A stretch of DNA of 36,153 nt from Anaerolineae bacterium CG2_30_57_67 (GTDB taxonomy: Bacteria; Chloroflexota; Anaerolineae; Anaerolineales; Villigracilaceae): positions 1 through 36,153 of the forward strand of contig MNXJ01000024.1 in NCBI GenBank assembly GCA_001872455.1. The letters run 5' to 3'. Each line of letters starts with the position of its first letter. The first letter of the stretch is position 1. Positions 1 to 36,153 of the stretch are shown piece by piece. The notes below the pieces were generated by a model, which saw nothing but the letters and a program-made list of their open reading frames with translations, searched no databases and was not told where the DNA came from. The translations under genes were made by a program, and so were the position numbers.

Positions 1-318
1 TCCACGCAAAGCGCAGATTTGCGCCACAGTTGGCTGCCCATTTTGCCAATTTTTTGGACGGGTTCTTATCTGTTCAGTGCCTATCAAACGGCTCTAAAAT
101 TTCAGTTTTCCGGTTTCTGCGGCGCAACCGCGACATATATATCGCGCCACTGGTTCTTGCTGCGTAACATCAGTTAAATGATTTGCCGGTGGAAAGTGCA
201 ATAATGAGCCGTAACTTATTTATTTTTAAGACGACATTAAGTTAGATACCGGCCGAATTGATCAGGCCGATTTGCATTCCAGGAACATCGCAAGTGCCGC
301 ACGCCAACCGGAGGAATC
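1..318. other. Upstream region of the multiheme cytochrome gene
   Basis: No convincing coding region is seen here. An inverted repeat lies at 121-148 (GGCGC and CGCGA arms answered by TCGCG and GCGCC around an AT-rich core of alternating CATATATA). A second short one at about 250-270 has arms CGGCC and GGCCG. Either could be an operator or leader hairpin of the downstream cytochrome gene. I could not pick a clean -35/-10 pair. The ribosome binding site GGAGG is at about 310-314, just before the ATG at 319. Confidence 0.4.
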
Positions 319-3090
319 ATGAAACAAAATCGTTTGGGTTGTTTAACCCCCATGGCCATGATCGCCACTGTCATCACCCTGCTCGCTATCGGCGGCATGG
401 CGTTTGTTAATGGCAGCGACTTCTTCAGCGCCGGGAGTTTGAACGCGCAAGGCAGCGGTGGCACACTGGGGGGCGTCCGTTCACATGCAGAAATTGGCGA
501 TGATTGCGCCAAGTGTCACCCGGCGTTGTGGGAACCCGATACGATGGGGGATCGCTGTGTCGTCTGCCACAAGGATGTTCTCGTCCAGCTGGCTTTTCCC
601 AACAGCCTGCACGGCGCCATTCGCAGTGAAGTTTCTAAAATCAATTGCCGCTCGTGCCATTCTGAACACAAAGGCCCCGATGCGCCGCTGACCGATGCGC
701 ATCTAACCAATTTTCCGCACGACCCGATGGGATTTTCGCTGACTTCACACAAGAAACGCGCCGATGGCGTGCTCTTTGCTTGCGCCGATTGCCATGTGAA
801 CAGTTTTATTGATTTTCAACAGACGCAATGCGCCGCCTGCCATCGTCAGATGGACGCGGTATTTACCACTGCTCACGCCATTGAGTTTGGCGAAAATTGC
901 ATGGCCTGCCACGACGGCGTGGAAACCATTGGCAAGGCTTTCGATCACAGCAAATCTACTTTTGCGCTGGCTGGCAAACATCTGGACGTGCGCTGCGCTG
1001 AATGTCACACCAACGCCCGCAGCCGCGCCGATTTAAAAACCGCCCCGACCGCCTGCGAAAGTTGCCACCAGAAAGATGACGCCCATCAGGGACGTTATGG
1101 TCTGACCTGTGGCAATTGTCACAACCCGGCGGGTTGGCGCGATAATCTCAAGTTTGATCATAATCTTTCCACCTTCAAACTGGAAGGAAAGCATATCGGT
1201 GTGGCCTGCGAAAAATGCCATACCAACCCCGCTCAATTTGCTGGGATCGCGTCTGATTGTGTTTCCTGTCATTCCAAGGATGACGCCCATAACGGACAAT
1301 TTGGGACGACTTGCGCCATTTGCCATAACGTTTCGGATTGGAAAGATGTTCACATTGACCACAGTCTGTTTTCTTTCAAACTGGATGGCACACACGTCAA
1401 TGTTCCCTGTCTTTCCTGCCACGTCAACAACGTTCTAAAGGGTACGCCCACGCAGTGTAACGCTTGCCATGCCCAGGATGATGCCCATCATGGACAGTTT
1501 GGCACAGATTGCGCCAAATGCCACAGCACTGCCGCCTGGAAGCCATCCACGTTTGACCACAACCTGGCCGCTTTCAAACTCGATGGCGCACACGTCAACG
1601 TTGCCTGTCTTTCCTGCCACAAAAACGGCCAGTTCAAAGGCACACCACAAAACTGCTTTGGCTGTCACGCTGGCAATGATGCCCACCATGGACAATTTGG
1701 TACGGACTGCGCCAAGTGTCATACCACTGCCGCCTGGAAGCCCGCCTTTTTCAATCACAACCTGTCGGTCTTCAAACTAACCGGCGCGCATGTCAATGTT
1801 GCCTGCCTTTCCTGCCACAAAAACGGCGTCTTCAAAGGTACACCGCAAAACTGCGTTGGCTGTCACGCCAGCAATGACGCTCACCATGGACAATTTGGCA
1901 CGGACTGCGCCAAGTGTCACACCACTGCTGCCTGGAAGCCCGCCTTTTTTGACCATAACCTGTCGGCTTTCAAACTAACCGGCGCGCACGTCAACGTCTC
2001 GTGTCTTTCCTGCCACAAAAATGGACAGTTCAAAGGCACACCGCAAGATTGCTTCAGCTGTCACGCCGGCAACGACGCCCACCACGGACAATTTGGGACG
2101 GCTTGCGCGCAGTGCCACAATACCGCCGCCTGGAAACCCGCCTCCTTCGACCATAATCTGTCATCCTTCAAATTGACGGGGGCGCACGGTGGTGTTGCCT
2201 GCCTGTCCTGTCACCAAAACGGTAAGTTCAAAGGTACGCCCAGCGATTGTTACAGCTGTCATGCAGGTAAAGATGCTCACCACGGTCAGTTTGGTACCAA
2301 TTGCGCCCAGTGCCACAGCACCAGCGCCTGGAAACCTGCCACTTTTGACCATAACCTGTCTTCCTTCAAGCTAACTGGTGCACACACGAATGTTTCTTGT
2401 AATACCTGCCATTCAAACGGCGTTTTCAAAGGTACACCTTCGCAGTGCGGTGTCTGTCACGCGGCAGATGACGCCCACGGTGGCCGTTTCGGCGCCTTCT
2501 GCGGGCAATGCCATACCACCTCTGGCTGGAAACCCGCTACCTTTGACCATAACCTGGCTTCCTTCAAACTGACCGGCGCGCACGCCGGTGCGGCTTGCTC
2601 CTCCTGCCATAAAAACGGTCAGTTCAAAGGCACGCCCTCTGACTGTTACAGCTGTCATGGCGGTCAGGACGCGCACAACGGAAAATTTGGCGCCAACTGC
2701 TCACAGTGCCATAGCACCAGCGCCTGGAAACCCGCCTCGTTCAACCATAACTTATCTGGCTTCCCATTGGCCGGGCGACACGCCAACGTGGCTTGTTCCT
2801 CCTGTCACCCTGGCGGTCGCTACGCTGGCACGCCATCCGCTTGCGCGGCCTGCCACGGCGAACCCGCTTTCCATTCGGGCATGTTCAGCAGTAATTGCGA
2901 CCAGTGCCACAGCGCTAATAACTGGAATGGTTCCTACAACGGTTCACATCCCAGTATATCCAACGACGAGGGCGGCTCTGGCGTCAATCACGGCGGGCAG
3001 GGCTGTCGTTCCTGTCACACCAGCAGTCTGCATGATGCCACTTGTACTGCTTGTCATGACGGCAATGGTGATGACGGCGGGGATGATTAG
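319..3090 (+). CDS. Giant multiheme c-type cytochrome with 38 CXXCH motifs
   Basis: The 923-residue product has one N-terminal hydrophobic segment (about residues 12-30, following MKQNR), which is either an uncleaved anchor or a Sec signal, so the protein should lie outside the cytoplasmic membrane. I count 38 CXXCH haem-binding motifs, about one per 24 residues: six in the N-terminal part, thirty in ten tandem three-haem units, and two near the C-terminus. Each unit also carries the histidines of DHNL, GAH and DAHHG, enough to supply distal ligands for bis-His haems. The tail is acidic and glycine-rich. Such proteins usually act as electron conduits between membrane dehydrogenases or quinol oxidases and external acceptors; the partner is not visible here. 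The start is fixed by GGAGG five bases upstream. It appears monocistronic, ended by a strong hairpin. The family is clear; the exact electron acceptor is unknown. Confidence 0.93.
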   Translation: MKQNRLGCLTPMAMIATVITLLAIGGMAFVNGSDFFSAGSLNAQGSGGTLGGVRSHAEIGDDCAKCHPALWEPDTMGDRCVVCHKDVLVQLAFPNSLHGAIRSEVSKINCRSCHSEHKGPDAPLTDAHLTNFPHDPMGFSLTSHKKRADGVLFACADCHVNSFIDFQQTQCAACHRQMDAVFTTAHAIEFGENCMACHDGVETIGKAFDHSKSTFALAGKHLDVRCAECHTNARSRADLKTAPTACESCHQKDDAHQGRYGLTCGNCHNPAGWRDNLKFDHNLSTFKLEGKHIGVACEKCHTNPAQFAGIASDCVSCHSKDDAHNGQFGTTCAICHNVSDWKDVHIDHSLFSFKLDGTHVNVPCLSCHVNNVLKGTPTQCNACHAQDDAHHGQFGTDCAKCHSTAAWKPSTFDHNLAAFKLDGAHVNVACLSCHKNGQFKGTPQNCFGCHAGNDAHHGQFGTDCAKCHTTAAWKPAFFNHNLSVFKLTGAHVNVACLSCHKNGVFKGTPQNCVGCHASNDAHHGQFGTDCAKCHTTAAWKPAFFDHNLSAFKLTGAHVNVSCLSCHKNGQFKGTPQDCFSCHAGNDAHHGQFGTACAQCHNTAAWKPASFDHNLSSFKLTGAHGGVACLSCHQNGKFKGTPSDCYSCHAGKDAHHGQFGTNCAQCHSTSAWKPATFDHNLSSFKLTGAHTNVSCNTCHSNGVFKGTPSQCGVCHAADDAHGGRFGAFCGQCHTTSGWKPATFDHNLASFKLTGAHAGAACSSCHKNGQFKGTPSDCYSCHGGQDAHNGKFGANCSQCHSTSAWKPASFNHNLSGFPLAGRHANVACSSCHPGGRYAGTPSACAACHGEPAFHSGMFSSNCDQCHSANNWNGSYNGSHPSISNDEGGSGVNHGGQGCRSCHTSSLHDATCTACHDGNGDDGGDD
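940..2934 (+). repeat. Ten tandem three-haem units inside the cytochrome gene
   Basis: Unit starts (the F/I-D-H or F-N-H codon) fall at 940, 1153, 1354, 1552, 1750, 1948, 2146, 2344, 2542 and 2740. From 1354 onward the spacing is exactly 198 bp (66 residues); the first two are 213 and 201 bp. Each unit reads roughly DHNL, FKLTGAH, CLSCH, FKGTP, CxxCH, DAHHGQFGT, CAxCH, AAWKP. Units starting at 1552, 1750 and 1948 are very alike at DNA level, suggesting recent duplication, while the outer units have diverged. Confidence 0.92.
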
Positions 3091-3132
3091 ACGCTGAACA
3101 GGAAAACGGGATTTATTCTGCTCGTGAATAAC

Positions 3133-3168
3133 AAAAATACTGGCCGCCTTTTGGCGGCCAGTATTTTT
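3133..3168. terminator. Bidirectional intrinsic terminator
   Basis: A perfect 16-bp inverted repeat (arms 3133-3148 and 3153-3168) closes a TTTT loop. It begins with AAAAA and ends with TTTTT, so it works in both directions. It sits between the cytochrome gene (plus) and the converging aspartate ammonia-lyase gene (minus) and probably ends both transcripts. Confidence 0.9.
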
Positions 3169-3255
3169 GTTAGCCGATGACTTTACTGCAAAAACCTATT
3201 AACTGCAGGTACGCGCGCGGTAAGATTTTCCTTTTGCAGGCATTCCTGATGTTGC

Positions 3256-4659
3256 CTACCCGCGTGAACGCGTCAGCGTCTCGGGGCGCAGAATTTCATT
3301 CAGCTGTTCGCGCGTCAGCAGTCCGCGGGCGAGCGCCACTTCGGCCACGCCTTTGCCAGTTTCGTGGGCTTCCTTCGCCACCGCCGTGGCGTTTTCGTAG
3401 CCGATGTATGGATTGAGCGCTGTCACCAGCCCCACCGAATTTTCCACCGTTTGCAGCAGGCGCTCGCGGTTGGCGGTGATGCCGCGCACACATTTTTCGG
3501 CCAGCGTCAGGCAGGCCTGGCGCAGATAGATGGCGCTGTTGAACAGGTTGTGGGCGATAATCGGCTCGAAGGCGTTCAACTGCAACTGACCGCCCTCCGC
3601 CGCAAAAGAAACCGTCACGTCGTTGCCAATCACCTCAAAGGCAATCTGATTGACCACTTCGGGGATGACCGGGTTGACCTTGCCCGGCATGATGCTCGAC
3701 CCGGCCTGCACTGGCGGCAGGTTGATTTCGGCAAACCCGGCGCGCGGCCCGGACGAGAGCAGGCGCAAATCATTGCTCACTTTGGAGAGTTTGACCGCCA
3801 CCCGTTTGAGCACGCCCGAAACCTGAACGAACGCCCCGGCATCTTGCGTGGCCTCGACCAGGTTGGCGGCAGTGACGTAGGCCACGCCGGTAATTTCGCT
3901 CAGATAGTTGCAGGCCAGCGCCGCATACCCGGCAGGCGCGTTGATGCCGGTGCCGATGGCCGTCGCCCCCAGATTAATTTCCTGAATCAGCAATTCGGCC
4001 TCGCGCAGGCGCTGTTGGTCTTCGGCCAGCATCACCGCATAGGTGCTGAATTCCTGGCCGAGGGTCATCGGCACGGCTTCCTGCATTTGCGTGCGGCCCA
4101 TTTTCAGTACGTCCGCAAATTCATGTGACTTGGCTTCAAAATCGCGCCGCAAAACTTCCATCGCCTCCACCAAATGCGTCAGTTCGGCGCGCAGCGCCAC
4201 CTTCACCGAGGTCGGGTAGACATCGTTGGTGCTCTGGCTCAGGTTGACATGCTCCAGCGGGTGAATCTCTTTGTAATCGCCAAAAGCCAGCCCCAAAATT
4301 TGCAGCGCGCGATTGGCAATCACCTCGTTGGCGTTCATGTTGGTCGAAGTGCCCGCCCCGCCCTGAATCACATCCACCACAAACTGGTCGTGATATTTTC
4401 CGGCGCGGATTTCGCGGCAGGCCTGCACAATTGCGCCGGTTTTGCGGTCATCCAACAGGCCCAGTTGATTATTCGCCAGCGCGCAGGCTTCCTTGACGCT
4501 CGCCAGCGCTTCCACCAGGCGCGGATAGGCGCTGATGGGTGTTCCCGTAATCGGGAAGTTTTCGAGCGCGCGCAGGGTGTGGATGCCGTAATAGGCCGCC
4601 GCCGTCACCTGGCGCTCTCCCAACAAATCATGTTCCGTGCGAAAAGATGAGGTAGTCAT
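3256..4659 (-). CDS. aspA: Aspartate ammonia-lyase
   Basis: This 467-residue cytoplasmic enzyme of the fumarase/aspartase superfamily deaminates L-aspartate to fumarate and ammonia. The N-terminus carries the aspartase-like pattern EHDLLGERQV then YYGIHTLRALENF. The middle has QGGAGTSTNMNANEV and HVNLSQSTNDVYPTS (substrate-binding regions). The superfamily signature GSSIMPGKVNP at about residue 320 is followed by VIPEVVNQIAFEVIGND, close to known aspartases and supporting aspartase over class II fumarase. Length is normal for the family. The gene is transcribed alone, divergent from the thioesterase gene. A TAAAAT -10 box lies only six bases from the ATG, so the mRNA may be leaderless. Fumarase activity cannot be excluded from sequence alone. 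Confidence 0.9.
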   Translation of the reverse strand: MTTSSFRTEHDLLGERQVTAAAYYGIHTLRALENFPITGTPISAYPRLVEALASVKEACALANNQLGLLDDRKTGAIVQACREIRAGKYHDQFVVDVIQGGAGTSTNMNANEVIANRALQILGLAFGDYKEIHPLEHVNLSQSTNDVYPTSVKVALRAELTHLVEAMEVLRRDFEAKSHEFADVLKMGRTQMQEAVPMTLGQEFSTYAVMLAEDQQRLREAELLIQEINLGATAIGTGINAPAGYAALACNYLSEITGVAYVTAANLVEATQDAGAFVQVSGVLKRVAVKLSKVSNDLRLLSSGPRAGFAEINLPPVQAGSSIMPGKVNPVIPEVVNQIAFEVIGNDVTVSFAAEGGQLQLNAFEPIIAHNLFNSAIYLRQACLTLAEKCVRGITANRERLLQTVENSVGLVTALNPYIGYENATAVAKEAHETGKGVAEVALARGLLTREQLNEILRPETLTRSRG

Positions 4660-4665
4660 GCTGCA

Positions 4666-4671
4666 ATTTTA
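4666..4671 (-). promoter_or_regulatory. -10 box of aspA, leaderless arrangement
   Basis: On the minus strand TAAAAT is followed by six bases and then the aspA ATG (4659-4657). No ribosome binding site fits between them, so transcription would start at or next to the A of the start codon. No good -35 was found. Confidence 0.45.
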
Positions 4672-4683
4672 CTCACATTTTTC

Positions 4684-4692
4684 TGCTATACT
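4684..4692 (+). promoter_or_regulatory. Extended -10 promoter of the thioesterase gene
   Basis: TGCTATACT is an extended -10 element (TG at 4684-4685, TATACT at 4687-4692). Transcription should start near 4699, giving a short leader with GGAG at 4704-4707 before the ATG at 4714. It overlaps the divergent aspA promoter region. Confidence 0.5.
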
Positions 4693-4713
4693 GCTTTCAA
4701 AAAGGAGAAAACC

Positions 4714-5181
4714 ATGCCCCAAAAAGCCTTTCAGGACTACTACCCCGAAAATGTCGCCCACTGTTACGGCTGTGGCCGCCTGAACGAACACGGCTATCAG
4801 ATTAAAACCTACTGGGAAGGCGAAGAAAGCGTCACGCGCTTTGCGCCGCGCCCCGAACACACCGCCATTCCCGGCTTTGTCTACGGCGGATTGCTGGCCT
4901 CGCTGGTGGATTGCCACAGCACCGGCACCGCCGCCGCCGCCATGTACCGCGCCGAAGGCCGCGCAATGGACAGCCTGCCTGCTTTCCGCTTCGTCACCGC
5001 CTCGCTGCACGTTGATTTTCTCAAACCGACCCCGCTGCAGGGCGAGCTGGAACTGCGTGGGCGCGTCAAAGAAATCAAGGGGCGCAAAGTCATCATCGAA
5101 ACCACGCTCTACGCCGCCGGCATCGCCACCGTGCGCGGCGAAACCGTCTGCGTACAAATGCCAGAAAACTTCATTCCCTGA
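4714..5181 (+). CDS. PaaI-type hotdog-fold thioesterase
   Basis: The 155-residue protein matches the single-domain 4HBT hotdog family. It starts with the CYGCGRLNEHG segment common in this branch. The hotdog helix reads PGFVYGGLLASLVDCHSTG, and strand-rich segments follow (FRFVTASLHVDFLKPTP, then GRVKEIKGRKVIIETTLY). Enzymes of this family hydrolyse acyl-CoA thioesters, often aryl or short-chain, in the cytoplasm. The CxxC near the N-terminus is typical of the branch and is not necessarily catalytic. An AAGGAG site lies seven bases before the ATG. The next gene begins three bases after the stop codon, so the two are co-transcribed. The substrate is unknown. Confidence 0.8.
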   Translation: MPQKAFQDYYPENVAHCYGCGRLNEHGYQIKTYWEGEESVTRFAPRPEHTAIPGFVYGGLLASLVDCHSTGTAAAAMYRAEGRAMDSLPAFRFVTASLHVDFLKPTPLQGELELRGRVKEIKGRKVIIETTLYAAGIATVRGETVCVQMPENFIP

Positions 5182-5184
5182 ACC

Positions 5185-6042
5185 ATGTCCACGCTCAACC
5201 CCGCCGCCCTGGCCGCCTTCCGCGCCCAAACCTATCGCCTGACCGCCCCGCTCACCTCGCCGGAACAGGCCGCCGCCTGGATTCAGGAACGCCGCTTCGC
5301 CTATTTCTGGCCGATTAAGGATGTTCCGCTCCCAAGCCTGTGGGCGGCTGTGGCCGGCGACCGCCCGGTGGCCGACGCGCATGACGACCCTGGACACATC
5401 ACCTGGGGCTGGAAGGATGCCGCGCTGGGAAAACATCAGTGGTACTACGCCAAAATTCTGCGCCACAAAGCCACCCTGATTGCCCCCGATTTCGCCCCCG
5501 CTTTTTATGCGCTCTCCGAAAATTACGACGACCCGCAGGAAGATTACCTGCTCGCTTACCGCGCCGGGCGGCTAACGCTGGCCGCCAAACAAATTTATGA
5601 AGCCCTGCTGGAAGATGGCGCTCTCAACACGCCCGAACTGCGCCGCAAAGCGCATTTGGCGGGCAAAAGCAGTGACGCAGAATTTGCCCGCGCGCTGGAA
5701 ATGCTGCAGGCCGATTTCAAAATCCTGCCAGTCGGCGTGGCGGATGTCGGCGGCTGGCATTATGCTTTCGTCTACGACCTGACGGCGCGTCACTGGCCGG
5801 ACCTGGCGCAGCAGGCTCAGGCGTTGAGCGAGGCCGAGGCGCGCGCCCGCCTGCTGGAAGCCTACTTCGCCGGGGTGGGCGCGGCGCAGTTGCGCGACAT
5901 TCAGCGCCTGTTTGGCTGGGGCGCGGCAGTGACCAATCGGGCGGTGGAACGCCTGCTCACCAGCGGACAGGTTTCCGCCGGGTGGTTACTCGCCGGTCAA
6001 CCCGGTGAATGGCTGACGCTTGCGGCGCTGGAATCCGCCTGA
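5185..6042 (+). CDS. Winged-helix protein, possibly AlkZ/YcaQ-related
   Basis: This 285-residue soluble protein has no membrane segments. The N-terminal half carries AYFWPIKDVPLPSLWAA and HDDPGHITWGWKD. The central part (ALLEDGALNTPELRR, then FARALEMLQADFKILPVG) resembles a winged-helix unit, and the C-terminal half has RDIQRLFGWG and a second helix-turn-helix-like stretch. The pattern recalls AlkZ/YcaQ-related winged-helix proteins that act on damaged or crosslinked DNA. I do not see the catalytic QxQ of true AlkZ, so glycosylase activity is doubtful and the protein may be a non-enzymatic relative. It follows the thioesterase gene by three bases with no separate ribosome binding site, implying translational coupling. 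Assignment is by recollection of family pattern only. Confidence 0.5.
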   Translation: MSTLNPAALAAFRAQTYRLTAPLTSPEQAAAWIQERRFAYFWPIKDVPLPSLWAAVAGDRPVADAHDDPGHITWGWKDAALGKHQWYYAKILRHKATLIAPDFAPAFYALSENYDDPQEDYLLAYRAGRLTLAAKQIYEALLEDGALNTPELRRKAHLAGKSSDAEFARALEMLQADFKILPVGVADVGGWHYAFVYDLTARHWPDLAQQAQALSEAEARARLLEAYFAGVGAAQLRDIQRLFGWGAAVTNRAVERLLTSGQVSAGWLLAGQPGEWLTLAALESA

Positions 6043-6116
6043 GCCGCCAGTAACTTTTTTCCGCGCCCGGCGTAAAGAAAGCGCACACCTTCCACATGCT
6101 TAAAAGTTTCTTGATA

Positions 6117-6158
6117 ATATCAATTCAATATTGACTTTTTGAATTTTCAGCATATAAT
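6117..6158 (+). promoter_or_regulatory. Sigma-70-type promoter with overlapping palindrome
   Basis: TTGACT (6131-6136), a 16-bp spacer and TATAAT (6153-6158) form a strong promoter for the membrane-protein cluster. The perfect palindrome TCAATATTGA (6125-6134) overlaps the -35 box, and the longer ATATCAATTCAATATTG (6117-6133) resembles a site before the MFS gene at 28.4 kb. This suggests an operator. A GGAG site precedes the ATG at 6199. Confidence 0.7.
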
Positions 6159-6198
6159 TTCTCAAGAATAAAGAAGTTAAATTAAAAAGGAGACTATT

Positions 6199-6702
6199 AT
6201 GAAGAACCGTGGACAGTTGGCGCTTGGGCTGATTTTGATTTTGCTCGGCGCGTTTTACCTCGCGCAAATGCAATACCCGCAGTTGAAAAATTTACTGGGG
6301 CCGTTCCTCACCTACCCGCTGAATGTGGTGGCGGCGGGCGGCGCGGTGCTGGTCATCGGCCTGCTGACGGGCGCTTCGGGCCTGGCCGTCCCGGCGGCAA
6401 TTGTGGCCGGCATTGGCGGCATTTTGTATTATCAGGAAGCCTATCACGACCCGATGACCTGGGCCTACATGTGGACACTCATCCCTGGCTTTGCGGGCGT
6501 GGGCGCCATTCTGGAAGGCCTGCTGACGCGCAACACGGCGCGGGCGCGCGGCGGCCTGGATTCCATCGTCACCAGCGCCATTCTGTTCGTTATTTTTGCC
6601 GCAATTTTCGGCAAGCTGACCCTGTTTGGCCCGTACGGCCCCGCCATTTTGCTGATTTTGGCCGGGTTGTGGCTGGCTGGCCGCGCCTTTTGGCGCAGAT
6701 AG
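6199..6702 (+). CDS. Small multi-pass membrane protein (LiaF-like transmembrane domain)
   Basis: The 167-residue protein is almost entirely hydrophobic, with about five membrane segments: near residues 7-25, 43-58, 62-76, 90-110 and 125-162. It starts with the MKNRGQLALGLILILLGAFY pattern often seen in the transmembrane half of LiaF/DUF5668-type proteins. No catalytic motif is visible. An AAAGGAG site precedes the ATG, and the next gene starts eight bases after the stop. It heads a three-gene set of related membrane proteins (paralogous starts of the form GLxLxxLGxLFL), likely an envelope-stress or membrane-sensing cluster. Function is unknown. Confidence 0.7.
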   Translation: MKNRGQLALGLILILLGAFYLAQMQYPQLKNLLGPFLTYPLNVVAAGGAVLVIGLLTGASGLAVPAAIVAGIGGILYYQEAYHDPMTWAYMWTLIPGFAGVGAILEGLLTRNTARARGGLDSIVTSAILFVIFAAIFGKLTLFGPYGPAILLILAGLWLAGRAFWRR

Positions 6703-6710
6703 GAGTCTCC

Positions 6711-7505
6711 ATGAAAAGCGGGAACCTGTTTTGGGGATTGGCGCTGATGGCGCTGGGCGGGTTGTTTTTTCTGCAGGCGCGCGGCCTGATTGCGATGGCC
6801 GATATTTGGGGTTATTTTGCGCCGCTGCTGCTCATTTTGGGTGGCCTGTGGGTGCTGACCGGCGCGCTGCGCATGCAAGTTTCGCTGGATAAAGCACCCT
6901 CCTTCAGCGTAGCGCTGGAAAACGCGCAAAAACTGTTTTTTGAGTTCAACACCGGCATGGGCCAGGCCTCGTTTGGCGGCGGTGCGCCGCCAGAAGTGGC
7001 CGTGCGCGGCGCCTCGGGCGCAGGCATGAATGTCCGCTCCCAACGGGAAGGCGACATGCTCAAAGTGGACGTGGACGCCGGGCCGTCGGTTTTGCCCTTG
7101 CTCGGACCGGATGGTGGCGGCTGGCGCTTTGAATTGAGCGAATCGGCGCTGGTTAGCCTGGAGATTGACGCCGGCGCTGCCAGCCTGGATTTTGACCTGC
7201 GCCCCCTACGCCTTTCCTCGCTAAAAGTGGAATGCGGCGCGAGCAGTATTCACATGACCCTGCCGGAACGCCCGGAAAACACGCGCATTGATTTTGAAAT
7301 GGGCGCGGCCTCGCTCGACGTGACCGTGCCGCAAGGCGTGGCGCTGCGGCTGAAGGTGGAGGGCGGCGCCAATGCGCTGACGGTGGACGAAAGCCGCTTC
7401 CCGGCCATGCCAGACGGCGCCTACCAATCCACCGATTTCGACGCCGCGCCCTACAAAGTGGAAATGTCGCTGGAAGGCGGCGCCAATTCCATTCAGGTTC
7501 ACTAA
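6711..7505 (+). CDS. LiaF-type membrane protein with toast-rack adhesin-like domain
   Basis: From the ATG at 6711 (AGGAG five bases upstream) the product has 264 residues. An open frame extends upstream into the previous gene, but only this start has a ribosome binding site. Residues 1-55 hold two membrane segments (LFWGLALMALGGLFFL and WGYFAPLLLILGGLWVL). The rest is a repetitive beta-rich region with recurring glycine-alanine-serine turns: DAGAASLDFDL, ECGASSIHMTL, EMGAASLDVTV, EGGANALTV, EGGANSIQV. That periodicity is typical of toast-rack (DUF4097/LiaF C-terminal) right-handed beta structures. Related LiaF proteins inhibit LiaRS-type two-component systems; no such system is in the window, so that role is inference. 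Confidence 0.75.
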   Translation: MKSGNLFWGLALMALGGLFFLQARGLIAMADIWGYFAPLLLILGGLWVLTGALRMQVSLDKAPSFSVALENAQKLFFEFNTGMGQASFGGGAPPEVAVRGASGAGMNVRSQREGDMLKVDVDAGPSVLPLLGPDGGGWRFELSESALVSLEIDAGAASLDFDLRPLRLSSLKVECGASSIHMTLPERPENTRIDFEMGAASLDVTVPQGVALRLKVEGGANALTVDESRFPAMPDGAYQSTDFDAAPYKVEMSLEGGANSIQVH

Positions 7506-7519
7506 CCCTGGAGTTTGCC

Positions 7520-8161
7520 ATGTTGAAAAAAATCAATTTTCGCGCCTTGGTGGGCGGCGGCATGATGGTTCTCGGCCTGCTGATACTGTTGGAAAAAGCG
7601 GGAATTCTCCCTTTCCGCGCGGGGATGCTCTTTTGGGGCGCCATCCTGCTGGCAGGCGGCGCGGCGTTCCTTGGCTTTTTTCTGCAGGAGACGCGCGCCA
7701 ACTGGTGGGCGATTCTGCCGGCTTTTGCGCTGCTCGGCATGTCGGCAGACGCCCTGCTGCCAGAGCGCTGGCAAGCCTGGAGCGGCGCTTTCTTCCTGGG
7801 CGGGTTGGGAATGGCGTTTCTGGGCGTCTATCTTACCGACCGCTCGCGCTGGTGGGGGCTCATCCCCGGCGGCATTTTGCTGACTCTGGCGGTTGTCTCT
7901 GGGCTGGATGAAACCTGGCAAGGCGCCGAAACTGGCGGGGCACTCTTTCTGGGCTTGGGGCTGACCTTTTTTCTGGTAGCGATTCTACCCAACCCGATCA
8001 CCGATACGCGCTGGGCCTACATCCCCGGCACGATTTTGCTGGTGATTGGTGCAACGCTGGGTTATACTCAGTCACATGGTCTGGCGATGTACCTGTGGCC
8101 TGTCGCACTGATTCTGGTTGGGCTGGGGCTGGTGACGGCCTTTTTCTTCCGGCATGAGTAG
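7520..8161 (+). CDS. Multi-pass membrane protein of the LiaF-like cluster
   Basis: The 213-residue protein has about six to seven hydrophobic helices, starting GGGMMVLGLLILLEKAGILP and ending with ILVGLGLVTAFFF before a short HE tail. It resembles the transmembrane part of the two preceding proteins but lacks a toast-rack domain. TGGAG lies upstream of the ATG, fourteen bases behind the previous stop, so it belongs to the same transcript. The function is not recognisable beyond membrane localisation. Confidence 0.65.
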   Translation: MLKKINFRALVGGGMMVLGLLILLEKAGILPFRAGMLFWGAILLAGGAAFLGFFLQETRANWWAILPAFALLGMSADALLPERWQAWSGAFFLGGLGMAFLGVYLTDRSRWWGLIPGGILLTLAVVSGLDETWQGAETGGALFLGLGLTFFLVAILPNPITDTRWAYIPGTILLVIGATLGYTQSHGLAMYLWPVALILVGLGLVTAFFFRHE

Positions 8162-8211
8162 ACAGTTGTCTGGTGTTTCCAGCCGTCATTCTTTTCTTCA
8201 CGGAGATTCTT

Positions 8212-8994
8212 ATGCCCAATTTTTTTACTGCCGAAAATGCCATCGCCCTGCTCACCCTGACGGTGCTGGAGATTGTGCTCGGCATTGACAACATTGTCTT
8301 TATTTCCATCCTGGCCGACAAACTTCCCCAAGCGGAACAACCCAAAGCTCGCAAAATGGGGTTGGCGCTGGCAATGGTCACCCGCATTTTGCTTTTACTG
8401 TCACTGAGTTGGGTAATCAAGCTGGATTCTCCACTTTTTATCTTGCCAGTTTTTAACATTGGCATTTCTGGGCGTGACCTGATTTTGATTGGCGGCGGCC
8501 TGTTCCTGATTGCCAAATCTACCCACGAAATTCACGACAAACTCGAAGGCAAAGAGGGCGAAGCCAGCGCCAAAGTGGCCGCTTCGCTGGCGGCAGTAGT
8601 CATCCAAATTGGCCTGCTCGACATCATCTTCTCGCTTGATTCGGTCATCACCGCTGTCGGTATGGCGAAAGAAGTTTATGTCATGATTGGCGCGGTGATT
8701 ATTGCCGTTGGAATCATGATGTACGCATCCACACCCATCAGCGACTTTGTCAACCATCACCCAACCGTCAAAATTCTGGCGCTTTCGTTCCTTTTGCTGA
8801 TTGGCACCTCGCTTATCATCGAGGGTCTGCATCAACCCATCGAAAAAGGCTATGTCTACTTCGCCATGGGCTTCTCGGTCTTTGTCGAAATGCTTAATTT
8901 GCGCGTCCGCGCGCCCAGCCAGCCGGTTCAGTTACGCGAGGCTTACACTGCCGCGCAGCCTCCGCTGAAATTTTCTGCCAAAAAGAAACGCTAG
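8212..8994 (+). CDS. TerC family integral membrane protein
   Basis: The 260-residue protein has seven to nine membrane segments and the two family-defining acidic motifs: VLEIVLGIDNIVFISILADK near the N-terminus and its inverted-repeat counterpart LLDIIFSLDSVITAVGMA in the middle. TerC/YkoY-type proteins are linked to manganese efflux or metal loading of exported proteins, and historically to tellurite resistance. A GTG at 8173 in the same frame would add 13 residues. I prefer the ATG at 8212 because CGGAG lies six bases before it and the family N-terminus starts there. It lies 50 bases after the LiaF-like cluster and ends at a hairpin terminator. Confidence 0.88.
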   Translation: MPNFFTAENAIALLTLTVLEIVLGIDNIVFISILADKLPQAEQPKARKMGLALAMVTRILLLLSLSWVIKLDSPLFILPVFNIGISGRDLILIGGGLFLIAKSTHEIHDKLEGKEGEASAKVAASLAAVVIQIGLLDIIFSLDSVITAVGMAKEVYVMIGAVIIAVGIMMYASTPISDFVNHHPTVKILALSFLLLIGTSLIIEGLHQPIEKGYVYFAMGFSVFVEMLNLRVRAPSQPVQLREAYTAAQPPLKFSAKKKR

Positions 8995-9011
8995 CTCCTG
9001 TCTTAAACCTG

Positions 9012-9036
9012 CGCAGGACGTGTCCTGCGTTTTCTT
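9012..9036 (+). terminator. Intrinsic terminator after terC
   Basis: CGCAGGA (9012-9018) and TCCTGCG (9023-9029) form a stem around a CGTG loop, followed by TTTTCTT. It ends the 6.2-9.0 kb transcript and lies just before the radical SAM gene. Confidence 0.65.
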
Positions 9037-9045
9037 CGCAGAACA

Positions 9046-10094
9046 ATGTTCTACTTTCGCAACCTTGCAAAAATTTCTCTCGGCCAGCGCGACCTATACC
9101 CGCGCATGGCGATTTACTACGTCACCACCCGTTGCAACTTCAATTGCGCCTACTGTGAAGATTTTGGCGCGCGCCGCAACGCGTTACAACCAGAAGCGCT
9201 TGCACTGGCAGATGCCCGGCGTCTCCTGAAAATTATTCGCACGGGCGTTGATGCGCTTTGGCTCACTGGCGGCGAGCCGCTTCTCGCGCCGCATCTGGCC
9301 GATTTACTGGCATACGCCAGACGGGAGGCGAAATTTCGCTCCCTGAGCCTCATCAGCAACGGAAGCCTGCTTCCGCTTCACCCGGAAATTCTTCCCCTGC
9401 TCGACCGGTTGATTGTCAGCCTCGACTCGCTCGACCCGGCAGTTTGGTCGGCGCTTGACATGCCCATAGGCTACGCCGATAACATCCTCGACAACATCCG
9501 CGTCGCTGCCCGTCAGCAGAAGAAGCACGGCTTCCAGTTGATGCTTAACACCGTCATCACCCCGGCAGGGTTGTGGAGAATGACCCGCGGCTTGCGACCT
9601 TGGACGCGCTGATTGCGTTTTGTGTCGAAAATAAAATTTCCATTGCGTTTTCACCTCAATCCGTCAACATCTGGCCGCGCTACGAACTGATGATTTCGCC
9701 CGCCTACCGCGTTTTTATCCAAAAACTGATTCAATTCAAACACTCTGGCGCTCCTATTCTGGGCAGTGACGTCTATCTGAAGACACTCCTGCGTTTGGAG
9801 CCATACGACTGCTACCCCACGCTCATTCCACGTATTTTGCCCGGCGGTGAGTTGGAATATCCCTGCCGTCCGATTGCCAAAGCGGGTGACGAACAGGGCG
9901 GGCGTGAAATCAATTTGTTCAATTTTGCCACCTGGCAAGCCGCCTGGTCTGCCGCCCGTCAGCGGTACGGCGAGCCGCCATCGGCTTGCAACTCCTGCTT
10001 TCAGCAGTGCTACGCCGAACCTTCTCTGATGCAGGCCCATCCGCTGGAAAGCTGGCGTGAACCTGCAGATTTGGCAACTTTTGCGCCAGGGTAA
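9046..10094 (+). pseudogene. Radical SAM protein interrupted by a frameshift
   Basis: Two frames together encode one radical SAM protein of about 349 residues. The first frame (9046-9612) carries the cluster motif CNFNCAYC (Cys30, Cys34, Cys37), the WLTGGEPLL segment and VSLDSLDPAVW. From about 9565-9580 the homology passes to the other frame (ENDPRLATLDALI onward), which runs to 10094. It includes extra cysteines (CYPTL, EYPCRP, CNSCFQQCYAEP) that look like auxiliary Fe-S ligands. The change fits loss of one base near GGGTTGTGG (about 9569-9577). Either the gene is inactive or the sequence has an error. It precedes a small membrane gene and an FAD desaturase, suggesting a lipid, carotenoid or cofactor-modifying operon. 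The substrate is unknown. Confidence 0.8.
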
Positions 10095-10096
10095 AA

Positions 10097-10317
10097 ATGA
10101 ATTTCTTTTTGCAGTTTGTTCTGCTGGAAAGGTTGACCGCTGCCCTTGGCGAATGGTTTTCAATTGGCAGCTCGCCCTGGGGCAACCCTCAGACCAGCCA
10201 ACCCGGCATGTTTGCTTATTGGGCTTGTATGGCGCTCGTACCGCTCGCTTTTTGGGTTATCTGGGATTGATGGCGGTGGTACTGTGGAAATACCTACGCC
10301 CGGGGTTGGCTGTGTGA
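10097..10317 (+). pseudogene. Small membrane protein gene with a frameshift
   Basis: An ATG two bases after the radical SAM stop opens a frame encoding MNFFLQFVLLERLTAALGEW and then a hydrophobic helix (YWACMALVPLAFWVIWD). It stops at TGA around 10268. The neighbouring frame continues the hydrophobic character (LMAVVLWKYLRPGLAV) to a TGA at 10315-10317, which overlaps the GTG start of the FAD gene as GTGA. The most economical reading is one protein of about 73 residues with two membrane helices and a one-base loss near 10265-10272. The tight packing with both neighbours supports this. No family was recognised. Confidence 0.5.
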
Positions 10318-11849
10318 ACGCTGACAACCTGCAATCTCCCGGCTGCGAGGTCGTTATCATCGGCGCGGGTGTGGCCGGGCTGACGGCTGCGCTGCATTTA
10401 GCGGAGCGTGGGCTAAAACCGCTCGTGCTGGAAGCGGCCTCGCGCGTAGGCGGGCGGTTCGCCGGCGGCGAAGAAGTCAACATCCATGGAGAACTCTTTC
10501 GGCTGGAGCATGGTGTACACGGTATTTGGTCGCCATACCGCAACTTCAATGCCATGCTAGCGCGGCATAACTTGCGCCCGTTGCTTGTGCCGGCTGATGA
10601 CGAAACCTGGATTTATCGCCGGCATGGCTTTACCGGTTTTGCCAATGTTGGCCGCGCTATTCGGCGCAGTCCTTTTTCGGCGCCGTTGCATTACCTCAAT
10701 CTCTTTCTACATCCACGGTTTTTGTGGATGCTTGATTTGCGCGACTGGCTCTCGCTTTTTCATGTGTGGGCGGGGTTGGCTTTTGCCCTGGGAATTGATC
10801 CGCTCAGGGAAAATCAGCCGCTCGAGGGTCTAACGCTGGAGTGGCTGACCCGGCGCTGGTCACCGGCGCTGAAGGCATTGTTTCTTGGGCTGGCGCGCAA
10901 TGCACTCTCTGCTCCACCGGAAGAAGTGCCGCTGTCCGGTTTTCTCGGTTTTTTGCGTTTTTACACGCTCCTGCGGCGCGACTCGTGGGTCTTCAGCTAC
11001 CTGCCAGAGCAAAGTGGAAAATCAATAATGGAACCGCTTGCCAGCCGTGTGCAAGCGCTGGGTGGGCGCATCCTGCTCAACACAACGGTAGACAGTCTCA
11101 CGGCGGCGGCTGGGGGCTGGCTCGTTTTTAGCGGTGAGCAGGTTTTCGCCGCCGATCAGGTCGTTTTGGCGGTAGAGTCGCGCGCGGCGCAAACCCTTTT
11201 GCAAAACTCGGCTTTTGATTGTGAACCTTCGGCTTTTTTCTTTCCCCGGTCTACCGCCAACGCAATTTTGCGCTTCTGGTTTAGCGCCAAGCCCAAACGC
11301 GCCACCGAAGCAGGAATTTTTAGCGGGGAATTTACCGGTCATAACTTTTTCTGGCTAAATAAAATCTACAATCACTATCGTCGCTGGGCGCGCGAAACGG
11401 GCGGCAGTGCGCTGGAAATCCATATTTATGGCCCGCCAGAGACGCTGGCGCTCCCCGATGCGGTTTTGTTGGCGCAGGTTTTGCAGGATGTGACGAGCAT
11501 TTGGCCTGAATTGCGCGGGACACGGCTGGGGCAACACCTGCAACGCAACGCGCAAACGCATACGCTTCCAACGGTAGGCGCAGCAGAGCGGCACTTGGGA
11601 ACGATGACGCCCTGGCCGGGGTTATTTGCTGCCGGCGATTGGGTGCGCCATGCCTCACCAGCGTTCTTTTTGGAGCGCGCTGCTGTGACCGGTATCGCCG
11701 CTGCTAATGAGATTTTGCAGTTGCATGGATTGCCCGGCTGGGCGCTGATGGATGCCTTGCCTGCCGAGCCACTGGCCGGGTGGATTGAGAAAATGATGCG
11801 CCGCGGGCGCAAAAATCGCCGCGAGCGCATGGTGCGCCCGCCAGAGTAG
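10314..11849 (+). CDS. FAD-dependent desaturase / amine-oxidase family protein (CrtU/phytoene desaturase-like)
   Basis: From GTG at 10314 the product has 511 residues. The FAD-binding beta-alpha-beta motif VVIIGAGVAGLTAALHLAERG is at about residues 12-32, followed by LVLEAASRVGGRF and the C-terminal FAD motif GLFAAGDWV. Between them is the GVHGIWSPYRNFNAML segment, typical of carotenoid desaturase/CrtU-like enzymes. Such enzymes oxidise polyenes or amines with FAD. The start is chosen because it forms a GTGA overlap with the upstream stop, implying translational coupling; a longer open frame to 10146 shows no family similarity. A hydrophobic region near residues 120-160 suggests membrane association. 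The substrate is not determinable. Confidence 0.75.
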   Translation: MNADNLQSPGCEVVIIGAGVAGLTAALHLAERGLKPLVLEAASRVGGRFAGGEEVNIHGELFRLEHGVHGIWSPYRNFNAMLARHNLRPLLVPADDETWIYRRHGFTGFANVGRAIRRSPFSAPLHYLNLFLHPRFLWMLDLRDWLSLFHVWAGLAFALGIDPLRENQPLEGLTLEWLTRRWSPALKALFLGLARNALSAPPEEVPLSGFLGFLRFYTLLRRDSWVFSYLPEQSGKSIMEPLASRVQALGGRILLNTTVDSLTAAAGGWLVFSGEQVFAADQVVLAVESRAAQTLLQNSAFDCEPSAFFFPRSTANAILRFWFSAKPKRATEAGIFSGEFTGHNFFWLNKIYNHYRRWARETGGSALEIHIYGPPETLALPDAVLLAQVLQDVTSIWPELRGTRLGQHLQRNAQTHTLPTVGAAERHLGTMTPWPGLFAAGDWVRHASPAFFLERAAVTGIAAANEILQLHGLPGWALMDALPAEPLAGWIEKMMRRGRKNRRERMVRPPE

Positions 11850-11951
11850 TGGGTGACTTTTTACAACCTTCTTACATTCAGCGCACAGGCTGTTTACCTG
11901 CCGGTTCTACAATGGGGTCATCTTATCCAACAAACTGAACTGGAGGTTCCC

Positions 11952-12500
11952 ATGAAAACGATTTTTCACAAGTTAACTCTGTTGGCCGTTGTTGTTGCCG
12001 CGCTAATGTTGGCCGCCCTGCCGCTGACCGCCGTCTTTGCTGCCGGGCAGAATGAGCCACCGGCTCCGCCCGCCGCCACGCCAGACCCCGCCAAAGCGGC
12101 GGCGCGCCTGGAAAAAGCCTTCGCCCGCGAGCAAAAAATTGTCGAGCGCCTGGGCAATGCCGATGAATTCATTGCCCGCGTGGAAAAATTGATTGAAAGA
12201 GCGGCCCAAAATGGCAAGGATGTTGCGGCCATTCAATCTGCACTCGCAGACCTGAAAACAGCCATGCAAGATGCGCAGCCCAGCCTGGATACGGCCACCG
12301 GTATTTTGGAAGCCCGCGCCGGGTTCGATGATCAGGGCAAGGTGACTGACCTCGCAGCCGCCCGTGAAACGGTCAAAAGCGCGGGGGAAGCGCTCAAGAG
12401 TTACCGCGAAACGGTGAAAAATGCTTTCCAGGCGCTCAAGGCGGCCATCAAGGCCTTCCGCGAAGCCAATCCGCGTCCGACGCGCACGCCTCAGCCGTAG
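11952..12500 (+). CDS. Secreted helical / coiled-coil protein
   Basis: The 182-residue product begins with a classic Sec signal (MKTIFHK, then a hydrophobic core LTLLAVVVAALMLAALPL, and an AVFAAG cleavage region near residue 30). A proline-rich stretch (PPAPPAATPDPAKAAA) follows, and the rest is charged, alanine-rich helix with heptad character (EKAFAREQKIVERLG, IARVEKLIERAAQ, ALKSYRETVKNAFQAL). It ends with a short PRPTRTPQP tail. GGAGG lies five bases before the ATG, so the in-frame start 99 bases upstream was rejected. Periplasmic or cell-surface helical bundles of this kind have no assigned function. Confidence 0.75.
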   Translation: MKTIFHKLTLLAVVVAALMLAALPLTAVFAAGQNEPPAPPAATPDPAKAAARLEKAFAREQKIVERLGNADEFIARVEKLIERAAQNGKDVAAIQSALADLKTAMQDAQPSLDTATGILEARAGFDDQGKVTDLAAARETVKSAGEALKSYRETVKNAFQALKAAIKAFREANPRPTRTPQP

Positions 12501-12508
12501 ACGTTGAT

Positions 12509-12544
12509 GAAAAAATCACAGGCCACGCGTAAGCGTGGCCTGTG
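12509..12544 (-). terminator. Terminator of the PDH operon
   Basis: A perfect 12-bp stem (12517-12528 with 12533-12544) closes a GTAA loop. The A-run at 12509-12515 is a U-run for minus-strand transcripts, placing this 26 bases beyond the E2 stop. Confidence 0.85.
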
Positions 12545-12569
12545 GGCGTTAGCGGGTTGCTGTTCTTTT

Positions 12570-13868
12570 TTACACCAACAGCCTGACCGGATTTTCCAAA
12601 AACCCCGCCAGCGCCTGCAGAAATTGTGCGGCCTCGGCGCCGTCGCTGATGCGATGGTCAACAGAGATGGTGGCTTTCATGCGCCAGCCGGGGACAATCT
12701 GTCCGCCAGAGACGACCGGCACTTCTCGCGCCGAGCCAATCGCCAAAATGGCCGCTTCGGGCGGGTTGATGATGGCGATGAAATCTTCGACATCGTACAT
12801 TCCCAGGTTGGAGGTGGAAAAGGTCGAGCCGTCCACATCTTCGGGTTTGACTTTGCCTGACCGCGCGCGCGCCGCCATGGCTTTGACTTCACCTGAAATC
12901 TGGCGCAAAGTCTTCCGATCGGTGTCTTTGACGACGACCGTCATCAACCCGCCGGGGACGGTGACGGCCACACCGACATTGACCTGCCCGAATTGAATCA
13001 CTTCGGCGCCCTTGAGCATCGCATTTAAATTAGGAAATTGACGCAACGCCAAAGCCACACCTTTGAGAACAAAGTCATTGACTGACAGTTTTTCACCATC
13101 AGGCAAAACCGCGTTGACTTGCTTGCGCATGTCCATCAACGCATCCATCTTGTACTCGTGTGTGACGTAGAAGTGCGGGATGGTGGTCTTGGATTCGACC
13201 AGGCGGCGGCCAATGGCCTGGCGGAGTTTGGTGGTGGGGATGGATTCATCCGCAAGCGTTGTTGGTTGGAGGTTGGCGGTTGGCAGTGTTTCAGGCTGAC
13301 TGCTGGCAACCGGCAACTGGCTGCCTTTCAGGATTGCTTCGATGTCCCGCCGCACAATCCGCCCGCCGGGGCCGGTGCCAACGACCGAGCCGAGGTCCAC
13401 GCCCCGCTCGCGGGCAACTTTTTTCGCCAGCGGAGAGGCCTTCGTCAATGCAGAAGCAGATTCAGTTGGACGGTTATTCGGTTGGACGGTTGGACGGTTA
13501 TCCGGTTGGACGGTTGAACGGTTGTCCGGTTGGGCGGTTGTCCGGTTGTCCGGTTGGGCGGTTGTCGTATCCGCTGACGACTGATTACTGGCCACTGGTA
13601 ACTGATCACTGGCCACTGGCAACTGTTCCCCTTCCACGCCCACCACCGCAATCGGCGTGTTGACCGGCACGCTCGTACCGGCATCCACCAGCTGTTGCAA
13701 CACCACGCCGCTGAAAGATGATTCGACTTCAACGGTGGCCTTGTCGGTTTCAATTTCGGCCAGCACCTCGCCTTTATTGATTGTCTCGCCGACGTTTTTC
13801 ACCCAGCGGACGAGCGTTCCCTCGGCCATGTCGAAGCCGAGTTTGGGCATGTTGATGATTTCGGCCAT
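12570..13868 (-). CDS. pdhC: Dihydrolipoamide acetyltransferase, E2 of the pyruvate dehydrogenase complex
   Basis: This 432-residue subunit transfers the acetyl group from lipoate to CoA. Residues 1-80 are a single lipoyl domain with the lipoylation motif ETDKATVE (lysine at about 43). Residues about 140-178 are the E3/E1-binding domain (ASPLAKKVARERGVDL to GGRIVRRDIEAIL). From about 205 the catalytic domain follows, with the active-site motif DHRISDG (His at about 405). The two linkers are unusual: they are translated from 7-bp and 8-bp tandem repeats, giving QLPVASD/QLPVASN and four near-copies of xQPDNRxT. The start ATG overlaps the E1 beta stop by one base (TAATG). Other members of this acyltransferase family act on 2-oxoglutarate or branched-chain oxoacids, but the E1 genes favour pyruvate. 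Confidence 0.88.
   Translation of the reverse strand: MAEIINMPKLGFDMAEGTLVRWVKNVGETINKGEVLAEIETDKATVEVESSFSGVVLQQLVDAGTSVPVNTPIAVVGVEGEQLPVASDQLPVASNQSSADTTTAQPDNRTTAQPDNRSTVQPDNRPTVQPNNRPTESASALTKASPLAKKVARERGVDLGSVVGTGPGGRIVRRDIEAILKGSQLPVASSQPETLPTANLQPTTLADESIPTTKLRQAIGRRLVESKTTIPHFYVTHEYKMDALMDMRKQVNAVLPDGEKLSVNDFVLKGVALALRQFPNLNAMLKGAEVIQFGQVNVGVAVTVPGGLMTVVVKDTDRKTLRQISGEVKAMAARARSGKVKPEDVDGSTFSTSNLGMYDVEDFIAIINPPEAAILAIGSAREVPVVSGGQIVPGWRMKATISVDHRISDGAEAAQFLQALAGFLENPVRLLV
13258..13316. repeat. Heptamer repeats coding for the second E2 linker
   Basis: On the plus strand GTTGTTG, GTTGGAG, GTTGGCG, GTTGGCA run in phase from 13258 to 13285. A second group of heptamers at about 13294-13316 reads on the minus strand as CAGTTGC, CGGTTGC, CAGCAGT. 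They encode the Q/S/P/T-rich linker between the E3-binding and catalytic domains of E2 (SQLPVASSQ and TANLQPTT). Confidence 0.65.
13461..13564. repeat. Thirteen 8-bp tandem repeats inside E2
   Basis: Thirteen consecutive 8-mers of the form NNCGGTTG (plus strand; CAACCGNN on the coding strand) run without interruption, with the first base variant (TTCAGTTG) at 13461-13468. Three units equal 24 bp or eight codons, so the protein shows an 8-residue period built on QPDNR. Confidence 0.9.
13580..13625. repeat. Heptamer tandem repeat inside E2
   Basis: ACTGATT, ACTGGCC, ACTGGTA, ACTGATC, ACTGGCC, ACTGGCA and a partial ACTG follow one another from 13580. Three 7-mers equal seven codons, which gives the QLPVASD then QLPVASN duplication in the first E2 linker. 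The core ACTG/CAGT is shared with the array at 14851-14920. Confidence 0.85.
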
Positions 13869-14842
13869 TATTTCATCACCTCCTGTGCCGCCGCCACAAT
13901 ATCGGCGACCTGCGGCAAAGCGGCCTGCTCCAGCGCGCGGTTGTAGGGCAGGGGAACTTCCTTCTGCGCCACGCGCAAAATCGGGGCATCGGCGTAGTCG
14001 AAGGCTGATTCGTACATGCGGCTGACGACTTCTGCGCCCACGCCGTAGGATTTCCAGCCCTCTTCGACCACAATCGCGCGGTTGGTTTTCTTGAACGACT
14101 CCAGCACCGGCTGCATATCGAGCGGGCGCAGGGTACGCAAATCCACAATTTCGGCTTCGATGCCGGTTTTGGCAAGTTCCTCGGCGGCCTTCAGCGAAAG
14201 TTCCAGGCCCTTGCAGTAGGTGACAATCGTCAGGTCTTTGCCGGGGCGCTGAACGGTGGATTTTTCCAACGGGACGAGGTACTCGCCTTCGGGAACTTCG
14301 CCGCGCGTCTGATACATGGTGGCGTGTTCGATAAAAAGCACCGGGTTGTCGGAGCGGATGGCGCTCTTGAGCAGGCCCTTGGCGTCGGCGGGGGTGCCGG
14401 GGCTGACCACAATCAGCCCGGGAAAGTGGGCGAAGATGGCATCCGGCGTCTGCGAGTGGGTTGCGCCCAATTGGCGCCCGCCGCCGCCGACAGCGCGCAT
14501 CACCAGCGGCACTTTGAATTGGCCGCCAAACATGTAATGCAGTTTGGGCGCCTGATTGACGATGTAATCCATGGCCGAAAAAGCGAAGTTGATGGTCATC
14601 AATTCGGCCACCGGGCGCTGACCGACCATCGCCGCGCCAATCGCCGCGCCGATGATGGCGTTTTCGGCAATCGGGGTATCTTTGACGCGCGCCGCGCCGT
14701 ATTTGTCATAAAAGCCTTTGGTGACGGCGTAGGTGCCGCCCCAAACGCCGACCTCTTCGCCGAGAATGAAAACGGCGGGGTCGCGGTCCATTTCTTCCAT
14801 CAATGCCTGCGAGATTGCCTCGCGCATGGTAATTCTAGCCAT
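13868..14842 (-). CDS. pdhB: Pyruvate dehydrogenase E1 component, beta subunit
   Basis: The 324-residue protein matches the transketolase-like beta subunit of 2-oxoacid dehydrogenases. It opens with ITMREAISQALMEEM and FILGEEVGVWGGTY, with the conserved ARVKDTPIAENAIIGAAIG and GGGGRQLGATHSQ segments. The C-terminal transketolase domain has GIEAEIVDLRTLRPLD and VVEEGWKSYGVGAEV. With E1 alpha it forms the thiamine-diphosphate heterotetramer that decarboxylates pyruvate and acetylates lipoate on E2. It lies between E1 alpha and E2, separated from the former by a heptamer-repeat spacer and overlapping the latter by one base. Length is normal. Confidence 0.92.
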   Translation of the reverse strand: MARITMREAISQALMEEMDRDPAVFILGEEVGVWGGTYAVTKGFYDKYGAARVKDTPIAENAIIGAAIGAAMVGQRPVAELMTINFAFSAMDYIVNQAPKLHYMFGGQFKVPLVMRAVGGGGRQLGATHSQTPDAIFAHFPGLIVVSPGTPADAKGLLKSAIRSDNPVLFIEHATMYQTRGEVPEGEYLVPLEKSTVQRPGKDLTIVTYCKGLELSLKAAEELAKTGIEAEIVDLRTLRPLDMQPVLESFKKTNRAIVVEEGWKSYGVGAEVVSRMYESAFDYADAPILRVAQKEVPLPYNRALEQAALPQVADIVAAAQEVMK

Positions 14843-14850
14843 AGTGTCTC

Positions 14851-14920
14851 CAGTTATCAGTTGTCAGTTGTCAGTTGCCAGTTGTCAGTTATCACAAATA
14901 CTGTTCACTGATTACTGATT
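14851..14920. repeat. Intergenic heptamer array between pdhA and pdhB, with inverted arms
   Basis: Six in-phase heptamers CAGTTRY fill 14851-14892 (CAGTTAT, CAGTTGT, CAGTTGT, CAGTTGC, CAGTTGT, CAGTTAT). After one divergent heptamer, ACTGTTC, ACTGATT, ACTGATT (14900-14920) carry the same core in the opposite orientation. The array can fold back as RNA. It fills nearly the whole spacer and includes part of the stop codon of pdhA (14919-14921). Confidence 0.85.
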
Positions 14921-15875
14921 AGTCCGCGTACACGTCCGCAAATAATTCTTCCATGCCCGGTTCGGGGCTGGCTTCGGCAAATTCGACGGCTGTGTTGGTG
15001 TCGGCTTCGGCTTTGGCGTCAAGCGCGTCCAACTCGGCTGCGGTGGCGAAATTTTTCCCCAGCAGGTAGGCGTGGAAAATTCCAATCGGGTCGTTCTCCT
15101 GCCACTTCTTCACTTCTTCCTGCTGACGGTAACGCTCCGGGTCACCCATCGAATGCCCGCGGAAGCGATAGGTCATCGCCTCCAACAGATAGGGCTGCCC
15201 CGTCTCGCGGACGGTTTTGATGGCGTCGCGGGCGGCTTCGTAAACCTTTAGCACATTCATGCCATCTACGCGGCTGTTTTTCATGCCATAGCCCTCGGCC
15301 TTTTGTCGAATTTCGTCCACCGCTGAGGCGCGCTCCACCGCCGTGCCCATGCCGTACTGATTGTTTTCGCAGACCCACAGCACGCGCAGCCCCCAGGTTT
15401 TCGCCAGGTTAAGCGCCTCGTGAAAGTAGCCGATGTTGGTCGCGCCGTCGCCGAACATGCAGAGGGTGACGTTGTCGTTGCCGGCGTACTGGTCGCCCAG
15501 CGCCAGCCCGGAGGCAATCGGCAAGTGCCCGCCGACAATGGCATGACCGCCCCACATATTTTTGCTGGTGTCAGCCATGTGCATTGAGCCGCCCTTCCCC
15601 TTCGATGTTCCGGTCACTTTGCCGAGCAATTCTGCCATCACTTCGTTGGCCGAAATGCCGCAGTTGAGCGCCACGCCGTGGTCGCGGTAGGCGGTGATGA
15701 CGCGGTCGCGCGGTTCGCGCGCCGCAATCAGCCCGGTCGAGACGGCCTCCTGCCCGATATACAGGTGCATGAACCCACCAATTTTGCCCGCCTGATACAG
15801 TTCCGCGCCACGCTCTTCCAGCCGGCGAATCTGCACCATTTCAAAATACATTTGTAATAATTTTTCTTTATCCAT
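14919..15875 (-). CDS. pdhA: Pyruvate dehydrogenase E1 component, alpha subunit
   Basis: The 318-residue protein carries the thiamine-diphosphate motif (FGDGATNIGYFHEAL to CENNQYGMGT) and the phosphorylation-loop-like YRFRGHSMGDPERYR. Upstream sits YRDHGVALNCGISANEVMAELLG then KGKGGSMHMAD, as usual for E1 alpha. I chose the ATG at 15875, which has GGAG five bases upstream and matches the family N-terminus (KEKLLQMYFEMVQIRRLEE). An in-frame ATG at 15926 would add 17 residues without homology. It is the first gene of the alpha-beta-E2 operon. No E3 (lipoamide dehydrogenase) gene is in the window, so it must be encoded elsewhere. Confidence 0.92.
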   Translation of the reverse strand: MDKEKLLQMYFEMVQIRRLEERGAELYQAGKIGGFMHLYIGQEAVSTGLIAAREPRDRVITAYRDHGVALNCGISANEVMAELLGKVTGTSKGKGGSMHMADTSKNMWGGHAIVGGHLPIASGLALGDQYAGNDNVTLCMFGDGATNIGYFHEALNLAKTWGLRVLWVCENNQYGMGTAVERASAVDEIRQKAEGYGMKNSRVDGMNVLKVYEAARDAIKTVRETGQPYLLEAMTYRFRGHSMGDPERYRQQEEVKKWQENDPIGIFHAYLLGKNFATAAELDALDAKAEADTNTAVEFAEASPEPGMEELFADVYAD

Positions 15876-15924
15876 ACGCTCTCCAGTGAACCGGGCTTGC
15901 GCCCGAAATTTAGGCAACCGAACC

Positions 15925-15930
15925 ATTATA
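15925..15930 (-). promoter_or_regulatory. Candidate -10 box of the PDH operon
   Basis: TATAAT on the minus strand lies about 50 bases before the pdhA ATG. Upstream is AT-rich but has no clear TTGACA-like box. Confidence 0.4.
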
Positions 15931-15989
15931 TTCTTTATTTGTATCTTTTTTATCAGAATAATCCGCTGCTGAAAACCCTAAAAAGGTGA

Positions 15990-16200
15990 ATCTGTTACGC
16001 TTTGAGAGGGTGAAACCGTATCACCCCAAGTATTGCGCCGCCCGCATTCATTTTCGGGCCGCCGGGTCGTTCATCTCACTCATCATCCCGCTGATTCCCG
16101 CTCTACGGACAGACCGCGCGCCTCGCAAACGGCGGCTTGCACCTGGAACCACTGGCGCTGATTATCTCTCTTGCATAAGTCGCGGAGGGTTTCTCCACCC
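15990..16200. other. GC-rich intergenic stretch with RNA-like inverted repeats, unidentified
   Basis: Between the divergent PDH and DUF2157 genes there is no credible coding frame. Hairpins include GGGTGA/TCACCC (16008-16013 with 16021-16026) and CCCG/CGGG around a 10-base loop (about 16041-16058). A larger GCGCC/GGCGC pairing encloses about 16122-16160. Read on the minus strand, parts recall a T-box leader (a GGTGCAAGCC element, then GGGGTGATAC), but the T-box core TGGNACC is not matched. It could be a degenerate or unknown leader, or the remains of one. Confidence 0.25.
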
Positions 16201-16207
16201 GAAATGC

Positions 16208-16236
16208 TTGCATTCTGCCGCAAAAAGTTCTATGAT
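16208..16236 (+). promoter_or_regulatory. Sigma-70-type promoter of the DUF2157 gene
   Basis: TTGCAT (16208-16213), a 17-bp spacer and TATGAT (16231-16236). Transcription would begin near 16243, and AGGAG (16251-16255) then serves the ATG at 16261. Confidence 0.65.
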
Positions 16237-16260
16237 AAATCCATTCACAAAGGAGATGGG

Positions 16261-18582
16261 ATGGATGAACTAGAGCCAGAAACGCAAAAAATTATTTTGC
16301 AGGAAATTGAAAAGTGGCGCAAGGAACGGCTGATCAGCGATGCTGGCGCCGCGGCGTTATCGCGGCGCTACCAGCCGCCTGCCTCCCAACCAGCGCCGCA
16401 ACCCCTGCCAGCCGCTGTTGTTCCCCCCGCTCCGCGTCCCAGCCTGATGCAAACGCTGACCAGCGAATCCAGCATCAAAACCTTTCTCTATCTGGGCGCG
16501 TTTTTCGTGCTGGCCTCCGCCTTCATTTTGGGGATGCTATTGGATTTTTTGCGCCTGCCCATTTTACTCATCACCGATTTTCTCTTTGCCGCCGCAACCT
16601 TCCAACAGAGAAAACGCCTGCCACAAGCCAGCTTCATCCTATGGCTGGTCACCACGGGCCTGGCCTGGATTATTTTTAGCGTGGTGGCTGATTTGCTCAA
16701 TTTACAAGGACAGATTATCTCGCTCTACTGGCTGGCCGTCTTTTTCTTACTGACGGCAGTATTTGTTATCAGCATTTGGCTGTACCGCTCACGTTTTTTC
16801 TCCCTGGCGGCTTACCTGACCCTGTCGCTCGCCGCCTGGAATTTCGCCGCCTTTTTTCAGCAATCCGAAACGCTTCCTTACTTGATATTGGGACTGGCAA
16901 ATTTGGTGGCACTGATCGGCGTCGCGCTCCTGCAGCGCTGGCAAAATCGCGCTTTTGCCTGGCCGCTTTTGGCGTTGGCGCAGCTTTCTCAGGCCGCTCT
17001 TCTGATTTCGAGTTTTGTCACGATGGGAATTTACCTGCTTGAGCCAGCGGCTTTGCGCGCCTGGCTTCCGCTGGCGGCATTGTGGGCCATGGCGGCGATT
17101 TTTTATGTTTTCAGCAACCTCATCATTCCGTTCCCCTTGTTCCCGTTTTTCGCCGCCCTGGCCTTAATTCCCCTTCCTTGGCTGGTCTTGCAACAATTTG
17201 AACCCATCAACGCTGTTTATGCTTTTGGCTGGTGGGGATGGGGGCTGTTTCTGGCAATTTTGGCTGAAGGCGCACTCTTCTTCAAATCGCAGCGTTTACG
17301 GGTTTATGCGCAAGCGCTCAGCCTGGCATCATTGCCACTGCTGCTGATTGGTTCCGCCTGGCCGTTTTTGGACGGCAATACCCTTTTGGCCTTCGGCTTG
17401 CTGACGGTTTCCAGCCTGTTTCTGACTGCATTGCACCTGCGCGAAAACCGCTGGTGGGTCTGGAGCGTTGCCCTGCTAGCCGGAACCTCCGCCTACCTGA
17501 CCTTCTTCAACCTGGACGCTATCGCCCACCTCAAAATTTCCTTGCTGTTTCAATTCACCGGGTTGACGGTTTTGCTTTCCCTGCTGGATGGATTACTGCC
17601 CGGTAATTTTTTCCAAAAACCCGCCTGGCGCTGGCCGCTGCGATTTTTCAACACGCTGACAGTTTTCACCATGTCCGCCGCCGCCCTGTTTGATGGCGGC
17701 GCGCCCGGCAATTCGGCGCTGGCCTTTGGCGTTTTGGCGCTGATTGGGCTGGCTTACGGTCTGCGCTTCCGCGCGCCGTTGTTTGGCTGGCTTTTTACCG
17801 GCTATCTGGCGCTGACAGTGCTTTTCGGGTTGCAAGCCTTACAACAAACGCTCTGGGTGTTTGCGCTAATGGGGCTGGCGGCGCTCTACTGCCTACCCGG
17901 CTGGGGAATGCTGGCCGTTAAAATTGCGCCGCGCTGGGGACAGGTTTTGCTCAATAGCGGATTGGCGTTGGCAACGCTGACGGCGCTCTCCGCGCCGCAG
18001 GAAAACTCAGGGCTGATAAAAGCGATTCCGGTGACGGTGGCGGCCTTGTTATGGACGATGGAAGCCTTCCGACGGCGCAATGTCTGGCTTGGATTCCCGG
18101 CCAATGGCTTGTATCTGCTGGCGTACTTTATTATCCTGAACGAGTTGCGGGTAAACGAACCGCAGTTTTTCTCTATCGGCGCGGCCCTGCTGGGCTTGCT
18201 GATGCACTACCTGCTGGCGCGCGCTGGCAGCGACCGCGGAGCATTTTTTACCGGCCTGCTTTCACAGTTGATTTTGCTCGGCACAACCTATATTCAAATG
18301 CTGGCAAATGAGCAGTTGGGCTATTTCGCGGCGCTTTTCTTCCAATCGCTGATTGTACTGTTCTATGGGCTGATTTTCCGCTCGCGCAGTCTGGTCTCGG
18401 TGCCGGTTGCATTTGTGGTGCTGGGCGTCGTTACGGTCGTCTTCCGCGTCTTGGATACTTTTCTCCTCATCGTGATGATTGGCTGTACCGGCATTATCTT
18501 TTTACTGGTGGGCACGGCCGCCCTGCGGATGCGTGAAAAAATTTCTACCTGGCGCAAAAAACTAAGCGACTGGCACGCCTGA
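16261..18582 (+). CDS. DUF2157-type polytopic membrane protein
   Basis: From ATG 16261 the protein has 773 residues. Residues 1-45 are a charged cytoplasmic head (ETQKIILQEIEKWRKERLIS to GAAALSRRY) typical of the DUF2157 N-terminus. A proline-rich linker (QPAPQPLPAAVVPPAPRPS) follows, then about twenty or more hydrophobic helices to the end. No catalytic motif is visible. The start is set by AGGAG and a promoter just upstream; an upstream in-frame ATG at 16171 lies before that promoter and is rejected. The lipase gene follows 20 bases later and is probably co-transcribed. Function is unknown. Confidence 0.75.
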   Translation: MDELEPETQKIILQEIEKWRKERLISDAGAAALSRRYQPPASQPAPQPLPAAVVPPAPRPSLMQTLTSESSIKTFLYLGAFFVLASAFILGMLLDFLRLPILLITDFLFAAATFQQRKRLPQASFILWLVTTGLAWIIFSVVADLLNLQGQIISLYWLAVFFLLTAVFVISIWLYRSRFFSLAAYLTLSLAAWNFAAFFQQSETLPYLILGLANLVALIGVALLQRWQNRAFAWPLLALAQLSQAALLISSFVTMGIYLLEPAALRAWLPLAALWAMAAIFYVFSNLIIPFPLFPFFAALALIPLPWLVLQQFEPINAVYAFGWWGWGLFLAILAEGALFFKSQRLRVYAQALSLASLPLLLIGSAWPFLDGNTLLAFGLLTVSSLFLTALHLRENRWWVWSVALLAGTSAYLTFFNLDAIAHLKISLLFQFTGLTVLLSLLDGLLPGNFFQKPAWRWPLRFFNTLTVFTMSAAALFDGGAPGNSALAFGVLALIGLAYGLRFRAPLFGWLFTGYLALTVLFGLQALQQTLWVFALMGLAALYCLPGWGMLAVKIAPRWGQVLLNSGLALATLTALSAPQENSGLIKAIPVTVAALLWTMEAFRRRNVWLGFPANGLYLLAYFIILNELRVNEPQFFSIGAALLGLLMHYLLARAGSDRGAFFTGLLSQLILLGTTYIQMLANEQLGYFAALFFQSLIVLFYGLIFRSRSLVSVPVAFVVLGVVTVVFRVLDTFLLIVMIGCTGIIFLLVGTAALRMREKISTWRKKLSDWHA

Positions 18583-18601
18583 CTTTTGCAAACGAGGGAA
18601 C

Positions 18602-19780
18602 ATGCAATTTGATCTGGTTTTTGAAGGCGGCGGCGCCAAAGGCATGGTCTTCGTGGGCGCGTTGCAAGAATTTTTTCGACAGGGGCACACGCCGGGGCGG
18701 TTGCTCGGTACCTCCGCCGGGGCGATTACCGCCACGCTGCTGGCGGCGGGTTACAGTGCCGGGGAAATGCTGGCGGTGCTCGACGAAAAAGTGGACGGGA
18801 AATCGGTTTTTGTCGGTTTTTTGGCGCACCCTGGCGCGCTGGAAGTTTCCGCGCTGGAGCATGGTGCGCTGGCGACGTTGTTGCAACAACACGATAACCC
18901 GCTTGTGCCAAACGCCCTTGAAGCCATCGGCGACCAAACGTTGTTGTGGAGCTTGAATGCCAGCCGCCTCGGTCAATCCTTGCTCTCGTTTCTGGAGCGC
19001 GGCGGAATTTTCTCGGCGGATGCGTTTGTGGATTGGCTGCGTCAAAAGCTCAACAGCGGTACGGTCAACGGTGTCCAACGCGCCTGGGGCGGCCTGACGC
19101 TGGCCGAATTCGCCGCCGTCAGCGGCAAAAACCTGACGGTAGTCGCCTCCGACACCAGCGCCCGGCAAATGCTCATTCTCAACGCCCGTACCGCGCCCGG
19201 CGTGCCGGTCGTTTGGGCGGTACGCATGTCCATGAGCGTGCCCCTGCTCTGGCAGGAAGTCGTCTGGCGGGCCGAATGGGGCGCGTATCGCGGCGCGGCG
19301 CTTGCCGGTCACAGCATTGTGGATGGCGGCCTGCTTTCCAATTTTCCGCTAGAGTTGTTTGTCTCGGCTCTACCCTCGGTGACGGCAGTGATGGGCGAAA
19401 AAACTGCAGATAACGTGCTTGGCCTGTTGCTGGATGACGATGCGCCCGTTCCGGGCGTTATTTCTGAACCCGATTTGAGCCAGCAAATTCCGTTTCAGCG
19501 CTTTACCAACCTGCTCAACACCGCGCTGGAAGGGCGCGATAAAGCCGTCATCTCTGCCTTCGACTCACTGGTCGTGCGCCTGCCCGCTGGGGGATATGGC
19601 TTGACCGAGTTTGAGATGAGCGACTCCCGCCGCGAAGCCCTGTTGGTTGCAGGCAGGCAAGCAATGCAAACCTACCTGAATACTTTCTCGCGCCGGGTGC
19701 TTTCTTTTGCGGTAGATTCCCCCGTCACCCCGGCAGAAATCGCCGACGAGATGGCGAATCGCCTGCTGAAAAAGTTCTAA
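18602..19780 (+). CDS. Patatin-like phospholipase
   Basis: The 392-residue protein carries the complete patatin catalytic set: the oxyanion motif GGGAKG at residues 9-14, the nucleophile elbow GTSAG (Ser38), and the catalytic aspartate in VDGGLLSNFP (Asp241). Such Ser-Asp dyad hydrolases cleave acyl chains from membrane phospholipids or other lipids. No signal peptide or membrane segment is seen, so it is probably cytoplasmic or peripherally membrane-bound. GAGGGA lies before the ATG. It lies downstream of the DUF2157 membrane gene and upstream of GT2, which fits a membrane-lipid context. Its physiological substrate is unknown. Confidence 0.9.
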   Translation: MQFDLVFEGGGAKGMVFVGALQEFFRQGHTPGRLLGTSAGAITATLLAAGYSAGEMLAVLDEKVDGKSVFVGFLAHPGALEVSALEHGALATLLQQHDNPLVPNALEAIGDQTLLWSLNASRLGQSLLSFLERGGIFSADAFVDWLRQKLNSGTVNGVQRAWGGLTLAEFAAVSGKNLTVVASDTSARQMLILNARTAPGVPVVWAVRMSMSVPLLWQEVVWRAEWGAYRGAALAGHSIVDGGLLSNFPLELFVSALPSVTAVMGEKTADNVLGLLLDDDAPVPGVISEPDLSQQIPFQRFTNLLNTALEGRDKAVISAFDSLVVRLPAGGYGLTEFEMSDSRREALLVAGRQAMQTYLNTFSRRVLSFAVDSPVTPAEIADEMANRLLKKF

Positions 19781-19799
19781 CCCGCAAACCGAAATGCTG

Positions 19800-19805
19800 T
19801 ATAAT
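19800..19805 (+). promoter_or_regulatory. -10 box just before the GT2 gene
   Basis: TATAAT ends nine bases before the ATG at 19815, leaving a leader of only a few bases and no ribosome binding site. A recognisable -35 is lacking. Confidence 0.45.
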
Positions 19806-19814
19806 CGCCCCGCT

Positions 19815-20498
19815 ATGAACCTTTCTGTGATTATCCCTGTCTACAACGAAAAAAATACCATCCACGAAATTCTGGCGCGTGTGCAAAAAACCGGCCTGGT
19901 TTGGGAAATTGTGGTGGTAGACGACGGCTCAACGGATGGCACCCGCGAAGTGCTGGCCGCGTTGAACGGTAAACATGGCGTGCGCGTCATCCTGCACAAC
20001 AAAAACGCGGGCAAAGGCGCGGCAGTACGCACGGGAATCCAAAACGCGCGCGGCGATGTGATGCTGATTCAAGACGCCGACCTGGAGTATGACCCGCGCG
20101 AATACCCCGGTCTGCTCAAGCCAATTCAGGAGGGGCTGGCGGATGTCGTCTACGGCTCCCGCTTTTTGGGCGCGCCACATCGGGCGATTCTCTTCTGGAA
20201 CATGCTGGCCAACAAACTGCTGACGTTGATGACCAACATCCTTTACAACAACATGCTGACGGATATGGAGACCGGCTACAAGGTTTTTCGGCGCGAGGTG
20301 GTTGCCAACATGCCCCTGCGCGCCAACCGCTTCGACTTTGAGCCCGAATTTACCGCCAAAATTCTCAAAAGCCAGGTGCGCGTTTTTGAAGTGCCGATTA
20401 GCTTCAACCCACGCGAATATTCGGAAGGAAAGAAAATCAAACTGTGGGACGCCTTTGAGGCGGTTTGGGCGCTGCTCAAATATCGCTTCGTAGATTAG
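19815..20498 (+). CDS. Glycosyltransferase family 2 (polyprenyl-phosphate sugar synthase-like)
   Basis: From ATG 19815 the product has 227 residues, starting directly with the GT-A fold strand LSVIIPVYNEKNTI. Nucleotide-sugar motifs are EIVVVDDGSTDGT and LIQDADLEYDPREYP (the DxD-type metal site). YGSRFLG and METGYKVFRRE follow, as in DPM1-like enzymes that transfer mannose or glucose from a nucleotide sugar to a polyprenyl phosphate at the membrane. There are no C-terminal membrane helices. An in-frame ATG at 19794 overlaps the -10 element, so the later start is preferred. A strong terminator follows. Confidence 0.87.
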   Translation: MNLSVIIPVYNEKNTIHEILARVQKTGLVWEIVVVDDGSTDGTREVLAALNGKHGVRVILHNKNAGKGAAVRTGIQNARGDVMLIQDADLEYDPREYPGLLKPIQEGLADVVYGSRFLGAPHRAILFWNMLANKLLTLMTNILYNNMLTDMETGYKVFRREVVANMPLRANRFDFEPEFTAKILKSQVRVFEVPISFNPREYSEGKKIKLWDAFEAVWALLKYRFVD

Positions 20499-20511
20499 CT
20501 TTTCCGGCGAT

Positions 20512-20549
20512 AAAAGAGCGCGGATTGAACAATCCGCGCTCTTTTTGTT
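20512..20549 (+). terminator. Intrinsic terminator after the GT2 gene
   Basis: A 15-bp perfect stem (20512-20526 with 20531-20545) closes a GAAC loop and runs into TTTTTGTT. The AAAA on the left makes it usable on the other strand too. Confidence 0.88.
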
Positions 20550-20586
20550 GTTCTTTTCCCCTGTTTCTCTGTGGTATCATCACCTC

Positions 20587-20998
20587 GCCTCAGGTCGGTC
20601 GGGCGGTCGCGGCCTTGCTTTGCAGGGCCGAGGAAAGTCCGCACTCCGTAGAGCGCGGCGTCGGGTAACACCCGGGGCGGAGAAGCCATCTTCGGATGGC
20701 GAATCTGCCGGATAGGGCCACAGAAACAAACAGCCCCGCATCTCAACCTTTTCCCTGGGGAGAGTTTGAGATGCGGGGTGATGGTGAAAAGGTGGTGTAA
20801 GAGACCACCGGCGCGCGCAGTAATGCGCGCGGCCAGGTAACCCCCGCCGGGAGCAAGGTCAAATAGGAGCGAGAGACGGCTCGTCTCGTTTGAGCTCCGG
20901 GTAGACTGCTAGAGCGACGCGGTAACGTGCCGCCGAGAAAGATGACCGTCCATCCCCCTCGGGGAGGACAGAACGCGGCTTACAGACCGGCCTGAGGC
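20587..20998 (+). ncRNA. rnpB: RNase P RNA, bacterial class A
   Basis: This is the catalytic RNA that matures tRNA 5' ends. Helix P1 pairs GCCTCAGG at 20587 with CCTGAGGC ending at 20998. Universal blocks are present in order: GAGGAAAGTCCG (about 20629), GGTAACCCCCGCCGGGAGCAAGG (about 20837-20860, in two conserved pieces), AGAAAGATGACCGTC (about 20937-20950) and GGACAGAACGCGGCTTACAG (about 20965-20985). Length about 412 nt suits class A. A TATCAT -10 box (20575-20580) sits six bases upstream of the predicted 5' end; the -35 is weak. Confidence 0.95.
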
Positions 20999-21024
20999 AA
21001 TTTCGATTATTTCTGCTACCGGGG

Positions 21025-21141
21025 GTGAACAAAACTCTGACGCGCCGTCTGCGCGCGCTGAAAAAGACCGCCCCCGACATTGCCGCAGTGGCGGGCGCAA
21101 TTGTCAAAAAAGTGGCAGAGAAGGTGAAGGCCGAAGGGTAA
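21025..21141 (+). CDS. Possible 38-residue basic peptide
   Basis: A GTG-started frame of 38 codons lies between rnpB and the helicase gene. It encodes a lysine- and alanine-rich amphipathic helix (VNKTLTRRLRALKK, then AAVAGAIVKKVAEKVKAEG). A GGGG stretch precedes the start, and the helicase start lies 14 bases after the stop. It could be a real small gene, the tail of a lost gene, or chance. Confidence 0.3.
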   Translation: MNKTLTRRLRALKKTAPDIAAVAGAIVKKVAEKVKAEG

Positions 21142-21155
21142 GCGAGGAAACCAGA

Positions 21156-23003
21156 TTGCAAAATCAAAAATATGTATCGTTGGACACCCTGTCCTCCACC
21201 GCCGATTTTCTCCACCGACTGCGTCAATTTGTCCATGCTGAAGCCGATGCCCAATGGCAAGCGCTTGACCGGCAGTGGTCGCGTCCGTTAGGGGAACGGG
21301 TAGCGAAAGGCTGGACAATTGAAGGACTAAAAGTTGTCAGCTTTGATAAAAACATCGTCCGGTTGGTCTGCGACAGCAATCATTCGCGCTTCCGCGAAGG
21401 GGATTTGGTGGTTTTGCACCGCAATGGTCCCCAAGACCCGAATGCCCTGCACTTTGACCTGTACTACGATGGGGAAACCGAACTCGAAGCCAGCTTGATC
21501 AAAGGCAATTTCTATTTCATGACCGAGAAACCCGACGGCTGGATTCTTGACCAGGATTGGTTCGACTCCAGCCCGTTTTATCTTTCGGCGCTGGATACGA
21601 TCGCTGATTCCCAGCTTGGCCGCACCACCATCTTGCCGCTTTTGCAGGGCGCGCTGACGCCAAGAGTGGATTTTGCCCGCTATGAGCGCGCCCGCGAGCG
21701 CTTGCGCGTGAGCAGGACGCGCCTGAACGAAAGCTAGGTCGAAGCCGTGGCTCAGTCGTATGCCACCGATTTGCTTCATCTGATTCAGGGACCGCCTGGA
21801 ACTGGCAAGACACTGATGCTGGCGCACCTGGCGCAATTGCTGGCGCAGGATGGCCTGCGGGTCTTTGTTACCGCGCTGACCCATCGCGCCATCCACAACG
21901 CGCTCAACAAAATTCCGCAGGTGGATGCGAACCTCCCGGTCTGCAAGATTGGCGAGGAGCGGCTGACCGGCGACTTGAACGTGCCCAATTTCGAAACCTT
22001 CGACCAGTCCCATTTTGCCGAGAAAAGCGGCGGGGATGTGGTCGGCGCAACGCCTTTTGCGCTCCAATCCCAGCGCTTGGCAAATGTCGAGTTCGATGTG
22101 GTTCTGTTCGACGAAGTCTCGCAGATTACTTTGCCATTGGCAATTATGGGGATGCTGGCCGGGAGTAAATACATTTTCATCGGGGATGAGAATCAACTTC
22201 CGCCAGTGACGACATTTTCCGAAACAGAAGCTGCCCAGACTTCGATTTTCGCCTACCTGGCCGGGCGCGGGCAGGAAACCATGCTCAATATCACCTATCG
22301 CCTAAACGATGTGCTGACCGACTGGCCGAGCCGGACATTTTACAAAGGCGAACTCAAAGCGAGCGATGAAGCCGCCTCGCGCCGATTGAACCTATCCCCT
22401 GAAGCAACACGCTGGGATTTTGTGCTGGATCCCGACTCTCCGGCGGTTTTTCTCGACCTGTGCCACACCAACACCACCGTCCGCAGCCGCATCGAAGCGG
22501 AAGTGGTCTCCGAACTGGTGCTTTCGCTGCTGATGCGCGATGTTGCCCCGCAGGAGATTGGCGTGGTTGTACCGTATCGCGCTCAGAGCCGGCTGATACG
22601 CTCGTTGCTGCGGCGCATCCTGATGGATGATGAAGTCAACAAAAAGCTGGTGGTGGATACGGTCGAGCGGATGCAGGGCCAGGAGCGCGAAGTTATCCTG
22701 GTCTCGTTTGCCACCGCCAGCCAAAAATTCGCTGCCCAAATGGCCGATTTCCTATTCCAGCCGCAGCGCCTGAACGTAGCCGTCACTCGTCCGCGCTCCA
22801 AGCTGATTCTAGTTGGCAGTCATCACATGCTCAAAGCAGATGAAATTGTCCCAGAACATAAAGAAACAATGGATATGCTGCGCGACCTTGATCGCCAGTT
22901 GCCAGACCATCACCCTGCCCAACGGGGATATCAGCGGGTAAAAGCCACAAGAAAACAAATAGCAAATTATTATAGACTTTTAATTAGCATTATGCTAAAA
23001 TAA
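21156..23003 (+). pseudogene. Superfamily 1 (UPF1/DNA2-like) helicase interrupted by an amber codon
   Basis: Two consecutive open stretches in the same frame are separated only by TAG at 21735-21737. Joined, they form a helicase of about 615 residues. The N-terminal part (residues 1-193) ends in RTRLNES. The second part holds motif I (IQGPPGTGKT), motif II (VLFDEVSQI), motif III (GDENQLPP), and motifs V/VI (TVERMQGQEREVILVSFA and RLNVAVTRPRSKLILVG). In this family LNESQ is the Q motif that contacts adenine; here the glutamine codon CAG has become TAG, a single-base nonsense change. The TTG start at 21156 has GAGGA upstream; a TTG at 21180 is an alternative. All other motifs are intact, so the loss is recent or a sequencing error. 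It lies directly upstream of a toxin-antitoxin pair. Confidence 0.85.
22984..22998. promoter_or_regulatory. Palindromic operator before the toxin-antitoxin pair
   Basis: TTAGCAT-T-ATGCTAA is a perfect inverted repeat with a single central base, just upstream of the toxin start and overlapping the end of the helicase gene. Such sites usually bind the antitoxin or complex for autoregulation. Confidence 0.55.
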
Positions 23004-23006
23004 ATT

Positions 23007-23264
23007 GTGTACAAAATTACCTTCACCGCCCAGGCCGCCAAAGCCTTGCTCAAAATGCCGCGCAACACAGCCCTATTGATTCGTGAGAAATTGAATCAGG
23101 TGGCGGCTAACCCCTTTGCGTCCATTCCAAATGCCAAGAAACTTCAGGGCCGGGCCGGGTATCGTTTGCGGGTTGGTGATTGGCGCGTGATTTATGAAAT
23201 CAACAAAGAAGAAATAACGGTGATTGTGCTAAAAATTGCCCCCAGAGGCGAGGTTTATAAATGA
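23007..23264 (+). CDS. RelE/ParE-family toxin
   Basis: The 85-residue basic protein matches the RelE/ParE fold. It starts with YKITFTAQAAKALLKMP, continues with ASIPNAKKLQGRAGYRLRVG, and carries the family core DWRVIYEINKEEITVIVLKI, ending APRGEVYK. RelE-type members cleave mRNA in the ribosomal A site and ParE-type members poison gyrase; the RVGDWRVIYEI pattern favours the RelE side. It starts at a GTG and its stop overlaps the antitoxin ATG as ATGA, so the pair is translationally coupled. Toxin-first order is typical of HigBA-like and related XRE-antitoxin modules. Confidence 0.85.
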   Translation: MYKITFTAQAAKALLKMPRNTALLIREKLNQVAANPFASIPNAKKLQGRAGYRLRVGDWRVIYEINKEEITVIVLKIAPRGEVYK

Positions 23265-23644
23265 ACGTACAGATTATCAAACAAGGCAATAAACCGGAAT
23301 GGGCAGTTGTCCCTTACGAAACCTACCTGCAACTGGTCGAACAGGCAGAAATGTTGCAGGATGTTCGAGATTACGACAGCGCAAAAGTGGCTCTGGAGCG
23401 TGGCAAGGATGAATTGATTCCCAGTGATGTGATTTATGCCATTCTCGACGGTGAAAATTCCATCAAAGCCTGGCGCGAATATCGCGGGTTTTCTCAGCAG
23501 GAAACCGCAGAAAAAGCTGGCATCAGCGTGCCATACTTGTCGCAATTGGAAAAGAACAAGCGCAAAGGTTCGTTGGATGTCCTGACCGTCATCGCCAGAG
23601 TTTTGTCTGTTTCGCTCGAACAAATCGTCCCTTTGCAAGCCTGA
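23261..23644 (+). CDS. Antitoxin with C-terminal XRE helix-turn-helix
   Basis: The 127-residue protein has two parts. Residues 1-65 (IIKQGNKPEWAVVPYETYLQ to GKDELIPSDVIYAIL) resemble a Phd/YefM-like toxin-binding segment. Residues 66-127 (IKAWREYRGFSQQETAEKAG, SVPYLSQLEKNKRKGSLDVL) form an XRE-type helix-turn-helix. It should neutralise the RelE-like toxin and repress the pair through the palindrome at 22984-22998. The ATGA overlap with the toxin gene sets the start. Confidence 0.87.
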   Translation: MNVQIIKQGNKPEWAVVPYETYLQLVEQAEMLQDVRDYDSAKVALERGKDELIPSDVIYAILDGENSIKAWREYRGFSQQETAEKAGISVPYLSQLEKNKRKGSLDVLTVIARVLSVSLEQIVPLQA

Positions 23645-23683
23645 GATAGATACCCAGCGGGTCAAGCAGGAGTTCAACTTCTC

Positions 23684-24364
23684 ATGATGGCGCACATCCT
23701 GCCCGATATCCCACCCATCAGCCTACCCGGCGAAGTCCTGCGCGTTTTTCGCACGCTCAAGGCTTTGCCGGATTCGTTGTTTATCTGGCACCACCTGGCA
23801 CCCTGGCAACCTAACGCCCCTGATTTCCTGATCATCCACCAGGATGGACGCGCCCTGCTGGTCAAGGTTAGTTCGGCGGCGGCGCGCCCTGCCCGGCGCG
23901 CGGCGCAGTTTTTGTTGCTCGAAAGCGAACGTGCCCCGTTGGGCGTAGCGGAAGCCAAAGTGCTGACGGATTTTGTCGCTACGCTGAAACTGCCGGACGA
24001 GAAAATGCTTGAGACGCTGATCATTTTTCCGAACATCCCGGATGAACAGGTACAGGCGGGACGGCTGGCACGGGATGATGGCGGCCCAGCCTGGGCGGGG
24101 AAAGAGCTGCTTAACCCGGAGGCAGGTGACAGTTGGAACCGCTTCTTTCCATCCGCCAAAATGAATTTCCTTTGGCTGGAAAAAGTCCGCCAGCGCTTCA
24201 CCCCGGAAATTGTCATCCCTGCCGAAATGACGGTGCGCCCACCGCTACAACGCCGCCTGGAAGCCGGATTGAGCGACTATCTACTGGATTACGACCAGGA
24301 ATGGGCAGCCTGTAGCCAGACCAGCAGTTCTTCGGCGCTGAAAGGTTTATGCCCGGCCACATAG
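23684..24364 (+). pseudogene. Truncated NERD/UvrD-type gene, 5' part only
   Basis: The open frame of 226 codons begins like NERD-domain helicase/nuclease proteins (PDFLIIHQDGRALLVKVSS, then about 100 residues to LEAGLSDYLLDYDQEWA near residue 205). In full-length relatives this point is followed by a P-loop helicase. Here it stops at about 24303 and continues in unrelated sequence, a minus-strand membrane-protein fragment, giving the junk tail CSQTSSSSALKGLCPAT. The acidic residue of the usual E-x-K nuclease motif also seems absent (LLVKV). Probably inactive. Confidence 0.65.
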
Positions 24365-24429
24365 CCGATTAATCCGGCGGTGAACCAGGCCAGCAGCAAA
24401 AAGGGGAGGAAAGGGGAGAGTTTTTTCAT
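24289..24429 (-). pseudogene. N-terminal fragment of a small membrane protein
   Basis: The frame encodes 46 residues: MKKLSPFLPFLLLAWFTAGL, then IGYVAGHKPFSAEELLVWLQ. It resembles a signal or anchor helix plus a short periplasmic stretch. It starts three bases after the stop of the adjacent membrane-protein frame and is cut where the NERD gene remnant begins (about 24303). Confidence 0.45.
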
Positions 24430-24432
24430 GGT

Positions 24433-25102
24433 TTATCGCCCGATTGCGTTCATCAAAAAAGTATAGGTTGGGGATAACACGATTTTCCCTTCCCACACAA
24501 AAAACTTTGGAAAAACCATTGAACATACCACCACAATCCATAAAATTTTCATGTACTTGCTGTTTAACTCCAGCGACTGAATGACTTCATTCAGCGCTTC
24601 AAACAAAACGCCCCACGTGATTAATGAAAAGATTCGGGTTGTATCCAGTGTGAAAAATGAAATGGCATAATTGATGAGGATGAAACCCAGAAAAAAGAGA
24701 GCACGCCATTTGTTTTTGGAGTAAAGCGCCAAAAAACAAAGGAAAAACAATAGCCATTGAAAGTTTAACAAAGAAAACAAAGAAATGAGTGAGCGCGGCG
24801 GCAATCAGCAGGGCGCTGAAGAAGACGATTCCGCCCAGGCCGAAGGCTTTTTCCAGCGCGGCGAAGAGAATTTCGATCAGCCATTCGTGCGGGATGGCGG
24901 CCACGCCCGCGGTGCGGAAGGAAAATGGGTCGGTTTGCGGAATTTGGCCGCTGGTCAGCATCAGCCGCCCCAGCGCCAGGTGATGCCCCAGGTCGCCATC
25001 GGCGTTGAGCAGGGTGTTGCCGCGCGCCATCACGCCCGCCAGAATCAGCGCGAAAAACAGGTTTTTGAGCGAGGGAAACAGCCAGGCCAGCGGGGATTTC
25101 AT
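24433..25102 (-). pseudogene. Rearranged membrane-protein gene (two halves in different frames)
   Basis: From the ATG at 25102 the frame encodes about 105 residues typical of the N-terminus of large bacterial membrane glycosyltransferase-like proteins: NADGDLGHHLALGRLMLTSG, then QTDPFSFRTAG, PHEWLIEILFAALEKAFGLG and a helix. Near 24785-24795 the base composition changes from GC-rich to AT-rich. The hydrophobic coding then continues in another frame (LLNFQWLLFFLCFLALY to PTYTFLMNAIGR, stop at 24433). The two parts are either an internal deletion of one gene (relatives are several hundred residues long) or a chimera with a foreign fragment. Function is lost or unknown. Confidence 0.6.
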
Positions 25103-25164
25103 GGGATAATTCTACCGTAGTTGGGCAAAATAGCGTTTTGAAGAAAAGACATCACGTAAAAACC

Positions 25165-25196
25165 TACCTACCGGTCGGTAGGTTTTTTGGTATAAT
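25165..25196 (+). promoter_or_regulatory. PfmR-like TetR operator overlapping the acyl-CoA dehydrogenase promoter
   Basis: On the minus strand 25180-25165 reads TACCGACCGGTAGGTA, a perfect fit to the published Thermus PfmR consensus TACCGACCGNTNGGTN. The same site is an inverted repeat CCTACC-GGTC-GGTAGG (25167-25182). It covers the -35 position of a promoter with TATAAT at 25191-25196, the layout expected for a repressor site released by acyl-CoA or a related ligand. Confidence 0.75.
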
Positions 25197-25216
25197 GCCC
25201 ATCAGGAGCCTGTCCA

Positions 25217-26410
25217 ATGGATTTTTCTCTTTCTGCCGACCACCGCATGGCGCAAAAAATGGTGCGCGACTTTGCCCAAAAAGAAGTCGCCCCGGTCATT
25301 AAAGAATTCGACCGCAAACAGGAGCCCATTCCGTGGGTCTACCGCCGCATGGGCGAACTTGGCCTGCTGGGCATTTGCCTGCCCGAAAAATATGGCGGCC
25401 AGGGCATGGATTACATTTCGCTCGGCCTGGCCTGTGAAGAACTGGAAGCGGTGGACACGCATTTGCGCGTCGCCATGTCGGTGCATACCGGCCTGTGCGC
25501 GCTGACGTTGCTGCAGTGGGGCAGCGAAGAGCAGAAACAGCGCCTGCTCGTCCCGCTGGCGCGCGGAGAAAAAATCGGTTGCGGCGCGTTTACCGAACCC
25601 GGCATGGGCTCGGATGTCGCCGCGATGCAGACCAGCGCCAAACGCGAGGGCGATTCGTATCTGCTCAACGGCGAAAAAATGTGGATTTCGCTGGCCGCCA
25701 ACGCTGATTTTGCGCTGGTGACGGCCCGCAGCGATTCGAAAGCGGCCAAACCCGCCGAAGCCCTCTCCAGTTTTCTGGTGGATTTATCCAGCCCGGGCGT
25801 GACGCGCGGCGCGCTGCATGGAAAACTTGGCGTGCGGGCGGGCGTCACCGGCTGGCTGAAATTTGACAACGTGCGCGTGCCGCTCGAAAACCGTATCGGC
25901 GCAGAGGGCGAAGGCTTCAAAATCACCATGAGCGGCTTCGACCACGGGCGCTACACCGTCGCTTCCGGCGCCACCGGCATTATCCGCGCCTGCCGCGACG
26001 CCAGCGTCGCCTACGCCCAAAACCGCGAAGCCTTTGGCAAACCGATTGCCGAATATCAACTCATTCAGCAAAAAATTGCCCAAATGGCGCAGGATTACGA
26101 AATTGCCCGCCTGCTCTACCTGCGGGTGGGCTGGATGAAAAACGAAGGCCTGCGTCCGACGCTGGAGACCTCCTACGCCAAAAAATTCGCCAGCGAAGCC
26201 TCGTTCCACGCCGCCAGCGAAGCCATCCAGATTCACGGCGCGTATGGCTATTCGAACGAATATGACGTGGAACGCCATCTGCGCAATGCGCGCGGCGCGA
26301 TGATTTACGAGGGCAGTTCCGAAATTCAAACCCTCATCCAGGCCGGTTACGCCCTCGGCCAGCGTCAAAACAAAGCCCTGCGCTGTGAACTGCCACCCTA
26401 TCAAGGATGA
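25217..26410 (+). CDS. Acyl-CoA dehydrogenase
   Basis: The 397-residue flavoenzyme introduces the alpha-beta double bond into acyl-CoA and passes electrons to ETF. Family signatures are CGAFTEPGMGSDVAAMQTSA and LNGEKMWISLAANADFALV in the middle domain, the FDHGRYTVASGATGI helix, and the C-terminal QIHGAYGYSNEYDVERHLRN then IYEGSSEIQTLI, whose glutamate is the usual catalytic base in short- and medium-chain members. AGGAG lies eight bases before the ATG. It leads an operon with etfB and etfA. Chain length or branched-chain preference cannot be read from sequence; the operator suggests control by a fatty-acid-responsive TetR regulator. Confidence 0.93.
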   Translation: MDFSLSADHRMAQKMVRDFAQKEVAPVIKEFDRKQEPIPWVYRRMGELGLLGICLPEKYGGQGMDYISLGLACEELEAVDTHLRVAMSVHTGLCALTLLQWGSEEQKQRLLVPLARGEKIGCGAFTEPGMGSDVAAMQTSAKREGDSYLLNGEKMWISLAANADFALVTARSDSKAAKPAEALSSFLVDLSSPGVTRGALHGKLGVRAGVTGWLKFDNVRVPLENRIGAEGEGFKITMSGFDHGRYTVASGATGIIRACRDASVAYAQNREAFGKPIAEYQLIQQKIAQMAQDYEIARLLYLRVGWMKNEGLRPTLETSYAKKFASEASFHAASEAIQIHGAYGYSNEYDVERHLRNARGAMIYEGSSEIQTLIQAGYALGQRQNKALRCELPPYQG

Positions 26411-26469
26411 ATGCAGAATGTAAAACTCATTCATCATTCTTCATTCTTCATTCATCATTTTCTATTCTT
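26408..26469. repeat. Heptamer array at the end of the acyl-CoA dehydrogenase gene, with inverted arms
   Basis: CATTCAT, CATTCTT, CATTCTT, CATTCAT, CATTTTC, TATTCTT follow in phase from 26428 to 26469. The inverse ATGAATG and CAGAATG lie at 26408-26421, with a single 7-bp spacer between. The stop codon of the dehydrogenase gene is inside the first unit. The layout matches the pdhA-pdhB array although the 7-mer sequence differs. Confidence 0.75.
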
Positions 26470-26488
26470 CGTTTCCCCGGAGGCTGCC

Positions 26489-27255
<767 letters not shown>

Positions 27256-27259
<4 letters not shown>

Positions 27260-28215
27260 AAACCTGGGCCTATATTGACCATTTTCAAGGCGAACCCGTT
27301 CCCGCTTCGTGGGAAGCGCTGGGCGTCGCCAAAACCTTTGGCGAAGTCACCGCCGTCATTTTGGGCGCCGGATTGGATGCCCTGGCGCAAATAGCGCTGG
27401 AATACGGGGCGGATTCGGTGCTGGTGGCGGATGACCCCGCCCTGGCCGACTACCGCGCCGAGGCCTTTGCCGCGACTCTCACCGCGCTGATAACGGATTC
27501 CGCGCCCCAGGCCATTTTCCTGCCGACGACGACGCGCACCCGCGAAGTGGCCGCGATGAGCGCCTTCGATTTGGCGAGCGGCGTGCTGGTGGATGTGACC
27601 GCGCTCGAAGCGCAGGACGAAACCATCCTCGCCACCCGCCCGGTCTACGAGGGTAAACTCTTTGAAAAAGTGACCTGCTCGGCCCGCCCGCAATTTATCA
27701 CCCTGCGCGCACGCGCCTTCCCCAAACCGGCGCGTCAGGCCGGGCGCAGCGGCGCAATCACCAAGGCCGCCGCGCAAGCCGAGAGCAAAACTAGCGTCGA
27801 AGGCTTTACCCCGGCAGAAACCAACGTCAATTTGGCCGATGCGGGCGTGGTCGTCTCTGGCGGGCGTGGCGTCGCCAATGACCCGGCCAAAGGCTTTGGG
27901 CTGATTGGCGACCTGGCGAAAACCATCGGCGGGGCGGTCGGCGCCAGCCGCGCCGCTGTGGATGCGAATTACATCCCCTACGCCCATCAGGTTGGGCAAA
28001 CGGGCAAAGTCGTCAGCCCCGATTTGTACGTGGCGGTCGGCATTTCGGGCGCGGTGCAGCATTTGGTGGGCATGCGCTCGTCCAAAGTAGTCGTCGCCGT
28101 CAACAAAGATGCCGAAGCGCCCATCTTCACCCAGGCGCGCTATGGCGTGGTGGCCGATTTGTTCACCTTTTTGCCGATTTTGAACGCGGCCTTTAAGAAA
28201 AAACTCGGCAAATAA
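27256..28215 (+). CDS. etfA: Electron transfer flavoprotein, alpha subunit
   Basis: The 319-residue subunit binds FAD through its C-terminal domain: [20 protein letters not shown], then [25 protein letters not shown] (shown here only as landmarks) and the conserved [18 protein letters not shown] and [13 protein letters not shown]. The N-terminal half has the ETF domain ([15 protein letters not shown]). Length is normal. It is translationally coupled to etfB and is the last gene of the operon. No ETF-quinone oxidoreductase is encoded nearby. Confidence 0.94.
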
Positions 28216-28226
28216 ATCGCCCTACA

Positions 28227-28281
28227 CATGCACACAAAGGCTCTCGCCAGGGTATCCTGTGCGAGAGCCTTTGTGTGCATG
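28227..28281. terminator. Perfect 21-bp hairpin after etfA
   Basis: Arms 28227-28247 and 28261-28281 pair without mismatch around a 13-base loop that itself contains CAGG/CCTG. No T-run follows on either strand, so it is not a classical intrinsic terminator. It may be a processing or stability hairpin, or a factor-dependent end. Confidence 0.6.
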
Positions 28282-28398
28282 CGAAATCTTGCCAGGAATG
28301 GAGCCGAAAATCTCCCGACTTTCGAGAAAAATCAGGCCATTCCTTCCTTTGACGGATTGAACACGCAAGATTAATTTTGAGCCGCGGTTTCGGGCGGT

Positions 28399-28467
28399 CA
28401 ATATAAATTGATATTGTTTTCTGTAAAAAAGATAAATATTGACAAAAAACTTAAAAATAGTTAGAAT
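28399..28467 (+). promoter_or_regulatory. Promoter and palindrome before the MFS gene
   Basis: TTGACA (28439-28444), a 17-bp spacer and TAGAAT (28462-28467) form a strong promoter. Upstream, CAATATAAATTGATATTG (28399-28416) is a near-perfect 18-bp palindrome related to the site at 6117-6133, a possible operator for one common regulator. The remainder of 28282-28516 is AT-rich with no gene. Confidence 0.65.
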
Positions 28468-28516
28468 TAATTCAATATAGTTAATTTAAAAGTTTTATTT
28501 CTCTCAAAAGGCCCAA

Positions 28517-29809
28517 ATGAATCTTTCCGCCACCTCCCCGCAAGAATTTCAGACCAACTGGAAGCCGCGCTTCTTTACTATTTTTACCGGGCAGGCGCTT
28601 TCGCTGTTTGGTTCCTCGCTCGTGCAGTTTGCGCTGGTCTGGTATCTCACCCAAAAAACTGGCTCGGCTACCATTCTGGCGACTGCCTCTCTGGTAGCCA
28701 TGTTGCCGCAAGTGCTTCTCGGCCCATTCGCGGGCGCGTTGGTAGACCGCTGGAATCGCCGCTTGGTGATGATTTTAGCGGATGGCTTGATTGCCTTGGC
28801 GACTCTGGTTTTGGCGGGGTTATTTTGGATGGGCACGGCGCAAATCTGGCATATTTACGCCATCTTGTTGGTGCGTTCACTGGGAGGCGCTTTTCACTGG
28901 CCGGCCATGAGCGCATCTACCTCGCTCATGGTTCCCAAGGAACAACTTTCACGCGTGGCGGGCATCAACCAAACCCTGCAAGGGCTGGTTGGAATTGTCG
29001 CTCCGCCGACGGGCGCACTGTTAATCGGTATTTTGCCCACGCAAGGGGTTTTGTTGATTGATGTTTTTACCGCTTTGTGCGCCATTTTGCCACTGCTTTT
29101 CATCTCCATCCCGCAGCCGAAAACTATCGTGGGTGCGACGACCTCCTACTGGCAGGATGTCCGCGCCGGGTTGGCGTATGTCGCCGCCTGGCCGGGACTG
29201 CTTGCCATTCTCGTCATCGCCCTGCTGATTAATTTTTTGCTCACGCCTACCGGCTCACTGATGCCGTTGCTCATTACCAAGCATTTTGGTCTGGGCGCGC
29301 TTGAATTGGGTTTTACCGATACGCTCTGGGGCGTGGGCATGATTGCCGGCGGATTATTGCTCAGCGTGTGGGGCGGTTTCAAGCGCCGTATTGTCACCAG
29401 CCTGCTGGGCATCGTCGGGATTGGCGTTAGCGTTGTTTTGGTTGGGCTGGCACCTGCCAATATGTTTTGGCTGGCCCTGGTCGGGATGAGCATCAGCGGC
29501 CTGGCGCAAGTGTTGGCAAACGGTCCTTTGCAGGCGGTTATTCAATCCGCTGTTGAGCCAGACATGCAAGGGCGTGTCATGGCGCTGATTGGCAGCGGCG
29601 CAACGGCCATGACGCCGCTTTCGCTGGCCGTCGCCGGGCCGGTTTCTGACGCCATTGGTATCCGCGCCTGGTATATTTTTGGCGGCGCAGCCTGTTTGCT
29701 AATGGGAATCGTGGCTTTTTCCGTCCCGGCAGTGATGAACGTCGAAACGAATCGGGTTGATGCTTTGCAATCTGTCCCGCCCGCGCCGGTAACGACTTCC
29801 ATTGATTGA
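28517..29809 (+). CDS. Major facilitator superfamily exporter
   Basis: The 430-residue protein has about twelve membrane helices. It carries the MFS loop motif in GPFAGALVDRWNRRLVM, the second half (FTDTLWGVGMIAGGLLLSVW), and SSLVQFALVWYLTQKTGSAT near the N-terminus. That start and the AP PTGALLIG helix region are typical of the MFS_3 / macrolide- and enterobactin-exporter branch. It exports small molecules by proton antiport across the cytoplasmic membrane; the substrate is unknown. It has its own strong promoter and a palindrome upstream, suggesting regulated expression. Confidence 0.85.
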   Translation: MNLSATSPQEFQTNWKPRFFTIFTGQALSLFGSSLVQFALVWYLTQKTGSATILATASLVAMLPQVLLGPFAGALVDRWNRRLVMILADGLIALATLVLAGLFWMGTAQIWHIYAILLVRSLGGAFHWPAMSASTSLMVPKEQLSRVAGINQTLQGLVGIVAPPTGALLIGILPTQGVLLIDVFTALCAILPLLFISIPQPKTIVGATTSYWQDVRAGLAYVAAWPGLLAILVIALLINFLLTPTGSLMPLLITKHFGLGALELGFTDTLWGVGMIAGGLLLSVWGGFKRRIVTSLLGIVGIGVSVVLVGLAPANMFWLALVGMSISGLAQVLANGPLQAVIQSAVEPDMQGRVMALIGSGATAMTPLSLAVAGPVSDAIGIRAWYIFGGAACLLMGIVAFSVPAVMNVETNRVDALQSVPPAPVTTSID

Positions 29810-29858
29810 AAGCGTTATTTTCTCTCCTTGAGTGTGAATCGTTTAAGAGTTGGTTTCA

Positions 29859-29867
29859 TGCTAGAAT
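29859..29867 (+). promoter_or_regulatory. Extended -10 promoter giving a leaderless mRNA
   Basis: TGCTAGAAT is an extended -10 element ending at 29867; the next gene starts with ATG at 29874, just six bases later, so transcription and translation start at the same A. No ribosome binding site is present. Confidence 0.55.
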
Positions 29868-29873
29868 TATTCC

Positions 29874-31568
29874 ATGCTTGATACTCTTGCCCGGATTGAA
29901 TTCCTGCGCAAACTACATCTTTTTCGTGGCCTGAGCGATGATCAATTGCGCTCGGTGGCCGAGAACATGCAGGAACAATCTTTTTCGAAAACGGATGTGG
30001 TCATTGTCGAAGGTACTTCAGGCGACTTGCTCTACCTGATTTTTGATGGACAGGTGAAGGTATCACGTCTGATCAAGGACACGCCTACGCTGGTCACAAC
30101 CCTCAGCAAGGGCGATTACTTTGGCGAGCAATCTTTGCTCACCAGCCATTCTCATAACGCCACCGTTCGCGCTGAGGCGGGCAGCACGCTGTTAACGCTT
30201 TCGCGCAACGCCTTCCGCGATTTGCTCAAAAAAATCCCTGGTCTGCGTGAAAACTTCATCATTATGATGGACACGCGCCGCCTGGCGAATCGACTTAAAT
30301 TCCCGTGGCTGAATGCGGGCGAGGTGATTTATTTTTTGGCGCGCAAACACGAAATTTTACTTTTCCGTGCCATGGTTTTACCGGTGATATTTTTTGCGCT
30401 TGTGTTGGGGTTGATGGGACTGGCTTTTACGCTGGCTAGCGTAGCGCTAAGCGCCGTGGCAGGTTTTTTGATGGTGGCCGTGTTGGGTTGGACCGGTTGG
30501 AATTATGTGGACTGGGGTAACGACTATTACGTGGTCACCAATCAGCGCGTTTTGTGGCTGGAAAAAGTGATTGGTCTGTACGAGAGCCGCACCGAGGCGT
30601 TGATGAGCACGGTGCTTTCTGTCAGCACTGAGTCAGATTATTGGGGACGTTTTTTTGGCTATGGCACGGTGGTCGTGCGCACGTTCACTGGTCAGATTCG
30701 TATGGAGTTTGTGCGTCATCCCAAGCAGGCCGGGGCAATGATTGAAGAGTATTGGAATCGCACCAAACAAGTCGCCCGCAAGAGCGACGAAGAAGCCTTC
30801 AAGGCGGCGATTCGCGCCAAATTGGGGATTCAACTGCCAGCGGCGAAGCCTGCCCCGCCAACCGCCTCCCCGCCCCCTTCGCCCGCGGCGAAGCCGTCCT
30901 CTCCCCCGCGCCCTGCGCTTTTTTCTGGGCTAAAAAAACGATTGGGCGATGCCTTCAATGCGCGTTACGAAACCGGCGCGGTCATCACCTATCGCAAACA
31001 TCCGTATGTGCTTTTTCGAGATACCTGGCCGCAATTGCTGATAATAGTAGCGCTGTTGACGATTGTTCCGCTGGGAAAACTGTTTTTCGTCTGGAATTTA
31101 CAGGTCTGGCAGGTTAGTATCATTGGTTTTTTGCTGGCGGCGACGGCGGGCTGGTGGTATTACGGCTATGTGGATTGGGCCAATGACCTGTATCAGGTGA
31201 CGTCTGAACAAATTATTGACTTGTACAAGGAGCCCTGGGGCAAGGAAGACCGCAAAAGCGCCCCGCTGGAAAGTATCCTGGGAATTAACTATGAGCGTAA
31301 TGGCATTTTAGGGATGCTCTTTAACTTTGGCACAGTCTATATTCAGGTCGGCGGCGCAAAATTTGACTTTGAAGACGTGCTTAACCCGCCCGCGGTTCAG
31401 CAGGATATTGCCAGCCGGGTGATTGCCCGCCAGCAAAAGAAACGCGAGGGAGATGCTGCCGGGGAACGCGAGCGCATGATTGAGTGGATGGCCTGGTATC
31501 ACAGAACGGTGGAAGAAGCGCGTAAAATGGAAGAGCAGGCGCGCAAGCAAAACGATAAATCTGCCTGA
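29874..31568 (+). CDS. Cyclic-nucleotide-binding membrane protein with two bPH domains
   Basis: The 564-residue protein starts with a cNMP-binding domain (residues about 8-125: FLRKLHLFRGLSDDQLRSVA, LLYLIFDGQVKVSRL, GDYFGEQSLL). It then has two similar modules. Each consists of a two-helix membrane hairpin (MVLPVIFFALVLGLMGLAF; TWPQLLIIVALLTIVPLG) followed by a PH-like beta domain (DYYVVTNQRVLWLEK; LYQVTSEQIIDLYK). A proline-rich linker (PPTASPPPSPAAKPSSPP) lies between. The C-terminus is a charged coiled coil. The duplication suggests gene-internal repeat. No enzymatic domain is seen; it may sense cyclic nucleotides at the membrane. The start is leaderless, directly behind an extended -10. 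Confidence 0.75.
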   Translation: MLDTLARIEFLRKLHLFRGLSDDQLRSVAENMQEQSFSKTDVVIVEGTSGDLLYLIFDGQVKVSRLIKDTPTLVTTLSKGDYFGEQSLLTSHSHNATVRAEAGSTLLTLSRNAFRDLLKKIPGLRENFIIMMDTRRLANRLKFPWLNAGEVIYFLARKHEILLFRAMVLPVIFFALVLGLMGLAFTLASVALSAVAGFLMVAVLGWTGWNYVDWGNDYYVVTNQRVLWLEKVIGLYESRTEALMSTVLSVSTESDYWGRFFGYGTVVVRTFTGQIRMEFVRHPKQAGAMIEEYWNRTKQVARKSDEEAFKAAIRAKLGIQLPAAKPAPPTASPPPSPAAKPSSPPRPALFSGLKKRLGDAFNARYETGAVITYRKHPYVLFRDTWPQLLIIVALLTIVPLGKLFFVWNLQVWQVSIIGFLLAATAGWWYYGYVDWANDLYQVTSEQIIDLYKEPWGKEDRKSAPLESILGINYERNGILGMLFNFGTVYIQVGGAKFDFEDVLNPPAVQQDIASRVIARQQKKREGDAAGERERMIEWMAWYHRTVEEARKMEEQARKQNDKSA

Positions 31569-31670
31569 ATATCGGGTAAAATGCTCAACTCGCCGTTGTG
31601 ACGCAGCACTCCGTAGCGCGACTTTCAAATCGCTGAACAGTTTGCCCGATACGCTGGTTGTGTTGCCGGT

Positions 31671-31698
31671 TTGACAAGTAGTTACAATCAACTATTTT
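31671..31698 (+). promoter_or_regulatory. Promoter of the deformylase-recF unit
   Basis: TTGACA (31671-31676), a 16-bp spacer and TATTTT (31693-31698), followed by AGAGGA before the ATG at 31716. The 148-bp spacer before it also holds an 11-bp inverted repeat (31570-31580 with 31641-31651), possibly ending the previous transcript. Confidence 0.55.
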
Positions 31699-31715
31699 AT
31701 TTATAGAGGAACTTC

Positions 31716-32243
31716 ATGGCACTTCGAGAAATTGTGACCGTTCCGCACGAGGTTCTGCGCCGCAAAGCGCGTCCGGTGACGGATTTTGGCGAAAATCTGC
31801 AAACGCTGATTGACGACATGGTCGAAACCATGCGTCAGGCGCCCGGCGTCGGCCTGGCCGCGCCGCAAGTGGGCGTTGCCGAGCGCGTGATTGTCGTCGA
31901 ATATTACGAACACGAAGAAGACGAAGAAAACGAAGACGAGCAGACGCCAGCCCCCAAACGCCTGTACACGCTGGTCAACCCCGAAATTACGCGCGCCTCC
32001 AAAGAGATGGAAGTCGGCGCTGAGGGCTGTCTCTCCATTCCCGGCGTGATGGGCGACGTGGAACGCCATCTGGCAATCACCGTCAAGGCGCAGAATCGGC
32101 GCGGCCAGCCGGTGACGCTGCGCCTGAAGGACTGGACGGCGCGCATTTTTCAGCACGAAATTGACCATCTCAACGGCGTCTTATTCACCGACCGCGCCAG
32201 CAAGGTGTGGAAACCCGAAGGCGCAGTCGAAGACAACGTTTAA
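31716..32243 (+). CDS. def: Peptide deformylase
   Basis: The 175-residue metalloenzyme removes the formyl group from new proteins. All three motifs are present: GVGLAAPQ (residues 44-51), EGCLS (metal-binding cysteine) and QHEIDHL (two metal-binding histidines and the catalytic glutamate). Between motifs one and two there is an unusual acidic insert (YYEHEEDEENEDEQTPAPKR). AGAGGA lies five bases before the ATG. recF starts three bases after the stop, so the two genes are co-transcribed. Confidence 0.95.
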   Translation: MALREIVTVPHEVLRRKARPVTDFGENLQTLIDDMVETMRQAPGVGLAAPQVGVAERVIVVEYYEHEEDEENEDEQTPAPKRLYTLVNPEITRASKEMEVGAEGCLSIPGVMGDVERHLAITVKAQNRRGQPVTLRLKDWTARIFQHEIDHLNGVLFTDRASKVWKPEGAVEDNV

Positions 32244-32246
32244 CCT

Positions 32247-33452
32247 ATGTTCATCAAGCGGCTTTCGCTGACCAATTTTCGCAATTTCGCCCGCCTGGAT
32301 TTGGAATTTCCACGGCGGGCTGTTTTGCTGGTGGGCAGCAACGCCCAGGGCAAAACCAGCCTGCTGGAAGCGGTTTACTTTTTGGCGACTTTCGCTTCCT
32401 TTCAGACCAGCGCCGACCGGCAGTTGATTAATTTCATCGCCGCGCGCGAGCCGCTGGCCGTGGCGCGGCTCGTCGCCGAGTACGAGCGCGGCGGGCGCAG
32501 TCACCGCCTCGAAGTGCGTCTCATTCAAGAGCCGGTCGGCGCGCTCGGACAGCGCAGCCGCAAGGAAATTCTGCTGGACGGCGTCAAGCGCACCGCCAGC
32601 GAAGCCATCGGCCACATTCCCGCCGTTCTTTTTTTGCCACAAATGGCGCGCACGTTAGAAGGCGGCCCGGATGAGCGCCGCCGCTATCTCAACCTGGCGC
32701 TGGCGCAAGCCATCCCCGGCTATGCCGCCGCTCTCAGCGAATACCATCAGGCGCTCACCCAGCGCAACGCCCTGCTCAAACAACTCGGCGAGCGCGGCGG
32801 CGACCCGGCGCAGTTAACCTACTGGGACGAAATACTCACCACCAGCGGCGCCAATCTCATTTTGTGGCGCATTCAGGCCATTAGCGAGTTGGAACGCCTG
32901 GCGGCGCGCGCCCATCATCGCCTGACGCGCGGCGCGGAAGTGCTGCGCCTGGCCTATCGCCCGGCTTTCGACCCGCTGCCGCGCCCGGCCAACCAAATCG
33001 CCCTGCGAATGGAAACCCCCGTTGACCGCTCCACGCTGGAACTTGCCGCCGTGAAAAGTGGTTTTCTCGCCGCCCTCAGCCGCACCCGCGCCGAGGAAAT
33101 CGCCCGCGGCGTGACCACCATCGGACCGCACCGCGACGAGCTGCGTTTCCTCGCCAATGGCATTGACCTGAGCGATTACGGCTCGCGCGGACAAATTCGC
33201 ACCACGCTGCTGGCGCTCAAAATGGCCGAAACCGCCTGGATGCAGGCGCGAACCGGCGAAGCGCCGGTTGTCCTGCTCGACGAGGTGATGGCCGAACTGG
33301 ACCAAGCCCGCCGCGCCGATTTGCTCGCTGCGCTGGAAGAAAGCGCTGGACAAACGCTCATCACCACCACCGACAGTGATTCTTTTTCGCCCGCGTTTTT
33401 GCAGACCGCCCAAACTTGGCGCGTGCAGGCCGGGATGGTGGCATCAATTTAA
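32247..33452 (+). CDS. recF: DNA replication and repair protein RecF
   Basis: The 401-residue SMC-like ATPase loads RecA on gapped DNA. The N-terminus reads IKRLSLTNFRNFARLDLEF, Walker A is GSNAQGKTS at residues 30-38, and the family signature FLPQMARTLEGGPDERRRYL follows. The C-terminus has the ABC signature region (DYGSRGQIRTTLLALKMAE) and Walker B VVLLDEVMAELD. It is slightly longer than average. It is coupled to def rather than to dnaN/gyrB, so the classical replication-origin context is absent here. Confidence 0.93.
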   Translation: MFIKRLSLTNFRNFARLDLEFPRRAVLLVGSNAQGKTSLLEAVYFLATFASFQTSADRQLINFIAAREPLAVARLVAEYERGGRSHRLEVRLIQEPVGALGQRSRKEILLDGVKRTASEAIGHIPAVLFLPQMARTLEGGPDERRRYLNLALAQAIPGYAAALSEYHQALTQRNALLKQLGERGGDPAQLTYWDEILTTSGANLILWRIQAISELERLAARAHHRLTRGAEVLRLAYRPAFDPLPRPANQIALRMETPVDRSTLELAAVKSGFLAALSRTRAEEIARGVTTIGPHRDELRFLANGIDLSDYGSRGQIRTTLLALKMAETAWMQARTGEAPVVLLDEVMAELDQARRADLLAALEESAGQTLITTTDSDSFSPAFLQTAQTWRVQAGMVASI

Positions 33453-33464
33453 AAGGAGAAAACC

Positions 33465-33830
33465 ATGACCGTCAAACATGCCGATGCAGTTCCCGCCAGC
33501 CCCGTTTCTGCCGGGGTGAAGACCGCCATTCAAGTGCTGATTTCCAGCGAGGAAGGCCCCCATTTTGCGCTGCGCCGTTTTACCATGCAGGCCGGCGGCG
33601 GAATGCCGCGCCATACCAACACGGTGGAGCATGAGCAGTATGTTTTGCGCGGCAAGGCGCATATTGGCATTGGCGCGCAAGAGTTTGATGTGCAGGCCGG
33701 GGATGTGGTTTTTATTCCGGCGGGCGCGCCGCATTTTTATCAAAACACGGGCGAAGAATCGTTTGAGTTTTTGTGCATCATCCCCAATCAAAAAGACGAA
33801 ATTAAAATTTTAGATGAGGGCGCCTGCTAA
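33465..33830 (+). CDS. Single-domain cupin protein
   Basis: The 121-residue protein has both cupin motifs. Motif 1 is around GGGMPRHTNTVEHEQYVLRG (metal ligands His, His and Glu). Motif 2 is around VQAGDVVFIPAGAPHFYQN (ligand His). Such small cupins bind a metal or sugar-like ligand, and no substrate can be assigned. GGAG lies seven bases before the ATG. Its stop codon overlaps the end of the convergent rsmG gene by four bases. Confidence 0.85.
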   Translation: MTVKHADAVPASPVSAGVKTAIQVLISSEEGPHFALRRFTMQAGGGMPRHTNTVEHEQYVLRGKAHIGIGAQEFDVQAGDVVFIPAGAPHFYQNTGEESFEFLCIIPNQKDEIKILDEGAC

Positions 33831-34540
33831 ATCAGCGGCGATTTGGCGGGGATGCCCACGCCGCGCGGATATTTTTCCGGGGTGGCGGCGATTTTATCGG
33901 CGATGACGAGAAAACGCTCGTCCACGACGCCCGGCAGGGTGACGGGAATCAACTGACGCAGGCGCCCGCCCAGCAGGGTCAGCGCTTTTTCGGCGGATTG
34001 CGCTTCGGCTGGGGCATTTTCCCCTTTTTGGGCGAGCATCGCCCCGCCGACGCGCACCAGCGGCAGCAGATATTCGCTCAAAATGGGCAGGTTGGCTACG
34101 GCGCGGGCGACAGCCCAATCGTATTTTTCGCGGTGCGCCGGTAATTGCCCCAATTCTTCGGCGCGTAGCGTCAGCACTTCGACCTGTTCTAACTCCAGCA
34201 GGGCGGCGAGATGTTGACAGAAGGCGGCTTTTTTGCCGATGGATTCGACCAGCGTCAGCCGCATGGCCGGGTAGAAAATTTTGAGCGCCAGGCCGGGGAA
34301 CCCGGCGCCGGTGCCGACATCCACCAGGCGGCGCGGCGGAGAATTTTTCCAAGCTAGGACGCAGGAGAGTGAATCGAGAAAATGTTTGGCGCGAATGCTT
34401 TGCGGGTCGCGGATGGCGGTCAGGTTGAAGCGCTGATTCCAGTCCAGCAGTTCGCGCTCGTAGGTGGAAAATTGGGCAATTTGTTTGGACGTTAGATGCA
34501 GGCCAAACAGGGCGGTGGAGTGGGCGAGAAGTTTTTCCAT
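33827..34540 (-). CDS. rsmG: 16S rRNA (guanine527-N7)-methyltransferase RsmG
   Basis: The 237-residue protein methylates G527 of 16S rRNA with S-adenosylmethionine. It has the N-terminal ERELLDWNQRFNLTAIRDP and FLDSLSC segments and the SAM-binding motif DVGTGAGFPGLALKI. LTLVESIGKKAAFCQHL (motif II) and YDWAVARAVANLPILSEY follow. The C-terminus carries a proline-rich tail. It converges on the cupin gene with a four-base overlap. The start is ATG at 34540; the upstream spacer is AT-rich and separates it from the divergent tRNA-Ser promoter. Confidence 0.94.
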   Translation of the reverse strand: MEKLLAHSTALFGLHLTSKQIAQFSTYERELLDWNQRFNLTAIRDPQSIRAKHFLDSLSCVLAWKNSPPRRLVDVGTGAGFPGLALKIFYPAMRLTLVESIGKKAAFCQHLAALLELEQVEVLTLRAEELGQLPAHREKYDWAVARAVANLPILSEYLLPLVRVGGAMLAQKGENAPAEAQSAEKALTLLGGRLRQLIPVTLPGVVDERFLVIADKIAATPEKYPRGVGIPAKSPLI

Positions 34541-34576
34541 ATTGCTGGCAATTATATCTGTTCACGCGCCAGTTTA

Positions 34577-34585
34577 TGGTAAAAT
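34577..34585 (+). promoter_or_regulatory. Extended -10 promoter of the tRNA-Ser pair
   Basis: TGGTAAAAT (TG at 34577-34578, TAAAAT at 34580-34585) ends 11 bases before the first tRNA base, as expected for a stable RNA promoter. The -35 is weak. Confidence 0.5.
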
Positions 34586-34596
34586 CTTGTCCGCTC

Positions 34597-34681
34597 GGAG
34601 GGATGACCGAGCGGCTGAAGGTAACGGTCTTGAAAACCGTCGTGGTGAAAGCCACCGTGGGTTCGAATCCCACTCCCTCCG
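34597..34681 (+). tRNA. tRNA-Ser, anticodon TGA
   Basis: The 7-bp acceptor stem GGAGGGA/TCCCTCC (34597-34603 and 34674-34680) and the D-arm (ACCGAGCGGCTGAAGG) are in place. Anticodon loop CTTGAAA gives TGA. A long variable arm (GTGGTGAAAGCCAC) marks a class II tRNA, and the T-loop is GGTTCGAATCC. The discriminator is G; CCA is not encoded. Confidence 0.95.
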
Positions 34682-34706
34682 CTGGTCATCTTGACAACCG
34701 AATATT

Positions 34707-34800
34707 GGGGAGGTGCCAGAGTGGCTGAATGGGCTCGCCTGCTAAGTGAGTGTCGGGGCTTAAACCTCGACCGCGGGTTCAAATCCCGCCCTCCCCGCCA
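34707..34800 (+). tRNA. tRNA-Ser, anticodon GCT
   Basis: The acceptor stem is GGGGAGG/CCTCCCC (34707-34713 and 34790-34796) and the anticodon loop CTGCTAA gives GCT. A long variable arm (TGTCGGGGCTTAAACCTCGAC, split here only by its loop) and T-loop GGTTCAAATCC follow. Discriminator G at 34797 is followed by an encoded CCA (34798-34800), unlike the neighbouring tRNA-Ser. It lies 25 bases after the first tRNA and is probably on the same transcript. Confidence 0.94.
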
Positions 34801-34948
34801 AGACACGGAACTTGTCTTACCAAAGACAAAAACGCAAGCGTAGGCGTCGTACCAACAAATGCGTTACCGTGTATGAAGATTGCTTCGAGTACCAGTCGGA
34901 GCAATCTTTTTTTTTTAAGTTGCGGCAAATTCTCCTAATTCTCAAGTT

Positions 34949-34976
34949 TTGGACGAATTTGTTTTTGTTCTATTAT
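34949..34976 (+). promoter_or_regulatory. Candidate promoter before the small coiled-coil ORF
   Basis: TTGGAC (34949-34954), a 16-bp spacer and TATTAT (34971-34976) in an AT-rich stretch. The ORF starts at 35034 after GGGAG at 35024-35028. Confidence 0.45.
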
Positions 34977-35033
34977 AGTTTTGTGTTCTTGACTTTGCTG
35001 TTTTCAATTCTCAATAGAGACAAGGGAGCGGAT

Positions 35034-35162
35034 ATGCCTTCACAAGCTAGCAGCCAAATTGCTAAAAAATTGCGTGAGGATGCCCAGCAGCTGAAATACA
35101 TCCAAAAGAAGGCGGCGAAAATGGGCTATCAACGGTCCAGGCTGATGCAGGATAACCCCTGA
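35034..35162 (+). CDS. Small helical protein, 42 residues
   Basis: The ATG at 35034 has GGGAG five bases upstream and encodes a soluble helical peptide (MPSQASSQIAKKLREDAQQL, then KYIQKKAAKMGYQRSRLMQD). A longer frame from 34812 includes a hydrophobic AT-rich part, but it begins right behind the tRNA and lacks a ribosome binding site. The composition is coding-like and basic; no family was recognised. The gene stands alone between the tRNAs and a gene-poor stretch. Confidence 0.5.
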   Translation: MPSQASSQIAKKLREDAQQLKYIQKKAAKMGYQRSRLMQDNP

Positions 35163-35510
35163 AAACAGGCGTTCTTGGATGAAAACGCCCGCTTTGCGTT
35201 TAACCGCCAGGGAAAATACGGTCATTTTTGGCTTTTATACCCTCCCTTTTGTCGCCCGCTACCGCGCCCAAGAGTCCAGTGTGTTTGCTGGTTTCTGAGG
35301 ACGCGGTGTTAGAAAGACAGGGCGGGAGCAGGGAAAACTACCAGCCAGAAAAATGCTCGGGAGCGGATGCTCTAACCACCGCTGGCAAGAATGTGGCGTA
35401 CTTTGCCTAAATGTGCCTTAGTTGAATTCAAAATAGAAAATATCCGAGTTGCGCTACAATCCAGGCATGAATCCATGAAATCCTGAACATTTATTTTTTT
35501 GAAATCTCCT
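35163..35510. other. Gene-poor stretch
   Basis: No convincing gene is seen. A short hairpin with arms GGCGTT and AACGCC begins near 35167. Around 35360-35395 a minus-strand segment (GGTGGTTAGAGCATCCGC) looks like a tRNA D-arm and anticodon-stem start, but no complete tRNA can be folded. This may be decayed DNA next to the tRNA pair. Confidence 0.4.
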
Positions 35511-35546
35511 AAGAAGAGAGACCCAATTTTTCGGGTCTCTCTTCTT
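35511..35546. terminator. Hairpin after the right-edge cytochrome gene
   Basis: A perfect 14-bp stem (35511-35524 with 35533-35546) closes an AATTTTTC loop, 34 bases beyond the cytochrome stop on the minus strand. There is no immediate U-run, so strength is uncertain. Confidence 0.6.
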
Positions 35547-35579
35547 ATCCCAGACTTGCCAGCTACGGCGTTTCTCAGG

Positions 35580-36153
35580 TTATGGCTTACTGTGAATTGG
35601 GCCTGGCGTTACTTGGACAGATGCGCCCACCGTATTGCCCGCGATGTGGCACTTCGTGCAAAGCACGTCCGTGGTCAGGTTGTGGGAGGGCCAACTTTTC
35701 TCCACACTGTGCTTGAGCGCCATTGGCACGACCAGCCCACCATCGAGATGCACGCCGAGTTCGGCGTCATGGCAAGCCTGGCAGGTGACTGTCTTGTGAT
35801 TCTCGCCCGTCATGGCCTTGTCAGCATGGCAGGTGGCGCAGGTCAGCGTGCTTCCGGTGCGTCCGCCCATTTCGGTGTTCTTCAAGACCATCTCGTGGGT
35901 GTCCGCGTGGCAGGCCGTACAGATTTGCATGGTCTCGTGTACGCCGCGTGCGGCGGACAGGGCCAGTTCCTGCGTCTGCGGATGGCGGCGGATGCCGATG
36001 CCCGCCAGCCCAAGCGCGGGTTTGGATTTGTCGCCCTGGTAATACCCGATGTGACAGGCAGAGCAGACTTCATTGGATGACTTGAGCGTCTCGGCGCTGC
36101 GGAACTCGTGGCTGGCGACATTGACGGTCCAGTCCATGCTGTACTCTGTCATC
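35580..36153 (-). CDS. Multiheme c-type cytochrome, partial (5' end beyond the window)
   Basis: The visible 190 residues hold five CXXCH motifs: CSACH, CTACH, CATCH, CQACH and CTKCH. They are spaced with further histidines (HADTHEM, GENHKTVT, LKHSVEKSWPSHNL) that could serve as distal ligands. No signal peptide is seen, although c-type haem attachment requires export. The M at the very edge (36152) is therefore probably internal, and the true start lies outside. The spacing does not match the 66-residue units of the left-edge cytochrome; it looks like an NrfH/NapC-partner or cytochrome c3/c554-like protein. It may belong to a separate respiratory operon that continues to the right. Confidence 0.8.
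   Translation of the reverse strand, partial: MTEYSMDWTVNVASHEFRSAETLKSSNEVCSACHIGYYQGDKSKPALGLAGIGIRRHPQTQELALSAARGVHETMQICTACHADTHEMVLKNTEMGGRTGSTLTCATCHADKAMTGENHKTVTCQACHDAELGVHLDGGLVVPMALKHSVEKSWPSHNLTTDVLCTKCHIAGNTVGASVQVTPGPIHSKP

Follow-up and report, generated by a model that had tools for sequence, protein, structure and literature searches.

A 38-haem cytochrome of the Chloroflexota as a probable membrane-anchored component of a porin-less, PCC3-like electron-transfer system

The 38-haem gene described here probably encodes a membrane-anchored multihaem c-type cytochrome belonging to a porin-less, PCC3-like electron-transfer system of the Chloroflexota, a reading to which we assign a probability of about 0.7. 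The protein is probably a molecular wire along which electrons reach or leave the cell membrane. To our knowledge, outward electron transfer in single-membrane bacteria is poorly known beyond a few Firmicutes. Should the reading be correct, part of the Chloroflexota would carry a defined chain made up of an FAD protein, a b-type membrane protein and an extendable haem wire, this chain would have its core in common with PCC3, a complex put forward for iron oxidisers, and the natural length series built from one 66-residue block would offer a ready set for testing wire length against electron transfer. New here are the arithmetic of the modules, the match of one congener module to seven in this protein and the link to PCC3; varying haem number and PCC3 itself have already been published.

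The window, i.e. the whole stretch of DNA that was analysed, comprises 36,153 nucleotides from Anaerolineae bacterium CG2_30_57_67, and the contig begins 318 bp upstream of the 38-haem gene, whose start codon is the ATG at 319. The features of this region are as follows.

1 to 177, no strand: interspersed repeat of high copy number, lying where the contig begins and outside the gene (genome self-matches)
310 to 314, plus strand: GGAGG, probable ribosome binding site ahead of the ATG at 319 (by eye)
319 to 3090, plus strand: 38-haem c-type cytochrome of 923 aa (ORF, motif count, Pfam)
349 to 408, plus strand: hydrophobic helix near the N-terminus (residues 11-30) that probably serves as a signal anchor (hydropathy; low-confidence model)
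505 to 912, plus strand: N-terminal block with six irregularly spaced haem motifs, conserved across the family and with homology to periplasmic cytochromes of PCC3 type
958 to 1371, plus strand: units 1 and 2 (71 and 67 aa), each nearest to its counterpart, unit 1 or unit 2, in the 20-haem proteins of congeners
1372 to 2757, plus strand: units 3-9, a run of seven modules of 198 bp and three haems, all of them nearest to the single congener unit 3
2758 to 2955, plus strand: unit 10, a diverged terminal module (nearest-module comparison)
2956 to 3090, plus strand: C-terminal cap, with the final two haem motifs 13 residues apart and a Gly/Asp tail ('type A' ending)

Scanning the 923-aa protein gave 38 CXXCH motifs, which hold 76 of its 77 cysteines, and no CX3CH or CX4CH motifs. 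Motifs 7-36, or 30 of the 38, make up ten three-haem units that start at residues 226, 297, 364, 430 and so on to 826, with unit-to-unit intervals of 71, 67 and then seven times exactly 66 aa (198 bp); Tandem Repeats Finder reported a period of 198 at 1355-2385 and 1492-2751. The motif map confirms the counts of the sequence-only reading, namely 38 motifs, ten tandem modules carrying 30 of them and exact 198-bp spacing over the last seven intervals. The haem array is more than chance, since PF14522 (Cytochrome_C7) matches 15 stretches of the protein with an E value of 3.8e-45 (152 bits against a curated cut-off of 24.8), but this broad profile does not define the family because it also matches both kinds of PCC3-type cytochrome. 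Ahead of the array, the strongest 19-residue hydrophobic window begins at residue 12 (mean hydropathy 2.26), and past residue 40 no hydropathy window of the protein exceeds 1.2; this single N-terminal segment supports the anchoring helix that had been proposed for export or anchoring.

The PCC3 complex goes back to a proposal based on iron oxidisers (He et al. 2017, PMC5566968), and its periplasmic cytochromes in the Gallionellaceae are described with 21, 24 or 27 haems (PMC10734462). Tested against shuffles that keep the haem motifs, the window protein is homologous to three PCC3-periplasmic-type proteins in more than its motifs (z 17.5-21.7), moderate z values being unspecific in this test because the 30-haem L110, of other spacing, also reaches z 6.4. 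The PCC3 extracellular cytochrome was rejected as the parent at z 2.1 (one such protein tested), and none of PCC3 spacing was classed in the Chloroflexota-type loci; the 'PCC3 extracellular' class holds ten proteins, of which L110 and L056 were caught by a loose rule and differ in spacing (16-17-24-17).

Among loci of relatives with at least 700 bp of upstream sequence, 59 of 68 have a membrane protein directly upstream of the cytochrome; the nine that do not have it include those of the three largest proteins (75-105 haems). Where at least 2500 bp are available, 31 of 37 loci have both the membrane protein and an FAD/NAD(P) oxidoreductase (the FAD protein). Two WX3HX13H motifs together with SGXXG occur in 78 of 79 distinct membrane-protein ORFs from Chloroflexota and PCC3-type loci, the one miss being cut at the locus end. 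The likeness to the PCC3 periplasmic cytochrome hence spans the N-terminal homology, haem steps of three (in our own PCC3-type set) and pairing with a membrane protein of this signature. Unlike PCC3, the Chloroflexota-type loci contain no porin candidate (0 of 40 loci of 7 kb or more, against 8 of 16 PCC3-type loci with the same query), which is also absent from the window and C40 stretches, and they add an FAD oxidoreductase that none of the 16 PCC3-type loci has. Haem numbers run from 12 to 105 in the Chloroflexota-type proteins versus 24 to 39 in our own PCC3-type set. Omp85 found no match in the genome (7 of 14 control genomes match), and a predicted single-membrane envelope of the host cell is supported; the PCC3 cytochrome is periplasmic, a location that would be impossible for the window protein if the cell has one membrane. 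Among the papers listed by searches of the open-licence part of PubMed Central, with preprints and most subscription journals outside it, none calls this Chloroflexota cluster PCC3-like in its title or abstract opening.

Neither a membrane-protein nor an FAD partner of the 38-haem gene was found in the window. The one match in this genome to the PCC3-signature membrane protein lies elsewhere, on contig C40, where its neighbour is an 18-haem cytochrome. No evidence was found for a joining of contigs C40 and C71, so that the 38-haem gene is not taken to follow the C40 cluster. Positions 1-318 of the window have 45 matches in their own genome including their own place, the others falling nearly all within 1-179 and many at contig ends, and contain no inverted repeat; the contig-start repeat probably explains the lack of known sequence upstream of the gene. 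Around the fumarase gene of four congeners (stretches of ~19.5-20 kb) there are no multihaem genes, so that the 38-haem gene lies outside its family's usual place. Of 20 window ORFs compared with Pfam (up to 26410), 13 match ordinary enzymes or housekeeping proteins and 7 have no match. The cytochrome c assembly family PF01578 has two matches in the genome.

In the mechanism that we propose, the N-terminal helix would fix the cytochrome to the cytoplasmic membrane, leaving the haem chain on the outer side, and the haems would be bis-histidine ligated, as suggested by the three non-motif His conserved per three haems. Electrons from NAD(P)H or quinol would pass to the FAD protein and/or the b-haem protein, then to the N-terminal block and along the modules to an outside partner (mineral, electrode or other cell), or in reverse, and each extra module would make the chain longer by three haems. 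A length-tunable wire on the cell surface, as the sequence-only reading had suggested, is plausible, both conduction and exposure being inferred. An inward flow, in which Fe(II), a cathode or partner cells would donate electrons to the chain and the b-type membrane protein would pass them on to the FAD protein or quinones, is less likely than not in our estimate: PCC3 was itself proposed from iron oxidisers (PMC5566968) and the Chloroflexota isolate Ardenticatena maritima is reported to give both anodic and cathodic current (PMC5808234), but the 20 window ORFs scanned offer no pointer to lithotrophy.

Judged by its sequence, the 38-haem cytochrome is not unique but a member of a large Chloroflexota family, whose nearest named records are mostly Anaerolineales. 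Arbour et al. (2020; PMC7399161) describe large Anaerolineales cytochromes of varying haem number, noting that haems were gained or lost in pairs or multiples, and report no porin complexes. These cytochromes are apparently of the same order and likewise vary in haem number among close relatives; unlike the present account, the section that describes them names neither a module nor partner genes nor a connection to PCC3, the two being compared by description only. A standard family of fixed length, which would have gone against the sequence-only reading, is ruled out, since the family is length-variable, but the family had already been described, and its diderm relatives resemble the periplasmic PCC3 cytochromes (PMC5566968; PMC10734462). 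Haem number is 2 mod 3 in all 42 type A proteins, 0 mod 3 in 42 of 44 type B proteins (the exceptions being L112 with 26 and L080 with 17) and 0 mod 3 in all 16 PCC3-periplasmic-type proteins, the ending class being assigned by spacing and tail pattern, with 6 Chloroflexota-type proteins fitting neither class. One of these six, L026, resembles type B by spacing.

Compared with the 20-haem proteins of congeners, the outer units each have one counterpart and the seven central units share one. Unit 1 is 53-54% identical to congener unit 1, unit 2 is 59-60% identical to congener unit 2, units 3-9 are 54-62% identical to the single congener unit 3, and unit 10 is 57-59% identical to congener unit 4; margins can be small, as for window unit 6 with 57% to unit 3 and 56% to unit 2 of L013. 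The 38-haem form looks like the shorter same-genus form with one three-haem block become seven, and two observations support the claim that the protein grew by amplifying a three-haem module, namely relatives that change in threes and the match of one congener unit to seven. Where a protein has at least six internal modules, the module nearest to a given one belongs to the same protein in 50 of 64 cases (chance 0.038), with a weaker result (76 of 167, chance 0.021) for proteins with two or more; these counts cover the canonical 16/18 spacing only (278 modules, 199 internal, 92 proteins) and omit other proteins with an N-terminal identity of 75% or more. With no identity exclusion, 6 of the 7 internal modules of the window protein are nearest to a module of the same protein, the exception being unit 8, whose nearest module belongs to L069. 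In 48 of 54 cases a terminal module pairs with another terminal module, and the eight modules in other proteins nearest to unit 10 are all terminal.

Although speculative, it is tempting to think that two membranes oblige the wire to fit the periplasm and hold its length nearly fixed, whereas under one membrane the array would be free and module number would become an evolutionary dial for reach. The Chloroflexota wire would then have kept its membrane electron entry, without a porin, and gained the FAD oxidoreductase; we regard this joint reading as doubtful. Among PCC3-type proteins, 27 of 29 carry 24 or 27 haems and the other two 33 and 39. The spread of log haem counts between 16 PCC3-type and 92 Chloroflexota-type proteins gave p 0.078, not significant (Brown-Forsythe), and p 0.002 after 13 further PCC3-type proteins, all with 24 haems, were added from a single family-level sample in which 13 of 200 genomes had a match, neither value being a true probability as the sequences are related, and the groups differing in taxonomic breadth. 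Left out there were L166 and L174, ORFs of 9 and 15 haems that are parts of a single protein, the 27-haem L154 (the same as L114), and repeat views of the same genes. Module number might instead drift by unequal recombination and be meaningless above a minimum, which we consider possible though unlikely: the span across the Chloroflexota-type set, and from 20 to 38 haems within type A of one genus, fits such drift, but spacing and non-motif His are kept among aligned copies (alignment A2, three modules, 53 rows) and nearly all changes are of whole modules, which argues for selection on each module, not on module number.

Less probable still is an electron capacitor, in which the array would mainly store electrons when no acceptor is available and length would mean capacity, not reach. 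The protein has ~24 residues per haem (923/38), inside the PCC3 cytochrome range (22-39), and storage besides conduction has been proposed for PCC3 cytochromes (PMC10734462; PMC7399161); storage alone leaves the position-specific terminal modules and the N-terminal block unexplained, however, and a two-ended chain explains them better. Capacitor and wire are not mutually exclusive.

Repeated three-haem domains within one polypeptide are also found in GSU1996 (12 haems in four domains) and GSU2210 (27 haems), the 'nanowires of hemes' of Geobacter sulfurreducens (PMC10138318). Unlike the window protein, these are periplasmic in a diderm, domains C and D of GSU1996 have axial Met whereas units 3-9 contain no Met, and the GSU1996 structure 3OV0 is not significantly matched by a three-module profile (E 0.079). 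Searching solved structures with the single sequence gave only a nitrite reductase (E 0.011), and profile searches gave weak multihaem matches, the best being 5e-07 to 6qvm and 3.5e-07 to 1gws; these matches were not taken as kinship, as CXXCH spacing alone may cause them. No chain of OmcS, OmcE or OmcZ is named among the 15 solved-structure sequences listed at E up to 0.1. An AlphaFold2 model of the full protein, built on 15 sequences, had a mean pLDDT of 45.4 and a pTM of 0.23, too poor to show a chain.

The 'very similar central copies' of the sequence-only reading are confirmed to a moderate degree: identity is 83-90% (aa) and 80-86% (DNA) among units 4-6 and 56-90% (aa) among units 3-9, but only 37-46% between unit 10 and units 3-9. 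Recent amplification was rejected because adjacent units among 3-9 differ synonymously at 15-27 codons, so that the amplification is not fresh. No 25-mer recurs inside the gene (the longest internal exact repeat is ~20 bp), which makes a repeat-assembly fault behind the array unlikely. An assembly artefact at large, whether an inflated repeat number or a mixture of two strains, is highly improbable: the assembly has 87 contigs and the gene does sit at the edge of one of them, by a high-copy repeat, but every unit is distinct and relatives carry arrays of similar size (type A: 29, 35, 41, 41 and 47 haems).

The gene at 319-3090 on the plus strand encodes a protein of 923 amino acids with 38 CXXCH motifs, and the coordinates, motif counts and spacing that the sequence-only reading had put forward for it are correct. 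It lies in a genome of 3.0 Mb (87 contigs, 98% completeness), of which the window is one entire contig (C71). Ten three-haem units account for motifs 7-36, and the final seven unit-to-unit intervals each measure exactly 66 aa. Likeness is highest among units 4-6 (83-90% aa); unit 10, at 37-46% identity to units 3-9, forms a diverged cap. Every 25-mer of the gene is unique, the longest exact repeat being ~20 bp, and each copy is therefore distinguishable in assembly. The gene is a real, well-formed and length-variable cytochrome whose family is partly described.

A search for relatives returned at least 593 stretches, at least 403 of which were confirmed; the best 80 were kept as 78 loci, and 31 of 61 genomes (our own and 60 relatives) contained a match. 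Among the matches listed, the best named relatives were Chloroflexota assemblies, mostly labelled Anaerolineales, Anaerolineae or just Chloroflexi, followed by Nitrospira and several Proteobacteria (Rubrivivax, Aquabacterium, Azonexus and others), and from these named relatives the window itself would be placed in this Chloroflexota group. From 142 loci we assembled 119 complete proteins of at least 8 motifs (exact duplicates removed, near-identical strains kept), which by motif spacing comprised 92 of a Chloroflexota type, 16 resembling the periplasmic cytochrome of the published porin-cytochrome complex PCC3, 10 of a loose extracellular class in which two members are wrongly assigned, and 1 other. 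The wrongly assigned two, with a different spacing of 16-17-24-17 (L110 872-3379, 30 motifs; L056 6170-7852, 17 motifs) and from loci that also contain Chloroflexota-type cytochromes, could possibly constitute a separate repeat family. A Gly-Cys (or Gly-Ser) pattern occurs in the first 90 residues of 78 of 92 family members, usually ahead of the N-terminal helix; in the window protein it falls within RLGCLT (residues 5-10), where G7 and C8 are invariant across an alignment of 15 family rows, and this Cys presumably stands too early for a lipobox.

Chloroflexota-type proteins end in one of two ways, assigned independently of haem count: in type A the last two motifs are 13-14 apart, as in the window protein, and type B has one extra motif and a ...CHPTGRE-like tail. 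All 42 type-A proteins (14-47 haems) have haem counts of 2 modulo 3, and 42 of 44 type-B proteins (12-105 haems; exceptions 17 and 26) are divisible by three, as are all 16 of the PCC3-periplasmic type (24-39 haems); Chloroflexota-type proteins with unassigned ends have 14, 15, 30, 30, 30 and 33. Haem counts fixed modulo 3 for each ending indicate that length shifts almost only by whole three-haem modules. The giant relatives (L077 954-8414, 105 CXXCH; L070 5962-11715, 81; L073 757-6141, 75) are built from two kinds of block, spaced 37-17-23-32-20-18 and 32-16-18, with longest exact internal repeats of 46-74 bp.

Where the modules were added can be read from 20-haem type-A proteins in two congeneric species (G002 and G003), whose end spacings equal those of the window protein and which are 18 haems, or six modules, shorter. 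Unit 1 of the window protein is nearest the congeners' unit 1 (53-54%), unit 2 their unit 2 (59-60%) and unit 10 their unit 4 (57-59%), and units 3-9 are all nearest their unit 3 (54-62%), by a thin margin in some, such as unit 6 (57 versus 56 in L013). A 20-haem protein from another genus of the same taxonomic family (L015) gave the same best pairing, with units 1 and 8 less clear-cut and narrow margins for unit 1 (46 versus 45 and 44) and unit 2 (52 versus 50). Across the protein set, 50 of 64 modules in proteins with at least six internal modules had their nearest module in the protein itself (chance 0.038), as did 76 of 167 in those with at least two (chance 0.021); terminal modules were nearest other proteins' terminal modules in 48 of 54 cases, and internal ones nearest a terminal one in 5 of 199. 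Both patterns point to internal growth between fixed ends. The amplification is not fresh, as neighbouring units in the stretch 3-9 show 15-27 synonymous codon differences.

Likeness to PCC3-periplasmic cytochromes extends beyond the haem motifs. Window residues 46-360 were compared with other proteins by z values from shuffles that held motif Cys and His fixed. Three proteins of the PCC3-periplasmic type, from Aquabacterium, Burkholderiales and Nitrospira, gave 21.7, 18.8 and 17.5; a single extracellular cytochrome of PCC3 type gave 2.1, a Chloroflexota protein with 30 haems and other spacing 6.4, and a congener protein 34.8. This kind of protein is already known: published work describes PCC3 cytochromes with a median of 21 haems (periplasmic) or 34, up to 85 (extracellular; PMC5566968), a Gallionellaceae periplasmic PCC3 cytochrome of 21, 24 or 27 haems (PMC10734462), Anaerolineales cytochromes of varying motif number, shown in 2020 (PMC7399161), and Geobacter proteins built of three-haem domains (PMC10138318). 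In the portions of the open literature accessible to us, we did not find the module arithmetic, the one-to-seven match, a porin-less PCC3-like cluster with an FAD partner or the 105-haem member.

On another contig of the same genome (C40), an FAD/NAD(P) oxidoreductase (PF07992), a 187-aa membrane protein (cytochrome b561-like, under Pfam's cut-off; matched once in the genome) and a type-B relative of 18 haems run in one direction. Right behind the intact 18-haem gene is a broken type-A copy (L007, G000:C40, 1-1378, minus strand), which has lost its frame and is truncated into DNA recurring elsewhere in the genome. Of 74 Chloroflexota-type loci, 68 have at least 700 bp upstream, and in 59 of these the membrane protein directly precedes the cytochrome; 37 have at least 2500 bp, and in 31 of these membrane and FAD proteins are both upstream. 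The nine loci without it are those of the three proteins of 75-105 haems, around which it is absent from the stretches seen (two have just 0.8-1 kb upstream), and L069, L045, L032, L056, L050 and L040; in several of the nine, the cytochrome gene comes second in a gene pair or the membrane protein is found at another place within the locus. SGXXG and two WX3HX13H motifs occur together in 78 of 79 distinct membrane-protein ORFs, a signature that He et al. 2017 (PMC5566968) ascribed to the inner-membrane proteins of PCC3 and PCC4, which they took to be probably two-haem b-type and quinone-active. In the 16 Proteobacterial and Nitrospira loci, labelled PCC3-type on gene content and the membrane-protein signature, a homologous membrane protein was found in 14 (absent from both Nitrospira) and the FAD protein in none. 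At E 1e-20 or better, the membrane protein occurs in 32 of 298 genomes of the class, our own included. In one other genome (G022; L049 5338-14535) the three-gene cluster appears as two mirror-image copies ~6 kb apart, of identical lengths and scores, which are either a genuine inverted duplication or an error of assembly.

The window gene stands apart from this usual cluster. Four congeners carry no multihaem gene in stretches of ~19.5-20 kb surrounding their fumarase gene, and window positions 1-177 are a high-copy repeat of ~177 bp. At least 45 genomic matches to this repeat are listed (109 candidates, 40 scored); they lie very often at the ends of contigs, and the repeat probably breaks this assembly. 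Together, the congeners' stretches and the repeat make it possible that the gene was moved by recombination; no inverted repeat was found in 1-318.

A porin candidate is present in 8 of the 16 PCC3-type loci; it has weak TPR matches only in Pfam, and its place and look suggest a barrel. No such candidate was found in 40 Chloroflexota-type loci of at least 7 kb or in the window and C40 stretches, and Omp85 had no match in our genome, the same search being positive in 7 of 14 control genomes. The sole strong hydrophobic stretch of the window protein is its N-terminal helix, and the genome encodes two PF01578 cytochrome c assembly proteins. These features fit a cell with a single membrane in which the cytochrome is anchored, and Arbour et al. 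gave the same reason for absent porin complexes in Anaerolineales (PMC7399161). In a three-module alignment of 53 rows, each module has one invariant Trp and, beside its three CXXCH, three non-motif His that are invariant, save one nearly so in the first module, a number that would allow all three haems to be bis-His ligated. Electrons might enter the N-terminal block through the FAD protein and/or the quinol-linked b-type protein and would then pass from module to module towards a putative outside partner, both direction and conduction being putative.

Elsewhere, the window contains the following features, the RNAs from Rfam:
13465-13564, short tandem repeat (24 bp x 4.2) inside a minus-strand 2-oxoacid dehydrogenase E2 gene
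13580-13625, short tandem repeat (21 bp x 2.2) inside the same minus-strand E2 gene
20591-20998, RNase P RNA (class A)
34597-34681, tRNA gene
34707-34797, tRNA gene
The two E2 repeats separate the lipoyl from the E3-binding domains.
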